A stretch of 64,000 bases of DNA from Fluviicola sp. Its GTDB lineage: Bacteria; Bacteroidota; Bacteroidia; Flavobacteriales_D; Crocinitomicaceae. The stretch covers positions 1,240,001 through 1,304,000 of the forward strand of contig NZ_JBCNJT010000002.1 of assembly GCF_039596395.1 (NCBI RefSeq), given 5' to 3'. The notes under the pieces were generated by a model, which had not been told where the DNA came from, ran no database searches, and saw only the letters and a program-made list of their open reading frames with translations. Shown one piece after another: positions 1 to 64,000 of the stretch (position 1 is the first letter of the stretch; each line of letters opens with the position of its first letter). The translations under genes were made by a program, and so were the position numbers.

Positions 1-109
1 GTTGCTCGAAAAAGTATGTTTTTAAACATCAAATTAAAAGAAAAAGTTACATTTCCCGTAATTTTTTTTGAGATAGACGTTTAGAAAGTAAAAAGGTTGT
101 AAAAAAAGA

Positions 110-1135
110 ATGAAAGAGCAAATCGCTGCAGCTAAGGAAGCTATCGAAAATTATGCCGTCACAGATCTCAATTCTGTAGAAGCGTTCCGTATTCACTTTT
201 TGGGTTCCAAAGGAGAATTGAAGAACCTTTTCGGGGAGTTGAAAAACGTTCCGAACGAGGAGAAGAAGGAAGTAGGGCAGCTTTTGAATGGCTTGAGAAT
301 CCTGGCGGAAGAAAAATGGATGCTTTCCAAAGAGAGCCTGGAAAATGTACAAGGTGCAGATTCCGATGTGGATGTAACCAGACCGGCAGAACCGGTTCCT
401 TTCGGGGCAAGACATCCGCTTTCCATTGTTCGCAGCGAGATCATCGCGATATTTGAACGCATCGGTTATTCGGTTTCTGAAGGACCGGAAATCGAGGACG
501 ATTGGCATAATTTCTCGGCATTGAACTTCCCGCCGGAACACCCGGCAAGAGATATGCAGGATACCTTCTTCATTGAAAAAGGAGAACGCGAAATGGCTTT
601 GAGAACGCACACATCATCGGTACAGGTGCGTGTGATGGAATCTTCCACACCGCCGATCCGGACCATTTCGCCGGGAAGGGTTTACCGCAACGAGGCAATC
701 TCTGCCCGTGCGCATTGTTTCTTTCACCAGGTGGAAGGATTGTACATCGATAAGAATGTTTCTTTTGCCGACCTGAAGCAAACGCTGGACTATTTCGCCA
801 AATCCTTATTCGGGGATAAGGCAAAGATCCGTATGCGCCCGTCTTATTTCCCGTTTACGGAACCAAGTGCGGAAGTGGATGTTTCCTGTACGATCTGTAA
901 CGGGAAAGGATGCAACGTGTGTAAATACACCGGCTGGCTCGAAATTTTGGGTTGCGGAATGGTAGATCCGAACGTATTGGAAGCTTCCGGGATCGATTCG
1001 GAAACGTATACAGGTTTTGCTTTCGGAATGGGAGTTGAGCGCATTGCCCAGTTGAAATTCCGGGTGAACGATTTGCGATTGTACTCGGAAAACGACGTGC
1101 GCTTCCTGAAACAATTTAAAGGAGTGAATTTCTGA
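110..1135 (+). CDS. pheS: Phenylalanyl-tRNA synthetase alpha subunit
   Basis: Catalytic alpha subunit of the class II alpha2beta2 enzyme that charges tRNA-Phe in the cytoplasm. The 341-residue length is normal for the family. Residues 1-90 form the helical N-terminal arm. Class II motif 2 is seen around residues 184-206 (RTISPGRVYRNE, then the HCFFHQVEG block) and motif 3 around 302-312 (GFAFGMGVERIA). Four cysteines at 260, 263, 268 and 271 make a CxxC-x4-CxxC knuckle; from memory this is common in Bacteroidota PheS and absent from E. coli. The stop codon overlaps the start of the next gene by one base, so the two are probably co-transcribed. The pheT gene is not in the window. Confidence 0.97.
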   Translation: MKEQIAAAKEAIENYAVTDLNSVEAFRIHFLGSKGELKNLFGELKNVPNEEKKEVGQLLNGLRILAEEKWMLSKESLENVQGADSDVDVTRPAEPVPFGARHPLSIVRSEIIAIFERIGYSVSEGPEIEDDWHNFSALNFPPEHPARDMQDTFFIEKGEREMALRTHTSSVQVRVMESSTPPIRTISPGRVYRNEAISARAHCFFHQVEGLYIDKNVSFADLKQTLDYFAKSLFGDKAKIRMRPSYFPFTEPSAEVDVSCTICNGKGCNVCKYTGWLEILGCGMVDPNVLEASGIDSETYTGFAFGMGVERIAQLKFRVNDLRLYSENDVRFLKQFKGVNF

Positions 1136-1494
1136 TGGGACTTTTTTCAAGCAAACAGAAGGCCGAATTTCCATGGGTGAAATTGACGAGCTCTGAACAA
1201 TTACACGAACTGTTGAAATCTTCGGAAACGAAGCCGGTTTTATTCTTCAAGCACAGTACGCGCTGCAGCATTTCTTCCATGGCGCTCAACCGTTTTGAGA
1301 ATAACATGGACCCGGAAAGAGCAACCTGCGTTTACCTGGATTTATTGGCGTATCGTTCATTGTCGAACGAAATTGCAGCGCTCACGAAGGTAGAGCACCA
1401 ATCTCCGCAGGCTATTTTAATCAGTAATCACGAAGTCATTTATACGGAAACACACAACGGAATAAGTGCAACAGATATTTTGAAACTCATTTAA
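1135..1494 (+). CDS. ytxJ: Bacillithiol-system redox protein, YtxJ family
   Basis: A 119-residue thioredoxin-fold protein of the YtxJ (DUF2847) family, predicted to act as a monothiol, bacilliredoxin-like protein in low-molecular-weight thiol metabolism. The family hallmark KHSTRCSIS is at residues 39-47, with the single candidate redox cysteine at 44 following the strand VLFF. A second conserved segment near the C-terminus (SPQAILI) matches the cis-proline region of thioredoxin folds. There is no signal peptide, so it is cytoplasmic. The start overlaps the pheS stop and the stop lies 2 bases before the next ATG, giving a tight operon. The function is inferred from the family; it implies that the organism makes bacillithiol, which this window cannot confirm. 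Confidence 0.85.
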   Translation: MGLFSSKQKAEFPWVKLTSSEQLHELLKSSETKPVLFFKHSTRCSISSMALNRFENNMDPERATCVYLDLLAYRSLSNEIAALTKVEHQSPQAILISNHEVIYTETHNGISATDILKLI

Positions 1495-1496
1495 TT

Positions 1497-2573
1497 ATGA
1501 AAAGAAGAACCGGAATCATTATACTTCTCGTCCTGGTATTGGCAGCTTTTATCCTTGTTCCTTTGATGCGTTCGGGCGGCGGATCGGAAGAACTGGAAAT
1601 GGCAAAGTTTGACCTTCCGGGTGATCCGCAGGCAAAGTACGGACAGGATATTCCTATTAAGTTCGTGATCCCTGAAGGTTTGGCGAAAGTGGAATTGCTT
1701 TACAATGATTCGGTATTTGAGACCTGGAATAACCCGAAAGCGCAGACCAGAACAGTTGCTTTGAAAACGAATTATTACGGTGTGGGTTCCAGATCTTTGA
1801 TTTTGAGATCGACGTTTAAGGACGGAACGGTGTTGGATAATTCGGCGATTGTCCGTGTAACTTCAGACATTGACCCGGAAATCCTGTTTGTGAAAATTGT
1901 CAATGAATTGCCGCACAACCCGGAAAACTATACGCAGGGTTATGAGTTTGACGGAAACCAGTTGTATGAAGGTACCGGAGATCCGGGGCAGCAGGGAAAA
2001 ACGGTGATCGGGCCGGTTTCTTTGCAGACGGGAGCATTCCTGGAACCGAAAAACGGGTTGGACGCTACTTATTTCGGGGAAGGAATTACCATTTTGGGAG
2101 ATTTGATCTACCAGATTACCTGGCAAAACAGCAAGTGCTTTGTATACGATAAGAAAACCATGGTGTTGAAGAACGAGTTTACTTATGTAGGCCAGGGTTG
2201 GGGATTGTGCAACGACGGAAAATCGATTATTATGTCAGATGGTTCCGAGCGCATTACCTTCCGGGATCCGAAATCTTTCCAGGCAACGAAGGTGATTGAA
2301 GTTTACGACAACGTAGGGCCAAGAACGAACCTGAACGAATTGGAATACATCGACGGGAAGATCTATGCGAATGTTTACCAAACGGGGACTGTTTTGGTGA
2401 TTGAACCGACAACCGGCCGTGTTTTGCAGGAAATCGATGCCAACGAGTTGGTGATCCGCGGAAAAGGAACGGGTGATGTACTGAACGGGATCGCTTATAA
2501 CAAGCTGACGAAGAAAACTTACATGACCGGAAAATACTGGACGAAGACCTTCGAAGTTCAATTTGCGAAGTAA
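1497..2573 (+). CDS. Glutaminyl-peptide cyclotransferase (glutamine cyclotransferase)
   Basis: Predicted enzyme that converts N-terminal glutamine to pyroglutamate on exported proteins. The 358-residue product has one N-terminal hydrophobic segment (about residues 6-25) that would anchor or export it, an immunoglobulin-like stretch (about 40-125), then a beta-propeller of the plant/bacterial glutamine-cyclotransferase type. Propeller signatures are NYTQGYEFDGNQLYEGTG, YFGEGIT, GWGLCNDG, LNELEYIDGKIYANVY and NGIAYNKLTKKTYMTGK. It lies between ytxJ and tadA with 2-3 base gaps. Nearly all other exported proteins in this window have Gln right after the predicted signal-peptide cleavage site, which fits this enzyme as a general modifier. 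Confidence 0.9.
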   Translation: MKRRTGIIILLVLVLAAFILVPLMRSGGGSEELEMAKFDLPGDPQAKYGQDIPIKFVIPEGLAKVELLYNDSVFETWNNPKAQTRTVALKTNYYGVGSRSLILRSTFKDGTVLDNSAIVRVTSDIDPEILFVKIVNELPHNPENYTQGYEFDGNQLYEGTGDPGQQGKTVIGPVSLQTGAFLEPKNGLDATYFGEGITILGDLIYQITWQNSKCFVYDKKTMVLKNEFTYVGQGWGLCNDGKSIIMSDGSERITFRDPKSFQATKVIEVYDNVGPRTNLNELEYIDGKIYANVYQTGTVLVIEPTTGRVLQEIDANELVIRGKGTGDVLNGIAYNKLTKKTYMTGKYWTKTFEVQFAK

Positions 2574-2576
2574 TTT

Positions 2577-3020
2577 ATGATCTCTCCCTACAACGACGAA
2601 TATTTCATGCGCCAGGCGTATATGGAAGCGCAAAAGGCTTTCGAACTGGGAGAAATCCCGGTTGGTGCGGTCGTTGTGGTCAATAACCAGATCATTGCCC
2701 GGGCTCATAATTTGACCGAACGGTTACACGACGTGACGGCGCATGCGGAAATGCAGGCAATTACGGCGGCTTCAGAGTACCTGGGAGCAAAATACCTGAA
2801 AGATTGTACGCTCTACGTGACGCTTGAGCCTTGCGTGATGTGTGCAGGAGCTTTGTATTGGTCGCAGCTGGACAAGATCATTTTTGCTGCCCGTGATGAA
2901 AAGCGCGGAGCCGGCCGTTTCCAAAATGAATTATATCACCCCAAAACGGTTGTCAGCAAAGGGCCATTGGAGAACGAATGTTCGCAGCTAATGATTGATT
3001 TTTTTAAAGAAAAACGATAA
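2577..3020 (+). CDS. tadA: tRNA-specific adenosine deaminase
   Basis: Zinc-dependent deaminase that converts the wobble adenosine of tRNA-Arg(ACG) to inosine. The cytidine-deaminase-like motif HAE is at residues 56-58 (His zinc ligand, Glu proton shuttle) and PCxxC supplies Cys86 and Cys89. The 147-residue length is normal for bacterial TadA. The C-terminal region DEKRGAGRF matches the TadA pattern. It is the last gene of the pheS row and is followed by a strong hairpin terminator. Confidence 0.95.
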   Translation: MISPYNDEYFMRQAYMEAQKAFELGEIPVGAVVVVNNQIIARAHNLTERLHDVTAHAEMQAITAASEYLGAKYLKDCTLYVTLEPCVMCAGALYWSQLDKIIFAARDEKRGAGRFQNELYHPKTVVSKGPLENECSQLMIDFFKEKR

Positions 3021-3023
3021 TTG

Positions 3024-3060
3024 GTAGGGGCGAAAAATTTTTCGTCCCTACTGGTTTTTT
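3024..3060 (+). terminator. Intrinsic terminator after tadA
   Basis: A 14-bp near-perfect stem (GTAGGGGCGAAAAA pairing with TTTTTCGTCCCTAC, with one G-U pair) is followed by a T run at 3055-3060. It lies 3 bases after the tadA stop and would end the pheS-tadA transcript. Confidence 0.85.
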
Positions 3061-3124
3061 ACCGGTTTACACCTGATTTTTACCATTCGCGTATCCTTTT
3101 TTCTCCGTAGTAATGATTATTCGT

Positions 3125-3132
3125 TAGATTTG
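3125..3132 (+). promoter_or_regulatory. Bacteroidota -7 element TAGATTTG
   Basis: Matches the TAnnTTTG -7 consensus of the Bacteroidota housekeeping sigma factor. It lies 15 bases before the ABC ATPase start chosen at 3148. No good TTG -33 box was found at the expected distance, so the call rests on the -7 element alone. Confidence 0.45.
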
Positions 3133-3147
3133 GTTAAAATCCAGCGT

Positions 3148-4047
3148 ATGTCAGAGATTGTTTTGCAAGTAACTAATTTATCCAAAAGATATAAGAAAGT
3201 GGAAGCCGTAAAGGATATCTCTTTCAGTATCCAAAAAGGAAATGTTTATGGTCTGCTTGGTCCCAACGGAAGTGGTAAAACTACCACTTTGGCCATGTTG
3301 ATGGGAATTTTACACCCCACTCAGGGTTCATTTTCCTGGTTCGGGAACGGACAGGAGGACAAGAACCGGTTGCGGATCGGGTGTTTACTGGAAACTCCCA
3401 ACTTTTACCCGTATTTGAATGCTTATGATAATTTACGGGTAACGGCTACGATCAAAAACATGACGAATCCGGGAGCCCGAATCGAAGAGGTACTGGAATA
3501 CGTGGATTTGAAAGAGCGCGGCAAAAGAACTTTCCGTACTTATTCCCTGGGAATGAAACAACGCCTGGCTGTGGCCGCCACTTTGCTTTCTGACCCGGAA
3601 GTGCTTGTGCTGGATGAACCGACTAACGGATTGGACCCGGAGGGAATCGCTGAAATGAGGGAATTGATCCTGAAGATCGGTGCGGAAGGAAAAACGATCA
3701 TTCTTGCCTCACACATTTTGGATGAAGTTCAAAAAATCTGTTCGCACGTGGTGATGCTGAAGCAAGGTGAAATGGTCTACAACGGAAGTATGACCGAACT
3801 GTTGCTGCAGCGCAAATCTTACCAGTTAATGGCCGACGATCCTGACAAGTTACTATCCGTTTTGCGTGGCTTGCCGGTTGTGAAGATTCTGACCGAAGAT
3901 CCGAATTCGTTGATGGTGGAATTGGACGAAAACCTGAGTGGTGCCGATTTGAACCGCATGATAGCAGAGAAGGGTATTTATCTTTCGGAATTACACGCTT
4001 ATCAAAAAAGTTTAGAGACTATTTTCTTAGAAAGAATGAAATTATGA
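3148..4047 (+). CDS. ABC transporter ATP-binding protein (ABC-2 exporter type)
   Basis: Nucleotide-binding subunit of an ABC exporter. Walker A GPNGSGKT is at residues 38-45, signature SLGMKQR around 133-139, Walker B VLVLDEPT around 152-159, and the switch histidine at 189 (ASHILDE). The C-terminal ~90 residues are the variable domain often found in CcmA/DrrA/bacitracin-type ATPases. The ATG at 3148 is preferred over an upstream in-frame TTG at 3130, because that TTG overlaps the likely promoter. The last four bases overlap the permease gene, indicating coupled translation. The substrate cannot be told. Confidence 0.93.
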   Translation: MSEIVLQVTNLSKRYKKVEAVKDISFSIQKGNVYGLLGPNGSGKTTTLAMLMGILHPTQGSFSWFGNGQEDKNRLRIGCLLETPNFYPYLNAYDNLRVTATIKNMTNPGARIEEVLEYVDLKERGKRTFRTYSLGMKQRLAVAATLLSDPEVLVLDEPTNGLDPEGIAEMRELILKIGAEGKTIILASHILDEVQKICSHVVMLKQGEMVYNGSMTELLLQRKSYQLMADDPDKLLSVLRGLPVVKILTEDPNSLMVELDENLSGADLNRMIAEKGIYLSELHAYQKSLETIFLERMKL

Positions 4048-4835
4048 GACAGATTATAGCATTGGAGTATGCCAAATTGAGAAAATTCCATACTCTTAAA
4101 ATATTGTTTGCGGTTTATATGGTGGTCGTTCCTTGCTGGATGTACTTTATGAACTTCTTTTTCAAGATGAATCCCGGGTTGAAGGCCATTTTCACACAGG
4201 CAAACACGTTTGATTTCCCGCATATCTGGAGTTTCGTTACCTATAGTGCAAGTTTCTTCAATATCCTGCTGGCGGTTTCGGTGGTTGTCATTACTACGAA
4301 TGATATCCAGTACAAAACCATGCGGCAAAACATCATTGACGGGCTTACCAAAAGACAGGTGATTTTCGGGAAGTTTGCTTTCGTGATTTTCCTGAGTACC
4401 ATTGCGACCGTGTATACTTTCCTTTGCGGCTTGGTAATCGGTTTGATCGAATCTGCAAATACGGATTTCTACCAGAACATTCACCTGAACATGCTCTACT
4501 TCCTCCAGACGATCGGTTACTTCAGCTTTGCATTCCTTTTTGCCATATTGGTGAAAAGACCTGCTATTGCAATTGTTACATTCATCATTTACTTCCCGGT
4601 TGAAACCATTGTGGGGAATATTATTTCCCAGAAAATGTACCAGTTCTTCCCGCTGAAGATTTATGCGGACCTGACTCCGATTCCTTTCTTTAAAGCAGTC
4701 ATTCACTCGGGACCTAAAAATGCGAATAACGACATCTTCCTGTTGAGTTCGACCGAGCAGTTGTCTTTGGCAGGAGTTTATATCGTGCTTTGTTTTGCAG
4801 TGACTTATTTTATTCTTAAACGAAGAGACCTGTAA
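4044..4835 (+). CDS. ABC-2 type transporter permease
   Basis: A 263-residue integral membrane protein with about six predicted helices (for example around residues 18-38, 63-83, 110-132, 149-170, 175-195 and 235-255) and short loops, the layout of ABC-2 permeases. It overlaps the ATPase gene by four bases (ATGA) and should be its membrane partner. The DNDIQYKTMRQNIIDG-like cytoplasmic segment after the second helix is typical of this permease group. The exported substrate is unknown. Confidence 0.85.
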   Translation: MRQIIALEYAKLRKFHTLKILFAVYMVVVPCWMYFMNFFFKMNPGLKAIFTQANTFDFPHIWSFVTYSASFFNILLAVSVVVITTNDIQYKTMRQNIIDGLTKRQVIFGKFAFVIFLSTIATVYTFLCGLVIGLIESANTDFYQNIHLNMLYFLQTIGYFSFAFLFAILVKRPAIAIVTFIIYFPVETIVGNIISQKMYQFFPLKIYADLTPIPFFKAVIHSGPKNANNDIFLLSSTEQLSLAGVYIVLCFAVTYFILKRRDL

Positions 4836-4931
4836 AAAAAGCTAACTGGTTAGCCTTCATTTCGTTAACAAACTAACAAGTTTGGAATTTCGAAGTCTGT
4901 GTTCTAAATTGCGGGACATTAAACTTCTACT

Positions 4932-6362
4932 ATGAATAAACTATTACTATGTGGAGCCCTGTTTACGGGCTTGTCAACTCATTCCCAAACCACTCTTTTC
5001 CAGGACAATTTCGAGGCAGGAGGAGGAAACTGGACCCTGAATGGCGGGTCGGGTTTAAATCAGTGGGTTATTAATTCGGAATACGTGGATAACTCCGGTT
5101 TCGGGCTTGTTGCCGACACACCGGATGAACCGGCCGGAGTAACGAACGGGCCGAATTCCGCTTACCTGCACATTTATAATACACAGGCGTGTGGTTTTGG
5201 AATCTGCAATGCTTCCTTCGATACCGGATCTTCCTCCAATCAAAGTGCTACGCTAACACCGATCGGTACAACAGGTTTCACGAACGTTACGTTGACGTTT
5301 ATCTATTTGTGTGACGGGGCAAGCGGAAGTGCTTACGGAATTGTAGAATATTCCACAGATGGGGGAGGTACCTGGACTGCTGCTTCAGGACAGTATTCGG
5401 GTGTTTCTACCTGGACCAATGCTTCCATTGCGCTTCCGGCATTTGACAATGCGCCTGCCCTGAAATTCCGTTTCAGATGGCAAAACGGCAATACCGGAAA
5501 CGATCCTGCTTTTGCAATTGATGAAGTAAAAATTACAGGAACTCCGGGAGCGGGTGCAACAGTAGGTACAGGAGCGATTACGACAACTACTTATTGTTCG
5601 AATACTACAGCAAATATTTCTGTTCCTTTCACAGTAACGGGAACAATCAACTCCGGAAATGTTTACACGGCACAATTATCCAACAGTGCAGGATCTTTTG
5701 CTGCTCCGACTGCAATCGGAACTTTGTCTTCTACTGCAACAGGAAGTTTGAGTATTTCTGCAACAATTCCAAGCGGATTGCCGGCTGGTAACGGATACCG
5801 CATTCGTGTGGATGCATCGAACCCGGCGACTACGGGAACGGATAACGGAATGAACCTGACGGTTGCTGCACCTCCAACCATTAATGCTACTCCATTTCCT
5901 GTAAACGGAACAATCTGTGCAGGAAACTCCGCTACGATAACAGCTTCCGGAGCAAATACCTATACCTGGAGTCCTGCCGGATCGCTGAGCAGTTCAACAG
6001 GATCTACTGTAACAGCAACACCTTCCGCTACACAAGTGTATACAGTGTCGGGTATTGATGCAAACGGATGTTCCAACAGCACAACCATTACGATTACTGT
6101 TGAAAGCTGCGCCGGACTGGAAGAAGCATCCTTCGGCGATTTCGAATTGTACCCGAATCCTGCCAGTGAAAAACTGAACCTGAATTTCGGAGAATTGAAA
6201 GGGATTCAGTCGGTGTCTGTTCTGGATCTTTCAGGAAGAACGGTTCTTTCCGAGAAGGTTTTTTCCAATACCATCAACATCCATTCTCTGGAAAGCGGGA
6301 AGTACTTCCTGGTGATTGAACACGAAGCGGGAAGATCTGCTAAGGCATTTGTGAAACACTAA
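4932..6362 (+). CDS. T9SS type A sorting-domain secreted protein
   Basis: A 476-residue exported protein. The signal peptide (residues 1-18) ends at HS before Gln19, so the mature N-terminus would be Gln. Residues ~20-200 resemble a jelly-roll 'MAM/adhesion-like' module (GFTNVTLTF, STDGGGTW, LKFRFRW, FAIDEVKI), followed by two Ser/Thr-rich immunoglobulin-like repeats. The last ~75 residues are a type A C-terminal sorting domain, beginning FELYPNPASEKLNLNF and containing LDLSGRTVL and SGKYFLVI. This predicts secretion through T9SS with cell-surface attachment. No catalytic motif was recognised. Confidence 0.85.
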   Translation: MNKLLLCGALFTGLSTHSQTTLFQDNFEAGGGNWTLNGGSGLNQWVINSEYVDNSGFGLVADTPDEPAGVTNGPNSAYLHIYNTQACGFGICNASFDTGSSSNQSATLTPIGTTGFTNVTLTFIYLCDGASGSAYGIVEYSTDGGGTWTAASGQYSGVSTWTNASIALPAFDNAPALKFRFRWQNGNTGNDPAFAIDEVKITGTPGAGATVGTGAITTTTYCSNTTANISVPFTVTGTINSGNVYTAQLSNSAGSFAAPTAIGTLSSTATGSLSISATIPSGLPAGNGYRIRVDASNPATTGTDNGMNLTVAAPPTINATPFPVNGTICAGNSATITASGANTYTWSPAGSLSSSTGSTVTATPSATQVYTVSGIDANGCSNSTTITITVESCAGLEEASFGDFELYPNPASEKLNLNFGELKGIQSVSVLDLSGRTVLSEKVFSNTINIHSLESGKYFLVIEHEAGRSAKAFVKH

Positions 6363-6381
6363 AAAGAACACTTTTTAACGA

Positions 6382-6425
6382 AAACCCGTAGGGATGCGAT
6401 AATCGCACCCCTGCGGGTTTTTTGC
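6382..6425 (+). terminator. Intrinsic terminator after the T9SS cargo gene
   Basis: Arms AAACCCG and CGGGTTT enclose further pairing (GGG/CCC and TGCGAT/ATCGCA) and are followed by a T run. It starts about 20 bases after the stop. Its distal T run overlaps the -33 box proposed for mnmE. Confidence 0.8.
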
Positions 6426-6449
6426 ATTCATAATTCGTCATTACCTTTG
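6421..6449 (+). promoter_or_regulatory. mnmE promoter (TTTG-N17-TACCTTTG), probably leaderless
   Basis: A -33 TTTG at 6421-6424 and a perfect -7 TACCTTTG at 6442-6449 are separated by 17 bases. The -7 element ends only 4 bases before the mnmE ATG at 6454, so the transcript would begin at or almost at the start codon. Confidence 0.6.
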
Positions 6450-6453
6450 CACC

Positions 6454-7860
6454 ATGAGTATTTCTCCAAAGACTATTTGTGCGTTATCCACTGCTCCGGG
6501 AATGGGGGCGATTGCTTTGATCCGTTTATCGGGGCCGGACGCGATTTCGATCTTGTCAAAAATTGCCGGCAAGTCCTTTGAACAGGCACTTTCACACAGC
6601 GCACATTTTGTCCGGTTGAAAAACACGGACGGTTCCGTTTTGGATGAGGTAGTAGCAACGATTTTCCATGAAGGACATAGTTTTACCGGTGAAAATACGG
6701 TTGAAATTGCTTGTCACGGATCTGTTTTTATCCAGCAGGAAATTATCCGGTTATTACTGGCAAACGGGTGTGAACTGGCCAAACCGGGAGAATTTACCAT
6801 GCGAGCTTTCCTGAACGGAAGAATGGATTTGAGCCAGGCAGAAGCTGTTTCCGACCTCATCGCTTCCGAGTCAGCCCGTTCACACGAAGTAGCGATGAAC
6901 CAGATGCGCGGTTCGTTTTCGAATGAATTACGTGATTTGAGGGAAAAACTGATCCATTTTGCTTCCCTGGTGGAGCTTGAACTGGATTTCGCGGAAGAAG
7001 ACGTGGAATTTGCCGACCGGACCGAATTGCTTGCTTTGGTGACTGAAGTATTGGCTTATGTCCGCAGGTTGATCCAATCCTTTGAACTGGGTAATGTGCT
7101 GAAAAACGGGGTTCCGGTAGCAATTGTAGGAGCACCGAATACCGGGAAGAGTACCTTGCTCAACCAGCTTTTGGGAGAAGACCGTGCGATCGTGAGCAAC
7201 ATTGCTGGAACAACGCGCGACGTGATCGAGGAAACCTTAAACATAGACGGGATCTTATTCCGTTTGATTGACACAGCCGGAATCCGCGAGGAAGCTGCCG
7301 AAGAAATCGAAGCCCTGGGAATTCAGCGTTCGCTGGACAAGATCAAACAAGCCAAAATTGTGTTGATGCTGAGTGATTTCAGCGGGAACAATGCTTCACA
7401 GGAGGGACATTTATCCATGAGTTCGGAAGAGACCGGAAAATGGGCAGACGAACAGGCAAAGAAATACCCGGGCGCACATTTTCTGGTGATCGGAAACAAG
7501 TACGATCTGCGTTCGGACCAACAGGATATCCCCTGGAACTATGAAACACCCTTCCTGCCGATCAGTGCGAAAAACGGAAGCGGGATTGCGGAATTGAAAT
7601 CCTGGTTGTCGAGACAAATCCTCGGATCATTCAACACCCAGTCTGACACCATTGTGACCAATGCGCGCCACCTGGATGCTTTGGAAAAAACGCAGGATTC
7701 CCTCGAAAAAGCCAAATGGGGACTGGAAACCAACATTACCGGCGACTTTGTAGCGATGGACATCCGCCAGGCCATGTTCTGGCTGGGCAGTATTACGGGC
7801 CAAATCTCGGAAGATGATTTGCTGGCGAATATTTTCAGTAAGTTTTGTATTGGGAAGTAA
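6454..7860 (+). CDS. mnmE: tRNA uridine-5-carboxymethylaminomethyl modification GTPase
   Basis: MnmE works with MnmG to build the cmnm5 group on wobble uridine U34 of several tRNAs. The order is an N-terminal tetrahydrofolate-binding domain (1-~120), a helical domain, the inserted G domain, and the C-terminal helix. G1 is GAPNTGKS (226-233), then the switch region with AGTTRD (251-256), G3 DTAG (273-276) and an NKYD motif. The conserved C-terminal CIGK ends the 468-residue protein; its cysteine is needed for modification in E. coli. The start matches family alignments (ICALSTAPGMGAIALIRLSG), which supports the leaderless reading of the promoter. Confidence 0.97.
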   Translation: MSISPKTICALSTAPGMGAIALIRLSGPDAISILSKIAGKSFEQALSHSAHFVRLKNTDGSVLDEVVATIFHEGHSFTGENTVEIACHGSVFIQQEIIRLLLANGCELAKPGEFTMRAFLNGRMDLSQAEAVSDLIASESARSHEVAMNQMRGSFSNELRDLREKLIHFASLVELELDFAEEDVEFADRTELLALVTEVLAYVRRLIQSFELGNVLKNGVPVAIVGAPNTGKSTLLNQLLGEDRAIVSNIAGTTRDVIEETLNIDGILFRLIDTAGIREEAAEEIEALGIQRSLDKIKQAKIVLMLSDFSGNNASQEGHLSMSSEETGKWADEQAKKYPGAHFLVIGNKYDLRSDQQDIPWNYETPFLPISAKNGSGIAELKSWLSRQILGSFNTQSDTIVTNARHLDALEKTQDSLEKAKWGLETNITGDFVAMDIRQAMFWLGSITGQISEDDLLANIFSKFCIGK

Positions 7861-7864
7861 CTAG

Positions 7865-7896
7865 CAGTAGGAGTGTGAAATTTTCCACCGCTACTG
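7865..7896 (+). terminator. Possible terminator hairpin after mnmE
   Basis: The outer arms CAGTAG and CTACTG pair perfectly and the inner part pairs imperfectly. There is no clean T run. In size and sequence it resembles the GTAGGG-type hairpin after tadA. Confidence 0.4.
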
Positions 7897-7980
7897 ATTT
7901 GTTGTCCGAAGCAACCTATCACCACCGATTTCGTCAATACAATAGAAGAAACTAATCTTCTGATATTATTACTGACGTCG

Positions 7981-10881
7981 ATGAAAAATACGCCCCCTTT
8001 TTTATCGAATGAGGCCCATTCCGAGAAAACCCGTTTACTGTTTCTTTCCCGGGGTCTTTTATTCGTTTCACTGCTTTTGTTTTCTTCCGGAGTATTCTCC
8101 CAGGGAGATAACTGTGATCAGGCTCTTGCGCTAACGAATGTCACCAATTTTTGCTCTTCCGCAAACCAATATACCAGCGCCGGCTCTACTGCCAGCGGAT
8201 TTTCAGTAGGTTCCTGCTGGACAGCTACTGCTACTTCCGATGTGTGGTTTTCCTTTGTGGCGATCGGGACCAATGTCCTGATTTCTGTGAACGGAGCAAC
8301 GATGATGCAGCCGCGGATCGCTATCTATTCTGGAACTTGTGCGGGCGGATTGACGCAGCTTCCCGGAGGATGTACGAACGGAACAGGCGGATCTCCCGAT
8401 TCCCAATTGTTCAATTCCGGGCTGGTGCAGGGAACGACTTATTTTATCCGTATCAGTACTACTTCCACGCAAAGAGGAACATTCCAGTTGTGCATCAATA
8501 ATTACACGCCGCCGCCAACCGCTTCTGCTGATTGTGGTGGTGCGGGAAGGTTGTGCAACAAGAACCCGATCAGTGTGACGAACCTGACAAGTGGCGGAGT
8601 AAACAACAACGAAAATGCGGGAACCTGTTTGTCCGGTTTCGGGATTTTTGAAACCAATTCGGTGTGGTATACCTGGACTTGTCAGACAGCGGGAACGCTT
8701 ACCATGGACATTTTGCCGGCAAACCAGATCGATGATATCGACTTTATCGTTTTCCAGTTGAGCACGTCCAATCCATGCGGTCCGAGAACGGCCATTCGCT
8801 GTTCTGCTACTTCTGCTGCCGGTGCGAACGGCGGTACCGGGATGAATGCATCTTCCACGGACGTGAGTGAAGCTGTGGGCTGGTCGGGAATCGAGGACGG
8901 ATATGTGCAGCAGGTGAACATGACTGCCGGAACCAGTTATGCAATTCTCATTAACAATACGAACGCCACGAACGGATTTACCCTGAACTGGGGCGGAACA
9001 GGAACTTTCGTAGGACCGGACGCGAATATTACCGGAGGCCCTTTCGTGGTTTGTTCCGGAACTCCTATTTCCATTGACGGAAGCACATCTACGGATTACA
9101 ATTCCCTGAGCTGGAATTTTGTAAACGGATCGGGAACACCTGCAAATGCTACAGGTGCGGGACCACACTCGGTTACTTATTCCACACCGGGAACTTATGT
9201 AGCAATCCTGAATGCGACTTCTTCGCTGGGCTGCACTTCAGTAGAAACGGCCACGATTACAGTGAGTTCGGGAGTAGTTCCCACTTTTGCTGCAGTTCCT
9301 GCGTTTTGTTCGGGCCAGGCGGCACCTGCATTCCCTGCTCAAACCAATACACCGGTAGTTGCAGGAACCTGGTCGCCCAACGTAATCAGCAACACGGCAT
9401 CGGGAACGTATACTTTTACTCCCAATTCGGGACAATGTTCTACGACTCCGGTGAATATCTCAGTAACGGTCAATCCTTCTGTTACACCGACATTTCCTGC
9501 TCATCCGCAATATTGTGTGAATGATGTACCGCAATCATTGCCAACGACTTCAGATAACGGAGTGGCGGGAACCTGGTCACCTGCTGCGGTGAATACTACA
9601 ACAGCGGGAACTGCGAATTATACCTTTACTCCGACCGGAAACCCTTGTGCTGCCCCGGTAACCATAGCAATTGTAGTTGGAGCTGCGCCTACGCCTACAT
9701 TTACACAGATACCGGCATTTTGTTCGGGAACTACGGCCCCGGTTTTACCGGCAACTTCAAGCAATTCGATCACCGGAACCTGGTCACCGGCAACCATCAA
9801 TAACACCACTTCCGGGACTTATACTTTTACCCCGGATGCCGGTCAATGTGCTACTACTGCAACGATGTCCATAACTGTGAACAACCCGGTAACTCCGAAT
9901 CTTACTGCTGCAGGCCCTTTTTGTACGGATGCACTTCCGGTTAACCTGACTGCAGATATTCCGGGAGGAACGTGGACAGGTACGGGAATTACTGATGCGA
10001 CCGGAGTTTTCGATCCTGCGGTTGCGGGTGCAGGAACACACACGATCAACTATGTTCACACACAGGGCTGCGGAGGAACCAATTCCATGGATGTGGTAGT
10101 AAATCCATTACCGGATTCCGACTTTACGGCTGATGTATTAAGCGGCTGCAGTCCTTTAACCGTTCATTTTACAGCAGATCCGTCCGTGACAGGTTCTTCC
10201 TGGGACTTTGGAGATAACACGACAGCGAATACGATTGGCACTGCGGAGCATACATTTACTGCGGGAACTTATTCCATTACCTTGACGAATACACTGAACG
10301 GCTGTTCATCAAGTACGACCAAAACGAATTACATTACGGTTTCGCCGATCCCGGATGCCAGCTTCAGTGCAAATCCGCAAGTGCTTCCGCAAACAGAGAC
10401 AACCAGCCAGTTCGACAATCATTCGCTGAACGGCGATACGTATTTCTGGACATTCGGTGACGGAGATAACAGTGACCTGGAAAATCCGAGTCATCATTTT
10501 CCGCAGGTACCCGGAAATTACCCGGTGACTTTAACGGTAACGAGTGCGAACGGATGTACGGATGTTGCAACGCTCATTATTACCGTGCGTGAGAATAAAC
10601 TGATCTATGTTCCGAATGCTTTTACCCCTGATGGCGATGAATTCAACAATGTGTTCGCTCCGGTTATATCTGCAGGATACGATTTACAGAATTATTCATT
10701 CACGATCTTTAACCGATGGGGAGAAACGTTGTTTGAGTCGCACGATGTAACGAAAGGATGGGACGGAACCTATATGGGAAAATTAGTCCAGGCGGGAATT
10801 TACACCTGGACAATCCGGATCAAAAGCCTGAATGACGACAGTTACGAGGTCTTCAACGGTCATTTGAATATGATGCGTTAA
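7981..10881 (+). CDS. Large PKD/Ig-repeat protein with T9SS type B (gliding-motility-type) C-terminal domain
   Basis: A 966-residue cell-surface protein. The long signal peptide ends at FS before Gln41. Two domains resembling pre-peptidase C-terminal or carbohydrate-binding modules (about 42-345) precede an Ig-like region. Three ~75-residue repeats follow (about 420-640); each has a Cys-containing start (AFCSG or QYCVN), a GTWSP block and a (T/N)YTFTP block. Two PKD domains (WDFGDN and WTFGDGDN) come next. The last ~95 residues are the 'gliding motility-associated' type B domain: YVPNAFTPDGDEFNNVF, FNRWGE, WDGTYMGK and GIYTW. This predicts T9SS export with surface retention and an adhesin-like role. 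The substrate is unknown. Confidence 0.88.
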   Translation: MKNTPPFLSNEAHSEKTRLLFLSRGLLFVSLLLFSSGVFSQGDNCDQALALTNVTNFCSSANQYTSAGSTASGFSVGSCWTATATSDVWFSFVAIGTNVLISVNGATMMQPRIAIYSGTCAGGLTQLPGGCTNGTGGSPDSQLFNSGLVQGTTYFIRISTTSTQRGTFQLCINNYTPPPTASADCGGAGRLCNKNPISVTNLTSGGVNNNENAGTCLSGFGIFETNSVWYTWTCQTAGTLTMDILPANQIDDIDFIVFQLSTSNPCGPRTAIRCSATSAAGANGGTGMNASSTDVSEAVGWSGIEDGYVQQVNMTAGTSYAILINNTNATNGFTLNWGGTGTFVGPDANITGGPFVVCSGTPISIDGSTSTDYNSLSWNFVNGSGTPANATGAGPHSVTYSTPGTYVAILNATSSLGCTSVETATITVSSGVVPTFAAVPAFCSGQAAPAFPAQTNTPVVAGTWSPNVISNTASGTYTFTPNSGQCSTTPVNISVTVNPSVTPTFPAHPQYCVNDVPQSLPTTSDNGVAGTWSPAAVNTTTAGTANYTFTPTGNPCAAPVTIAIVVGAAPTPTFTQIPAFCSGTTAPVLPATSSNSITGTWSPATINNTTSGTYTFTPDAGQCATTATMSITVNNPVTPNLTAAGPFCTDALPVNLTADIPGGTWTGTGITDATGVFDPAVAGAGTHTINYVHTQGCGGTNSMDVVVNPLPDSDFTADVLSGCSPLTVHFTADPSVTGSSWDFGDNTTANTIGTAEHTFTAGTYSITLTNTLNGCSSSTTKTNYITVSPIPDASFSANPQVLPQTETTSQFDNHSLNGDTYFWTFGDGDNSDLENPSHHFPQVPGNYPVTLTVTSANGCTDVATLIITVRENKLIYVPNAFTPDGDEFNNVFAPVISAGYDLQNYSFTIFNRWGETLFESHDVTKGWDGTYMGKLVQAGIYTWTIRIKSLNDDSYEVFNGHLNMMR

Positions 10882-10884
10882 GAG

Positions 10885-11220
10885 TTACTTACAGTTGCAA
10901 AGCGTGTAGAATGCGAAATTCTTTCTGGTTTTTATACACATTCCTTCACGGGTCATTGTATACCGTTTATTGAGGTTTGTTTTGGAATTCGGTTCTAAAA
11001 CCAATTCGTCGCCTTCCAGAGACCAGGTTCCTTCTGCAACAACCGGTTTGGAAGCCTTGGTCAAATCTGTATAGATGAACGTGTGGTCTTCCTTCAATTG
11101 TAAATGGGGTGCGTTCTTTCCGTCGCCTCCATAACTTCCTTTTGGTTCACTTGCCAGATTTTGTGCCTGAGAACTCAAACTCAAAAGCATTCCGATAAAA
11201 AAGATAAAGCTTGTTTTCAT
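10885..11220 (-). CDS. Small secreted protein, lipocalin-like copper-resistance (NlpE-like) flavour
   Basis: A 111-residue exported protein. The signal peptide (1-19) ends AQA before Gln20. The mature part has a short beta-rich pattern (HLQLKEDHTFIYTDL, EGTWSLEGDELVLEP, RYTMTREGMCIK) similar in rhythm to NlpE N-terminal or lipocalin-like stress proteins; this resemblance is tentative. It is convergent with the preceding large T9SS gene, 3 bases apart. Confidence 0.55.
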   Translation of the reverse strand: MKTSFIFFIGMLLSLSSQAQNLASEPKGSYGGDGKNAPHLQLKEDHTFIYTDLTKASKPVVAEGTWSLEGDELVLEPNSKTNLNKRYTMTREGMCIKTRKNFAFYTLCNCK

Positions 11221-11391
11221 AACTGATTCATTGGTAGCGCAATATAGGAATATACTTTTAAGATAAGTCGTTTATTCTAAAGAATCTGAATCAAAAAAAT
11301 AAACTGACTCCTGAATTTTTTGGACAGGTTGTTAAATTTATTGTGCGTACATATATTTTTTATATCTTACTCCACGTAAACGCATTCAACT

Positions 11392-12615
11392 ATGCAAAAA
11401 TCAGTACTACTTCTATGCAGCTTTTGGGCTGTGATATCCGCTCATTCACAAGGTTTCCAGGTAAATTTCCAGGGACAAAAACAGCAGGGAATGGGATTGG
11501 CGGGAACTGCTCTTTCCGAAGATGCGTCTGCTTTGTTTTATAATCCGGGAGGTGTTGCCTTTGTGAAGAAGAGCGAGATCAATGCCGGTTTTTCCCCGAT
11601 TTTTGCCAATACGCTTTTTGTAGATTCTGCCTCAGGTGAAGGCTACCGGACCAATTCCCCGATGGGAACTCCTTTTTCAGCCTATGCGCTTTTCGGATTT
11701 AAAAAAGTGGAATCCCTGAAAGTAGGCCTGGCCGTTTATACTCCTTTCGGAAGTACGATCCAATACGAAGATGCCTGGATCGGGAGGTTTGCATTAACGA
11801 AGTTGTCACTGAAGTCGATCTATTTCCAGCCAACAGTTTCGTATAAGATCAACGACCACATCGGTGTAGGAGCAGGTTTCATTGTTTCTACCGGAGAAGT
11901 GGATTTGCAGAAAGACATTCCTGTGCAGTTTCCCGACGGAGCTTTCGGACATGCCGAACTTACCGGGAAAGCCCTGGGTTTTGGGTATAACTTAGGAGTG
12001 AACGCGAAGATTGATTCTCATTTTTCCCTCGGACTGACTTACCGTTCGAAGGTTTCGATGAAAGTAAAAGACGGGGAAGCAACGTTTACGGTCCCGGAAT
12101 CTCTGAGTGCCAATTTCCCGAACGGGCCTTTCACTTCTTCATTGCCTTTGCCAAGTGTGGTAACGCTGGGCGCTTCGTATGATTCTCAAAAAAGATGGCA
12201 GGCCGTACTGGATATCAACTATGTTGGCTGGAAAGCTTACGATACCCTTGCGTTTGATTACGAGTCGAACACGGCGAGTTTGGTAGATACCAAATCTGCC
12301 AGAAAGTATAAAAGCATCATTGCCATCCGTGGAGGTGTCAATTTCAAAGCCACGGAACTGATTGCTATTCGACTGGGAGGAGGTTATGGTTTCTCGCCGG
12401 TACAATCGGGTTATGTAACCCCGGAATCCCCGGATGGAAACCGCATTTACGGAACAGCCGGTTTAGGGTTTAAGTTCAACGAGCATTTCAACCTGGACCT
12501 CTCGTTTTATTATACACGCATCAAACGAACGGACCGCAACCTGGAATCGAACTTAAGCGGAACATTCACAACGATCGCCATTTCCCCGGGAATTGGATTA
12601 AGCTATAAATGGTAA
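11392..12615 (+). CDS. OmpP1/FadL family outer-membrane transport protein
   Basis: A 407-residue beta-barrel predicted to pass hydrophobic molecules such as fatty acids across the outer membrane. The signal peptide (1-20) ends at HS before Gln21. The N-terminal hatch region QGMGLAGTALSEDASALFYNPGG is the hallmark of the family (conserved NPA/NPG-type motif). The C-terminus ends in an aromatic barrel strand (GIGLSYKW). It lies four bases upstream of an SGNH lipoprotein, a pairing seen repeatedly in Bacteroidota, which suggests lipid or ester uptake and hydrolysis. Confidence 0.9.
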   Translation: MQKSVLLLCSFWAVISAHSQGFQVNFQGQKQQGMGLAGTALSEDASALFYNPGGVAFVKKSEINAGFSPIFANTLFVDSASGEGYRTNSPMGTPFSAYALFGFKKVESLKVGLAVYTPFGSTIQYEDAWIGRFALTKLSLKSIYFQPTVSYKINDHIGVGAGFIVSTGEVDLQKDIPVQFPDGAFGHAELTGKALGFGYNLGVNAKIDSHFSLGLTYRSKVSMKVKDGEATFTVPESLSANFPNGPFTSSLPLPSVVTLGASYDSQKRWQAVLDINYVGWKAYDTLAFDYESNTASLVDTKSARKYKSIIAIRGGVNFKATELIAIRLGGGYGFSPVQSGYVTPESPDGNRIYGTAGLGFKFNEHFNLDLSFYYTRIKRTDRNLESNLSGTFTTIAISPGIGLSYKW

Positions 12616-12619
12616 GCAC

Positions 12620-13939
12620 ATGAAGCACATTTTAAACATCATTATTCCGTTAGCTATCGGAATGGGAGTGGGAACTCTGAGTTCCTGTAAACCCAAATAC
12701 AAAGCTCCCGAAACATCGGCGGGTGAACTGGATCCGTCGCGTTTTGTGATGATCGGAGGTTCCCATACTGCAGGTTACATGGACGATGCTTTGTATTACG
12801 ACGGTCAGCAGTATTCCATTGCGAATTTGCTGAGCAAGCAGCTGCAAAAAGTTGGCGCCGGAGCATTTAATCAGCCCTACATGCCGTCAAATTCTGTCGG
12901 TGTGAGCGGTTCGGGCATGTCGCGCTTCAAATTGGGATACAAAACCGATTGTCTGGGAGTTACTTCCCTATCGCCGGTGCGCCTGGCGGCAAACGGAGAT
13001 GTGGCGGCACTGAACGCGAATGTCTACAATGCTTCTCAGCCCTTCGGGAATTTCGGCGTTCCGGGAATGACGGTTTCTGCTATCAATGTTTCTTCCTATG
13101 GAATGTTCAACCCGTTCTTCGGACGCATGAGTTCTTCAAGTAGTGCCAGCGTTCTGAACGATGCCCTTGCCTCAGATCCGACTTGTTTTGCCTTGTTTGT
13201 GGGAATAGAAGACATTCTCCCTTACGCCCAGGGAGGTGCAAGCAACGCAACATATATCAATCCTGCGACTTTCAGTGCATACTATGAACAATTGGTTGTT
13301 TCCATGATCGGAAGCGGCAGAAAAGGAGTGCTTTCGCTGATTCCGGATGTCACGGAAATGCCTTATTTTACGACGATTCCATGGAACGGATTGAACCTGA
13401 CACCGGATAAAGCCGCTTCATTGAATGCCATTTATAACCCCATCGGGATTTCATTCCAGGAAGGCCCGAATGGGTTTATGATCCAGGACCCGGGCGCAGG
13501 AGCCTTTAGTGTAAGGCACATGGTGGAAGGAGAATTGGTATTGTTGAGTACACCTCTAGATTCGGTGAAATGCAATTCGATGGGTTCTGTTTTCCCGTTC
13601 AGGGACCAGCTTGTTCTGACACTGGATGAACTAACGGAGATCAGAGGAGTGATTGCTCAATACAACGCTGCCATTACCGCCATTGCACAGAATTACAACC
13701 TGGCACTTGCAAAACCGGATGAACTGGTGACCAACATGCAAACAGGAGTGGTATACAATGGAATTACATTAAGTACGAAATTTGTTTCCGGCGGTGCTTT
13801 CTCACTGGACGGGATTCATTTTAACCCGAGAGGAAATGCTTTGATTACCAATGAATTTATACGCGCATTAAACGAGAAATACCATGCTAAAATTCCGGCG
13901 GTAAACGCTGCGAGTTATCCATCAGTTATATTCCCATAA
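12620..13939 (+). CDS. SGNH/GDSL-family lipoprotein hydrolase
   Basis: A 439-residue predicted lipoprotein: the lipobox LSSC places the lipidated Cys at about residue 23. The SGNH block I is the variant IGGSHTAG (nucleophile Ser48) and block V is DGIHFNPRG near the C-terminus (catalytic Asp and His). It is therefore likely an envelope esterase or lipase. It follows the FadL-like porin by 4 bases and precedes another esterase by 17, so the three may work on one ester or lipid substrate. The substrate is inferred, not seen. Confidence 0.8.
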   Translation: MKHILNIIIPLAIGMGVGTLSSCKPKYKAPETSAGELDPSRFVMIGGSHTAGYMDDALYYDGQQYSIANLLSKQLQKVGAGAFNQPYMPSNSVGVSGSGMSRFKLGYKTDCLGVTSLSPVRLAANGDVAALNANVYNASQPFGNFGVPGMTVSAINVSSYGMFNPFFGRMSSSSSASVLNDALASDPTCFALFVGIEDILPYAQGGASNATYINPATFSAYYEQLVVSMIGSGRKGVLSLIPDVTEMPYFTTIPWNGLNLTPDKAASLNAIYNPIGISFQEGPNGFMIQDPGAGAFSVRHMVEGELVLLSTPLDSVKCNSMGSVFPFRDQLVLTLDELTEIRGVIAQYNAAITAIAQNYNLALAKPDELVTNMQTGVVYNGITLSTKFVSGGAFSLDGIHFNPRGNALITNEFIRALNEKYHAKIPAVNAASYPSVIFP

Positions 13940-13956
13940 TTTAAAAAATCAACAGG

Positions 13957-15273
13957 ATGAAAATTTCTACATTACTACTATCAGTTGGTTTATCTACTGC
14001 TGCATTTGCACAAACACCTTGTCAAAGCGGAAGATATGCCAGCGATGTTTATTCGACTGTAAACCTTACAAGTGATATTGTTTACGGATCCAATCTTTCC
14101 TTTTCGGGAGCAACTACGTCCTTGACTCTAGACTTCTATGAACCTGCTGCGGATACTTCCGTTGCAAGGCCCTTAATTATTTGGGTGCACGGAGGAAGTT
14201 TCCAGCTTGGTACAAAAACGGATGTGGATGTAAAAGAACTATCCAATCGTTTTGCAAAGAAAGGATATGCGTGCGCTTCAATTAACTACCGTTTGGGATT
14301 CTTCCCGGTAGATTCTGTTAACGCGATCAAAGCCGTGCTTCGTGCTACACAGGATTTGAAGGCTTCCATCCGTTTCTTCTACAAAGACCGGGCAACCACC
14401 AATACTTACAAGATCGATACGACGCGTATTTTTATCGGGGGAAGTTCTGCGGGTGCAATTACTGCGTTGCATGTGGGTTACCTGGACAAGGATTGCGAGA
14501 TTGCTGACTACATCGATGCGACCAACCTGGCGGCTCTTGGCGGAATGGAAGGAGCAAGCGGTAACCCGGGCTATTCTACCAAAGTGGCCGGAGTAATTAA
14601 TCTTTGCGGTGCATTGGGACGTTACAGCTGGATGGAAGCAGGAGACGTTCCTCTGGTATCTGTTCACGGTACGGCGGATGGCACAGTGAAATACAACCGT
14701 GGAGTTGTAAATCCGGGTGTTCCGATCATGTACCTGGACGGAAGCCGTATGCTACTGGAAAGAAGTTGTGCGTTAAACCACCCACATAAATTGTACACAT
14801 TTTTGGGCGCGCCGCACGTTCCCTATGCCGGAACAAGCGCTGCACAGATTGCTTATATGGATACAACGGCGAATTTCGTAAGGGATTTCCTGGTACACCA
14901 GTTAGGCTGTACGAACATGGACCTTCAACCGGCAAATCCTCCGGCAGAAATGGCATACCTATACCCGATCAACTACTGCGACGGAAGCCCGGTAAACGAA
15001 ACCTGTGTATTGGGATTAACCGAAAACACAAAGGAAGATGAAATGACATTGTACCCGAACCCGGCTTCCAGCCAGGTAACCATTCATTGCGAATCCGAAG
15101 GAGCAAAAACAATTGCTGTAATCGATCTTTCGGGAAGAACGGTTTTGACCCGGGAAATGAACACCAACGGATATGTATTGTCAGTACATGATTTGAATAA
15201 AGGGACTTATTTCGTGCGCTTGCTGGATCATAATACCCAGAAAGCACTGATGAAACAATTGGTGATCGAATAA
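13957..15273 (+). CDS. Secreted carboxylesterase-like alpha/beta hydrolase with T9SS type A domain
   Basis: A 438-residue exported protein with a signal peptide ending AFA before Gln19. The esterase fold shows the oxyanion-hole motif HGGSF (about 77), the nucleophile elbow GGSSAG (about 159-164) and HGTADGTV, which contributes the acid region. A catalytic His is probable in the GAPHVPY segment. The last ~75 residues are a type A sorting domain (LYPNPASSQVTIHC, DLSGRTVL, KGTYFVRLL). It is probably surface-displayed or released by T9SS. Its position after FadL and the SGNH lipoprotein suggests a lipid or ester utilisation set. Confidence 0.85.
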   Translation: MKISTLLLSVGLSTAAFAQTPCQSGRYASDVYSTVNLTSDIVYGSNLSFSGATTSLTLDFYEPAADTSVARPLIIWVHGGSFQLGTKTDVDVKELSNRFAKKGYACASINYRLGFFPVDSVNAIKAVLRATQDLKASIRFFYKDRATTNTYKIDTTRIFIGGSSAGAITALHVGYLDKDCEIADYIDATNLAALGGMEGASGNPGYSTKVAGVINLCGALGRYSWMEAGDVPLVSVHGTADGTVKYNRGVVNPGVPIMYLDGSRMLLERSCALNHPHKLYTFLGAPHVPYAGTSAAQIAYMDTTANFVRDFLVHQLGCTNMDLQPANPPAEMAYLYPINYCDGSPVNETCVLGLTENTKEDEMTLYPNPASSQVTIHCESEGAKTIAVIDLSGRTVLTREMNTNGYVLSVHDLNKGTYFVRLLDHNTQKALMKQLVIE

Positions 15274-15293
15274 GCGAGGAACTCGCAAAGGAT

Positions 15294-15319
15294 AAAGCTT
15301 CCTTCGGGGAGCTTTTTTT
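15294..15319 (+). terminator. Intrinsic terminator after the esterase gene
   Basis: AAAGCTTCC pairs with GGGAGCTTT around a TTCG loop and is followed by T residues. It starts 20 bases after the stop. Confidence 0.8.
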
Positions 15320-15383
15320 ATATTCGCAGGTGCGCCGAAGAGTTTGGCAGCAAATTTGTAAATTGAAGACAAAATTACATATT

Positions 15384-16445
15384 ATGAAAAGCATTGGTTT
15401 ATTAATGGTCCTGTTGCTTACCCAAACGGCGGTTTTTGGGCAAAAGACGATTCGAATGACCGTCAAGGAAGAATGTGTTCCGTGTCGCCGGATGATGGCG
15501 CAGGAATGTTTCCAGGTGAAAAAAGAAGGGTCTGATAAGTGGGAATTATTCTACGATCGAATCAAAGGATTTGAATACGTTCCGGGAAACCGGTATGTGA
15601 TCGATGTGATCGAAACAGAACGCCCTGAACCTGTTCCGCAGGATTTGTCGAAATACCTTTACAAACTGGATAAAGTGATTTCTGTTACACCGATGATCAG
15701 CGGGAGCCAGGGTGTGATTTACAAAGTGATCCGCATGAATGGAAAAGAAGTAACCGATGCGGATGTTTCACTGAGTTTCGACAGTACTTTTCACCAGATT
15801 TCAGGAAGAAGCGGCTGCAACAGTTTCAGTGCTCCGGTCAAGATGAATAAAAAACAGACGAAGATTTGCGTTAAAACCGGTATGTCTACCAAAATGGCTT
15901 GTCCGGATATGCAAATGGCGGTTGAAGACGAGTTCCTAAAATCCATTTCCGACAAGTCGTTCAAGGTTTCCCACGCTGGAAGTATGATGATCTGGAAATC
16001 AAAGAAAAAAGAGGTGCTTGTTTTTGAAACGGGTACCAAACCGGTTCCGCAGGACCCATCTGCCACGAATGGCGGAAGACCGGAGAAAACTCCGTGGAAC
16101 TTTTTCAACCAGCAAACCCTGAGACTGATCCAGATGGACGGTATGACGATTAAAAAAACCGATGCAGCTTTGAAAATGGATATGGCAACCAATTCTTTCA
16201 CGGGAAGCAACGGTTGTAACCGCATTTCAGGGAATATGTCGACTACCCGAAATACGGTGGTTTTTTCGGACATAATCTCCACCAAAATGATGTGTGCAGA
16301 TGAACTGGTTGCCAATACCGAGCGTCGTTTTATGGAGATTTTGAGAAGCAAGGGATTAACGGTTGATTTCGCGGAACGCGTATTTAATATTTACGATGCT
16401 TCCGGGAAGTTGGTATTAATGTTTGCGGCTGACGCAACCGAATAA
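15384..16445 (+). CDS. Secreted DUF4377 plus two META-domain protein
   Basis: A 353-residue exported protein starting at the ATG at 15384; an upstream in-frame GTG at 15330 would put 18 charged residues before the signal peptide and is rejected. The signal peptide ends at VFG before Gln18. The first domain resembles DUF4377 (CVPCRRMMAQECFQV, then a VIDVIETE strand). Two META (HslJ-like) domains follow; each has a GC-N core (SGCNSFSAP and NGCNRISGN) and a downstream KM(A/M)C. HslJ-type META proteins are linked to heat-shock, novobiocin resistance and envelope stability in E. coli, but the role here is unknown. Confidence 0.75.
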   Translation: MKSIGLLMVLLLTQTAVFGQKTIRMTVKEECVPCRRMMAQECFQVKKEGSDKWELFYDRIKGFEYVPGNRYVIDVIETERPEPVPQDLSKYLYKLDKVISVTPMISGSQGVIYKVIRMNGKEVTDADVSLSFDSTFHQISGRSGCNSFSAPVKMNKKQTKICVKTGMSTKMACPDMQMAVEDEFLKSISDKSFKVSHAGSMMIWKSKKKEVLVFETGTKPVPQDPSATNGGRPEKTPWNFFNQQTLRLIQMDGMTIKKTDAALKMDMATNSFTGSNGCNRISGNMSTTRNTVVFSDIISTKMMCADELVANTERRFMEILRSKGLTVDFAERVFNIYDASGKLVLMFAADATE

Positions 16446-16504
16446 ATTTATTTAGAGTTTTAATTTCAGTTTTCATATATTTATACACCAAAAATTTTTT
16501 TACT

Positions 16505-16831
16505 ATGAAAAAGCTAATCAAAATTTCTGCGTTTGCAACATTGGCATTTGTTGGAGCATTAGGAATTCAGTCATTTACTTCCACGAAGGCTTCTTCTGAG
16601 AAAGTACTGAGCAACATCGAATTTAAAGTAATCAATGATACATCTTCGGAGTACAAATACTGTGTGAACGGTGGTCATAACTACATCAGTGCTGGTGCTT
16701 CCAAGGGATTCAGCTACAGCGAAGGAACAGAGATCAAGCATTTGGACGGAAGCAATTGCGGAGGAGTTTGGTTTAAAGTAACCAGCTCAATGCACGGTAA
16801 GTCATTCAAGCTTTCCGAATTGAAGAATTAA
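16505..16831 (+). CDS. Small secreted protein of unknown function
   Basis: A 108-residue protein with a predicted signal peptide (about 1-30, hydrophobic core FATLAFVGALGI). The mature part of about 78 residues has two cysteines (YKYCVNGG and GSNCGGV) that could form a disulfide. Expected mature start is Ser/Glu rather than Gln, unlike most neighbours. It stands alone, 59 bases after the META gene and before a strong terminator. No family was recognised. Confidence 0.65.
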   Translation: MKKLIKISAFATLAFVGALGIQSFTSTKASSEKVLSNIEFKVINDTSSEYKYCVNGGHNYISAGASKGFSYSEGTEIKHLDGSNCGGVWFKVTSSMHGKSFKLSELKN

Positions 16832-16857
16832 TCATTTCTTGAAATAGTGAACAGGGA

Positions 16858-16888
16858 GTCCCGGCATTTATCGCCGGGACTTTTTTGT
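16858..16888 (+). terminator. Intrinsic terminator
   Basis: GTCCCGGC and GCCGGGAC form a perfect 8-bp stem with a 7-base loop, followed by TTTTTTG. It lies 27 bases after the small secreted protein gene. Confidence 0.88.
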
Positions 16889-16982
16889 TTTCACCCTTTA
16901 TTTTAGCTTTTCAATGTAAATAAGGTTAATTCTCTATCTGAATTCGTCGAATTCCGTTAATTTCGTGTATTGATTTATAATT

Positions 16983-18320
16983 ATGAAACGAATTTTGCTT
17001 TTAGGCGCCGGCCTCTCTGCTTCTACGCTTATAAAATACCTGCTTGATCACGCTTCTGAAAACAATTGGCAACTGCGTGTGGTGGATCAGTCACTGGAGC
17101 TCGTGAAGCATAAACTGGCGGGGCATCCGAATGGAGAAGCGCTTTCGTTTAATGCATTGGAAAGAGAAGAGCGCTGGGCGGAATTGCAACAGGCGGATCT
17201 CGTCATTTCCATGCTTCCGGCAAGATTCCACATGGAGATTGCCAGGGATTGCCTCGAATTGAAAAAGCATTTGATCACCCCTTCTTACATTTCTCCTGAA
17301 ATGAAGGAATTGAACGAAGAGGTGCAAAAAGCAGGACTGATCTTCATGAACGAAATCGGAGTAGATCCGGGAATTGACCACATGAGCGCCATGCGTATCA
17401 TCGATTCGATCAAAAACCTGGGAGGCGAGATCACCGGTTTCAAATCCTATTGCGGGGGATTAATAGCGCCGGAAAGCGATACGAATCCGTGGAACTATAA
17501 GTTCACCTGGAACCCGAGAAACGTGGTTTTGGCAGCCCAGGGCGGAACTGCACGTTACATCGACAGACATCAATACAAATACATTCCCTATACACAGGTT
17601 TTTAGCCGCCTGGATAACATCTCTGTTCACGAGTACGGAGAATTTGAAGGCTATGCCAACCGCGATTCGTTGTCTTACCGGCATATTTACGGCCTGGATG
17701 ACATCCCGACGATTTACCGCGGAACACTTCGCAAGAGCGGGTTCTGTCAGGCGTGGAATATTTTCGTGCAGCTTGGTTTAACCGATGATCACGTTATTTT
17801 GCAGGATTCGGAGAACATGACGCCAAGAAGTTTCCTGAATGCCTTTTTGCCTTTCGACGAAGAGTTAACCGTAGAGGAAAAGTTCCGTAATTTCTGCCGT
17901 CAATACGGTGTTACGGATCTTTATCGCTTCGAATGGCTGGGTTTATTTGAGGATTCTTCCCAAATAGGGTTGAAGAATGCCACACCTGCCCAAATCCTTG
18001 AAAAGATCCTGGTTGAAAAATGGGTGCTGGAACCGCAGGATAAAGACATGCTGGTAATGGTGCACCAATTTACTTATTTGCTGAACGGCGAAAAGCGTTT
18101 CATTGAATCTTCCATGGTGAACCTCGGAGATGACCAGGTGCATACGGCAATGTCGAAAACTGTTGGATATCCTGTTGGAATCTGCGCCAAACTGATCCTG
18201 AACGGCCATATTTCGGAGCGAGGAGTTTTACTGCCTACCAAACCGGAAATTTATGACCCGATTTTGGATGAATTGGAGGATTTAGGAGTGGTTTTCCAGG
18301 AGTTGGAGAAAGTTGTGTAA
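16983..18320 (+). CDS. Saccharopine dehydrogenase/reductase
   Basis: A 445-residue NAD(P)-dependent enzyme of the saccharopine dehydrogenase family (LYS9/AASS C-terminal type), which interconverts saccharopine and alpha-aminoadipate semialdehyde plus glutamate. The N-terminal Rossmann motif is LLLGAGLSAS (residues 5-14). The family segments ISMLPARFHMEIA, NEIGVDPGIDHM, KSYCGGLIAPES and NPWNYKFTWNP are present. The ALDH7-type enzyme at 38245-39801 would carry out the next step to alpha-aminoadipate, so lysine catabolism through saccharopine is the likely role. The gene is monocistronic. Confidence 0.88.
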   Translation: MKRILLLGAGLSASTLIKYLLDHASENNWQLRVVDQSLELVKHKLAGHPNGEALSFNALEREERWAELQQADLVISMLPARFHMEIARDCLELKKHLITPSYISPEMKELNEEVQKAGLIFMNEIGVDPGIDHMSAMRIIDSIKNLGGEITGFKSYCGGLIAPESDTNPWNYKFTWNPRNVVLAAQGGTARYIDRHQYKYIPYTQVFSRLDNISVHEYGEFEGYANRDSLSYRHIYGLDDIPTIYRGTLRKSGFCQAWNIFVQLGLTDDHVILQDSENMTPRSFLNAFLPFDEELTVEEKFRNFCRQYGVTDLYRFEWLGLFEDSSQIGLKNATPAQILEKILVEKWVLEPQDKDMLVMVHQFTYLLNGEKRFIESSMVNLGDDQVHTAMSKTVGYPVGICAKLILNGHISERGVLLPTKPEIYDPILDELEDLGVVFQELEKVV

Positions 18321-18351
18321 GAATTGCGAATTGCGGATTGCGGATTTGAGT

Positions 18352-18960
18352 TTATACAGCCAGGGTGTTTCTTGTGATTAAGCGGTAAGCGATTACCCCG
18401 GCAACTGTTCCGAACAGGAGCACTTCATCGGGGAAGACGACAAAGCGGGAAATCAACAAAACGATGCCGAATACCAGCGAAAGGATGATTCCCTGTTTCG
18501 CACTTTCACGTGTAAAATAATTGACCGGGTATTTCCGGTAAAGCTGTGGAAGCAGGAATTGTTGCCTGTAAGCCAGGTATCCGCTCAGGACCATTAAGGG
18601 GATCAGAATAATTCCCTGTTGGATTCCCATGTCGCTGTAACTCAAAAACGCCCATATACGCTCCGTCCATTCGAAATGTGGGTGAATATTCGGAAGAATA
18701 AAGAAAACAGCCAGAGAAGTGCTTAGAATGCATAAAAAGCCAATCGCCAAGTGTTTGGTTGCCAATTGCTTTTCAGAAGTGTTTCCGCTGAACTGAATCC
18801 GTTTCCGCGCTTTCAGGACACTCAGTGTCCAGAAGAGGCACCAATCGATGAGGAAGAACAACAGGATAAAACTGGCATCCCAATTCCAGTAAAAGTAACC
18901 CAATACCGGGATCAGTCCTTCAACCAGGGTTTGAAAGAGAAGGGCCCTTTTCGGCGTCAT
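18352..18960 (-). CDS. DUF6498-like integral membrane protein
   Basis: A 202-residue membrane protein with about six predicted helices. The spacing and the charged loop KARKRIQ after the second helix resemble DUF6498 proteins, but that assignment is tentative. The start overlaps the stop of the TPR lipoprotein gene by four bases (ATGA), so the two are translationally coupled. No catalytic or binding motif is seen. Confidence 0.6.
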   Translation of the reverse strand: MTPKRALLFQTLVEGLIPVLGYFYWNWDASFILLFFLIDWCLFWTLSVLKARKRIQFSGNTSEKQLATKHLAIGFLCILSTSLAVFFILPNIHPHFEWTERIWAFLSYSDMGIQQGIILIPLMVLSGYLAYRQQFLLPQLYRKYPVNYFTRESAKQGIILSLVFGIVLLISRFVVFPDEVLLFGTVAGVIAYRLITRNTLAV

Positions 18961-19952
18961 TTGGTTTTGGATAAACGCTTGATGGCCTCTTCTGAAATCG
19001 CAAACTCAGGATTGTATTTCAGAGCCTTGCGGTAGTACTGAATTGCCTGGTATTTTTCACCCTTTGTTTCATAGATCAATCCCAGGTTGTGCCATGCTTC
19101 CACATAACGCGGTTCTTTTTGCAGCGTTTCGTTGTAAAAGTAAATTGCACTGTCGGCATCGTTTTGTTTGAACTGCTTGATCCATCCCATCTGGAACAGG
19201 GGAGGAGTGAAGGTCGGGTCTTTTTTGAGCATGATGCGGTAAGTCTCCTGGGCTTCCTCCAATTTGTCAAAATCCTGGTAAGCATAAGCCAGGTTGTAGT
19301 AAGCTTCGATGTTATTCGGCCGGATCTGTGTAGCTGTAATGAAATACTGGATGCACAACGGATTGTGTTCTTCCTGGTAGATTAGTCCCAGTTTGATATA
19401 AGCGGCAAAGAAATCCGGGTCCTGTTCAATAGCCGTCTGGTAAGAAGATTTTGCCAGATCGCGGTTATCGAGGCTCAGATAAATACTTCCTTTCAGAATG
19501 TAGGCATCGCGGTATCTTTTATTGATGCGAAGTGCTTCGTTGATGTAGTAGAACGCTTTTTCATTGTCACCCTGCTGGGCATAAGTAGTTGCCAGCGCAA
19601 CCAGGGCCTGTGTATTTTTCGGGTCTTTTTTGATAACGAATTTGAAATGGGATTGTGCTGCCATTACATCGCTTGGTGTTCGATTCGCCCGGTTGTTCAA
19701 TGCATTGGCATACAAGAACCGCGCTTCAATGTTCCATTGCTGCATGCGGTATGCTTTAGCTCCATCCTGAAGCGCCTTGTCGTAATCGTAGCGTTCCAGC
19801 ATCAGGTTCCCATGTTTGATCAGGATCGGAACACTATCCGGGTATTTTTTGAATAGCTGATCGACAGAAAGTTCCTTTTGAGGTTTTTTCGAACCGTTTC
19901 CGCCACAAGAGCTCACTAATACCAGAAAACCAATGAAAAATAGAATGCGCAT
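18957..19952 (-). CDS. TPR-repeat lipoprotein
   Basis: A 331-residue predicted lipoprotein (lipobox VSSC, Cys at about 16) with about seven to eight tandem tetratricopeptide repeats from residue 40 to the end. Repeat signatures include ALVALATTYAQQGDNEKAF, AYILKGSIYLSLDNRDLA, AYYNLAYAYQDFDKLEEA and AWHNLGLIYETKGEKYQA. This suggests a periplasmic protein-protein scaffold. It is the first gene of a two-gene operon with the downstream membrane protein. Partners are unknown. Confidence 0.82.
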   Translation of the reverse strand: MRILFFIGFLVLVSSCGGNGSKKPQKELSVDQLFKKYPDSVPILIKHGNLMLERYDYDKALQDGAKAYRMQQWNIEARFLYANALNNRANRTPSDVMAAQSHFKFVIKKDPKNTQALVALATTYAQQGDNEKAFYYINEALRINKRYRDAYILKGSIYLSLDNRDLAKSSYQTAIEQDPDFFAAYIKLGLIYQEEHNPLCIQYFITATQIRPNNIEAYYNLAYAYQDFDKLEEAQETYRIMLKKDPTFTPPLFQMGWIKQFKQNDADSAIYFYNETLQKEPRYVEAWHNLGLIYETKGEKYQAIQYYRKALKYNPEFAISEEAIKRLSKTK

Positions 19953-20183
19953 ACTTAAAATGAATCTGACAACAAAAATAAGGAAATGTATTTAGCTATT
20001 AGCAGGAAACGTATTCTTCTTCAGAAACGTTGGTGTGCAAGACTCGAAGTAATTACCGGGGAAATAATATTCGTCGTGTAAAAGCAAATATTCATTTGGA
20101 GAATTATTCCGATCATTTATGAATGAATGAATTAGTTGAAAGCGTTATTTTCAGCGTACTATAACTTAAAATAAACTGAAACG

Positions 20184-20525
20184 ATGAACAATTTACTCCT
20201 AATTGTTCTTCTAACTCTTGCGTCAATTTCTTTTGGTCAGGACCAGTCCGCTTACGACCAGAGGTTACTGATTCATTTTACCGAAGAACAACTGACAGCT
20301 ATGCCGCAGCAAAAGCTGGAAGCTATCACATACTACTACTGTGAGAGCTATTCTATCGATGATTCCCGGGTGATGGGATTCGACATTCATTCCTTTGATG
20401 TTTCTGAGTATGAAGACCTGCGAAGAGAATCTGTAGATTTCTCGTTCACCAATGATCAGGGTTTAATCATTACCCTGAGAGCCCGCGACAAGTATTTACC
20501 GAAAGCAATCCTGAAGAAGTCATGA
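20184..20525 (+). CDS. Small secreted protein of unknown function
   Basis: A 113-residue exported protein; the signal peptide (1-18) ends SFG before Gln19. The mature part has no recognised domain. It overlaps the next gene by four bases (ATGA), so the pair is coupled and probably acts together at the surface or in the periplasm. The upstream 230-bp divergent region to the TPR lipoprotein gene shows no clear promoter consensus. Confidence 0.6.
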   Translation: MNNLLLIVLLTLASISFGQDQSAYDQRLLIHFTEEQLTAMPQQKLEAITYYYCESYSIDDSRVMGFDIHSFDVSEYEDLRRESVDFSFTNDQGLIITLRARDKYLPKAILKKS

Positions 20526-21451
20526 AAAGGTTCTTGACAGGTTTGATCGTGGCAATGGGTTTTGCTGCGTTCGGACAATTGCCTTATACGTGGACCCCAG
20601 GTGTTGATCCGGGCTGGACAAGTTCCGGTGCTTTACAATGGCGGCCGGGTTGCGGGTACGTTACCACGAATTGTACGGGAAGTTACGCCAACAATGCGAA
20701 TACGACCTATACGTCACCTTCTATTGATGCTTCCTGTGCGAATGCGAGTACGATATCCGTAACGTTTACTGCATTCGGGAATGCTGAATACACTTATGAT
20801 TTTATGTTTATATATTACTCGCTGGACAACGGAACAACATGGATCAATCCTTACGGGGTGGGAATCGGCTGGACCGGTAATTTCGGGTCTTCACCCGGAA
20901 TGACTATTCCTGCAATTACGTTGCCGACCTCTTCCAATATCCGTTTCCGCTTCAATTTCCAGTCGGATAACTCGTTTACATACACGGGGTATAAAATAAC
21001 CGATTTCGATATTGTCTGCAATGTGGTCCTTCCGGTGGAAATGTATGCCTTTACCGGAAAAAGAATGGGTAGCGAGAACCAATTACAATGGACTACCTTG
21101 TCTGAAAATAACAACGATTATTTCGAGGTTCAGTGGTCAACCAACCCGGAGGCAGAAATCTGGTCGGATGTAGCTATTGTTAAATCCAAAGGAAACAGTT
21201 CCGAAAAGCAACAATATGCTGCGATTCATTCCAATCCGTCGGTTGATAAAAAGAATTATTACCGGATTTCCCAGGTGGATAAAGACGGAACACGAAGAAC
21301 ATTTGACGAATGGGTTGTGGTAGACGATACCCTAAAAGAGAATCCGCTCAAGGAAGTTGTAAATATCATGGGGCAAACGGTAGATACAGACACTCCCGGT
21401 TTGGTCATTTATGTATACGAAGATGGTACGAAGGCGAAGAAATACAACTGA
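20522..21451 (+). CDS. Secreted jelly-roll protein with shortened T9SS-like C-terminus
   Basis: A 309-residue exported protein with a signal peptide ending AFG before Gln20. A lectin-like or MAM-like beta module (about 21-170) carries Cys pairs (PGCGYVTTNC) and the TYDFMFIYYSLDNGTTW motif. The segment LPVEMYAFTGK...LQWTTLSENNNDYFEV is the linker domain that often precedes T9SS sorting domains in Bacteroidota. The usual NP-type sorting motif is missing; the end (VNIMGQTV, LVIYVYEDG) resembles only the second half of a type A domain. It may be an atypical cargo protein or a degraded one. Confidence 0.65.
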   Translation: MKRFLTGLIVAMGFAAFGQLPYTWTPGVDPGWTSSGALQWRPGCGYVTTNCTGSYANNANTTYTSPSIDASCANASTISVTFTAFGNAEYTYDFMFIYYSLDNGTTWINPYGVGIGWTGNFGSSPGMTIPAITLPTSSNIRFRFNFQSDNSFTYTGYKITDFDIVCNVVLPVEMYAFTGKRMGSENQLQWTTLSENNNDYFEVQWSTNPEAEIWSDVAIVKSKGNSSEKQQYAAIHSNPSVDKKNYYRISQVDKDGTRRTFDEWVVVDDTLKENPLKEVVNIMGQTVDTDTPGLVIYVYEDGTKAKKYN

Positions 21452-21486
21452 TCAACTTACCTGATTAACTTGCGTAGCGTGTGAGG

Positions 21487-21517
21487 ACCGGTGCAGAATT
21501 TTCTGTGCCGGTTTTTC
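21487..21517 (+). terminator. Intrinsic terminator
   Basis: The arms ACCGGTGCAGAA and TTCTGTGCCGGT pair with two wobble pairs and are followed by TTTT. It lies 36 bases after the secreted protein gene. Confidence 0.75.
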
Positions 21518-21538
21518 GTTTAATCAAAGATTAAACAA

Positions 21539-21610
21539 GGTTCAAATGGTTCAAAGCGTTCAAAAATGTTCCATTAAACCTTTTGAACCTTTGAATTCTT
21601 TTTTGAACTT
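21539..21610. repeat. Scattered GTTCAAA/TTTGAAC words
   Basis: Three forward copies of GTTCAAA-type words are followed by three reverse copies (TTTGAAC-type), so the 70-bp stretch can fold on itself. The same word forms the tandem array at 63283. No function is assigned. Confidence 0.4.
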
Positions 21611-21617
21611 GTATCAA

Positions 21618-21648
21618 TGAAAAACCCCGCTCGCAATGCAAACGGGGT
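21618..21648 (-). terminator. Intrinsic terminator of the sucA-odhB operon
   Basis: Read on the minus strand, ACCCCG and CGGGGT arms with a 13-base loop are followed by TTTTTC. It lies about 20 bases after the odhB stop. Confidence 0.75.
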
Positions 21649-21667
21649 CTATATCTCTTGGTTGTAA

Positions 21668-22948
21668 TTACAATCCTAAAAGTACTGCGTAAGGATCTTT
21701 TCCTCCGAAAATGATTCTTTCCGGGTTTTCGATCATTTCTTTCACTTTTACCAGGAAGCTAACAGATTCTTTTCCGTCGATGATGCGGTGATCGTAAGAC
21801 AATGCCAGGTACATCATCGGGCGGATTTCCACCTTTCCGTCAATAGCTACCGGACGCTCAATGATGTTGTGCATTCCCAAAATAGCTGATTGCGGCGGGT
21901 TGATGATCGGTGTAGACATCATAGAACCGAAAACTCCACCGTTGGTGATTGTAAACGTTCCACCGGTCATGTCTTCCGGAGCAATTTTCCCGTCACGGGC
22001 TTTTACTGCCAGGCGCTTGATCTCTTTTTCGATTTCAGCAAGGCTCATTTGCTCTGCGTTGCGTACAACTGGAACCATTAATCCTTTCGGAGAAGAAACG
22101 GCAATACCTACATCTGCATAATTGTGGAATACGATTTCATTTCCGTCAATCTGGGCGTTTACTGCAGGGAATAAGTTCAATGCTTCCGTTACTGCTTTCG
22201 TGAAGAAAGACATAAATCCAAGATTCACATCGTGGAATTTAGCGAACTGATCCTTGTATTTTGCACGCAGGTCCATGATCGGTTTCATATCAACCTCGTT
22301 GAAAGTCGTCAACATCGCTGTTTCGTTCTTCACAGAAACCAAACGTTCTGCGATTTTACGGCGAAGCATGGACATTTTCTCGCGGTTCTGGTCGCGTGTT
22401 CCTCCCCATCCCTGAGCAGCATCAGCAGGAATTCCGGCAGCCATAGCGCTTACCACATCTTGTTTCGTGATACGACCGTCTTTTCCCGTACCGTTGATTT
22501 TAGCACCGGATACACCATTCTCAGCCATGATTTTCGCAGCAGCCGGTGAAGGAGTTCCTTTTGCGTAACTATCGCTTACAGGTCCCGGATTTGGTGTCGG
22601 AGCGCTGGTTTTTTCAGCCGGAGCAGCAACAGGTTGCGGAGTTGCTTCAGCTTTCGCTTCGGCCTTTGGGGCTTCAGCAGCCGGTGCAGCTGATCCTGCA
22701 GGTCTTTCAGCGGAAGTATCGATCAAACAAACTACTTGTCCTACTTTTACTACATCGCCTTCAGCAGCTTTCAAGGTAATGATACCGGATTGTTCTGCCG
22801 GCAATTCCAGGGTTGCTTTGTCAGAATCTACTTCTGCAATAGCCTGGTCTTTTTCTACATAGTCACCGTCCGAAACCAGCCAGGTTGCAATTTCTACTTC
22901 AGAAATTGATTCTCCCGGGCTAGGTACTTTCATTTCAAGGATTGACAT
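21668..22948 (-). CDS. odhB: 2-oxoglutarate dehydrogenase E2 (dihydrolipoyllysine succinyltransferase)
   Basis: The core subunit of the 2-oxoglutarate dehydrogenase complex, transferring succinyl groups from lipoate to CoA. The lipoyl domain (1-78) has the lipoylated Lys44 in DSDKA. An Ala/Pro/Lys-rich hinge (about 80-130) leads to the E3/E1-binding domain (about 132-168, [11 protein letters not shown]). The catalytic domain ends with SYDHRIIDG (active His387 and Asp391). The 426-residue length is normal for E2o. It follows sucA with a 30-base gap, forming the usual E1-E2 operon. Confidence 0.96.
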
Positions 22949-22978
22949 AATTGAATCGTATTTAGTTTTCTAATAATC

Positions 22979-25702
22979 TTATTTAGCTGCTACGGATGCG
23001 AATTGAAATACATCTGCAAACAATTGTTTCAAGCGGCGCTCGTGTAATTTTTTGGAACCTTCAGCCGCAGCTGCAGATGCAGGACGTGTAATTCCTTTGA
23101 ACGGAATGTGTCTCAGGTTCATTGCAATGTAAGTCCATGCTCCCATGTTTGCCGGCTCTTCCTGGGCCCAGATTACATTTTTAGCATTGTATTTTGCAAC
23201 GATCGCATCGATTTGTTTCTGAGGCAACGGGTACAATTGTTCGATACGGACAAAAGCCATATTGTCAACACCCATTTCAGTCGCTTTTTCCTTCATTTCG
23301 TAATAGAACTTCCCGGAGCAGAAAACCAGCGTATCCACCTGTCCTGCTTTTGCATTCGGATCGTCAATGACTTCCTGGAAAGAACCGTTTGCCATTTCTT
23401 CCAAAGTGGAAGTTGCAGCAGGTAAACGCAGGATCATTTTCGGAGAGAAAACAACCAAAGGCTTACGGAACGGACGAACCAGCTGTCTGCGAAGCAAATG
23501 GAAATGGTTTGCAGGTGTAGAAGTATTTACAACCTGGATATTGTCATCGGCACATTGCTGTAACCAACGTTCCATACGTCCGCTGGAGTGCTCTGCACCT
23601 TGTCCTTCGTATCCGTGAGGAAGCAGCATTACCAATCCACTTTGAGTAGACCATTTGTCTTCTCCGGCAGTAATGAACTGGTCGATCATAATCTGTGCAC
23701 CGTTGAAGAAATCCCCGAATTGTGCTTCCCAGATTGTCAACCCTTTCGGAGTGGCCAGGGAATACCCGTATTCGAATCCAAGTACGGCGTATTCGGAAAG
23801 CAGGGAATTGTAAACAGTAAACGGTGCCTGCTTATCAGAAAGCATGTTCAATGTCTCGATTTCTTCTTCGGTGTCTTCTGTTTTTACCACAGCGTGACGG
23901 TGAGAGAAGGTACCGCGCTCCACATCCTGTCCGGAAATCCGTACCGGAATTCCTTCGTCCAGTAAAGTGGCGTATGCCAGCATTTCTGCTGTTCCCCAAT
24001 CGAGGTTATTGTTTTCAACCGCTGCTAAACGGTCGTCGAAGATTTTCTGAATTTTGCGGAAATACTTTTTACCTTCCGGTAAAGTAGCCAGTTTCTTTCC
24101 AAGTTCGAATAATTTCTCTCTCTGAACTCCTGTTTCAGGGCTGGAATCGAAATCTGCCGAAGTACTATGACGGAAACCTTCCCAGGTAGAACTCAGGAAA
24201 TCCCAAACAACTGCTTTTTCATTCTTGCGGGCTGTTTCAAATTCACTTTCCAGGTAGTTGTTGTATTCATCCTCGATCGTTTTAACCTCTTCGTCAGTCA
24301 ATGAACCTTCGGCCGTTAATTGCTTCTGGTAAATCACCTTCGGATTCGGGTGTTTTGCGATGATGTCATACAAATTCGGCTGCGTGAATTTAGGCTCATC
24401 TCCTTCGTTGTGTCCGTATTTACGATAACATAACAAATCGATGAATACATCACGGTGGAATTTCTGACGGTACTCCATAGCGATCTCAATCGTTTGGATA
24501 ACCGCTTCAATATCGTCTCCGTTTACGTGGAAAACGGGAGTTAAAGTCGTTTTTGCTACGTCCGTACAATAAGTAGAGGAACGTGCGTCGTGGAAGTTCG
24601 TTGTAAATCCAACCTGGTTGTTTACCACAATGTGGATCGTTCCACCTGCTCTGTAACCATCAAGCAAAGCCATCTGGATAACTTCGTAAACAATTCCCTG
24701 TCCTGCAACAGCAGCATCACCGTGGATCATAACCGGGCAAACCTTGTTCTCATCCTTGAAATGAGCGTCCAGTTTTGCACGTGCAATTCCCTGAACAACC
24801 GGGTCAACTGCTTCCAGGTGAGAAGGGTTCGGAGCCAAGGTCAGGCCAACTACTTTTCCGTCTTTGGTGGTTGTTGAACTGGTATATCCCTGGTGGTATT
24901 TCACGTCTCCGTCAAAAGCACCGTCAGCGTCGAATTCTTTTCCTTCAAATTCGGAGAAGATATCCTGAGGGCGTTTCTGGAAAATATTTGTCAAGGTATT
25001 CAAGCGTCCGCGGTGAGCCATTCCCATCACGAAATACTCTACGCCAAGGCTTGATCCTTTTTCGATCAGGGCATCCAAAGCCGGGATCAGCACTTCACCG
25101 CCTTCTACGGAGAAACGCTTCTGACCCACGTATTTTTTACCCAAAAAGGCTTCAAAATTGGAAGTCTGAACCAGTTTTTTATAGATGTGCTTTTTGCGCT
25201 CGATGTCGAATTTCGGACGGTTCTTTACTTCAATGCTGTTTCTGAACCATTCCAAACGTTCCGGTTCGCGCATGAACATATACTCGATACCGATGGATTG
25301 GCAGTAGCATTGCTCCAAATCCTGGATAATATCACGCAGGGTTGCTGCCCCGATACCGATTTGTTCTCCTGCCTGGAAAACAGTATCCAGATCAGACGCA
25401 TCCAAACCGAAGTTTTCGATTGCCAGGGTTGGTTCGTACTTTCTGCGCTCGCGTACAGGATTGGTTTTGGTAAACAGGTGACCGCGGGTTCTGTACCCGT
25501 TGATCAGGTTAATTACCTTAAATTCTTTCTGAAAGTTTTCAGGAATGTCGCCACCGTCTTCGAAGTTCGTGCGGGCAAAATCAAATCCTTCAAAGAATTT
25601 TTGCCAGCTAAGATCTACGCTTTCAGGGTCTTTTATGTATGACTGATATAAATGATCTATCGCATTTACATCTGCATTTCCGACGTACGTCACTTTATCC
25701 AT
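22979..25702 (-). CDS. sucA: 2-oxoglutarate dehydrogenase E1 component
   Basis: Thiamine-diphosphate-dependent decarboxylase of the TCA cycle, 907 residues. The N-terminal E2-binding stretch is present ([18 protein letters not shown]). The central catalytic part contains GMAHRGRLN, the ThDP/Mg region GDAAVAGQG with the downstream VNNQVGFTT, and [12 protein letters not shown]. The transketolase-like pyrimidine domain follows (SHRHAVV, then FGDFFNGAQ). The C-terminal domain holds EEPANMGAW. It is first in the operon with odhB. Its upstream region contains TAACTTTA, one base off the -7 consensus, about 35 bases before the start. Confidence 0.96.
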
Positions 25703-25897
25703 GTTGGTGCACTATAATGGTGGGTAAAGTTAAAACTTTTAGTCCAAGCGAGAAGCGAAAATCGCGATAAAAAAATGCAAAATTGCTATATATTGTTACA
25801 AGGCTGAAGATTAAGTATCAATTATGAATGAATGAATTATCAGGAGGGGTTTTAGGTTCGTCCTGATAATCGATCATTATTCACCGAGAATTGATCC

Positions 25898-26242
25898 CTA
25901 CTTGAACTGGATTTGAAAATACACTTTCATCAATTCCCGGTGTAAGATGGCATTGGAAAGGTAAAACAGCCGGTTTTCGTGCGAGTTGGTTTCCCTTAAA
26001 ATGGTTTCCGGTATATCGATGAGGTAGAGCAGGTGCTGCAGTTCATTTTCAGTCAATTTTTGCAGTGCCGTCTGTATTTCCTCGTTCCAGGCTGCGGGAT
26101 CGGTACTTTTCAGTTCGAAATCCGGAATTCCGGCGCGTTGAAAGTCTTTGTGGGTCTGTGCCTGCAATTTTTCAAGCAATTTGCGCCGGCTCAACCGCAA
26201 TTGAATTTTCCGAACGAGCTCATTTAAATCTTTTTCTTCCAT
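25898..26242 (-). CDS. Small protein of unknown function
   Basis: A 114-residue, charged, probably all-helical cytoplasmic protein with no signal peptide or membrane helix. The region 9-31 is rich in Lys/Arg/Leu (KIQLRLSRRKLLEKLQ). It is divergent from the HAD gene (start codons 38 bases apart). The 195-bp gap to sucA shows no other gene. No family was recognised. Confidence 0.6.
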   Translation of the reverse strand: MEEKDLNELVRKIQLRLSRRKLLEKLQAQTHKDFQRAGIPDFELKSTDPAAWNEEIQTALQKLTENELQHLLYLIDIPETILRETNSHENRLFYLSNAILHRELMKVYFQIQFK

Positions 26243-26268
26243 AATCCGGTGATTCCTGTGGAACTTAG

Positions 26269-26276
26269 TACTTTTG
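26269..26276 (+). promoter_or_regulatory. -7 element TACTTTTG, four bases before an ATG
   Basis: A perfect TAnnTTTG match ending 4 bases before the HAD gene ATG at 26281. The spacing is identical to that at mnmE and ywbE and implies a leaderless transcript. No clear -33 TTG is present. Confidence 0.5.
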
Positions 26277-26280
26277 CAGC

Positions 26281-26910
26281 ATGATTAATAACTCAAAAGA
26301 AGCAATCATTTTTGATTTGGGAGGCGTTTTGTTGAATTTGGATTACGATTTAACAGAAAAAGCATTTGTTGCGCTCGGGCTGGCCAATTTTGGAGCATCT
26401 TATTCGCAGTTGCAGCAAGTACAGTTGTTTGACCGCTATGAGACCGGGCAAATTTCCTCTTTTCATTTCGTGAACCGCTTACTGGATTTATTACCTCCGG
26501 GAACTACCGCAAACCAAGTTGTCCATGCATGGGATTCCATGATCCTGGATTTCCCGGTAGAACGCCTGCAACGGCTGGAAGCGCTTTCACAGAAATACCG
26601 TCTCTTTTTATTGAGTAATACGAATGACCTGCACATCGACGCAGTGAGAAGATCACTCGATAAAGCGGTGGGGCATCGCAACCTGGAACAGTATTTTGAG
26701 AAAACGTATTTCTCTTCTGCTATCGGGATGCGCAAGCCGGATAAGGAGATTTTCGAATTTATCTGTTCGGAAAACAACCTGGATCCTGCAAAAACACTTT
26801 TCATCGATGACAGTCCGCAGCACATTGAAGGTGCTAAAGCTGCCGGGATTGAAGCGATCTTACTCGGCAAAAACGAAGAGGTGTTTGATTTACCCTTTTT
26901 CCTGGCATAA
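26281..26910 (+). CDS. HAD-family hydrolase (subfamily IA)
   Basis: A 209-residue haloacid-dehalogenase-like phosphatase. Motif I is FDLGGVL (nucleophile Asp12, with Gly in place of the second Asp, as in YihX-type members). Motif II is LLSNTN, motif III the Lys in RKPDKE, and motif IV LFIDDSP with GAKAAGI. The helical cap lies between motifs I and II. The closest familiar relatives are YihX-like alpha-glucose-1-phosphate or broad sugar phosphatases, but the substrate is not predictable. Its 3' end overlaps the convergent mce gene by 21 bases. Confidence 0.85.
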   Translation: MINNSKEAIIFDLGGVLLNLDYDLTEKAFVALGLANFGASYSQLQQVQLFDRYETGQISSFHFVNRLLDLLPPGTTANQVVHAWDSMILDFPVERLQRLEALSQKYRLFLLSNTNDLHIDAVRRSLDKAVGHRNLEQYFEKTYFSSAIGMRKPDKEIFEFICSENNLDPAKTLFIDDSPQHIEGAKAAGIEAILLGKNEEVFDLPFFLA

Positions 26911-27291
26911 TTCTACCAAAACCCCGTTCGAAGATTTCGGATGCAGGAATGCTACCAGTTTGTTGTCTGCACCGTTCTTCGGCTGTTCGTTCAGTAACTG
27001 GAATCCTTTCGAAGCAAGGTCTTTCATGGATGCTTCGATGTTGGTAACGTCAAATGCAATGTGATGGATTCCCTCGCCTTTCTTTTCAATGAATTTAGCA
27101 ATGGGGCTTGTTTCATTACTTGCCTCCAACAATTCGATTTTTGATTCTCCGACCTGGAAAAAAGCAGTTTTCACACCTTCGCTTGCTACTGCCTCTGTTT
27201 TGTAGCATTCGGTGCCAAGTAATTCGGTATATGTTTTAATTGCCTCGTCGAGGTTTTTGACTGCAATTCCGATGTGTTCGATTTTATTCAT
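26890..27291 (-). CDS. mce: Methylmalonyl-CoA epimerase
   Basis: A 133-residue VOC-fold metalloenzyme that epimerises (R)- and (S)-methylmalonyl-CoA in propionyl-CoA metabolism. Two beta-alpha-beta-beta-beta halves are visible: IEHIGIAVKNLDEAI with metal ligand His6, and GIHHIAFDVTNIEASM with the second His. The C-terminal GVLVELCQ supplies the Glu ligand. The length is typical. The 3' end overlaps the convergent HAD gene. Methylmalonyl-CoA mutase genes are not in the window. Confidence 0.93.
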   Translation of the reverse strand: MNKIEHIGIAVKNLDEAIKTYTELLGTECYKTEAVASEGVKTAFFQVGESKIELLEASNETSPIAKFIEKKGEGIHHIAFDVTNIEASMKDLASKGFQLLNEQPKNGADNKLVAFLHPKSSNGVLVELCQEKG

Positions 27292-27325
27292 GGGATGAAG
27301 ATAATAAAAAGAATAACGGTGGCCG

Positions 27326-27339
27326 CGCGATTAATCGCG
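27326..27339. repeat. Palindrome CGCGATTAATCGCG
   Basis: A perfect 14-bp palindrome inside a longer imperfect hairpin (GTGGCC... to ...GTCCCAC), upstream of mce on the minus strand. It resembles the GTAGGG/CCCTAC-type hairpins at 3024 and 6382. Confidence 0.5.
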
Positions 27340-27371
27340 TCCCACAGAAATCAAATTTAGATAAAACAAAA

Positions 27372-27396
27372 AACCCTGACGATGCCTGTCAGGGTT
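27372..27396 (-). terminator. Intrinsic terminator of the secreted protein gene at 27417
   Basis: AACCCTGAC and GTCAGGGTT form a perfect 9-bp stem with a 7-base loop. On the minus strand it is followed by TTTTTTGTTTT. It begins 20 bases after the stop codon. Confidence 0.88.
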
Positions 27397-27416
27397 CAAG
27401 ATATCTTTTGATAGAG

Positions 27417-28223
27417 TTATCCCTTAAAGAATTTCTCTGTCTTATTGTCGAAGTTGATGTAATAAGCTCCTTTCAGTAAGTTCGAACAAGGGACCGATGA
27501 GCCGATTCCTTTCTTGACGATATTTCCGTAGGCGTCATAGATCTCGTACTTGGTTTCGATCGGTTTCCCGGAGGCTGTAAAATTGATTTGATCCTTGACC
27601 TTGACCGGGTTCTTGACGACGACAGGAACCGAAGAAGTAAACTTCACGTCTTTGGAGTTTCTTTTTGCACCGGAATGGTCGATTTGAACCACACGAACTG
27701 TATTTTCACCGGAGTGAGGCGCAACCAGGAATTCATAAGAATTTGTTCCCGGTGTTCCTTTTCCCTGAACTTCACCGATTTTCACCCATTTGTTCCAGCG
27801 GTATTGTTCGATAATGAAAGGAAGTTTTCCCTGTTCGTTGGTTGTTTTCCAGGTAAGCATTCCGCTGTTCTGGATTTGAATGTCAACCGTGTTGAAGGTA
27901 CTTCTTGGAAGTAATACCTCCGGATTTAAAATTTTTGGTTTGCACCCATCGTTATGTTCTATAACTATAAATACAGGTTCACCTATTTCTATATTAAAAA
28001 GAGAAAAGTCGATTTCAAAAGCCGAAATGGCTGTTCCGCCCGGAAGGATATCACCGTTTACGGTTACTTTGGTCGCGCAGAAACCAAAACCGTCTCCATC
28101 CTCAGGATTTTGGACGTACAAGTTTTTACCCTGATAGCTTCCTTCAATGGAAAGAACCGCTGAGCTTGAAAAGCTTAGCAGTAACGCGAAAGAGCAAAGT
28201 AAGATTGTTTGTAATTGTTTCAT
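27417..28223 (-). CDS. Exported protein with Fn3-like domain and T9SS-like tail
   Basis: A 268-residue protein with a signal peptide ending SSA before Val, so it is an exception to the Gln rule of this window. Residues ~25-110 have an Ig-like character (YQGKNLYVQNPEDGDGFGFC). A fibronectin-like stretch follows (GMLTWKTTNEQGKLPFIIEQYRWNKW has the typical strand pattern). The last ~55 residues (YEIYDAYGNIVKKG, LLKGAYYINFDN) resemble a short type A sorting domain without the initial YPNP motif. It is probably T9SS-dependent. No enzymatic motif was seen. Confidence 0.6.
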   Translation of the reverse strand: MKQLQTILLCSFALLLSFSSSAVLSIEGSYQGKNLYVQNPEDGDGFGFCATKVTVNGDILPGGTAISAFEIDFSLFNIEIGEPVFIVIEHNDGCKPKILNPEVLLPRSTFNTVDIQIQNSGMLTWKTTNEQGKLPFIIEQYRWNKWVKIGEVQGKGTPGTNSYEFLVAPHSGENTVRVVQIDHSGAKRNSKDVKFTSSVPVVVKNPVKVKDQINFTASGKPIETKYEIYDAYGNIVKKGIGSSVPCSNLLKGAYYINFDNKTEKFFKG

Positions 28224-28477
28224 TTTTATCTAGTAGCTACACTAAAAACTGTGGCAAGTATAATAGCTATTTTTTACATTACCAACATTTTAGAGTACGA
28301 AATTACAAAATTTTTTTCGCTTCAACCAGCCAATGAGTTAATTTATCATGAAATTTCGACCGTTCGTCGATAATTTCGATTAGAAACTTGATATTTGGGA
28401 TATGAATATTTTGTTTTTTTAAGTTATTTTAGTAAAAGATTTTTTCTATTCTTGTATTGAATAAACGCTTGCCTACT

Positions 28478-30196
28478 ATGAAATTAGTTCCCGTAATTTT
28501 CCTGATTCTTATCCTTACATCATGTGGTTCAGATAAAAAGCAATTTGAATTTGCAGGAGGAAGTTTTAAAATGGCTTTGGATAATACACCTACTACTTTT
28601 ATTCCCAGAGAAGTGAACGATGTCTATTCTTTCGAACTGCTTTCACAGGTCATGGAAGGGTTGGTTAGTTTCAACGCGGAAGATCTCTCGCTTCAGCCGC
28701 AAATTGCCGAGAAATGGAGCATCAGCGATGACGGAACGGTTTTTACATTCACGATCCGTGACGATATTTATTTTCACGATAATCCGGTGTTCGGATCCAT
28801 GGATGAGCGCAAGCTGACTGTTGATGACGTCCTGTTCACTTTTGAAAAAGCCTGTAAACCGAATGCAGAAGGAAATCCAACCGCGGCTTACGTGTTCCTG
28901 CTTTCCAACCAGGTAAAAGGAGCAAAGGAATACTACGAAGGAAAAGCAAAATCGATCAGCGGTATGAAGGTCAGAAAGAACACCTTTGAGATTACCCTGT
29001 TGAATCCCGACCAGACCTACATCAATAAACTGGCGAACCTGAGTGCAAGCATCGTGTCGCGAAAAGTTGCAGAAGCAAACAAGGAAACAGATGTAGTTGG
29101 AACAGGCCCTTTTTGTTTTACAAAGCCAACAGATAACGAAACGTATATTTTGCTAAAGAACCCCGATTATTACATGGTCGACAACAAAGGAAATGCATTG
29201 CCTTACCTGGATTCGGTTGTTTTTTATGTGCAGACCAGAAAGCTGGAGCAATTGGAAATGTTTGAACAGGGCAAAACCTTAATGATTTCCGGTTTGCCTA
29301 CTTCCCGCATTACTGAAATGCTGGACGGACGAATTTCTGATTTCAATGCGCAGCCCCCGTTGAAGGAATTGTATAACAATCCTTTATTGACTACTCAGTA
29401 TTATTTCTTCAATATGAATGATCCGCGTTTCCAGGATGTGCGTGTCAGACAGGCATTCAATTATGCGATCGACCGGAAACGCCTGGCGGATAATGTGCTT
29501 CGGAACCAATTTTACGAATACGGGATTTATGGAATTACTCCGCCTATCAGTTCGGTGTTCAAAGGCTACAATTTTTCTGAGATTAAGAAATACGGATATG
29601 ACTTCAACCCTGAAATGGCAAAAAAACTATTGGCTGAAGCAGGTTACCCGGACGGAAAAGGATTCGGAAGTGTGGACCTGAGATTGGATATCAGTGATTT
29701 GAACACGGCGGTTGCAGAAGAATTGGCCGATCAGATTTACCAGACTTTGGGAATCAATGTAAATATTGACGGTTCCAATTTCGAACAACGAAATGAAGAC
29801 GGGAATATGGGACGGGGAGACATGTTCCGTACTGCCTGGGTTGCGGATTATTCCAGCCCGGAAACTTTCCTGGGGAATTTTTACGGGAAAATCGTTCCGA
29901 AATCCAAAGACCTGCCTTCAAGCGGAAACCAATCCCGTTATGTCAATCCGTTGTTTGACAAGTATTTTGAGCAAGGCCGTTCGGCTGACCAGAAAAGAAG
30001 ACTGGAATTATTCTGTAAGGCAGAGATCGAGCTGATGAAGAACCCGCCAATCATCCCGCTTTGGTATGCCAATGATTTCACTTTGAGTTACTCGCGTGTG
30101 CGCAACCTGAAAAATAACCCGATGGAATTTTTGGATTTACGCAAAGTGTATATCAAAGAGTGGACGAAAGAAGAATATTTGAAGTCTATTCAATAA
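28478..30196 (+). CDS. Peptide/oligopeptide ABC transporter substrate-binding lipoprotein
   Basis: A 572-residue lipoprotein of the extracellular solute-binding family 5 (DppA/OppA type). The start at the ATG 28478 gives a clean lipobox (ILTSCG, Cys at about 15); an upstream in-frame TTG at 28457 would add seven residues and is not preferred. Family features are the N-terminal LLSQVMEGLVSFN, the signature region KWSISDDGTVFTFTIR, and DVRVRQAFNYAIDRKRL. No permease or ATPase genes are next to it. It may serve an ABC importer encoded elsewhere. Confidence 0.85.
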   Translation: MKLVPVIFLILILTSCGSDKKQFEFAGGSFKMALDNTPTTFIPREVNDVYSFELLSQVMEGLVSFNAEDLSLQPQIAEKWSISDDGTVFTFTIRDDIYFHDNPVFGSMDERKLTVDDVLFTFEKACKPNAEGNPTAAYVFLLSNQVKGAKEYYEGKAKSISGMKVRKNTFEITLLNPDQTYINKLANLSASIVSRKVAEANKETDVVGTGPFCFTKPTDNETYILLKNPDYYMVDNKGNALPYLDSVVFYVQTRKLEQLEMFEQGKTLMISGLPTSRITEMLDGRISDFNAQPPLKELYNNPLLTTQYYFFNMNDPRFQDVRVRQAFNYAIDRKRLADNVLRNQFYEYGIYGITPPISSVFKGYNFSEIKKYGYDFNPEMAKKLLAEAGYPDGKGFGSVDLRLDISDLNTAVAEELADQIYQTLGINVNIDGSNFEQRNEDGNMGRGDMFRTAWVADYSSPETFLGNFYGKIVPKSKDLPSSGNQSRYVNPLFDKYFEQGRSADQKRRLELFCKAEIELMKNPPIIPLWYANDFTLSYSRVRNLKNNPMEFLDLRKVYIKEWTKEEYLKSIQ

Positions 30197-30227
30197 GTGT
30201 ATATTTACGGGTTGATATAATCAAAGA

Positions 30228-32672
30228 ATGAAAACTATTCTTACCGTATTGTTTTGCGCGTTCGTATCCGTATTGATTGCGCAACCTACCCAAACTGTTC
30301 GTGGTACCGTGCTGGATTCGGAATCGGATTTCCCGGTTTTCGGAGCACAGGTCATCATCAGTCTTTCCGATAGCTCCAAGCTGAAAACCATGACCAACGA
30401 TGAAGGTGTGTTCGAATTTTTGAATGTTCCTGTCGGAAAACATCCCTTATCGATTAAATCAACGGTTTATGAAAACTACTCGGCTTCTGTTGAGGTGAAT
30501 TCCGGGAAGCAAACCGTATTGGAGATCAAGATCAAGGAACGCATCAGTGAAGTAGAAGAAGTAGTGGTTGTGGCACAGAAACAGGGTGAAGTCAAAAATG
30601 AAATGGCGACTGTTTCTGCCCAGCAGTTTTCAGTGGAAGAAACAGAACGTTATGCCGGTTCGCGGGGAGATCCTGCCCGGATGGCGAGTAACTTTGCCGG
30701 AGTTCAGGGAGCCGATGATTCCCGGAATGATATCGTGGTACGCGGAAATTCACCGCTTGGAATTGTTTACAAAGTAGAAGGAATTGATATTCCGAATCCC
30801 TCACACTTCTCCATTTCGGGAAGTTCCGGTGGGCCGGTTTCGATCATCAACAACAAAAGTCTGGCGAATTCAGATTTCTTCATGTCTGCTTTCCCTGCTG
30901 AATACGGAAACTCTGTTTCGGGAATCTTTGATTTGAAACTGCGCAACGGGAATTCCAAACAACACGAATTTACCGGGCAGTTCGGTTTCCTGGGAACAGA
31001 AGTCATGGCGGAAGGACCTTTGAGCAAGAAAACCAATGCGAGTTACCTGATCATGGGCCGTTATTCGACGCTGAGCTTGTTCCAGTTCATGGGAATCCGC
31101 ATCGGTACGGATGCCGTTCCGGTTTATGGCGACGGAGCTTTTAAGTTCAATTTCCCGCTCAAGAAAGGAGGACAGCTTTCCCTTTGGGGAATCGGAGGGA
31201 AAAGCGATATCAAAATCCTGATTTCCGAGCAAACCGAATATACCACCGACTTATACGGAGAAGGTGACCGCGATCAGTATTTCGGAACGGGAATGGCTGT
31301 TGCCGGGTTGACTTATAAGAAATCACTTTCCGAACGTACTTTCCTGACAACAACTTTCTCTGGAAGTATTGAAGACCAGCATTCGCACCATGATTTGTTG
31401 AACCGCTCGTTGGATACGACTTACAACGGTGGCGAGCCGGAAGTGAAAATCCGCGTGGACAGCATTTACCGCATCATGGGTTATGACTTCAAGATTGCGA
31501 AATACTCGGGAATGTTCAGCATCAATCACAAGATCGGTAAGCAGCACATTATCAAAGCAGGATTGAATGCGGATTTCCTGACCTTCAACATGATCGACAG
31601 TGTTTTGAATACTTCGGGAACAGCTTTCATCAATCGCTGGGACTATAAAGGCCAGGGAGGAATTTTAGTGCAGCCTTTCTTCCAGTGGAAATACCGCATC
31701 ACGGAAACCATGGATTTCACAGCCGGATTGCATGCGCAGTATTATTCATTCAGCAATTCACTAAGTCCGGTGGAACCGCGTTTGGGTTGGAAATGGTCGA
31801 TGAAAGGAAACCAGAAATTATTTGCCGGTGCCGGATTACATAGTCAGACACAACCTTATTATACCTACACGTATCACCTGGAAGATGCAGCCGGAAACCA
31901 GATCTACCACAATAAGAACATGGGTTTCACCAAGTCGATGCATTCCGCTATCGGTTATGAAAAGAATTTCAAGAAAGGATTCCAGTTCAAGACGGAAATT
32001 TATTACCAGTACCTGTATGAAGTTCCGGTAACGGTTCAGCCTTCTTCCTTCTCGATGATCAACCAGGGAAGCGGTTTTGCGCGTTTCTTCCCGGATACGT
32101 TGAAGAATACCGGAACGGGAATGAATTACGGTCTGGAACTAACGCTTCAAAAGTTCTTCGACAAGAGTTTTTATGTGCTCACAACCGTTTCTATCTACGA
32201 CAGTAAATACAAGGGAAGCGATGGTGTGGAGCGCAATACCAGCTACAATGGATTGTATACGGCAAACGTATTGTTCGGAAAAGAATTCAAGCTGGGTAAA
32301 AAACACACGCTTGGTTTGGGTGGAAAAGTAACGGTAGCAGGAGGAAAGCGCTACGGCTATATCAATCTGCCGGCTACAACGGCTCAAAAGGAATTAATCT
32401 TCAGCGATTCGGCATTCAATACGCGTCAGTTCAAAGACTATTTCCGTGCGGATTTAAAGATCAGCTGGAAAATGAACGCGAAGAAAGTTACGCACGAGAT
32501 CGGTTTGGATTTGGTAAACATCCTGAATACACGAAATATCCTGGGATTGGCTTACGCGCCTGATCTGGCGGATCCGAGCAAAGAACCCTTGGCAGAGAAG
32601 ACGCAGCTGGGCTTCCTTCCGATTTTCTATTACCGGATCAGTTTCAAATTGGCCAGCGGAAAGAAAGAATAA
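30228..32672 (+). CDS. TonB-dependent receptor with carboxypeptidase-like regulatory domain
   Basis: An 814-residue outer-membrane receptor. The signal peptide ends LIA before Gln20. Residues ~24-105 form a carboxypeptidase-D-like regulatory domain (RGTVLDSESDFPVFGAQV). The plug domain (about 120-240) has DIVVRGNSPLGIVYKVEGI and SVSGIFDLKLRNG. The rest is the 22-strand barrel. No SusD partner or TonB box function can be confirmed, so the substrate is unknown. It follows the peptide-binding lipoprotein by 31 bases in the same direction and could share its transcript. Confidence 0.9.
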   Translation: MKTILTVLFCAFVSVLIAQPTQTVRGTVLDSESDFPVFGAQVIISLSDSSKLKTMTNDEGVFEFLNVPVGKHPLSIKSTVYENYSASVEVNSGKQTVLEIKIKERISEVEEVVVVAQKQGEVKNEMATVSAQQFSVEETERYAGSRGDPARMASNFAGVQGADDSRNDIVVRGNSPLGIVYKVEGIDIPNPSHFSISGSSGGPVSIINNKSLANSDFFMSAFPAEYGNSVSGIFDLKLRNGNSKQHEFTGQFGFLGTEVMAEGPLSKKTNASYLIMGRYSTLSLFQFMGIRIGTDAVPVYGDGAFKFNFPLKKGGQLSLWGIGGKSDIKILISEQTEYTTDLYGEGDRDQYFGTGMAVAGLTYKKSLSERTFLTTTFSGSIEDQHSHHDLLNRSLDTTYNGGEPEVKIRVDSIYRIMGYDFKIAKYSGMFSINHKIGKQHIIKAGLNADFLTFNMIDSVLNTSGTAFINRWDYKGQGGILVQPFFQWKYRITETMDFTAGLHAQYYSFSNSLSPVEPRLGWKWSMKGNQKLFAGAGLHSQTQPYYTYTYHLEDAAGNQIYHNKNMGFTKSMHSAIGYEKNFKKGFQFKTEIYYQYLYEVPVTVQPSSFSMINQGSGFARFFPDTLKNTGTGMNYGLELTLQKFFDKSFYVLTTVSIYDSKYKGSDGVERNTSYNGLYTANVLFGKEFKLGKKHTLGLGGKVTVAGGKRYGYINLPATTAQKELIFSDSAFNTRQFKDYFRADLKISWKMNAKKVTHEIGLDLVNILNTRNILGLAYAPDLADPSKEPLAEKTQLGFLPIFYYRISFKLASGKKE

Positions 32673-32765
32673 CACTTAATTGTTTTGATCGGGCTTCTTT
32701 TTGTCTGAAATTAGGATGAAAACGTAATTCCGAAATGTTACGTCTGACTATCAAAATGTGTGAAG

Positions 32766-33509
32766 ATGCGAGATTGGAAAGGATTCTGGATTGTTATAAC
32801 CATTGCTTCGCTGCTTCTTGCGTGCAATAGTCCCAAACGGCAAAAGAAAATCAACGACGGAAAACTCTTTGAGAAACTCAAAGAACAGAAAGGGTATTTA
32901 AACGCTGAGGAATTACAACGCCTCGAACGCGATTTTTCACTCAAATTATTGGATAAATACGATCTTTCGGGTTACGACGAAGAAGACACGCTGGCCACTT
33001 TTTTAAGAGTCGGTAAAGATGTCTGGATTGCAAGCTGCTACTTGGAAAATCCCGCAGAAACCCATTATCCGTTTTTCCGGTTGACCGAAACCAAGGAGAA
33101 AGGATTCAAAATAATGAGTAATGGATTAATTCCGATAGCGAATGGAGCATGTGCTTATGAATTGAGCAAATTGCTGGTCCGGTCGGGAGAATACATTTTT
33201 CTTTCCCGGATAATTACCGAAGGCGGGAATTGTGTTGATTCACCGGTGGCGTTCCGTTTGAACGGAAAAATGGTTAACAGAGGCCTTGACTTTGCTGTAG
33301 CTGTTTGGATGGATTCCCGCGAAGAACATACTCCTGTTCAAAGTGAATTCACGATTGAATCCAAAACTCCGCAAAGCATCGTGATGCATGTGCACGAAAA
33401 AGTGATTGATACGGAAATTGATGAGGAATTAAGATCCCGGGATTACGACCTCCGTTTTGAGGTGAAAAACAATACGATTTATTTCAGGGATACAGTTTTT
33501 TATAACTAA
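32766..33509 (+). CDS. Lipoprotein of unknown function
   Basis: A 247-residue predicted lipoprotein from the ATG at 32766 (lipobox LLLACN, Cys at about 19); an upstream GTG at 32760 would add only two residues. The mature part is mixed alpha/beta with conserved-looking aromatic and acidic residues but no recognised family. It is 93 bases downstream of the TonB receptor and convergent with the CHAP amidase gene. Confidence 0.6.
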   Translation: MRDWKGFWIVITIASLLLACNSPKRQKKINDGKLFEKLKEQKGYLNAEELQRLERDFSLKLLDKYDLSGYDEEDTLATFLRVGKDVWIASCYLENPAETHYPFFRLTETKEKGFKIMSNGLIPIANGACAYELSKLLVRSGEYIFLSRIITEGGNCVDSPVAFRLNGKMVNRGLDFAVAVWMDSREEHTPVQSEFTIESKTPQSIVMHVHEKVIDTEIDEELRSRDYDLRFEVKNNTIYFRDTVFYN

Positions 33510-33546
33510 TATCGTAATAGGCTGCTCTAACGTTTGCCGTATCGAA

Positions 33547-34152
33547 TCAAAAGCTGGCGCTTTTTCTCATGCGTAACCAACCCAGAATCCGCGAATGGTC
33601 GATTTCCCACAATCCATCCGTTTGTTCCAGGTCAAAAACATCCCTCGGGTGATCCGGGTTCCCGGCATTCTGCTGGATGATCTCTACTTCATCTTCAGTA
33701 ACATTTGAAACAATCACCACATGTCCGTATTCATTCGTCCAGGTTGCGTCCATAACAATTAAATCACCGATCTGAGGTTTGGTCTTGCTGGGATTGGTGT
33801 ATTGGATCAAATCACGGTCTTTGTTTAATTCACCGTCTTTGAGATCTTTATTGAAGAAGTCGATGGCGTTTCCGTAAGCGTTCGGCATTTTGTGTTTGTA
33901 GTATTCGTAATAATAGCGTTTTACGAATTCCACACACTGGTATTTCAACCCGATGTTGTATCCGTCGGGAGAAGTGTTTCTTCCGCTGACGTTGCCCATT
34001 CCGCCGTTGTAGTACACCACTACGTTATTTAAACTGTCCAACCGGTCACCGATTTGGTAATTGCGCGTTGGGGCGGTGTTTTTCTGATAGAGAAGGAAGA
34101 CCAGGACACTTGTGGCACTAATGGCAAGTAACAGGAAGACGGTTTTTTTCAT
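33547..34152 (-). CDS. CHAP-domain amidase/endopeptidase
   Basis: A 201-residue protein with an N-terminal membrane anchor or signal (about 4-22) and a CHAP domain, a NlpC/P60-clan cysteine amidase that cleaves peptidoglycan peptides or glutathionylspermidine-like amides. Catalytic candidates are Cys73 (YQCVEFVKRYY), His144 (EYGHVVIVSNV) and Asn162 (QQNAGN). It follows the SpoIIE phosphatase gene with a 3-base gap, so it is the distal member of that operon. It is likely a periplasmic wall hydrolase. Confidence 0.85.
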   Translation of the reverse strand: MKKTVFLLLAISATSVLVFLLYQKNTAPTRNYQIGDRLDSLNNVVVYYNGGMGNVSGRNTSPDGYNIGLKYQCVEFVKRYYYEYYKHKMPNAYGNAIDFFNKDLKDGELNKDRDLIQYTNPSKTKPQIGDLIVMDATWTNEYGHVVIVSNVTEDEVEIIQQNAGNPDHPRDVFDLEQTDGLWEIDHSRILGWLRMRKSASF

Positions 34153-34155
34153 CGG

Positions 34156-35505
34156 TTAAAGTCGGATACCCAGGACACAAATATCATCAATTTGTTCCAA
34201 TTCCCCTTTCCATTCGTAAAACGTTTCAGGCAGTATTTTTTGCAGGTCTTTTTCCCGGTTGTTCAAAAGGAGTTCCTGGAAATTTTTGTACCGGAATTTC
34301 TTCCCTTTTGGCCCTCCGAACTGATCTGCAAAACCATCTGTAAACAAAACCAGCAAATCACCTGTTTGGAACGGGAATTCCTGTTGCGTAAAAGGTTTCA
34401 GGTCGTGTGAATAGCCGACCGGTTGTCTGTTCGCCTTTCGTTCTTCGAGTGTTTGCCCCGAAATATGGTAAACCCCATTATTGGCAGCCGCAAAAACGTA
34501 GGTGTTCACTTTCCGGTCGATCCGCAGGATCGAAATATCCATTCCGTCTTTGTATTCACTGCTTTTACCTTCCTTGTCGAATGCAGCAATAATCCCCGAA
34601 CGCAGTTCGTTCAGAATTTCTGCAGGTTCCAATACACCTTTGTTCTCTACAATCTCATTCAGAAGATTAATTCCCAGTACGCTCATCAATGCTCCCGGAA
34701 CACCATGACCGGTGCAGTCACCAACAGCAACGAAGCGGTATTGTTCATTTTGGAAAATCCAGTAAAAATCGCCGCTTACAATGTCTTTGGGCTGGAACAG
34801 GAGAAAAGATCCGGGGAAAAGCGTTTGCAGGTTATTTCTGCCCGGCAATAAGGCCAACTGAATGCGTTGTGCATATTGAATGCTGTCGAGCATGTCTTTG
34901 TTCTTTGCTTCGATGACCTGTTTTTGTTTCAGGATGTGTTTCTGTGATTTCAGCATGTCTTCCTTGAAGAACAAAATAAAAAGCGAACTGATCATAAAAA
35001 GCAGCAGCAAATTGACATTCCCGATAATGGTTTGAACCGTTTCGGATTGCTCCAGGTCCGTAATAAACGGCTTATGCAAATTCAGCCAGGTGATCAAACC
35101 GAAAAATGAAAGAATGGCAAAGGCAATGAATCCCTGAATGGTTTTTCGCCGGTCAAACATCACGGCACTGATCATGCACATAATCAACAGGTAAAAATGC
35201 AGGTTTGTTTGCAAGCCGTAGGCCAGCGTTCCTTCAATGAAGTAAATGAATCCACAGCAAACGTGAAAGAAGAAAGCCTGCCGGTATTTTTTCCGGTGAA
35301 TGAGGAAGAAAGTCACCAAACTGGCCAGGAAGAAAAAACCGTTGTTGAAAATGCCTGCCGGCTGATGGTAGTAAAAATAGATTGGCGTGTAACAGAACAT
35401 GATAGTTGCCGTCAACAGGGCGATCAGATTTCCAATACGGATCTTACGATTCAGAGAATCAGGGTTCTCAGTAGTAATTCCGTTGTTGAGTATTTGCGCA
35501 ATCAT
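34156..35505 (-). CDS. Membrane-anchored SpoIIE-type PP2C serine phosphatase
   Basis: About 449 residues. The N-terminal half has six predicted helices (about residues 25-200), then a coiled-coil linker (KSQKHILKQKQVIEAKNKDM), then a PPM/SpoIIE domain with DFYWIF, VAVGDCTGHGVPGALMS and LVLFTDGFADQFGG, whose aspartates bind metal. Such proteins act in partner-switching or ligand-gated signalling. The start at 35505 is preferred over 35559, which gives a Met-rich, unlikely extension. TATATTTA five bases before the chosen ATG would suit the leaderless pattern seen elsewhere. The CHAP amidase gene follows. Confidence 0.82.
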   Translation of the reverse strand: MIAQILNNGITTENPDSLNRKIRIGNLIALLTATIMFCYTPIYFYYHQPAGIFNNGFFFLASLVTFFLIHRKKYRQAFFFHVCCGFIYFIEGTLAYGLQTNLHFYLLIMCMISAVMFDRRKTIQGFIAFAILSFFGLITWLNLHKPFITDLEQSETVQTIIGNVNLLLLFMISSLFILFFKEDMLKSQKHILKQKQVIEAKNKDMLDSIQYAQRIQLALLPGRNNLQTLFPGSFLLFQPKDIVSGDFYWIFQNEQYRFVAVGDCTGHGVPGALMSVLGINLLNEIVENKGVLEPAEILNELRSGIIAAFDKEGKSSEYKDGMDISILRIDRKVNTYVFAAANNGVYHISGQTLEERKANRQPVGYSHDLKPFTQQEFPFQTGDLLVLFTDGFADQFGGPKGKKFRYKNFQELLLNNREKDLQKILPETFYEWKGELEQIDDICVLGIRL

Positions 35506-35626
35506 GGGGTTAAATATAGCATTCTGCATCATGCGAACCACATAGTACATAGCGCACATAGCTTTATTTGTACTCTTTGAGGGCTATATCTATGATCTAT
35601 GTTTTCTATATGACCTATATGGTTTA

Positions 35627-36364
35627 TTATAGCTTTTGTTTGCTCCACGCAATTACGTTAACGCCCGGTGAATAATGAATGCGATCCGGTGGATGGTTCA
35701 GATCAATTTTTCCCAGCCGATAATCCGTATGGATTTCTTCGACCTTCACTTGCTGCAATTCCCAGGGCAGGTGATGAATTTCATAGATATAAGTTTGCGG
35801 ACCACGATCCAGGTACAGGCAATACCTTTCCGTCAGCCACGAGTCCAGTTCTGTTTTTGGCACGCTCTGATCTGAAACCGCATATTTCGCAGAGAAGCGG
35901 AATCCTTTTTTCTTCAGGTCTGAAGTATATTCCTGAAGGATGTTTTTCCGGACCCGGACCATTTTTGCTTTTTCATAAGGCAATCCCGAAAGCAACCTGG
36001 AAAGTTTGGCCGAAACCAGCTTTTGCGCTTCGATATTCAGGAAATAAACCCCGGCTTTCCCATTGTAATTCACATAAGTCCGGACATTGATTTCGTGAAA
36101 ATCGGAAACAGGAGAAAAAGCGGGCAGGTTTTTCGGACGGATCTTTTGCATCGTAAATGCGACCACGGAAATCCATGCTTCTCCGTCAAAAGTATCGAGT
36201 GTCAGATCCTTTGGAATAAAAGGTTCCAGTAAATCCGGGGAAACTTTCCAGTGAAGGAATAAAGCATGGTTCCATTCCTGGTAATACCTCCAGCTTTTTG
36301 CCGGGAGTGGCCAGGATCTGTGGGAAACAGATTGAAAAAGCGCGTTTTTGGTTTCTTTTTTCAT
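35627..36364 (-). CDS. YqjF-family DUF2071 protein
   Basis: A 245-residue cytoplasmic protein of the DUF2071/YqjF family (acetoacetate-decarboxylase-like fold). Family motifs are MGNHALFLHWKVSP-like WNHALFLHWKV at about 29, DTFDGEAWISVVAFTM, INVRTYVNYNGKAGVYFLNIE, and the C-terminal HYSPGVNVIAWS. The biochemical role of the family is unknown. The start overlaps the stop of the upstream gene by four bases, so the two are coupled. Confidence 0.85.
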   Translation of the reverse strand: MKKETKNALFQSVSHRSWPLPAKSWRYYQEWNHALFLHWKVSPDLLEPFIPKDLTLDTFDGEAWISVVAFTMQKIRPKNLPAFSPVSDFHEINVRTYVNYNGKAGVYFLNIEAQKLVSAKLSRLLSGLPYEKAKMVRVRKNILQEYTSDLKKKGFRFSAKYAVSDQSVPKTELDSWLTERYCLYLDRGPQTYIYEIHHLPWELQQVKVEEIHTDYRLGKIDLNHPPDRIHYSPGVNVIAWSKQKL

Positions 36365-36861
36365 GATTGAGAGGAAATAGTTTCTGCTTTCAAAAGCGTA
36401 TTCAACCGTTTTTTGCTTCCTCTAGCTTCCCCTTTAAATGCCAGTATCATGAGTAGATAAGCAACCAGGAACATTCCAATGGGAATGACTAAAAAAGGGC
36501 TAAGGCCTTCAAAGTAGAAGTGCAACAGCCGGCGGAACAGTACCAGCAGAATAACTGCGGACGGAATTGCCAATAGTGAGAAATAAACAATCATGAATAT
36601 CCTTACGAATAACGTTAAAGTCATGGATAGATCAACTTCTGTTTTCCCTAAGCAGGTTGTAATAGTTCCTTTTATTTCCGGTAAGAAAGAGTTTTGGTAG
36701 TTGATGTTCCGGTTTATTTTGAATGTATTTCCAACGAGTTTTCCGTTATATTCCGAAAAGAGCAGGTGAGCGATATGCTCTTTGACTTCTTCAGGAGATA
36801 ATTTGGTGACGATCCGGTATTTTTCTACGGGTAGAAATTGCTTGATTCGATTGGATTCCAT
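36361..36861 (-). CDS. Two-helix membrane protein of unknown function
   Basis: A 166-residue protein with an N-terminal soluble part (1-~75) containing an EEVKEHIAHLLFSEY stretch, two predicted membrane helices (about 85-108 and 120-142) and a basic tail. It is the first gene of the operon with the DUF2071 gene and divergent from ywbE (67 bases between starts). No family was recognised. Confidence 0.6.
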   Translation of the reverse strand: MESNRIKQFLPVEKYRIVTKLSPEEVKEHIAHLLFSEYNGKLVGNTFKINRNINYQNSFLPEIKGTITTCLGKTEVDLSMTLTLFVRIFMIVYFSLLAIPSAVILLVLFRRLLHFYFEGLSPFLVIPIGMFLVAYLLMILAFKGEARGSKKRLNTLLKAETISSQS

Positions 36862-36916
36862 TTTCGGACGAATTGTCTTTTAAAGGTAATAAAATCCTTC
36901 ATTCAATGTCCTTGCT

Positions 36917-36924
36917 TATCTTTG
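36917..36924 (+). promoter_or_regulatory. -7 element TATCTTTG, four bases before an ATG
   Basis: A perfect TAnnTTTG match ending 4 bases before the ywbE ATG at 36929, the same spacing as at mnmE and the HAD gene. It implies a leaderless mRNA. A -33 box is not evident. Confidence 0.5.
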
Positions 36925-36928
36925 AACC

Positions 36929-37132
36929 ATGAAACCATTGCGAAAAGACATCAAACCGGGAATGCTGGTTCTCTTTGTTCAGAAGAAACACCAGGCAAGC
37001 GGAGAGTTAACAGAAGGTATTGTGAAATCCATCCTGACGAGTGCGCCTTCTCATCCGCATGGGATCAAGATCATGACGGTTGATAAATTAGTAGGAAGAG
37101 TGACGGAGATCATCGACGGGGATGTGGATTGA
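36929..37132 (+). CDS. ywbE: YwbE-family small protein
   Basis: A 67-residue cytoplasmic protein of the YwbE family (DUF2196), recognised by RKDIKPGMLVLFVQKKHQ, LTEGIVKSILT, HPHGIKI and GRVTEI. The function is unknown; the fold is a small beta-barrel-like domain, and genes in the family occur in Firmicutes and Bacteroidota. It ends 2 bases before the convergent neighbour. Confidence 0.88.
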   Translation: MKPLRKDIKPGMLVLFVQKKHQASGELTEGIVKSILTSAPSHPHGIKIMTVDKLVGRVTEIIDGDVD

Positions 37133-37134
37133 CT

Positions 37135-37980
37135 TTACTGTGTATTTAACCGTCTTGTGAGTTCATTATCCTGTTCAAGGATCAATTTTTCTTCCGTAAG
37201 CTCTTTGACGCGGTAAGCCAGTATCATATTTCCGAAAAACAGGTAAAGCAATTGGTGCTGTTCGTCAATAACTGCTTTTTGTTCACCGGAGAAAAACCCG
37301 ATTATCTGATTGGATTGCTGATCAAGTGTAAAATTCAGTTCGTCCATGGAATTTTTGAACCGCAGAATGGTAGAATTTGAGCTACAATTCCCGGCCAACA
37401 GAGAATCGGTATGAAATTCCAGTTCTTTCGAAGCATTCAATTGTAAAAATTCCTGTGCCTGGTCTTTGCAGTAATACCAGGCGTTTGTACTCAGCAACCG
37501 GGAAATTGGGTTTTGTTGCCCCACGCGTTCATAAACACGTACGATGTGAATTCGGGTTGTTCCGATACCTTCATCCAAATCAGATTCTGATCGAATCACC
37601 AGTTCATGGAAGCTCTTGAACGAAATGTCGAAGTATTGATTGTCGCTTATTTTCTTTCCTTTTTGATGGTAGACATTCAAATGATGCGATGGAATGGGCC
37701 GGTGGTCTTTTGTTACTTCGTATTTGTACTGATTGGAAATCGGCTCAGGATAAAACCTTTTGGAATGTTCGCTAAGGAGCAAGAGGGAATCGTTGGTTAT
37801 TCTCAGCCATTCGTTTTTCTTTTCACGGCTTTCCTGGTAATTGACAACTGTTCTCACCAGCTTCCAATCTCCCCGGATCAGCGAATCAATTTTGAACATG
37901 TTGTAAAAGCGAGTCTCCGGCAATGATTTTTGCGCGAAGCAATAATTGGAAAAAAGCAGTATGAAAAGCGATAATCTCAT
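37135..37980 (-). CDS. Secreted protein of unknown function
   Basis: A 281-residue exported protein from the ATG at 37980; the longer frame reaching 38196 would bury the signal peptide inside the protein and is rejected. The signal peptide (1-16) ends CFA before Gln17. The mature part contains a lipocalin-like stretch (IRGDWKLVRTVVNYQE, LRITNDSLLLLSE) suggestive of a beta-barrel, and two widely spaced cysteines later. No recognised family. Convergent with ywbE. Confidence 0.6.
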   Translation of the reverse strand: MRLSLFILLFSNYCFAQKSLPETRFYNMFKIDSLIRGDWKLVRTVVNYQESREKKNEWLRITNDSLLLLSEHSKRFYPEPISNQYKYEVTKDHRPIPSHHLNVYHQKGKKISDNQYFDISFKSFHELVIRSESDLDEGIGTTRIHIVRVYERVGQQNPISRLLSTNAWYYCKDQAQEFLQLNASKELEFHTDSLLAGNCSSNSTILRFKNSMDELNFTLDQQSNQIIGFFSGEQKAVIDEQHQLLYLFFGNMILAYRVKELTEEKLILEQDNELTRRLNTQ

Positions 37981-38193
37981 CGTTTGGGTTTGAGAATCAA
38001 ACGCAAATCCGGAGATTTTATTTTGGGTAGAGAGCATAGTAATTACATTGATACCCACTCCCAAATTACTGCAAATGCGCAAATAGAAAGGGCGCCTACG
38101 GTCGCCCTGGAAAAACAAAGAAGCAAATTCGTCACGACGGACGTTTCTAAAATATTCGTGTATTTGTGATGAATGGAATTTGGTTGATATAAA

Positions 38194-38224
38194 CAAAACG
38201 GGCTGCGATACATCGCAGCCCGTT
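38194..38224 (-). terminator. Intrinsic terminator of the aldehyde dehydrogenase gene
   Basis: AACGGGCTGCGAT and ATCGCAGCCCGTT form a perfect 13-bp stem with a tight loop. On the minus strand it is followed by TTGTTT. It begins 20 bases after the stop. A second, weaker hairpin (AGGGCG/CGCCCT) lies at 38089-38108. Confidence 0.85.
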
Positions 38225-38244
38225 CCGAATATGTTTGATTGATC

Positions 38245-39801
38245 TTACAAATCAAATTTGATTCCCTGTGCCAATGGCAATGAATCCGAGTAGTTGATCG
38301 TGTTTGTCTGACGGCGCATGTAAACTTTCCATGCATCGGATCCTGACTCACGTCCGCCACCTGTTTCTTTTTCACCACCGAAAGCACCACCGATCTCAGC
38401 ACCTGAAGTACCGATGTTTACGTTCGCGATTCCGCAGTCAGAACCTGCCTGTGACAAGAACGCTTCTGCTTCGCGCAGGTTGTTGGTCATGATTGCAGAA
38501 GATAATCCTTGCGGAACTCCATTTTGAAGCGCGATTGCATTCTCCACACCTCCTGTGTACTTCATTAAGTACAATACCGGTGCAAATGTTTCGTGCTGAA
38601 CGATTTTGAAAGTATTCTGTGCTTCTGCGATTGCAGGTTTTACGTAGCATCCGCTTTCGTAACCTTCTCCTGAAAGAACACCACCTTCAACCAATACTTT
38701 TCCGCCTTCTTCCACTACCTGTACCAATGCATTCTGGTAAGCAGCAACGGCATCTTTATCGATAAGCGGCCCAACGTGGTTGTTTTGATCCAGCGGGTTC
38801 CCGATTTTCAACTGACCGTAAGCTTTTACCAATGCATCTCTCACTTTATCGTAGATAGAATCGTGGATAATCAAACGGCGTGTAGAAGTACATCGTTGTC
38901 CGGCAGTTCCTACAGCACCGAATACAGCACCCGGAACAACCATTTTCAAGTCAGCACTTTCAGTAATGATGATTGCGTTGTTTCCTCCCAATTCCAACAG
39001 GGATTTTCCTAAACGGCGTCCAACTGCTTCACCTACAGCTTTCCCCATGCGGGTAGAACCGGTTGCAGAAACCAATGGAATACGAACGTCGTTGGACATT
39101 AATTTTCCAAGCTCGGCGTCCCCGATCAGCAAACAGGAAACTCCTTCAGGAACTCCGTTTGCTTCGAATACTTCCTGCGTCAACTTCTGACAAGCGATAG
39201 CAGTCAAAGGTGTTTTCTCGGATGGCTTCCAGATACAAACGTCACCGCAAACCCAAGCCAAAGCCGTGTTCCAGTTCCAAACAGCCACCGGGAAGTTGAA
39301 TGCAGAAATAATTCCTACGATTCCAAGCGGGTGGTACTGCTCGTACATTCTGTGTCCCGGACGCTCAGAGTGCATCGTAAGACCGTATAATTGACGGGAA
39401 AGACCTACTGCGAAATCACAGATATCGATCATTTCCTGAACTTCTCCTAAACCTTCCTGTAAGGATTTTCCCATTTCATAGGAAACCAACTCACCCAAAG
39501 CTTGTTTTTTCTCACGGATTTTCTCCGCCAATTGGCGAACTACCTCTCCGCGTTTCGGAGCAGGAATCATTCTCCAGTATTTGAATGCCTCCTGAGCCTT
39601 CAAAACCACTGCTTCGTATTCTGCTTCCGTTGCAGAAGAAACCGATGCAATCACTTGTCCGTCAACCGGTGAAACTGAATCGATTTGAGCTCCACGTGTG
39701 TTAAACCAATATCCTCCTGTGGAAGCTCCGCGGTTTACCGCTTCAATTCCCAATGTTTTTAATGTTTCTTGTATTCCAAGATCTGTTGCTGTTGCTGACA
39801 T
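38245..39801 (-). CDS. ALDH7-type aldehyde dehydrogenase (alpha-aminoadipate semialdehyde dehydrogenase)
   Basis: A 518-residue NAD(P)-dependent dehydrogenase of the ALDH7A1/AmaB family, expected to oxidise alpha-aminoadipate-6-semialdehyde to alpha-aminoadipate. Key residues are Asn169 (SAFNFPVAVWNWN), catalytic Glu270 (LLELGGNN) and nucleophile Cys304 (GQRCTSTRR). The N-terminal LGIEAVNRGASTGGYWF is characteristic of ALDH7. The ATG at 39801 is preferred over a TTG-like frame start at 39834, since a perfect -7 box lies 20 bases upstream. With the saccharopine dehydrogenase at 16983 it forms successive steps of lysine breakdown. Confidence 0.92.
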   Translation of the reverse strand: MSATATDLGIQETLKTLGIEAVNRGASTGGYWFNTRGAQIDSVSPVDGQVIASVSSATEAEYEAVVLKAQEAFKYWRMIPAPKRGEVVRQLAEKIREKKQALGELVSYEMGKSLQEGLGEVQEMIDICDFAVGLSRQLYGLTMHSERPGHRMYEQYHPLGIVGIISAFNFPVAVWNWNTALAWVCGDVCIWKPSEKTPLTAIACQKLTQEVFEANGVPEGVSCLLIGDAELGKLMSNDVRIPLVSATGSTRMGKAVGEAVGRRLGKSLLELGGNNAIIITESADLKMVVPGAVFGAVGTAGQRCTSTRRLIIHDSIYDKVRDALVKAYGQLKIGNPLDQNNHVGPLIDKDAVAAYQNALVQVVEEGGKVLVEGGVLSGEGYESGCYVKPAIAEAQNTFKIVQHETFAPVLYLMKYTGGVENAIALQNGVPQGLSSAIMTNNLREAEAFLSQAGSDCGIANVNIGTSGAEIGGAFGGEKETGGGRESGSDAWKVYMRRQTNTINYSDSLPLAQGIKFDL

Positions 39802-39821
39802 TCCTATTCGATTAGTTTGTG

Positions 39822-39829
39822 CAAAATTA
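39822..39829 (-). promoter_or_regulatory. -7 element TAATTTTG of the aldehyde dehydrogenase gene
   Basis: A perfect TAnnTTTG match on the minus strand, 20 bases before the ATG at 39801. It supports the chosen start. No good -33 box was found. Confidence 0.45.
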
Positions 39830-39919
39830 CACAATTTTTTGACGACTCGCCGTGAATCTCAATGAATTATCCAGCGAATAAATGTTAAGGATTCAAGCGG
39901 GAGACAGGACCTGCATGTT

Positions 39920-39948
39920 ATCTGCGTAAATCTGCATAATCTGCGTGA
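39920..39948. repeat. Three tandem ATCTGCRTA-like units
   Basis: Three successive ~10-base units (ATCTGCGTAA, ATCTGCATA, ATCTGCGTGA) between the AraC gene and the aldehyde dehydrogenase gene. No function is evident. Confidence 0.4.
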
Positions 39949-39953
39949 GAAAT

Positions 39954-40880
39954 TTAATTAAACGCCTGTCGGAACTCCAAAGGGGATAGATTGGTTTTTG
40001 TCTTGAATAATTTGCTGAATGACTGGGAATGCTCGAAGCCCAGTTCGTAGGCAATTTCACTGATGGAAAGTGCTGTAGTGGAAAGCTTTTCCTTCGCTTT
40101 TTCGATCAGTTTTTCATGAATGTGCTGCTGCGTGTTTTGCCCGGTGTGCACGCGTAGCAAACTTCCGAGGTAGCCCGGTGAAAGATTCAGTTGTTGAGCA
40201 ACGTATTGAACGGTCGGTAAACCGGTGGAAGCCAGATCGGGATCGTTGAAATAGTTTGTCAGCAGCTTTTCGAGTTGTTCCAGCACCTGGTGATTTGCTT
40301 TTTCCCGTGTAATAAACTGGCGGTTGTAGAATCGCTCGCAATAACTCAACAGGTTCTCAATGTGTGTAATGATGATCTGCTTGCTGAACTTGTCGATGTT
40401 GGAATGGTATTCCTGCCGGATGAGTTGCACAATCCCGTTGAGGGTTGTTTCTTCTTTTTCTGAAAGGAACAAGGCTTCGTGAACCGAATAGTCGAAGAAC
40501 TCGTATTGCCTGATCGTCTTTGCTAGTGAGGTATTCCAGATAAAATCAGGATGTATGAGCAGGATCCAGCCGGATGGCCTTTCGGAAATTTCCTTTTCGT
40601 AGATCTCCATTTTCAGCACCTGGTTCGGCGACATGAAGAACAAAATCCCGTCGTCCTCAAAATCGTAATGCATCTGCCCGTATTTGTATTTCACACCTTT
40701 CATGCGTTTCAGGGCAATGAAATAGAAGTCAAATACCGCGTACATGTCATTGAATTCAGGTATTTCCGTGAAATCTTCCATGCTGATTATACTGATCAGC
40801 GGATGTTTCGGCCCGGGCAAGCCCCTGTAGCGGTGAAACTCACTGATGGATTGAACTCTGTGCGGCTTCGCGTTCGACAT
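39954..40880 (-). CDS. AraC-family transcriptional regulator
   Basis: A 308-residue regulator. The N-terminal part (about 1-190) is an AraC-ligand-binding-like cupin without a recognised effector. The C-terminal HTH_18 domain has two helix-turn-helix motifs: VQYVAQQLNLSPGYLGSLLR and LSISEIAYELGFEHSQSFSKLFK, followed by TNLSPLEFRQ. It is 12 bases downstream of the NmrA-like gene on the same strand and probably belongs to that operon, as in redox-responsive AraC/oxidoreductase pairs. Confidence 0.9.
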   Translation of the reverse strand: MSNAKPHRVQSISEFHRYRGLPGPKHPLISIISMEDFTEIPEFNDMYAVFDFYFIALKRMKGVKYKYGQMHYDFEDDGILFFMSPNQVLKMEIYEKEISERPSGWILLIHPDFIWNTSLAKTIRQYEFFDYSVHEALFLSEKEETTLNGIVQLIRQEYHSNIDKFSKQIIITHIENLLSYCERFYNRQFITREKANHQVLEQLEKLLTNYFNDPDLASTGLPTVQYVAQQLNLSPGYLGSLLRVHTGQNTQQHIHEKLIEKAKEKLSTTALSISEIAYELGFEHSQSFSKLFKTKTNLSPLEFRQAFN

Positions 40881-40892
40881 ACTGCAATGATA

Positions 40893-41825
40893 TTACTTTT
40901 GATGATAAACTGCTGCAAATTCTCTGGCAAAATCGCGTAGTTTCACTTTTCCCATTTTTGGATTGTTCCGGTGAAAGTTTTGAAGCGGCTTTCCGCTGTG
41001 CATCACCGATTGCATTTCGACCATCGTTTCTGCCAGTTCCAAAGGCATTTTCGCCATTTTCAATCCCTGGAGCATTTGTTTGTCGGAGATCCGTACCCAT
41101 TTCAGCCAGGGTTTCCCGATAGCTGTTCCGATGATTTTTGCTGCTTCGTTGCAGGTCAGTTCTTCACTTCCTACGTAACGCACTTTCACTTTTTCTGCGG
41201 GAATGCTTACCAGTTCTTCAGCTGCTGCTTCGGCAATGTCTTTCGGAGAAACAAAGACAATCCGGTCATTTTCACCGTAGTTTCCCATCAGTAAGCCGGT
41301 TTTACCGGTCAGTAAAGCCATCAAACCTGAATAACGAAGTGTCAGGTATTTCCCCACCAAACCTTTGCCTTTGATGAGGTCCATGGAGAAAAAGAAGTTG
41401 GTGTAGAAAGCTCCCGGGCGCAAAATACTGATCGAAACATCCGGTAATTCGGTAAAAATTCCTTCTACGTTTTCGCCTTTGATCAAATCTGCAGACCAAC
41501 CGCTCAATACTACCACGCGTTTGATTCCTGCTTGTTGGATTGCCTGTGCATAGGTATTCGCGGTGGTATGCATGTACTTGCGAAAGTGCGTTTCGGTCAT
41601 ACTCATGGGAATCATGCAATAAACGGCATCTGCTCCGGTAACTGTTTTTGTAAGGAAAGAAGCGCCCTCCAATTTCCCGATAGCAGCGCGTGCTCCCAAT
41701 GCTTCGATCTCTTTTTGTTTCGCCGGGTTACTGCTGATTACGGTTACCGAATGTCCTTTTGCAATTAAGTCCTGTGCAAGAGGTTTGCTGATGTTGCCCA
41801 ATGAGCCTGTTAATACGATTTGCAT
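40893..41825 (-). CDS. NmrA-like NAD(P)-binding oxidoreductase
   Basis: About 310 residues, atypical SDR/NmrA family. The Rossmann motif is LTGSLGNIS (4-12) in place of the usual TGATG, with NPAKQKEIEALGARAAIGKLEG following. There is no YxxxK catalytic pair, in line with NmrA or QOR2-type sensors and reductases. The start at 41825 is chosen over a longer frame to 41882, which would add a Cys-rich stretch. It is upstream of the AraC gene by 12 bases. Confidence 0.85.
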   Translation of the reverse strand: MQIVLTGSLGNISKPLAQDLIAKGHSVTVISSNPAKQKEIEALGARAAIGKLEGASFLTKTVTGADAVYCMIPMSMTETHFRKYMHTTANTYAQAIQQAGIKRVVVLSGWSADLIKGENVEGIFTELPDVSISILRPGAFYTNFFFSMDLIKGKGLVGKYLTLRYSGLMALLTGKTGLLMGNYGENDRIVFVSPKDIAEAAAEELVSIPAEKVKVRYVGSEELTCNEAAKIIGTAIGKPWLKWVRISDKQMLQGLKMAKMPLELAETMVEMQSVMHSGKPLQNFHRNNPKMGKVKLRDFAREFAAVYHQK

Positions 41826-41934
41826 CCTGTTGTTTTTTAATATCACAAAGGTGCAGGCAACGCAACAAACGCATGTAAGCAAAATGACTGTTGTTGTAGC
41901 CGAAATGAATAGGAGCCGATTTTCTATCCGGTGG

Positions 41935-43422
41935 TTACCTGGAATCGGTTCTTTTTTCCAGGATCCATTTTACCGCTGCCCGGATGGCCGTTTCCGTGTC
42001 TTTCGTTTCGACGTCTGGTTTTATTTTCCCGCCGTACTTATTTTTATTCCTGTCTGCATCTATTCCTGAAGCCAGGTTCAGGTACGAGCCATCGCTCAAT
42101 TCAAAATTGTCAACGCGTGTTGAAACGCCGTAGGTTTCCTGCCCGAAGCTTTTTGTGTGGGGAAGTCCTATCAATGCAAGAGCTGTTACTTCCCCTGAAC
42201 TGGCGGTGTTGTTTCCATAAATAACCGCAATGGGCTTGTTTTTGTATTTTAATTGATAGGGGTTGGATTTCATAAAAACGAGCGAACTGTCTCCGCCAAT
42301 CCACGCTGTACCGGTCCATCCATCGTTATAAATCAGTTGCCTCACTGTTCCGTTGCCCGAAAAGGAGTGTTCACAAACCCCGTTGCCAATAAGCGGACCA
42401 ATTCCGGCAATCATCGGGAAACAATTTCCTCCCATATCCTGGCTTAAATCAATGATCCAGCCTTTCGTTTCTTGTTTATCAAAAGATGAAATAAGTGTTT
42501 GCAGCGTATCTGCATATTTCGCCAACAGATCAGGGTCTGAAGAAACGAACATGGGCAGGGAAAGGTAGGCGATTGAGTTATCCAGCATTTTCCCGGTTGG
42601 AAAATTGTGCAGGTTTTCCCCGGTACCCGGATGTTTTCCTCCTTCAACCATATTTTTCCATTCTTCAGGCGTAGTAAAAAAGGAATGTTTGTCGTTGAGT
42701 TTGGAGGTGGTGAAGTATTGAAGTATGTATCTGCACTCATTTTTGCTCGTATTGTCACCACACAATTGCATTGTCTTCGATTTGATTCCGGCAATGAAAC
42801 TCTTATCGGTAATAATAGAATTCTCATATACGATATCGAAGTATTCGTGAATGTACATGGCTGTTTCAACGGATGGAGCTTTGGTTGGTTCCGGAAGTTC
42901 TTCCACGCTTATTTCGTCAATCCATGCGGTTCCGGTTCCAAGAAGGTCTCCGAAAATCCGGATTTTGGCAGCTTCCTTTTCAGCTACAAAAAACCCTTCT
43001 GCCAGTGTCCAGTCCTGGTTTTTCGTTTCCGTTAGTTTAAACAGCATTTTTGGAAGCAGTGCCCCGGTGTTATCGAATAACCTTGCTCCCAGAATAATAC
43101 TCCCATCCAGATCTTTTGTTTTGACAGCACAACTTAGTTTAAACTTCCTCAACCCATGCGATTTAAAAGGAAATTCCTGGTTAAAGAAATGATGTCCTTC
43201 AGTATTACTTTCCAGCTTCAGACTGTACTTACCCTTGAAGAACTCTTTGTTATCGGTTTTACACAGGAACTGATCATTCTCTGCTTTCCAGAACGCGGTT
43301 TGGGTATCAGATGCCGGATCTTTTTGTTCGAAGCCATTATTTGGAACAGCAATCTGTGCGCAAACAGTACCGCTCAATGCGAATCCGATAATGTATGCAA
43401 TAGTTGGTTTTAGCAGCTTCAT
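41935..43422 (-). CDS. Secreted S41-family (C-terminal processing) peptidase
   Basis: A 495-residue exported protein. The signal peptide ends VCA before Gln23. Residues ~25-180 are a beta-sandwich like those that precede S41 domains in Bacteroidota (FKLSCAVKTKDLDGSIILGARLF pattern, TGTAWIDEISVEE). The S41 tail-specific protease domain covers ~190-490: WIIDLSQDMGGN, then YGNNTASSGEVTAL with nucleophile Ser in TASSGE, and FGQETYGVSTRV. It is probably a periplasmic or surface serine peptidase. The substrate is unknown. Confidence 0.85.
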   Translation of the reverse strand: MKLLKPTIAYIIGFALSGTVCAQIAVPNNGFEQKDPASDTQTAFWKAENDQFLCKTDNKEFFKGKYSLKLESNTEGHHFFNQEFPFKSHGLRKFKLSCAVKTKDLDGSIILGARLFDNTGALLPKMLFKLTETKNQDWTLAEGFFVAEKEAAKIRIFGDLLGTGTAWIDEISVEELPEPTKAPSVETAMYIHEYFDIVYENSIITDKSFIAGIKSKTMQLCGDNTSKNECRYILQYFTTSKLNDKHSFFTTPEEWKNMVEGGKHPGTGENLHNFPTGKMLDNSIAYLSLPMFVSSDPDLLAKYADTLQTLISSFDKQETKGWIIDLSQDMGGNCFPMIAGIGPLIGNGVCEHSFSGNGTVRQLIYNDGWTGTAWIGGDSSLVFMKSNPYQLKYKNKPIAVIYGNNTASSGEVTALALIGLPHTKSFGQETYGVSTRVDNFELSDGSYLNLASGIDADRNKNKYGGKIKPDVETKDTETAIRAAVKWILEKRTDSR

Positions 43423-43568
43423 ACTCTTAGTAAATGGTAAATCGACCGGTAAATTACTTCAAAATTTAGAATCCGCAAGGTAAAAGGTTTGCCTGGAGAT
43501 GTTTAGCTATGCGCAGGATTTTTTAGAAATTACTTTTCCCAATTTTTTCCGGCAATCATAAAACATGC

Positions 43569-44387
43569 TTAAGTAGCATTTTTCCGGCTTATAAGCTGAA
43601 CGGGTGAATAACCGAACTGTTTTTTGAAAGCATACGAGAAATGGGATAAATTCTCAAACCCGGTTTCATAATAAACTTCCACCGGTTTTTTATGCTTTTC
43701 GGCAAGTTGGTAATGTGCCAGTTCCAGTCTTTTTTTGGTCAGCCAGCGCTGCGGTGTGACCTGGAAAGCCTTTTGAAAATCGCGTTTGAACGTGGTCAGG
43801 CTTCGTCCGGTCAAATACCCGAATTTTTCCAGGGGCATATTAAACATAAAGTTCTTCTCCATAAAAGCGGTCAGATCGATTTTGTGAGGTTCATCAAAGT
43901 TTGCTAACACAGCGTCGATGTTTTCGTTAATCGTATGGAGGATGGAAATGGCTTCCGTAATTTTCAGAGAAGCGATGCTTTCGGGAAAGTTTTCCTGCAT
44001 GTCAAAATAGGGAATGAGCGAAGCCAGGCAACTTTCCAGCAAAGGATGTTTCCGGAAACTGAAAATTTTTGGAGTGACCGTTTTTCGTTTTACAGGTTCA
44101 TTCCCGTAAAATTCGCGCAATCTTTTAGCCGACAGGTGCATAGCTACTGCTTTGTGAGGCTCTCCGTCCTTTGGAAGATTGATAATCGTGGCCAATTGGT
44201 TCCTTGGGATTAAAAAAGTACTTCCCGGACCGAACACAAAACGTTCATCTGCCTGGATGATTTTCGTTTCTCCTGAAATCAACCACACAAGCAAATGATC
44301 CTCGAATGCCGCTTCGGTTTTAAATAACTTGCCCGTGTAACTGGAAAGTTTAATCTCGGGGTTTATATAATTTACCTGGTAATCCAT
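43569..44387 (-). CDS. AraC-family transcriptional regulator
   Basis: A 272-residue regulator from the ATG at 44387; a longer frame to 44420 would overlap the stop region of the SDR gene. A cupin-like N-terminal half (1-~155, FVFGPGSTFLIPRNQL) is followed by the C-terminal HTH domain with PLEKFGYLTGRSLTTFKRDFQ and ETGFENLSHFSYAFKKQFGYSPVQ. It follows the SDR gene by 33 bases, so it likely regulates that operon. TATCTTTC, one base off the -7 consensus, lies about 19 bases before the start. Confidence 0.88.
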   Translation of the reverse strand: MDYQVNYINPEIKLSSYTGKLFKTEAAFEDHLLVWLISGETKIIQADERFVFGPGSTFLIPRNQLATIINLPKDGEPHKAVAMHLSAKRLREFYGNEPVKRKTVTPKIFSFRKHPLLESCLASLIPYFDMQENFPESIASLKITEAISILHTINENIDAVLANFDEPHKIDLTAFMEKNFMFNMPLEKFGYLTGRSLTTFKRDFQKAFQVTPQRWLTKKRLELAHYQLAEKHKKPVEVYYETGFENLSHFSYAFKKQFGYSPVQLISRKNAT

Positions 44388-44420
44388 CTTGCTTGTGTGA
44401 TTGAAAGATACAAAAATCAA

Positions 44421-45413
44421 CTAGAAGCCGAATGTTATTCCGGTCATTTCCTCGCTTAGTTTCCACAAGCGTTTTGCGTGTGTTTCGTCCAAAGAGTAAG
44501 GTTTGACACCGCCAACCTGTGTAGTATCATTGCTCAGAAGTGCGATATCTGCATGTTCACAATAAACACCTCCGATAGTGTCGAGCATAGGACTGGTTGC
44601 CGCCCACACAGTTGTTGCCGCTCCCTGGGGAATAGTTTTCAATCGTGCGGCCACTTCCGGCAGAATCTTTCCTTCCGCATCGGTGTAGCCCAGTTTTTGG
44701 AACAGGTCGGCAGGAGCTTCACGCGCCAGTTCTGTTTCACCGACAGCACCCGGACACAGGGAATAACTTCGCACATTGTATGCCTGGGCGCGCACGTCCA
44801 ATTCCAGTGAAAAAAGATTGACCGCCGTTTTCGATTGTCCGTAACCAAGCAGGGTTTCGTATTCCCGGTGAAGGAAATTCGGATCCTCGAAATCAACATC
44901 TGAGAACTGGTGTCCTCCGGAAGAAACATTGACAACTCTTGCGCCGTTTGCTTTTTTTAATGCCGGCCACAACCTTGCTGTCAGCTGAAACGGAGCCAGG
45001 TAATTGGTTGCCAGTTGCGATTCATACCCGCGTTTGTCTTTGCGCAGCGGCACCCACATGATTCCAGCATTGTTGATGAGCAGGTGCAATGGTCTGCCGG
45101 AAGCCAAAAACTTTTCAGCAAAGGCATCGATGGAATCAGGATCCATTAAATCCATTTTTTCCAGTTCCACATTCGGAATTCCGTCCAGGTTTCTGGCTGC
45201 TTTATCGGTATCGCGTGCCGGAACAATAACTGTTGCGCCGGCCAAGGAAAGGGTTTTGACTGTTTCTAATCCGATACCGGTGTTTCCGCCCGTTACGATG
45301 GCAATTTTCCCGGTAAGGTTAATCCCTTTGATAACATCGCTTGTAGTTGATTTGGCGTTAAATCCTGAACCGAGTGGTTTCTGTAACGCTCCCTGATAAT
45401 TGTTTTGTCCCAT
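44421..45413 (-). CDS. Short-chain dehydrogenase/reductase
   Basis: A 330-residue classical SDR with an N-terminal extension. The cofactor motif is TGGNTGIG (41-48), NNAG is at 114-117, and the catalytic residues are Ser at ~164-165, Tyr191 and Lys195 (YGQSK). The pattern resembles retinol-dehydrogenase/WW-oxidoreductase-like SDRs. The start at 45413 is chosen over 45446; a perfect -7 box (TAATTTTG at 45444-45451, minus) lies 30 bases upstream. It forms an operon with the AraC gene at 43569. Confidence 0.88.
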   Translation of the reverse strand: MGQNNYQGALQKPLGSGFNAKSTTSDVIKGINLTGKIAIVTGGNTGIGLETVKTLSLAGATVIVPARDTDKAARNLDGIPNVELEKMDLMDPDSIDAFAEKFLASGRPLHLLINNAGIMWVPLRKDKRGYESQLATNYLAPFQLTARLWPALKKANGARVVNVSSGGHQFSDVDFEDPNFLHREYETLLGYGQSKTAVNLFSLELDVRAQAYNVRSYSLCPGAVGETELAREAPADLFQKLGYTDAEGKILPEVAARLKTIPQGAATTVWAATSPMLDTIGGVYCEHADIALLSNDTTQVGGVKPYSLDETHAKRLWKLSEEMTGITFGF

Positions 45414-45443
45414 TTTGATCTGATTTAAACTTGTTTGTTGAGA

Positions 45444-45451
45444 CAAAATTA
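45444..45451 (-). promoter_or_regulatory. -7 element TAATTTTG of the SDR-AraC operon
   Basis: A perfect TAnnTTTG match on the minus strand, 30 bases before the SDR ATG at 45413. The nearest -33-like TTTG is about 27 bases further upstream, longer than usual. Confidence 0.45.
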
Positions 45452-45543
45452 GGGGATAACAGTGGTGATGACTTTGTTCAAACGTCCGAATATGCTTTGT
45501 TCAAACGGCCAATTTTAAACTTCATTGCGAATTTGCAAGATGG

Positions 45544-45608
45544 CAATATAGCCATGTTCGAATATTGCAATATGGAGATTTTGACAGGTTTGTTTCGACG
45601 GGTTCTCC
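45544..45608 (+). repeat. ~65-bp direct repeat, copy A
   Basis: About three quarters identical to 48254-48317 in the same orientation, with an identical 17-base core GCAATATGGAGATTTTG (45567-45583). It starts 131 bases upstream of the SDR start codon. In copy A a CAATAT/ATATTG inverted pair can form a small hairpin. Confidence 0.7.
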
Positions 45609-45687
45609 AGAGCTTTTGCAGTTATCGTTTCTACAGTGAGACGGAACGTATCTCCGGAGAACCCACACTGGTATTTTGCGGATCGAA

Positions 45688-45834
45688 GTCAATCTCCAGC
45701 GAAGATTTGTCAATCTTCAACAAACCTTTGTTAATAACTCAGAGACCCAAGCCCTTGTAAAACGAACCGAAGTCAATCTCACGGGAACACTTGTCAATCT
45801 CACGGAGACCTGAATCAATCTTCAGCGAACAATA
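45688..45834. repeat. Tandem array of seven 21-nt units
   Basis: Units begin at 45688, 45709, 45730, 45751, 45772, 45793 and 45814. The best-conserved start is GTCAATCT; units 3 and 4 are degenerate. In one frame five of the seven units begin (V/I)N, mostly (V/I)NL, as in VNLQRRF and VNLQQTF. That frame has no start codon and is stopped within unit 6. The array ends 15 bases before the amidoligase stop codon. No spacers, so it is not a CRISPR. Confidence 0.75.
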
Positions 45835-45849
45835 GAAAGATGAAACGTC

Positions 45850-47325
45850 CTATTCAACTGCCTCCAACTGTTTTAAATGCTGTGCTACCTGGTATTCATT
45901 GAAATTATCCCACTTCGGAACCGTATTCGGTTTATCGCCCAGCATATTGTTGATGCAGGTATTATTGTCCTTGTATTTCTCATGTAACAATGCGATGATC
46001 CGGAAGAAAAATTCGTCTAATTTCACAACCGGGTCAAATTCTGATTGAAGGGCCGAAAGGTTTAATACTTCCAGGACTTCCTGTTTTTCTTCGGAAGTGA
46101 TTTCTGTCCGGTAACCGGTTTTCAGTGCTTTAAACACCAGATTGTTCCATACCACGCTGTAGTGTCCCCAGGGTACATTTGGGAGGTTCAAAGAATGCTC
46201 GCAGATGATTATAATAGCGTGCAGCAGATTTGGTAAATAGCTTGCCGGGAATTCATCAAAACTTCTGAATTCGAAACCGCTTTGATATATTTTTTCCTGG
46301 TTGAAATCCAAACCGACATCCGAAAGCAGTTCATAATCAAAATCATCCGCAATCTGATCGCGCCACCAAATGTTTTCTTCTTTTTTAAACTTCAACAATT
46401 TTCGAAAGTCTTCGACCGGATAAGTCAGGATTTTTCCCTTTGCCATGGATTTATGGAATGTACCAACTCCGGTATAGCGCGACATGGCATTCCGCATGGA
46501 ACCACCGGCGAACTGTTCTTTCAAGTGATATTTTTCGCTGATCACCTGCATGATATCGGGGCTTCCGAGTGTTGCTATGAAAAGCGGTTCGAACCATTGC
46601 AGCAAATAGATGGCATTGGCATGTTTGGCTTCAAAATCTTCATAATCAATAATGCGGCTGTTTTCCGTAAGTGTCGGCAGCGTGATGTGGAAATGGTATG
46701 TTCCGTTGTTGAATAACACGATGTTTTCCTGGTTCGACATGAACATATTGAACCCGGTATTGTAATCCGGGAAACGCAATTTTCCGTTCAGTACAGCAGA
46801 TTCATTGATTTTATCGATAAAGAGCTTCTTGGTAGCAGCCAGTTCATCACACGAATCGGAAATGGTTCTGTTTTCAAAGTATTTGGTTACAAATTCAATG
46901 GAATCTCCGTCAAAGTTCACGGATCCCATCGGATTGTTCTTTTGAGTGAGCATACTCCGGATATTGTATGGCTGGGTTTCCAGGAAGTTTTCCAGGATCG
47001 ATTTTCCCGAATATTCCGGGTTGTCTTCCAATGGTTCAGTACCGGCGATGGTTTTATGCTGCCAGTTTAAATCGACTTTCTCCAGTGAATGACTGTTCAT
47101 CATCCGGCTCACCCTGTAGGTAAGGTTTTTATCAAAAGCAGTTGCTACAGGAATTGCATAACTTCCATCTTTGTAGCACTTTCTGTAATCAATGCTATAG
47201 CGTTCATGGCCAATTTTTTCTTGTATGAATGCACCGGAAACGAGGAGCGATTCTTCGAATTGCAAGTATGTTTCGTTTTCTAATCCAATTCCCCAGTACA
47301 GTTTTTGTTTCGGTTTCTCGTTCAT
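45850..47325 (-). CDS. Putative amidoligase (glutamine synthetase/GCS-fold carboxylate-amine ligase)
   Basis: A 491-residue cytoplasmic protein not assigned to a named family. The residue pattern fits the COOH-NH2 ligase fold of glutamine synthetase, gamma-glutamylcysteine ligase and 'amidoligase' families: an early ExE (GLENE, Glu16 and Glu18), an acidic SIEF (Glu144), a histidine strand NGTYHFHITLP (His211/His213), an arginine stretch MRNAMSRYTG (Arg278/Arg283) and a late ExR (GFEFRSFDEFP, Glu352/Arg354). Such enzymes form amide bonds with ATP. It is the second gene of a pair, 49 bases after a putative Cys/His amidase, consistent with a ligase/hydrolase couple acting on a modified peptide or small metabolite. 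The fold is inferred from motifs alone. Confidence 0.6.
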   Translation of the reverse strand: MNEKPKQKLYWGIGLENETYLQFEESLLVSGAFIQEKIGHERYSIDYRKCYKDGSYAIPVATAFDKNLTYRVSRMMNSHSLEKVDLNWQHKTIAGTEPLEDNPEYSGKSILENFLETQPYNIRSMLTQKNNPMGSVNFDGDSIEFVTKYFENRTISDSCDELAATKKLFIDKINESAVLNGKLRFPDYNTGFNMFMSNQENIVLFNNGTYHFHITLPTLTENSRIIDYEDFEAKHANAIYLLQWFEPLFIATLGSPDIMQVISEKYHLKEQFAGGSMRNAMSRYTGVGTFHKSMAKGKILTYPVEDFRKLLKFKKEENIWWRDQIADDFDYELLSDVGLDFNQEKIYQSGFEFRSFDEFPASYLPNLLHAIIIICEHSLNLPNVPWGHYSVVWNNLVFKALKTGYRTEITSEEKQEVLEVLNLSALQSEFDPVVKLDEFFFRIIALLHEKYKDNNTCINNMLGDKPNTVPKWDNFNEYQVAQHLKQLEAVE

Positions 47326-47374
47326 TTATTTCAATTGGCTTTTATAAGTAGCGTATTTCAGAATCTGGTTTTAT

Positions 47375-48109
47375 TTAAGCGTGGTAAAAGAAGACATGGG
47401 AAGAATAACGCTCATGGTTCCACCAGTCTTTTCGGGCTTTTGCGAAGTAATTGTAATTCAATTTTCCGGCTTGCGACTGCAAAGGATATTTGACGACCCC
47501 GTTTTCCCGGTATGCTTTTTTCAAATGAGTTTCAGGAACGATCGGAACAATGTGTCCGGAAAGGCCTTTGATTTTCCGTTTGGCGCAAATAATCCCTACT
47601 CCGCCTTCTTCGTTTACTTTTCGCTGAATTTCATCCAGATCAGTCATTTGCTTCCAGCCGAAACCTGGTCCCCATTCACTCAGCCAGTCGTGGATAGCAC
47701 TCGAATAAATCCGGTCAACCGTTTCTTCAAAAACTGCTTCCACTTCTTCTCCAGCCAGCAGTTTCTCAATAGATTCCTCTGTCCACCAAACAGTAGGCAG
47801 GTAAACTTGTGAGAAATAGCAGTAATCATACGAATAAACATTGCAATACGTGTCTTCCGGAGTACGTTGGTAACGCAAGCTGTGCTTCACGTCCAGTTTA
47901 TCGATGAGGCGCTGAATGCTTTCACGCTTTGTTTCAGGACTGGTAAGATCCCTGTACGGAATACTCTTGTCACTGATCGGATGAGCTTTATCCAGCATGG
48001 AATCCAGACGGGAATCCGGACTCGGTAATAAATGAGCCGGTTTTATTCGCCTGTCAGATGTTGGATCTTCAAGGACGATGGGATGAGTTGCTGTAGTTTC
48101 TTTTTTCAT
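47375..48109 (-). CDS. Putative papain-fold (NlpC/P60- or CHAP-like) amidase
   Basis: A 244-residue protein without a signal peptide. A Cys-His-polar triad order typical of papain-like amidases is seen: Cys89 in DTYCNVYSYDYCYF at the head of a helix, His186 in GHIVPIVPE on a strand, and Gln211/Gln213 in LQSQAGKLNYNYF. Trp-rich stretches (YLPTVWW, DWLSEWGPGFGWKQ) surround the likely pocket. The first ~75 residues look disordered or regulatory. It precedes the putative amidoligase in one operon, which suggests that the two make and break the same amide bond. TAACTTTA, one base off the -7 consensus, lies about 35 bases upstream of the start. Confidence 0.55.
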   Translation of the reverse strand: MKKETTATHPIVLEDPTSDRRIKPAHLLPSPDSRLDSMLDKAHPISDKSIPYRDLTSPETKRESIQRLIDKLDVKHSLRYQRTPEDTYCNVYSYDYCYFSQVYLPTVWWTEESIEKLLAGEEVEAVFEETVDRIYSSAIHDWLSEWGPGFGWKQMTDLDEIQRKVNEEGGVGIICAKRKIKGLSGHIVPIVPETHLKKAYRENGVVKYPLQSQAGKLNYNYFAKARKDWWNHERYSSHVFFYHA

Positions 48110-48253
48110 GTTGAACGTTTTGATTGACGCGCAATGACTGTTAGTTGTAAAGTTAAGATTTCGTGCATGTGAATTGCTATTATTTGCTTTTCAAATCCAA
48201 CATTCCGTGCAAAATTCGTGCAATCTCCCTTTCATTCCCGGAAATCAACAGGA

Positions 48254-48317
48254 CAATATAGCACTATTCGAAAGTAGCAATATGGAGATTTTGTCGGGTT
48301 TGTTCGATGGTTGTTCC
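48254..48317 (+). repeat. ~65-bp direct repeat, copy B
   Basis: Second copy of the element at 45544-45608, same orientation; the identical core is at 48277-48293. It starts 145 bases upstream of the amidase start codon, close to the distance of copy A from the SDR start. The two copies bracket the amidase-amidoligase unit and the 21-nt array. Confidence 0.7.
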
Positions 48318-48360
48318 GGAATGTTGCAATGGTGCAAAACCCATTTCGCAGAACCGCGTC

Positions 48361-48597
48361 CTATTCTTTCCAGGTCAGATACTCTTTTTTCAAACAATGG
48401 CCGCAGGGCCGGAAACCGGTTGAAATGGCTTCCTGTTCATCGGAGAAGAAAACCCGGTTTTCTCTTTTCATGCGTTTGCCGGAAGTGCAGGCCAGCGTTC
48501 CGTAGATTTTCAGCGTTTTATTTCCCCCGAAACGGATTTCCTACTTCCTGATCCTTCTTCTCAATTCCCGGTCGGTGAGTTCGTTGTGTAAAATCAT
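48361..48597 (-). pseudogene. Ada-type metal-binding mini-protein, interrupted by in-frame TAG
   Basis: Reading from the ATG at 48597, the frame gives MILHNELTDRELRRRIRK, then a TAG at 48541-48543, then EIRFGGNKTLKIYGTL continuing to a natural TAG at 48361. The part after the stop has the Ada N-terminal-domain pattern of stand-alone Ada-like proteins: ACTSGKRMKRENRVFF and GFRPCGHC, where the cysteines would bind metal. The frame is 79 codons with no frameshift, so one base change would restore it. It starts one base after the 2OG oxygenase stop (TGA-A-ATG), so it is the third gene of the alkylation-repair operon. Sequencing error or a recent loss are both possible. Confidence 0.75.
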
Positions 48598-48598
48598 T

Positions 48599-49309
48599 TC
48601 AGCTGACGGCGTCGTGAAAAATAATGCCCAGTGTATACCGTTCTCCGGTGTGGACTTCGCTCACGCCATGTTTCATAACGGATTTGTAATAACCTTTCGT
48701 TCCTTTTTCCGGTTTGAAATGGGTTGTAAAAATCAGTGCATCACCTTTATGGGGCTTTAGAACAATGGCTTTGGATTGTGCCCGCGGGATTTGCTGCGTC
48801 AATACAAATTCGCCGCCCGTAAAATCGGTTTCGGGATCACTGAGGAACAGCACCAGTTGGATCGGGAAATAACATTCTCCGTATAAATCCTGGTGGAGCG
48901 TATTAAAACCGCCTTTCCCGTATTTCAGGATCAAAACCGTTGCTTTTTGTTGCCCGCTCTGAGCACATTGTTCCAATAATTCGCTGTGTTGCTGTGGAAA
49001 TGAAGTTTCCATGTGCAATGCTTTGAACCAGGCATTGGCAATAGGTGCAAGTTTCGGGTAAATGCGGGTCCGGATTTCCCGTATGATTTCCGGCAAGGGA
49101 TAATTGAAATACTTGTATTCACCCAAACCGAAGCGATGACGTTCCATAACAACAGTTTTTCGGTAAATTGCCGGATCATCGTACATGGCTTTCAGCATTT
49201 CAGTTTGTTCATTGGTCAGTAGATCCGGGATCACTGCGAATCCTTTTTGGTGCATGGCTTCGGTAACGGCTTGCCAATCGACCTGTTCTAGTTTAGAGCT
49301 GATTTCCAT
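48599..49309 (-). CDS. 2OG-Fe(II) oxygenase of the Ada operon
   Basis: A 236-residue non-haem iron dioxygenase. The metal triad is His139-x-Asp141 (TLHQD) and His214 (MKHGVSE), with the 2-oxoglutarate-binding Arg224 exactly 10 residues later, the usual H-x10-R spacing. A distal HxTLG strand follows (RYTLGIIFHDA). The protein is cytoplasmic. Related oxygenases are found beside ada in many Bacteroidota, which points to oxidative demethylation of alkylated DNA or RNA, though prolyl-4-hydroxylase-like protein substrates are not excluded. It lies 9 bases after the Ada-like methyltransferase gene. Confidence 0.85.
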   Translation of the reverse strand: MEISSKLEQVDWQAVTEAMHQKGFAVIPDLLTNEQTEMLKAMYDDPAIYRKTVVMERHRFGLGEYKYFNYPLPEIIREIRTRIYPKLAPIANAWFKALHMETSFPQQHSELLEQCAQSGQQKATVLILKYGKGGFNTLHQDLYGECYFPIQLVLFLSDPETDFTGGEFVLTQQIPRAQSKAIVLKPHKGDALIFTTHFKPEKGTKGYYKSVMKHGVSEVHTGERYTLGIIFHDAVS

Positions 49310-49318
49310 AATCCCGGT

Positions 49319-50167
49319 TTAGATTTCAGAACTGGTTTGGGCACCTTCCCAGCCTATGATTGCCGTTTTGCGCGTATTGCCCCACATGTAGCCGCCTAAA
49401 TTCCCCGATGATTGGATGACCCGGTGACAAGGAATTAAAAAGGCAACCGGATTACTTCCTATTGCTGTTCCAACTGCCCGTGAAGCGTTCGGATTTCCAA
49501 CCTGCGTTGCAATTGTGCCATAAGTAGCCAGTTTTCCCATGGGAATTTTCAAAAGCGTTTCCCAAACCTTCAGTTGAAAGTCAGTTCCTTTTAAATGCAG
49601 TTTTATTTCGGGTAACCGCTCCCAATTGTTTTGAAAAATAAACAACGCGTCTTGTTGCAGAAGATCTGATTTTCGCTCCATGGCCGCATGCGGAAACTTG
49701 ACTTTCAGGTTAGTGAGTGCTTTTTCTTCCTGCTCTTCAAAAGCCATGTAACAAACACCTTTTGGTGTGGAAGCAACGATCATAGGGCCAAAAGGACTTT
49801 CAGCAAAGCTGTAGTTGATCGACAGGTTTTTGCCTCCGTTTTTATATTCTGCCGGAGTCATTCCCTCAATCCGGATGAACAGGTCGTGAAGCCTGCCGGT
49901 ACCGGAAAGTCCCGTTTCGAAAGCAGTATCGGAAAGTGTAGCCTGTTGGTTGGTCAGTAGTTTTTTTGCGTGCTCGATGCTGATGTATTGCAGGAATTTT
50001 TTGGGAGTTGTTCCTGCCCATTCTCTGAATAACCGTTGAAAATGAAAAGGGCTTAAATGCACTTTAGAAGCAACTTCGTCCAGGTTGGGCTGCTCCCTGA
50101 AGTTGTTTTTGATGTACTCGATAGCTTCGGCAATCCGCTTGTAATTGAGTTGTTCCTGCTCGTTCAT
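49319..50167 (-). CDS. ada: AraC-type regulator fused to O6-methylguanine-DNA methyltransferase (Ada without Zn domain)
   Basis: A 282-residue repair protein. The N-terminal ~105 residues are an AraC HTH (NLDEVASKVHLSPFHFQRLFREW, then ...AFETGLSGTGRLHDLFIR). A linker and RNase-H-like domain precede the MGMT domain with FQLKVWETLLKIPMGKLATYG, NASRAVGTA and the acceptor motif IPCHRVI (Cys247). The zinc-containing Ada N-terminal domain, which senses methylphosphotriesters, is absent; a broken stand-alone copy lies two genes downstream at 48361-48597. It likely repairs O6-methylguanine and autoregulates this operon. Confidence 0.92.
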   Translation of the reverse strand: MNEQEQLNYKRIAEAIEYIKNNFREQPNLDEVASKVHLSPFHFQRLFREWAGTTPKKFLQYISIEHAKKLLTNQQATLSDTAFETGLSGTGRLHDLFIRIEGMTPAEYKNGGKNLSINYSFAESPFGPMIVASTPKGVCYMAFEEQEEKALTNLKVKFPHAAMERKSDLLQQDALFIFQNNWERLPEIKLHLKGTDFQLKVWETLLKIPMGKLATYGTIATQVGNPNASRAVGTAIGSNPVAFLIPCHRVIQSSGNLGGYMWGNTRKTAIIGWEGAQTSSEI

Positions 50168-50251
50168 GTTCTGAATGTTTCTCCTGCAAATATCAGAAGT
50201 GTATGGCTGTCGTAAAACCCGAAAGTTGCTCTTTTCCCTGCCTGAAAGTGA

Positions 50252-50647
50252 TCAAGGTTTTTCCAATCCTTTTTCAATAAGCAGTTGATGAACCCGGTCG
50301 TTATTTTCCTGTATTTCCCGGTGTTCCCGCGCAGTCCTTTCCGGATCATCGGAGTAAAACGGTTTGCCGAACCGGCCCTGGAAATTCTCAAGATCCGTTA
50401 TTTCACCGTTCTGATGAATGCGCCTGTGCCAGGAAACATAATCGTCGCCCCCGAACAAATCCATGAACCATTCACCCGAACTGTTTTTCCTGATAAAGAA
50501 ACGCACGGTACATCCTCCCCGCATTCCCTCGGAATAAAATTCAATTTCATTGACCTGGTCCAACCGGAATTTTTTGGGAAGTTTTGCTTTCCGGTAATTT
50601 GCTTCGAAGAAGGCTTTGGAGAAGATATGTAGTTGATTCTGGTCCAT
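50252..50647 (-). CDS. Cytoplasmic protein of unknown function
   Basis: A 131-residue soluble protein with a beta-rich middle (EFYSEGMRGGCTVRFFIRK, WFMDLFGGDDYVSWHRRI) and a charged helical tail. It starts two bases after the stop of the next upstream gene, so the pair is co-transcribed. No recognised family. The 84-bp gap to ada shows no other gene. Confidence 0.6.
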   Translation of the reverse strand: MDQNQLHIFSKAFFEANYRKAKLPKKFRLDQVNEIEFYSEGMRGGCTVRFFIRKNSSGEWFMDLFGGDDYVSWHRRIHQNGEITDLENFQGRFGKPFYSDDPERTAREHREIQENNDRVHQLLIEKGLEKP

Positions 50648-50648
50648 G

Positions 50649-51260
50649 TTATTTAGAAGAAGGTCTTTTCAATATGCTTTTCCAGAGTGGACCTTCTTTT
50701 TTGATTTTGATGATGTCCACCCACGGAATTCCAAAATTGGATTCCAGGATAAGTTGGTCACCATCGTCTGCAAAGCATTTCAAAATGGAATGTGTCAATA
50801 CACATTTGTCGTAGTCGTTGTAAAAGTAAAGCTGGTTATCAACGGCATTGGAGTCCATTACCCCGGCTAAAAAATTCAAACGCTGTTTGTGAGAGTTGGA
50901 TTCCGTATTTCTCCATTCAAATGCATCAAAAAGGGATTGATCCATTTGAAAATCGTCTCTTCCGAACCAGGAACTTTTCCGGGGAATAGAGATATCCATC
51001 AGTTCCACCAAATTTTTGGAGAAAATTGTCAGGCCTTTATCTTGTTCCCATTTTTCAATACGGATATCGTTCGGAAGATTGTTCTCTTCCAGGATCGCAG
51101 CAGATTTTTTAAGAAGCCTTTCAGATTTGTGTACTTTTTCAGGATTGATCTTCCAATCGGCACCTAGAAGACTGATTCGTTTGAAAATTCCTTCCTCGTA
51201 TGAAAATCCGCCCGCATAATTGTCGATGTGGCCTAAGAGGTAGTAAATGGAGTTGTTCAT
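50649..51260 (-). CDS. Soluble protein of unknown function
   Basis: A 203-residue protein with no signal peptide or membrane helix. Mixed alpha/beta, with acidic and aromatic stretches near the C-terminus (LYFYNDYDKC, FADDGDQLILESNFG). It lies between the PhyH gene (17-base gap) and the 131-residue protein. No family was recognised. Confidence 0.6.
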   Translation of the reverse strand: MNNSIYYLLGHIDNYAGGFSYEEGIFKRISLLGADWKINPEKVHKSERLLKKSAAILEENNLPNDIRIEKWEQDKGLTIFSKNLVELMDISIPRKSSWFGRDDFQMDQSLFDAFEWRNTESNSHKQRLNFLAGVMDSNAVDNQLYFYNDYDKCVLTHSILKCFADDGDQLILESNFGIPWVDIIKIKKEGPLWKSILKRPSSK

Positions 51261-51277
51261 TGGAAGAACATTATTGG

Positions 51278-52009
51278 TTATAGAAGTTCTTCTAAATTAA
51301 TTCTTTCCGCCCAATTTAATGCTGCCGGTAATTCCATGCTTGAAAATTCAATATGAATAACACGCCTTTTCCGGTTATTAATCGTTCTGCCGGAACTATG
51401 CAAGGTTAACGGTTTCATGAACATCACACCGCCTTGCTCTACACGGCAGATTGTTTCGGTTTCCTGTGTCCAATCTATCGTTTCAGGTCTGTAAATTTGT
51501 TTTAAATGGGATTTTGGAATAACTTTCAAAGCACCGTTGTTTTCGTCCGTATCATCCAGATGGATCCGGATCGTGGTGATATTTTCTAAAAACGTTAACG
51601 GTGGCTGAACTGCAAATTGATTTTGTTTCGTAGTCCAGGGACCAAAGTTTTCGAGTTCAATTTTCTTGTCCACAGAAATAGTCAAATCCTGGTGATAGGC
51701 CACATACCAGTTGGAAGCTTCCGGCTTGTCGAAATAAATGCTCTTAACAACAAAGCAGCTATCGCCTACAACTTCTTTGATCAGGGTTTTCAATTGGTCT
51801 GTAAAAACCAGGTCAACAACAGAAGGAATTTCCTTTAAAAATTGCCGGATAGCAAACAGGTCGGTTGTTTTCCGGAATGTATCATTGGAGGTATCTGCCT
51901 GATCAATAACAGCCAGTATGCTGTTTATCTCGTCGGTAGAATAGATATCGTTTACAATGGAGAAACCATTCTCAAGCAGTTCTTGTCGGTGTTTGGGAAT
52001 TTCTGGCAT
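51278..52009 (-). CDS. Phytanoyl-CoA dioxygenase family protein
   Basis: A 243-residue 2OG-Fe(II) oxygenase of the PhyH family. Metal ligands are His106-x-Asp108 (AYHQD) and His204 (TLHSSGRT), with a 2-oxoglutarate-binding Arg around 215. The conserved IRIHLDDTDENNGALKVIPKSH segment (148-168) is typical of PhyH. Substrates in the family range from lipids to secondary metabolites and halogenation targets, and cannot be told here. It heads a run of three minus-strand genes. Confidence 0.85.
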   Translation of the reverse strand: MPEIPKHRQELLENGFSIVNDIYSTDEINSILAVIDQADTSNDTFRKTTDLFAIRQFLKEIPSVVDLVFTDQLKTLIKEVVGDSCFVVKSIYFDKPEASNWYVAYHQDLTISVDKKIELENFGPWTTKQNQFAVQPPLTFLENITTIRIHLDDTDENNGALKVIPKSHLKQIYRPETIDWTQETETICRVEQGGVMFMKPLTLHSSGRTINNRKRRVIHIEFSSMELPAALNWAERINLEELL

Positions 52010-52047
52010 TTACATTAATTGCGATTGATAATAACAAAGAAATTCTA

Positions 52048-52584
52048 CTATCTGCCTCGAAGTTGATTGCATTTCTCAAAGAGCATGCTTTTGAAATTCT
52101 CAAATATTTGTTCTTCCAGGATTCTTTTTGAAATAATGTCTAAAAGCTCTCTGTTTTCTATGTACAGGTAAATGTCATCATCATTAATGATATATCCATT
52201 AATCATATCCCATTTTATCTCGGAACTTATGTTTCTGGATTTGTAGATGATTGATTCAGAGTTAAAACCGAATTGAAAGTCCTTATCATCGGACCCTGCT
52301 TTTTTTTCCAGTTCTTTTATAAATTTGTTGAAGGCCATTTGAAATTTAATGAAAAAGTAGAGGAAAAACACCGTGGTGAGAACTGCACAAATGAATCCGA
52401 TAATCCAAAGCGCATCGATTTGCAGAGATATAGCAATGATGATCAGTACGGCCCATAATCCATACAGAAACTTTACAGGCGCTTTTTTGAATTCTCTTTT
52501 CCGTTCGAACTTAAAATACTTTTTATAAAGCTCTTTGGATCGATCGATTTCAAACGTGATATCAATTGTGTTCAAGCGGGACAT
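52048..52584 (-). CDS. YcxB-like membrane protein
   Basis: A 178-residue protein with two adjacent predicted helices (about 38-58 and 62-86), followed by a soluble C-terminal domain beginning FGFNSESIIYKSRNISSEIKWDMI. This is the layout of the YcxB-like (DUF) family. Function unknown. Codon use becomes noticeably AT-rich from about here onward. Confidence 0.65.
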   Translation of the reverse strand: MSRLNTIDITFEIDRSKELYKKYFKFERKREFKKAPVKFLYGLWAVLIIIAISLQIDALWIIGFICAVLTTVFFLYFFIKFQMAFNKFIKELEKKAGSDDKDFQFGFNSESIIYKSRNISSEIKWDMINGYIINDDDIYLYIENRELLDIISKRILEEQIFENFKSMLFEKCNQLRGR

Positions 52585-52613
52585 TTATAACGGTTTGAAA
52601 CGAACCAAATTAC

Positions 52614-53204
52614 TTACAACAAGGTAAAAAAGATCACCAGCAAAGTTCCGGGAAAGACGAAAACCAAAGACGCAATCCGTGCAAAGTTAAACCACGGGCT
52701 TTGGCGTTTTAACAGGAAAGTGATTAGCGGGATCAGCAATAAAATCTGGAACCAGGGAAACCAGTCGAAGATGGATCGTTCCCTGATTTCTTCGTGTTTC
52801 CGGATTGCGTATTCATTGATTTTAAGGTCGTAGCTTAACTTTTTGCCTGTTCGAAAAATGGGAGAATAAGTTAATTTAAGGCTGTTGTCCACATGGTCCA
52901 GCCAGTCTCCGAGGGCAGGAGAGAACATATATCCTTCCACATCCAGAACCTGGTGCCAGGGATATTCCCAGTTCCGGTCAATTTTCCAGTCTTTTTCCGT
53001 TAGCTTTTTGGTAGGGCCGTCAACAAACACCTCGATGGTTGAAATCACCAGCATCAGCGTACAGAAAACAACTACAGCTTTGAAGATAACCCATTGTGTG
53101 CCGGAAGTAATCCGCTCATAGAATTCTCTGTCCTCACGAGCTTCTTTTTCTTTTTTCAGCCGCATTATTTCAGCTGCATTTCGCATGGATTCCTGGTGGC
53201 TCAT
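52614..53204 (-). CDS. Membrane protein of unknown function
   Basis: A 196-residue protein with an N-terminal charged segment, one predicted helix (about 32-52), a soluble middle (about 65-140) and two close C-terminal helices (about 148-190). No recognised family. It is separated from the YcxB-like gene by 29 bases. Confidence 0.55.
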   Translation of the reverse strand: MSHQESMRNAAEIMRLKKEKEAREDREFYERITSGTQWVIFKAVVVFCTLMLVISTIEVFVDGPTKKLTEKDWKIDRNWEYPWHQVLDVEGYMFSPALGDWLDHVDNSLKLTYSPIFRTGKKLSYDLKINEYAIRKHEEIRERSIFDWFPWFQILLLIPLITFLLKRQSPWFNFARIASLVFVFPGTLLVIFFTLL

Positions 53205-53252
53205 AGTTTTTGTAATTGATAGTTATCTTCCGTGCAATATTACGGTTTTTCT

Positions 53253-53570
53253 TTAATCTTCTCCATGAAAATATTCATAAGCATAACCTTCTATATCACC
53301 GCTTAATTGATTTCCATTTTCATCTCTCAACTCATACATTTCTTGAATTCCTCCAATTGAAGCACAGCCATCTAGCCCTAAAAGAATAGTATAGAAAATA
53401 TCTGTGAATGAACTGTCAAGTACTTTCTTTAAGATCTCAAATTGTTGATCTGTTAGGTTTAGAGATTTGATTAATTCTCCGACATTGGTTTCTGTATCTT
53501 GCGACAAATATGCTCTTAAAAGATCTTCCTTTTCGTTATAAAAGGTTTTTACAAATTCTTCTGGTGTCAT
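53253..53570 (-). CDS. Small acidic protein of unknown function
   Basis: A 105-residue acidic, mostly helical protein (N-terminal TPEEFVKTFYNEKEDLL, C-terminal GDIEGYAYEYFHGED). Size and acidity are like those of polymorphic-toxin immunity proteins, but no toxin lies next to it, so this is speculation. It is 18 bases downstream of the PD-(D/E)XK-like gene in the same direction. Confidence 0.5.
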   Translation of the reverse strand: MTPEEFVKTFYNEKEDLLRAYLSQDTETNVGELIKSLNLTDQQFEILKKVLDSSFTDIFYTILLGLDGCASIGGIQEMYELRDENGNQLSGDIEGYAYEYFHGED

Positions 53571-53588
53571 AATTTCTAAGTGTTGTTT

Positions 53589-54041
53589 CTATCTAAACAT
53601 TTCAAAATTTTCCTTTAAGTATTTATCGAATCTTGGATGTGGATGTTCAGTTTGAGTTTTTGTACTTTTTCCGTTAAACCAAATTGAGCGTTTACCTGCA
53701 TTTTTCCCGGTTTTATTTTGGACGGCTTCTGCAATAAATTCTTCAGAAGATAGAATCCAGGTTTTATCTAATCGATGCGAATAAAAAACAAAGTAATAAT
53801 TACTACGGTATTCATGAGTTATAGCTGCAAAAAGTGCAGCGTCACCAAATAAAACATCCTTGGATCGTGCTTTAATTTGAACTTCTACAAAGGTGCCGTC
53901 ATGCTTCCGGATAACTGCATCGATTGCATTATCATCAATTAGTGGAATGTAAACATCCAGACCTTGCTCAAGCATTTTACTTATGACAAAGTATTCCATT
54001 CGTTTTCCGAAGCCAGCATTGTGGCGAAATGGTTTACTCAT
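53589..54041 (-). CDS. Predicted PD-(D/E)XK nuclease-fold protein
   Basis: A 150-residue protein. The core motif is AIDAVIRKHDGTFVEVQIKAR: Asp41, then Glu53-x-Gln55-x-Lys57, which matches the D-(x)n-E-x-Q-x-K form of PD-(D/E)XK folds, preceded by a helix with Glu15 (RMEYFVISKML). Such proteins occur as restriction or repair endonucleases and in mobile elements. It precedes a small acidic gene and is followed upstream by an XRE regulator, in an AT-rich stretch. Activity is inferred from the motif only. Confidence 0.65.
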   Translation of the reverse strand: MSKPFRHNAGFGKRMEYFVISKMLEQGLDVYIPLIDDNAIDAVIRKHDGTFVEVQIKARSKDVLFGDAALFAAITHEYRSNYYFVFYSHRLDKTWILSSEEFIAEAVQNKTGKNAGKRSIWFNGKSTKTQTEHPHPRFDKYLKENFEMFR

Positions 54042-54127
54042 GATTTGTTTTTTAAGTGATTAATAGAGTTAGATTTAATACAAACCTTAGTGATCTCAGC
54101 AGAATTGTTTGTTTATAGTAGTGATTT

Positions 54128-54343
54128 TTAATAATCAAGCAAAGTAGTTAATGGGACTTCCAAACCCTTAGCTAATTCTTTCAAGTATAGAAATGATGGA
54201 TTCACTCTTCCGGTTTCAAGTCTTCCAATTGAACTGGCATTTTTGCCAATTCTTGCACCAAGCTCAAACTGAGTTAGATTCTTCTCCAATCGAAGTTCCT
54301 TAACTCGTTTACCCAATGCTATTAAGTCTTGATTTTCCATCAA
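54128..54343 (-). CDS. XRE-family HTH regulator
   Basis: A 71-residue Cro/C1-type repressor consisting of a single HTH domain (VKELRLEKNLTQFELGARIGKN, then SIGRLETGRVNPS). It is divergent from the 89-residue gene at 54421. Two near-identical 14-bp inverted copies of TAACGGATTYGTTA lie in the 77-bp intergenic region and are the likely binding sites. Confidence 0.9.
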   Translation of the reverse strand: MMENQDLIALGKRVKELRLEKNLTQFELGARIGKNASSIGRLETGRVNPSFLYLKELAKGLEVPLTTLLDY

Positions 54344-54371
54344 GCAATTTTAGATAATTTCTATCTAGAAC

Positions 54372-54418
54372 TTGATAACGGATTCGTTATTTAAATTATA
54401 TTTGTAACAAATCCGTTA
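54372..54418 (+). promoter_or_regulatory. Promoter with two inverted XRE operators
   Basis: A -33 TTG at 54372-54374 and a perfect -7 TATATTTG at 54397-54404, 22 bases apart, face the 89-residue gene. Site 1, TAACGGATTCGTTA (54376-54389), lies in the spacer just after the -33 box. Site 2 (54405-54418) begins immediately after the -7 element; its reverse complement is TAACGGATTTGTTA, one base different from site 1. Both fit TAAC-N6-GTTA. Binding there would block the promoter. Confidence 0.75.
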
Positions 54419-54420
54419 TT

Positions 54421-54690
54421 ATGAAGACGAATGTCCTAACGCTTATCAAAGATGATATTAAGATCTCCCGTTTGACAAACACCCTGGATCGGTTGAATGT
54501 TCCTGTGAATCACTATCCGTTAGGCAATGCAAAAGTGATTTTCTCCTTGATGGAAATTTCAGAAGTCGAACAGAATTTTGAAATGTACTATAAACTCATT
54601 GAACAAGCAGCAGATCTGGAACAATACGATTCGACTGAAAAGATCGACGAATTGGCGGAAGAGATTTTTAGGGAGTTGAAGGGGATTTGA
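54421..54690 (+). CDS. Small protein of unknown function, XRE-controlled
   Basis: An 89-residue soluble protein, acidic at the C-terminus. It starts 2 bases after operator site 2 in a region with a strong promoter, so it is probably repressed by the divergent XRE protein. No family was recognised. A toxin, antitoxin or anti-repressor role is possible but not shown by the sequence. Confidence 0.65.
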   Translation: MKTNVLTLIKDDIKISRLTNTLDRLNVPVNHYPLGNAKVIFSLMEISEVEQNFEMYYKLIEQAADLEQYDSTEKIDELAEEIFRELKGI

Positions 54691-54695
54691 GGAAA

Positions 54696-55343
54696 TTAAT
54701 GTTCGTATAGTTTTAGCTTAATTACCATTACAGTGCCTAAGTTTGAAAGTCTATAATAATAGATCCAATAATTAGTATGGCTATTTTGTCCTTGCATTTT
54801 CAAGCCGGTTTTTTCTATTAAACCTTGATTTTCAAGTTCAATTACATAATTTCCGGTATGAGGTATCTCATTTAAGAATAAGGGAAGCTTTTGTATGTCA
54901 AAGACCATTAATCTATTTATTATTAGCGCAATCCGCATGAAAGTTTCATTTGTAATTTCTTCTTTAATGCTTGCCTTCAAGAGCATGCCTAAATATTTAG
55001 CCTTAGTCAAACTGTCATATTTTTCTAAGAGAATGGTAATTGAATTTCCTATTTCGGAATACTCCTTTTCATCTAATTTTTTAATAAAAGAATTTCGTTC
55101 TTCAAGAGTTGTGTCTTTAATTTCGAATAAAAAAGAATAAAGCTTTTTTTCGAACAAATGATTGCTAAGTCCAAAACCGATTTTTCCAAGTTTTGTAATC
55201 AGTCCAATTATTGGTATGTCATCAACAACATTTGAATCATTTAGCAAATGAATTATTGAATCGCTTGCTTCAGTTATGAATGATGAATCTGACTTAATAA
55301 TCTCAAGTGCGTTAGTTTCATTTTTATTCATTGGTTTGTCCAA
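54696..55343 (-). CDS. Protein of unknown function
   Basis: A 215-residue soluble, mostly helical protein, AT-rich coding sequence. The segment IPIIGLITKLGKIGFGLSNH and the following LFEKKLYSFLFEIKDTTLEERNSF resemble a widespread group of uncharacterised helical proteins; no family name is claimed. It is convergent with the 89-residue gene (5 bases apart) and 21 bases from the upstream membrane protein gene. Confidence 0.55.
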   Translation of the reverse strand: MDKPMNKNETNALEIIKSDSSFITEASDSIIHLLNDSNVVDDIPIIGLITKLGKIGFGLSNHLFEKKLYSFLFEIKDTTLEERNSFIKKLDEKEYSEIGNSITILLEKYDSLTKAKYLGMLLKASIKEEITNETFMRIALIINRLMVFDIQKLPLFLNEIPHTGNYVIELENQGLIEKTGLKMQGQNSHTNYWIYYYRLSNLGTVMVIKLKLYEH

Positions 55344-55364
55344 TTATAGATATTATGGGTAGGT

Positions 55365-56273
55365 TCATTTATTATTTAATCCAAATTCAAGTATTTTTTC
55401 AATTATTATTTTCTTTGACTCATCTGAATTGTCCATTGATTCAGAAATGGCAAAGGCTAATAATGAATTATGAATAAAAATTTGACGGTTATAGAAGTAT
55501 TTTAATTGAGATAGCGAGCTTTTGTATATCCAAAGAAATAATCCGGATATTAATTCAACTACTATTCCACTTCCAAGAATAAGAATTTGAAAGTTACCAT
55601 TAACCAGGTTCTGATTAATATAGGGTAAAGGCATCATGTAAGAAATAATACCAAACATGATAATCATGAAACCTATCCACATTGAAAAAATTGAATATCT
55701 ATAACTTTTTTGTGTCTGATTTAATCCAATATTATAGTAATTTTCTAATTCAAGTTTGCTGAAAGTAATTAAAGATATCAAACCACTTTTATCATGTTCT
55801 TCAATTTTTTCTATGTAAATTTTCTGTTTTTGCTCATTCTCTTCAATTTTTTTATCAAGCTTTTTTTGCGTTTCGGAAATGAGAAGTTTAAATATACCTT
55901 CTATTATATCACCGAAAATTAATAAGGAGAGAAATGGCGAAATTGCAAGCAAGAGAGTAGCGTAGAAAGCAAGAAAACCCCGCCAAGTAGTTGGATTAAA
56001 ACCCCAATTCCAAACTGATGGAAGCCAGTTTAACCACGCAAAATAGGCGACTATTATGAATATTGAAACTGAGAAGAAAGAAAATAATAAGAGAAGAAAA
56101 AATTTAGTCTTTCTTGATTTTAATGATGCATAATTAACTAGAAGACTCTCTTTTGCTTCCTTTTCATCTTTCTTTTTACTACCAGGTTTTAAAGCAGGTC
56201 GAGCAAATATATTATCTTTAGTAATATCTGAATCACTTGCAGCTTGCTCAGAGTTATCCAATTCTTTGTTCAT
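55365..56273 (-). CDS. Membrane protein of unknown function with coiled coil
   Basis: A 302-residue protein. A disordered, acidic N-terminus (1-~45) is followed by two predicted helices (about 58-80 and 95-120), a long charged coiled coil (SETQKKLDKKIEENEQKQKIYIEKIEEHD, about 140-165), two more helices (about 195-250) and a C-terminal tail. The coding sequence is very AT-rich. It lies in one transcription unit with the downstream unknown gene. No family was recognised. Confidence 0.55.
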   Translation of the reverse strand: MNKELDNSEQAASDSDITKDNIFARPALKPGSKKKDEKEAKESLLVNYASLKSRKTKFFLLLLFSFFSVSIFIIVAYFAWLNWLPSVWNWGFNPTTWRGFLAFYATLLLAISPFLSLLIFGDIIEGIFKLLISETQKKLDKKIEENEQKQKIYIEKIEEHDKSGLISLITFSKLELENYYNIGLNQTQKSYRYSIFSMWIGFMIIMFGIISYMMPLPYINQNLVNGNFQILILGSGIVVELISGLFLWIYKSSLSQLKYFYNRQIFIHNSLLAFAISESMDNSDESKKIIIEKILEFGLNNK

Positions 56274-56312
56274 AATGGTTATTTAGTAGTAAGTGGTTTT
56301 CTAACGCTTTTC

Positions 56313-57644
56313 CTATATCACCCCCTTAGCCTTCAACTCCAAATACTTATTGATTGAATTGATAGACAAATCTTCCGGTTTGGAAAGGATGGTTTGAATG
56401 CCATTTTGGCGCAATTCGCGGGCAATGTTCCATTTCACGTTCGACATTTTATCGGCTACAGTGGCTTCAATGAGTTCTTTGTGGGTGTGGACCGGTTGTT
56501 GGGCTAGTTCCTGCAATTCGTTGTTCTGGAAGAAGATTACCACCAGTACGTGGCGCTTGTTCAGGCGCTGCAGCATCGGCAAGGCACGGCGCATCGCAAA
56601 TTCACTTTCGAAATTGGTGAACAGTAGCAGGAGCGAGCGTGTTTTCACCTGTTTGCGGATCGTTTGGTACAGCAACTCGAAGTTTCCTTCCTTGAACAGC
56701 GTTTTCTGGTTGTACAAACTTTCCAGGATGCGTTTCAATTGTCCCTGGTTACGCTCTGCCGGAACAATGGTTCCCATTTTGTCGGAGAAGGTAATCAAAC
56801 CGGCGCGGTCACCTTTTCGCAAGGCAATATTCGTAAATACCAGCGTGGAGTTAATCGCATAATCCAGCATGGTCATTTTGTGAAATGCCAGCTGCATCGG
56901 GCGGCTTTTATCGATCACACAATAAACCGGCTGCGAACGTTCTTCCTGGTATTGATTCACCATCAATTCGTTTTTGCGACTCGTTGCTTTCCAGTTCACG
57001 GTGCGTAAATCATCTCCCTGCACATAGTTGCGGATCTGCTCAAATTCGCTGGTGTTACCGATTCGGCGCACTTTTTTGATTCCCTGCGAAAGCGTTTGCT
57101 GGTTGAAGACTTTCAATTCGTACTGCTTCATCTGTAAAACAGAAGGATACACCTCGATGCGTTCCACCAATGGAATGACAATGCGACGCTGAGCCAGGAA
57201 CAGGGTGGAGCGGACAAAGATCACCACATCGCGGAATTCGTATTCCCCGCGTTCGGTGGGAGTGAAGGAATAATGAAAGTCTTTCGTTTTTTTAGGCAAT
57301 AAAATCGTATTCCAGACAGCAGCCCGTTTTTGCATGAAGAGCGGATATCCTTCATAGATTCCCACCTGCAAAGGTTGAGCAGTCTGGTTCAGCACAGAAA
57401 CCTGCACTTTATTCTCGTCGCCGAGGTTCATGCGTTCCTGGTATTTTCGCTGCACACGGATCGGTTCTTTATACAGGTTCACAAGCAATACATCCAGAAT
57501 CAAGGCAAATAGCAACACAAACAAAACCGTTTTGCCGATAATGCCCAGGAAGGGAACAAAAAATCCTCCTCCGACCAATGCAATTCCTGTTCCTGCTACG
57601 AGGAAGAAAAAGCGGGTGAGATGTAAACTTGCAAGCAATTTCAT
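56313..57644 (-). CDS. DUF58 (VWA-like) protein
   Basis: A 443-residue membrane-anchored protein with two N-terminal helices (about 10-48) and a DUF58 domain recognised by TSEFEQIRNYVQGDDLRTVNWKATSR and the MIDAS-like VIDKSRPM. In this cluster it is expected to form a complex with the MoxR ATPase. Its start codon shares one base with the MoxR stop, and it is the last gene of the operon. Similar clusters include the Bat aerotolerance loci of Bacteroidota. Confidence 0.88.
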   Translation of the reverse strand: MKLLASLHLTRFFFLVAGTGIALVGGGFFVPFLGIIGKTVLFVLLFALILDVLLVNLYKEPIRVQRKYQERMNLGDENKVQVSVLNQTAQPLQVGIYEGYPLFMQKRAAVWNTILLPKKTKDFHYSFTPTERGEYEFRDVVIFVRSTLFLAQRRIVIPLVERIEVYPSVLQMKQYELKVFNQQTLSQGIKKVRRIGNTSEFEQIRNYVQGDDLRTVNWKATSRKNELMVNQYQEERSQPVYCVIDKSRPMQLAFHKMTMLDYAINSTLVFTNIALRKGDRAGLITFSDKMGTIVPAERNQGQLKRILESLYNQKTLFKEGNFELLYQTIRKQVKTRSLLLLFTNFESEFAMRRALPMLQRLNKRHVLVVIFFQNNELQELAQQPVHTHKELIEATVADKMSNVKWNIARELRQNGIQTILSKPEDLSINSINKYLELKAKGVI

Positions 57645-58753
57645 TAACGCGGAACTTCGATTGTTTGAACAATTTCACGGATCACTTCTTCCATTTGAGT
57701 GCCTTCCATTTCCGCTTCCGGAGTCAGGATCAAACGGTGATTCAGTACGTGGATCGTTACGAACTGGATATCATCCGGTGTCACGAAATCACGCCCGCGA
57801 ATAGCTGCGAATGCTTTTGCGGCCTTTAGAATAGAAAGTGAAGCACGCGGCGAACCTCCCAGGTACAATTTGGAATGGTTCCGTGTTTTATTCACGATTT
57901 GAGCAATGTACTGGATCAAACGGTCTTCAATGATCACTTTCTCCACCACTTTCTGCACCTTGTGCAATTCATCTGCCGTAAAGACAGCTGTGATAGTGGA
58001 AAGGTCCGGAGCCTGGATTTGTTCTTTGTATCGTGTTAAGATCAATGTTTCTTCGTCCAGTGTCGGGTAATCCAGTTTGATCTTGAACAGGAAACGGTCC
58101 AATTGTGCTTCCGGAAGGTTGTACGTTCCTTCCTGTTCCACCGGGTTTTGCGTAGCAATTACCAGGAATGGGAAAGACATGTCGTAACGGGTTCCGTCGT
58201 AAGTAATCTGGCGCTCTTCCATGACCTCGAACAAAGCGGCTTGTGTTTTCGCCGGTGCACGGTTGATCTCATCGATCAGTACGATGTTGGAGAAGATCGG
58301 TCCTTTCTTGAAGTTGAATTCGCTGTCCTTCATACTGAATACCGAAGTACCGATGACATCCGAAGGCATCAGATCCGGGGTGAACTGGATCCGCGAAAAA
58401 TCCACGTGCAATACGCGCGACAAAGCTTTGGAAGACAAAGTTTTTGCAACTCCCGGAACACCTTCCAAAAGAATGTGTCCGTTGGAGAAAATTCCTGCAA
58501 GCAACAATTCGATCATTTCCGATTGCCCGATCACGTATTTGCGCATTTCTTCGCGCACGCGGTTTACTTTTTCAGCAACCCACAACAATTCGGTCTGGTC
58601 GCGTTGAACAAAACCTGAACTGGATGATGCGGCTGTCTCGGCCGGGTTCGACAAAGCACTTGCCTGTTCCTCCGGGTTATTGGAACCAGCCTCGTTCGGC
58701 TGTCCTTCGCTTGGCATATATGCCGCTAAATCGTCATTTCCTTCCTGGATCAT
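57644..58753 (-). CDS. MoxR-family AAA+ ATPase
   Basis: A 369-residue AAA+ chaperone-like ATPase. An acidic, Ser/Ala-rich N-terminus (1-~45) precedes the ATPase core with Walker A EGVPGVAKT, Walker B LIDEINRAP, and the sensor region TQNPVEQEGTYNLPEAQLDRF. The C-terminal lid domain has GGSPRASLSILKAAKAFA. Expected to assemble with the neighbouring DUF58 protein. The start overlaps the upstream stop by four bases. Confidence 0.92.
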   Translation of the reverse strand: MIQEGNDDLAAYMPSEGQPNEAGSNNPEEQASALSNPAETAASSSSGFVQRDQTELLWVAEKVNRVREEMRKYVIGQSEMIELLLAGIFSNGHILLEGVPGVAKTLSSKALSRVLHVDFSRIQFTPDLMPSDVIGTSVFSMKDSEFNFKKGPIFSNIVLIDEINRAPAKTQAALFEVMEERQITYDGTRYDMSFPFLVIATQNPVEQEGTYNLPEAQLDRFLFKIKLDYPTLDEETLILTRYKEQIQAPDLSTITAVFTADELHKVQKVVEKVIIEDRLIQYIAQIVNKTRNHSKLYLGGSPRASLSILKAAKAFAAIRGRDFVTPDDIQFVTIHVLNHRLILTPEAEMEGTQMEEVIREIVQTIEVPR

Positions 58754-60441
58754 GATTTATGAAGTTTAATGAATTCTACAAATTGGTTCAATGCCGACTT
58801 TGCTCTTCGTGAAAGCAGTGACTGGCGTATAATAAACGTATTTCCGTCCTCGCATTCGAACGTAACGTGTGTTTTTTCCACCGTACAATGAATGGTCTGG
58901 TTCAACGAAATGACGCGTTTTCCTAAAACAAGCCCGTAAATAATGATTTGGTCTGCCTGGATACTTGCAACCGGAATGCGGATGTAACGGGAAGCAAAAT
59001 AAATCAACACGATTGCCGGGATAATGAATAACATTCCGACTCCTCCTCCGAGTGATAACAGGAACAACCCGCGGAACAGGGAAATTAATCCCATCAATAA
59101 GATAAATGCACCGATCCAGATCGATTTGTCGAGGTTCACTTCTTTGTCTGAAGCAACAAAGCTCTCTGTCGGGCGCACAATCCCGATTTCCAGATAGAAT
59201 GCACGGATTTTGGCGTAAGTAGCTCCCAGGTGGCGGTTGTCCACGTGGTTTTTACGGGAATCCAGGCTATTGACAATATCCACCAGCTTATCGGAATCGT
59301 AAGGAACTTTGGCTATCAGTTTTTCCAGGTTCTGTTCGCGTGTTTCCTTGCGGGAAAGGTCTATGTAAAAATGCCGGTTGATGGCCGAATAGAAATTCTT
59401 ACGCATTACCTGCAGCACACCGATCGGTGAATTACGCGAAATATAGATCGAACTCAGCGTTTCCACGAAAGCCAGTGACATGTTACGCTTCTGGCTGTAT
59501 CCCGGAAGGATTTCTTCTTTTCGTTTTGCCCGGAAGAAAACGTATAACAGTAACAGAACAATCAATAACAGGAATGCCAGGCGTAAAACCGGGTTTTTGA
59601 GGATAAACTGGATGAGTGACGTGTCCTCTTTTTCCGCTCCGTCCGATTCGGCATCTTCATCCTCATAGATCGAAGTTTGCTGACTGGAATCGTTGATACC
59701 GCAGGTCAGGAAAATAACCGGTTTGTCTTTCGGGATTTTGTTCAGCACCAGTCGCGCATGGGCATATCCGTTCGGTTGAATGACCTGGTAGTTCTCAAAC
59801 AAATTCGGGATGCTGTGAAAATGGACTTTTCCTTTGTGGTGTTTCTCGTAGAAGGCAAAAGGATGCTTCAGCGCAAACAGGTAAGATCGGTAATTCGTAT
59901 CGATGATTTCGGTCTCCGAAAAAGAATACCAGTCTTCGTAAATCGTATCGTTCTCGAACACATGGTAGAAAGGAAGCGTTGTATCACCGATATAGGCGAA
60001 AAGCACCTTGTTGTAATCCCAGTAAAAAGCGCCTTCTTCGAAATGACGGTCGTAGATATTGCTCGTCAGGTGATTGAAGCTGATGTAAACGGTTGCTCCG
60101 CTGTCTGCATAATGTATGATGGAATCGTAGTAATCGTTGGGTGCACCGAATTCATTCCCGATGAACAAATAAGTGGCTTCTTCGTGGTTGGGAATGCTGT
60201 CCAGGTCCGACCAGTATTTCAGGTTGTAAATGGAATCTTTGACATGAACGTCCAGTAAATCCATGAAGAAGGCAATGTTCCGCGGATTTTCGTCTTTCAG
60301 ATCGTAAGTTTTTTCCCAGTTGGAACTGTACCTTTTCTGAATGTGTCTTCCGGAAGCGTCGGCAGAACCGTCCAAAAACCAGATCACCAGCCCGATGAAA
60401 AGTGCAAATCCCAAAAATGATATGATGACTTTTTTGTTCAT
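58750..60441 (-). CDS. DUF4350 membrane protein with PH-like tail
   Basis: A 563-residue protein. An N-terminal anchor (about 5-23) is followed by a DUF4350 domain (about 40-250, including YLFIGNEFGAPNDYYDS and KPVIFLTCGIND), a membrane helix (about 285-305), a long cytoplasmic helical part and two further helices (about 440-490). The last ~75 residues form a beta-rich domain like bacterial PH domains (IIYGLVLGKRVISLNQ). The role is unknown but tied to the MoxR cluster by conserved neighbourhood. Overlaps MoxR by four bases and DUF4129 by one. Confidence 0.75.
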   Translation of the reverse strand: MNKKVIISFLGFALFIGLVIWFLDGSADASGRHIQKRYSSNWEKTYDLKDENPRNIAFFMDLLDVHVKDSIYNLKYWSDLDSIPNHEEATYLFIGNEFGAPNDYYDSIIHYADSGATVYISFNHLTSNIYDRHFEEGAFYWDYNKVLFAYIGDTTLPFYHVFENDTIYEDWYSFSETEIIDTNYRSYLFALKHPFAFYEKHHKGKVHFHSIPNLFENYQVIQPNGYAHARLVLNKIPKDKPVIFLTCGINDSSQQTSIYEDEDAESDGAEKEDTSLIQFILKNPVLRLAFLLLIVLLLLYVFFRAKRKEEILPGYSQKRNMSLAFVETLSSIYISRNSPIGVLQVMRKNFYSAINRHFYIDLSRKETREQNLEKLIAKVPYDSDKLVDIVNSLDSRKNHVDNRHLGATYAKIRAFYLEIGIVRPTESFVASDKEVNLDKSIWIGAFILLMGLISLFRGLFLLSLGGGVGMLFIIPAIVLIYFASRYIRIPVASIQADQIIIYGLVLGKRVISLNQTIHCTVEKTHVTFECEDGNTFIIRQSLLSRRAKSALNQFVEFIKLHKS

Positions 60442-61301
60442 TACGCTTTTTCAATTTTTTGGAAAGCTGTTTTCAGCTGGGGTTCGATTACCTGGTAACT
60501 GTTGGAATCAATGGAGTAATCCCCGTACCAGACCAGGTCGTAAATAGAAACGATTTGTTCGAATTCGCGGGAAATCGGTCGTCCCTGCACCTCGATGATG
60601 TAATGCATGTTCGTTTTTTCCTTTTTCCAGAAAATCCACCTGCGCTGGATCAGTTCTTTCATGGCAAACAGGAAATAAATACGGACACATTCCTTGTAAT
60701 TGCCGGCAGCCGTAGCTTCTTCCAGGCGCAATTCCAATTCGGTCTTGCTGATCTCGGCCGGATTGAGGTCTTCCACCAATGCTTCGAATGGAATGGTCTT
60801 AATGCGCGGGCTTCTGTTCTTGATGATGTAGAAGATCAGGACTGCCAATGCAATTACCAATAAAATAATGCCGAGCCATTTCCAGAAGTTCACGGAAATA
60901 TCCGGTGCATCGATATTCGGGCCTCTGGGTGCGTCAAAATCCGGAACGTCTACATCTTCGGAAGGTTCGATATTCGGATCTTCTTCAATGGTTCCTGTTC
61001 CGCCGTCTCCTTCTTTACCGCTTTTTCCTTTTTCAAGGTCTTTCGGAGAATAGGGCGTTCCCTGGTAAGGTTTGGTTGTTCCGTTCGGCGTTCCCGTCCC
61101 GGTTGAATACGATTCGTTGATGGAGGTCGGGCTTTGGTAATAATCCGATTCCGGGCCTTTGTACTTGTCGGATTGCTTGTAGCCGTGTTCCTCGCGGATC
61201 TGGTTCCACTTTTCTCGCGTAGTAAGCTCCTTTTCCTTTTTCTGAGCGAAGAGGAGCAGGGGAAAACAACAAAAAACGATATGTAAAAAGAATCTAGTCA
61301 A
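60441..61301 (-). CDS. DUF4129 protein
   Basis: A 286-residue protein. The signal peptide (1-19) ends LFA before Gln20. A Gly/Pro-rich, acidic exported segment (about 25-130) is followed by one membrane helix (about 143-163) and a cytoplasmic DUF4129 domain with RLEEATAAGNYKECVRIYFLFAMKELI and REFEQIVSIYDLVWYGDYS. Probable partner of the DUF4350 protein and MoxR. Overlaps the upstream SpoIIM stop by eight bases. Confidence 0.8.
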   Translation of the reverse strand: MTRFFLHIVFCCFPLLLFAQKKEKELTTREKWNQIREEHGYKQSDKYKGPESDYYQSPTSINESYSTGTGTPNGTTKPYQGTPYSPKDLEKGKSGKEGDGGTGTIEEDPNIEPSEDVDVPDFDAPRGPNIDAPDISVNFWKWLGIILLVIALAVLIFYIIKNRSPRIKTIPFEALVEDLNPAEISKTELELRLEEATAAGNYKECVRIYFLFAMKELIQRRWIFWKKEKTNMHYIIEVQGRPISREFEQIVSIYDLVWYGDYSIDSNSYQVIEPQLKTAFQKIEKA

Positions 61302-63216
61302 AGTCTAAGGATGTTTCCTGGTAACGCTTGCGTTTTCCGAAGTTCTCGAATTGTTTTCTCAAGCCGGTTGATACATTCTGTTCGCGGAAAGTATAGAACA
61401 TGAATCCCATCATAATGACGAAGAACGGCAATGAGAACAGCATAAACACTACATAAACCAGCTGACGGGCAATATTTGCCGGCACTAAAAAGTCGGAAGT
61501 GTAATAGCGGGAAACATTTTTGATGAAATCTGCGAATTTATCGAGGAAATCTTCCAGCATCGGTTCCCGCATGAAATTGACTTCCTGGTAACTCAGTACG
61601 CAGGCAATGGGTTGCGCGAAAATGAATAATACCAGTCCCATGAGCGAAATACCCAGCAAAACATTTCCGTAATTCCTTGCTCCGTAGCGGAAACCATTCC
61701 CAAACCGTTTGCCGAAACGTTCTTCGCCCAAAACAATCGATGCTCCCTGCATCCAAAAGAAAGGCGCAATGAAAAGCACCAGGAACATCCAGTACCACGG
61801 AACGTAGAAAAGGATCAGGAAAAGGAAACTCAATCCCAGCCAGGTTCCCGGAAGCTTTTGAAGCATAAACGGAACGAACAGTTTGAAACTGACTTTTTGT
61901 TCCTGGTTCCTGAAATGGTAAAGGATTGAAAGCGTGAAAACGGATAAAATGATGGTCCAGAGCAAAGTCACCACGAAATCACTGAACGACTGGATGTCAA
62001 ATCCCATAATGATGCTCAACTGGGAAGCCCAGTCGTACTCGTACTGATGGGTTAAATCTTCGTAGCGCATCAAATCCTGGAATACAATAATTGCAAGGAT
62101 AATCGGGATGGTGAGAACTAGGTTGTAGCGCATGATCTTCCCGATGTGCACGCGGTAAAACGAAAAACTGTCGGAGAACATCTGCCCGAACGTACGGATT
62201 TTGTTCAGTTCAAAGACGTTGACATATGTTTTGATCGGCGGATCACTTTCATGGACCAATTCCGGATGGCGTCTTGCCACTACAATCGGGTAAATGATGT
62301 AGTAGAAAATGATAATCGCAAATGAAACCGAAATAATCGCCCATTTGGACCAATCCGCGAGTTCCTGGTAATTGTGCGTCACATAACTTTCCAAAAATCC
62401 GGCTGCAATCAGGAAAGGAATGAGCGACATCATAATTTTCAAGCCCCTTTTGGCCGAAAGCTGTAAACTTTGCAGGCGCGTGTAGGAACCGGGAAAGAGT
62501 AAACCGTTCCCGAGCGTAATTCCGGCACCTCCGGCAATGGCTATCGAACTGATTTCAAAAGCTCCGTGGATCCAGATTCCCAGGAATGAAACGATAAGCA
62601 AGCCTTTCAGGTGGAAAAAATACTGGAAAGCACCCAGCATCACCGAGTTGTTGAAGATCATGATGTGCGTACCGATCGTAAAGAAAATTCCCAGGATGAA
62701 CGTGTAGAAAGAAACCGTGATGTTGTTCAGGGTAATTTCCAGGAACATACTGACCTGCGAACCGCTGTGATAAACGCCCAAAGGATCGCCTTTTTCAATA
62801 TTCTTCAGGGTCATTTCCACGTAATTGTCACCCAGGATCATACGCGGAAAATCCGGGTTGAAATGGGTAGAAATCGCCCCGATGATGGTCCAGAAAAGGA
62901 AAACGAACAAAGCAAACAATAAGTTTTTACGTGATCTGTAGATTTCCAACGGAATGGAAACCCGCCAAACGGTAAACAGTTTCCGGAAGGAATCTTTTCG
63001 CTGCTTGTGCACCAGGTTGTGAATGCCCTGTGCGATCTGGTTCAGGTAAACACGAACCGTCCGTTTGTTATAGAACGTTTGCGCATAACTCAGATCATCT
63101 GTAATGTCCGAGTATAAATCTGCAATTTCTTCAGGATCACTAGTTTGATTTGAAGTCAAAGACTGGAATTTCTTCCATTTTTCTTTGTTCTGTTCTATGA
63201 AGGAGGTTTCTTTCAT
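61294..63216 (-). CDS. SpoIIM-family membrane protein with extra C-terminal membrane domain
   Basis: A 640-residue integral membrane protein. Residues ~85-330 match stage II sporulation protein M (helix pattern with HGAFEISSIAIAGGAGITLG and FLESYVTHNYQ). A second membrane domain with six to eight helices (about 345-620) is fused to it. SpoIIM proteins are associated with envelope remodelling and occur in MoxR-DUF58 clusters of non-sporulating bacteria. It is the first gene of the operon, and no RDD-family gene is seen before the gene at 63416. Confidence 0.85.
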   Translation of the reverse strand: MKETSFIEQNKEKWKKFQSLTSNQTSDPEEIADLYSDITDDLSYAQTFYNKRTVRVYLNQIAQGIHNLVHKQRKDSFRKLFTVWRVSIPLEIYRSRKNLLFALFVFLFWTIIGAISTHFNPDFPRMILGDNYVEMTLKNIEKGDPLGVYHSGSQVSMFLEITLNNITVSFYTFILGIFFTIGTHIMIFNNSVMLGAFQYFFHLKGLLIVSFLGIWIHGAFEISSIAIAGGAGITLGNGLLFPGSYTRLQSLQLSAKRGLKIMMSLIPFLIAAGFLESYVTHNYQELADWSKWAIISVSFAIIIFYYIIYPIVVARRHPELVHESDPPIKTYVNVFELNKIRTFGQMFSDSFSFYRVHIGKIMRYNLVLTIPIILAIIVFQDLMRYEDLTHQYEYDWASQLSIIMGFDIQSFSDFVVTLLWTIILSVFTLSILYHFRNQEQKVSFKLFVPFMLQKLPGTWLGLSFLFLILFYVPWYWMFLVLFIAPFFWMQGASIVLGEERFGKRFGNGFRYGARNYGNVLLGISLMGLVLFIFAQPIACVLSYQEVNFMREPMLEDFLDKFADFIKNVSRYYTSDFLVPANIARQLVYVVFMLFSLPFFVIMMGFMFYTFREQNVSTGLRKQFENFGKRKRYQETSLDFD

Positions 63217-63282
63217 CTGGAGGGATAAAAATAACTTTTTTATTGAATCGGAATCTTATTCCCGGATGAAAAATATTTTGAA

Positions 63283-63333
63283 GTTCAAAAGTTCAAAAGT
63301 TCAAAAGTTCAAAAGTTCAAAAGTTCAAAAGTT
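63283..63333. repeat. Tandem array GTTCAAAA x 6
   Basis: Six perfect 8-base units from 63283 to 63330 plus a partial GTT. A reverse copy (TTTTGAAC) lies at 63362-63369, so the region can fold into a hairpin. It lies between the SpoIIM start and the gene at 63416. Length variation by slipped-strand synthesis is likely. Confidence 0.9.
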
Positions 63334-63396
63334 ATTTTATTAAAACTTTCTGGGTTGCTTCTTTTGAACTATTTAAACATTGGATCTCATTGAACG

Positions 63397-63415
63397 TTCT
63401 AATCTACGATTAGAA
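63397..63415. other. Perfect hairpin TTCTAATC-TAC-GATTAGAA
   Basis: An 8-bp stem with a 3-base loop, ending exactly before the stop codon of the gene at 63416. There is no T run on the minus strand, so it is not a classical terminator; it may stabilise the 3' end of that transcript. Confidence 0.5.
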
Positions 63416-64000
63416 TTATTTTTTCTTCGATGACTTATGCGAGATCTCAAACTTCCCGATTTTCACGAAAAATCCGCCTTTTTGAGTTTCCGTTGCTTTT
63501 CCGGTCTGGAAATCTACCGGCGTTTTGGTTTTCTCCGAAAGTGTATTGGTAATCAGCGGAATCGGGTTTTTCATGTTCGAACCACCCGTGTTGGAGGCTA
63601 AATCTTTGCTTGGAGCTTTGTTCACGTCTTCATTGAAAGTCGGTGCAACCGGCTGTTTGTCGTCTTTAACCTGCGGCAAAATCGTCGGGTGGTGCGGCTG
63701 CGGCTTATTTTCTGCAAGCGGATTTTTCTCCGGTTCAGGCTGCACAGGAACCAGCTGGTCTGTGTTCTTTTTCTCTTTTTGGTTCGGAACCGGACGCTCA
63801 TTCGATTGCGAAGCTGCATGGTTGTTTCCGTTTCCGGGTGCCGGATTGCTTTTCTGCGCTACGTACGTGTCATTCTCCCCGATTGATTCGATTGCAGGAA
63901 CCACATTTGCAGGTTTCTTGTGATCCGTTTTACCGGAAGAACCTTTTTTATCTTTCTTGTTTTGAGCAAAAGTGTCCGCAGTTGTTTCCTTCGTAGAATT
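63416..64000 (-). CDS. Partial gene: low-complexity Pro/Lys/Asn-rich protein
   Basis: The last 194 residues of a gene whose start lies beyond the right edge; the frame is open to base 64000. An internal GTG at 63904 is not the start. The sequence is disordered and rich in Pro, Lys, Asn and Gln. The C-terminus (GGFFVKIGKFEISHKSSKKK) has a short hydrophobic stretch and a basic tail. It may be a linker or a surface or cytoskeletal protein; the family is not recognisable. Confidence 0.7.
   Translation of the reverse strand, partial: NSTKETTADTFAQNKKDKKGSSGKTDHKKPANVVPAIESIGENDTYVAQKSNPAPGNGNNHAASQSNERPVPNQKEKKNTDQLVPVQPEPEKNPLAENKPQPHHPTILPQVKDDKQPVAPTFNEDVNKAPSKDLASNTGGSNMKNPIPLITNTLSEKTKTPVDFQTGKATETQKGGFFVKIGKFEISHKSSKKK

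Follow-up and report, generated by a model that had tools for sequence, protein, structure and literature searches.

Which reaction could two adjacent genes of Fluviicola sp. carry out when neither of their products, a 491-residue protein and a 244-residue partner, is recognized by the usual libraries? The window that we analyzed is a stretch of 64,000 nucleotides, in which the original prediction had placed a putative amidoligase preceded by a putative Cys/His amidase; we call them the ligase and the amidase hereafter. We did not obtain any convincing match for either protein in Pfam, NCBIfam, PHROGs, PADLOC or the PDB sequences. Both are conserved families without a name in the libraries searched. 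In the absence of a PADLOC match, a defence system was rejected.

The locus, its linkage and its distribution

The ORF list contains the two predicted reading frames, of 491 and 244 residues, at the expected positions (Table 1). The amidase gene comes first and the ligase gene second, both on the minus strand and separated by 49 bp. The residues singled out beforehand were also confirmed against the DNA, namely GLENE, DGDSIE, HFH, RNAMSR and EFRSFD in the ligase and Cys89, His186 and Gln213 in the partner. The 36-nt core of a repeated 59-nt element located upstream of the amidase gene is found at just two sites in the genome with at most three mismatches, and this element could be a shared promoter or operator.

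Table 1. Positions in the window of the two genes, of their conserved residues and of the upstream element.
Feature	Position	Strand	Basis
Predicted carboxylate-amine ligase (GCS2/GS-fold-like), 491 aa	45850..47325	-	ORF, conserved family, motifs
Predicted cytosolic Tae1/NlpC-P60-like cysteine amidase, 244 aa	47375..48109	-	ORF, model fold, hydropathy
GhExE motif, ligase residues 14-18 (GLENE)	47272..47286	-	G14, E16, E18 invariant 18/18
Acidic motif, ligase residues 139-144 (DGDSIE)	46894..46911	-	D139, D141, E144 invariant 18/18
Hx[HN] motif, ligase residues 211-213	46687..46695	-	H211 18/18; residue 213 H 15/18, N 3/18
Paired arginines R278 and R283 of the ligase (RNAMSR, 278-283)	46477..46494	-	Invariant 18/18
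ExRx2D motif, ligase residues 352-357 (EFRSFD)	46255..46272	-	E and R 18/18; D 17/18
Predicted catalytic Cys89 of the amidase	47843..47845	-	Invariant 14/14 and 17/17; helix start in the model
Predicted catalytic His186 of the amidase	47552..47554	-	Invariant 14/14 and 17/17; strand start in the model
Gln213 of the amidase, possible third catalytic residue	47471..47473	-	Invariant 14/14; substituted in some of the phage relatives
59-nt element upstream of the amidase gene	48246..48304	-	Repeat; second copy 45536-45594

The amidase gene adjoins the ligase gene in all 22 ligase loci compared (24 surveyed stretches). The order amidase-ligase on one strand is observed in 19 of the 22, and the genes lie tail to tail in three distant loci (L060-L062), whose ligases and amidases are respectively 34-36% and 46-49% identical to the window proteins. 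Because some loci are near neighbours with common flanking genes (L013/L067, L004/L006 and L008/L071), these 22 loci do not represent 22 independent events. The pair was also present in five out of five further loci, drawn from ten newly found amidase genomes. Within the relatives set of 199 genomes, ligase relatives were found in 18 and amidase relatives in 18, and 17 of the 19 genomes with either gene possess both, provided that one identical 199-genome set stands behind each search; in the two genomes with a single gene, a contig end interrupts the locus. The description of the region as accessory fits, since so few genomes of this set contain the ligase.

Pairwise distances between ligases correlate with those between amidases, with r = 0.89 over 27 loci (0 of 999 permutations) and r = 0.84 once two distant loci are removed (again 0 of 999), duplicates and fragments (L007, L011, L028-L032) having been excluded. 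This correlation matches what one would expect for joint inheritance. No third neighbour of at least 90 aa is conserved, and no other neighbour is present in more than four of the 24 stretches. From these comparisons, the two families can be regarded as a two-gene module. The term operon suits the window and most relatives, but it cannot be extended to all of them: the genes are 432-443 bp apart in five Flavobacterium records, so that a single transcript would not be universal, and they are tail to tail in the three loci mentioned above. Across relatives the gap ranges from 0 to 560 bp and contains no conserved ORF, and a peptide gene between the two was thus rejected. In one locus (L073), a non-conserved ORF of 96 aa is predicted between the two genes.

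According to the record titles, the genome contigs with relatives are mostly from Flavobacterium and other Flavobacteriia. Wider searches for the ligase gave matches in 8 of 395 genomes at the level of the phylum and, with E values of up to 1, in 11 of 295 at the level of the class; four of these 11 were accepted as real and seven, at E 0.05-0.53, were set aside. Plasmid or phage carriage of the ligase was rejected, no match having been found in the plasmid and phage collections.

Motifs and fold of the ligase

A motif set for carboxylate-amine ligases of the glutamine synthetase (GS) fold has been published by Iyer et al. 2008. In the passages of that paper used here (PMC2588565), strand 1 bears GhExE or Ex[EH], strands 2 and 3 contribute conserved acidic residues, strand 4 bears [HD]x[NH], two arginines come from strand 5 and from the loop leading into it, and strand 6 bears Ex[RK]x2D. 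We aligned 18 ligases, among them one viral and two distant bacterial sequences, and found G14, E16, E18, D139, D141, E144, H211, R278, R283, K298, E352 and R354 to be invariant. The GhExE motif and H211-x-[H/N]213 are thus present in 18 of 18 sequences. E352-x-R354-x2-D357 is present in 17, residue 357 being a glutamate in the viral sequence and an aspartate in all the others. The acidic residues D139, D141 and E144 and the arginines R278 and R283 are conserved throughout; the model (pLDDT 40.7) is too poor to place them on strands or loops.

We then combined GhExE, [HD]x[NH] and Ex[RK]x2D into one ordered pattern, with the motifs taken from the same passages (PMC2588565) and the spacings chosen in this analysis. 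This pattern matched 17 of the 18 ligases of the window family, missing the viral one because of its E for D, and 27 of 30 proteins retrieved by the GCS2 model (24/24, 3/3 and 0/3 of a larger type). It matched 3 of 20 Amidoligase_2 proteins, 31 of 18000 shuffled sequences and none of 282 other proteins. The latter are the ORFs of at least 250 aa from the fetched loci, partly redundant, minus the ligase, GCS2 and amidoligase families, and nine loci (L084, L085, L106, L132-L135, L149 and L162) are left out of them. An earlier pattern, composed after viewing both families, had matched 18/18 ligases, 0/282 others and 5/18000 shuffles. The ligase and the GCS2 consensus also have in common, as judged by eye, an IWW stretch that precedes the last motif.

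Profile searches were less favourable. None of the 18 members matched PF04107 (GCS2) up to E 10, and none matched PF12224 (Amidoligase_2). Comparing the ligase profile with GCS2 and Amidoligase_2 profiles, built from Bacteroidota alignments from which three rows (L107, L106 and L136) were dropped as wrong ORFs or as unlike the rest, gave P 0.16-0.48, no better than unrelated families. Profile comparison thus brings no support to the ligase assignment, in a test that is weak for distant relatives. Indeed, two GCS2 sets recognized each other at P 1.6e-11, but the other positive-control pairs gave P 0.0015, 0.003, 0.07, 0.35 and 0.56, whereas unrelated families reached values down to 0.014. As distant members of the superfamily are mostly missed under these conditions, we did not count the negative result as a refutation. 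With a block-chain score, neither the ligase nor certain known relatives could be told apart from unrelated proteins, and this score was dropped because several positive controls failed.

The structural search started from the same poor model (pLDDT 40.7), calculated from an 11-row alignment. Foldseek returned nothing credible for it. Among the matches listed by structural alignment, only two had more than 200 aligned residues: E. coli YbdK (1r8g; 218 residues at Z 3.5 and rmsd 6.1) and, from Salmonella, a protein taken as the counterpart of YbdK (1tt4; 215 residues at Z 3.2). A Z of 3.5 is meaningless alone, yet the match is to the predicted family. The absence of GS, GCS1 and PafA among the matches listed for such a model carries no weight either way. 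Altogether, the idea of a GS/GCS-fold ligase keeps the support of the published motifs, found in order and in none of the 282 other proteins, but not that of profile comparison or of a GCS2 or amidoligase Pfam match. Profiles did not prove homology to the GS-fold superfamily, and we infer the fold and the chemistry. The ligase resembles GCS2/YbdK (PF04107) in the order of GhExE, acidic motif, HxH, arginines and ExRx2D, as well as by the weak match to 1r8g and 1tt4. It differs by the lack of a PF04107 match in its 18 members, by about 100 additional residues relative to most of the GCS2 set, and by its partner amidase.

The amidase and its phage relatives

The amidase model has a pLDDT of 59.8, with values below 50 at residues 74-91, the stretch that holds Cys89. 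Foldseek matched it to the type VI effector Tae1/Tse1 (E 4e-3, probability 1.00), and structural alignment gave Z 9.3 over 131 residues, with 18% identity in the aligned part and the first 58 residues unaligned. The window amidase is further set apart from Tae1/Tse1 by its ligase partner. The top 11 rows of this alignment are Tse1, at Z 8.7-9.3, two of them entitled PA1844, the locus name of Tse1; the next row has a Z of 6.7. Lower matches include the E. coli Gsp amidase (Z 5.4-5.7), CHAP (Z 5.3) and NlpC/P60 (Z 4.4). In this model Cys89 opens a helix and His186 opens a strand, an arrangement also seen in Tae1/Tse1 and NlpC/P60, and the papain-like fold with Cys then His is thus present at that level of model confidence. 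The proposal of a papain-fold hydrolase is supported by this predicted model.

Of the four residues proposed to be catalytic, all 14 partner sequences conserve Cys89, His186 and Gln213, but not Gln211. In a wider set of 17 sequences with phage relatives, the Cys and the His remain invariant and Gln213 does not. Sequence searches gave no NlpC/P60, CHAP or DUF2272 Pfam match, just a weak one to Peptidase_C39_2 (best E 0.057). Tse1 was not found when the amidase profile was compared with PDB sequences; the best match there, RecG (E 0.005), was partial and looks like chance. One amidase relative matched a PHROG family without function (E 0.0011), and another an endolysin family (E 0.06); neither match was counted as evidence. 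Hydropathy analysis of the paired bacterial proteins revealed no signal-peptide-like or membrane stretch, the maximum over 19 residues being 1.34 for amidases and 1.62 for ligases, and the amidase is predicted to be cytosolic.

The amidase domain also exists without the ligase, and this counts against the make-and-break pair proposed below. Unpaired relatives are found on one Azospirillum and one Hymenobacter plasmid. An SH3_3 domain (PF08239) is located at the N-terminus of the distant paired amidases of L060-L062 (E 1.2e-8 to 5.1e-8), and it falls below the cut-off in the unpaired Hymenobacter amidase. Further relatives lie on 12 viral contigs (L150-L161), with 30-40% identity and the same Cys/His motifs, and no ligase was found on the stretches of these contigs that were examined. 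Neighbouring genes were scanned for five of the 12 (L151, L152, L157, L158 and L159). In L151 and L157, the second gene upstream of the amidase relative encodes a holin (phrog_199, E about 2e-10). In L152 the relative has a tail-fibre-like gene on one side and a tail sheath gene on the other, and in L158 it lies beside a portal protein gene; nothing telling was seen near it in L159. This context indicates that in some phages the amidase family behaves as a wall-cutting enzyme.

Which bond could the pair make and break?

We infer that the ligase and the hydrolase act on one bond. With moderate confidence, we propose that they are a cytosolic make-and-break pair for an amide bond of the gamma-glutamyl type, with murein peptides as a possible substrate. 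The ligase would require ATP and Mg and would belong to the carboxylate-amine ligases of the GS fold, nearest in plan to GCS2/YbdK. It would phosphorylate a carboxylate (as a rule the gamma-carboxylate of glutamate for enzymes of this superfamily) to an acyl phosphate, which an amine would attack in the ligase site to yield the amide. The amidase, with Cys89 and His186, would then hydrolyze the same or a similar gamma-glutamyl-type bond, and the pair could thus set the level of a soluble gamma-glutamyl compound or edit it.

A parallel can be drawn with several known systems. GS-fold ligases paired with genes of papain-fold, amidotransferase-like or cyclotransferase proteins are described by Iyer et al. 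2008, and the expectation that ligase-peptidase pairings were already known is thus borne out in kind for ligase/papain-fold pairs; in the passages cited (PMC2588565), these have another partner family than the window pair. We found no description of the present ligase-amidase pairing in the open-access literature searched. What is new is that the ligase family has no name and that its partner resembles Tae1 and is related to phage proteins, the pairing of ligase and hydrolase being known in kind. A second parallel is YkfC, a murein tripeptide peptidase of the cytoplasm with an NlpC/P60 domain, according to the portion of PMC2954226 consulted here. The distant pairs carry SH3_3, whereas the window amidase has no SH3 domain and the pair no conserved third neighbour. 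YkfC also has SH3b domains. By analogy with YkfC in the cytoplasm, a murein peptide may be favoured as substrate, only slightly, over a metabolite.

This metabolite alternative, rather unlikely in our opinion, is that the product of the ligase is a small amide, gamma-glutamyl or other, which the amidase trims or recycles without any link to murein. Glutathionylspermidine or trypanothione synthetase-amidase would be the model, and the synthetases of this type are ATP-grasp enzymes. The E. coli Gsp amidase is indeed among the fold matches of the amidase, and the lack of a conserved third gene nearby fits a self-contained metabolite. Moreover, GS-fold ligases fused to or beside papain-fold or amidotransferase-like enzymes are read as peptide-metabolite makers in the passages cited from Iyer et al. 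(PMC2588565), and a bifunctional synthetase-amidase whose two catalytic domains make and hydrolyze one compound is described in the part of PMC2784880 used here. However, that enzyme is a single fused protein, unlike the window pair. The amidase model is also nearer to Tae1 than to the Gsp amidase, and amidase relatives lie in lysis cassettes on two viral contigs.

Another explanation is that the 491-residue protein is not a ligase but has some other fold and resembles GS by chance. The lack of profile or Pfam support and an unusable model would allow it. On the other hand, all the published motifs are there in order and (nearly) invariant, the pattern is absent from the 282 other proteins, and, poor as the model is, YbdK alone aligns with it at length among the matches listed; we find this explanation doubtful.

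Still less probable is that the 244-residue protein is an exported lysin or effector from which the ligase shields the cell that makes it through a modification of that cell's wall peptide. One could invoke the fold match to Tae1, the SH3_3 domains in distant pairs, the phage relatives near a holin and a two-gene linkage that recalls an effector and its immunity protein. Nevertheless, neither a signal peptide nor a transmembrane stretch was detected by hydropathy, and no third gene is conserved nearby. The type VI sheath (TssC, PF17541), the one family by which this secretion system was searched, was found in 5 of the 199 genomes of the relatives set and in none of the 18 with the ligase, in a test that was silent also in 14 control genomes. 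Finally, protein tagging and untagging in the manner of Pup ligase and depupylase is very improbable, for although the superfamily includes Pup ligase, which works on a gamma-carboxylate (passages of PMC2588565), no conserved small ORF was found in 28 intergenic gaps (some loci counted twice, two gaps of 0 bp) and there is no conserved third neighbour of at least 90 aa.

For the make-and-break pair on a gamma-glutamyl-type bond, a clue to the substrate could come from a viral contig, IMGVR_UViG_3300032270_002105. It encodes a 911-aa protein in which a ligase domain (32% identity, E 5e-84) is fused to an L-lysine-forming, LYS1-like saccharopine dehydrogenase domain (E 2e-27; PF05222 at E 1.8e-13). 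ORFs resembling a helicase/uracil-DNA-glycosylase and a ribonucleotide reductase, named by eye from their translations, led us to call this contig giant-virus-like; two more scans yielded no second viral copy of the ligase. Together with the specificity of NlpC/P60 enzymes, for which the part of PMC2954226 used here gives support at the level of the family, this fusion may point to an amide of the glutamyl-to-lysine/DAP type. One could go further and imagine the first system dedicated to cutting and rejoining the gamma-glutamyl bond in peptides of the murein type. It would combine a non-Mur GS-fold ligase with a domesticated, phage-lysin-like cytosolic amidase, and a large eukaryote-type virus would also have captured the ligase and fused it to a lysine-forming saccharopine dehydrogenase. 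We put forward this full scenario as a speculation that is unlikely to hold in all its parts.

Two families that are nameless in the searched libraries here make up one minimal module, which can be directly expressed and assayed. Should the amidase prove to be a tamed lysin at work within the cell, it would show how phage wall enzymes become metabolic. As for the viral ligase-dehydrogenase fusion, it hints independently at a lysine-like amino acid as the substrate, and with it the question of which bond is concerned becomes testable with a handful of defined peptides.

The 59-nt repeat and the flanks of the gene pair

The two copies of the 59-nt direct repeat in the window are identical at 48 of 59 positions. 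Scanning the 4.6 Mb genome for the 36-nt core of this repeat, with up to three mismatches allowed, returned just these two sites. In L064, the locus fetched from a relative, a 43/59 match to the repeat lies ahead of a different gene. The gene pair is also flanked by three imperfect 38-nt repeats, immediately 3' of the ligase gene, and, 5' of the amidase gene, by a short stretch that, by eye, resembles the Cys-bearing portion of an Ada-type protein (CGHC).

Positions of repeats, sequence stretches and related genes
Feature	Locus	Position	Strand
59-nt repeat, upstream of SDR gene	window	45536-45594	
59-nt repeat, upstream of amidase gene	window	48246-48304	
59-nt repeat match	L064	15904	
38-nt repeats	window	45679-45800	
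Ada-type-like stretch	window	48361-48500	-
530-aa protein	L033	5083-6675	
911-aa fusion	L149	2568-5303	

Relatives of the amidase and the ligase in other settings

Viral contigs L150-L161 carry a family of amidase-domain relatives, and the members scanned gave no Pfam match. Their genes lie in lysis cassettes in L151 and L157 and in structural gene regions in L152 and L158. On an Azospirillum thermophilum plasmid (L033), the amidase domain forms the C-terminal end of a 530-aa protein whose long N-terminal region has no Pfam name.

The ligase domain is found on a further viral contig (L149, IMGVR_UViG_3300032270_002105), fused to a saccharopine dehydrogenase-like domain of the lysine-forming type.
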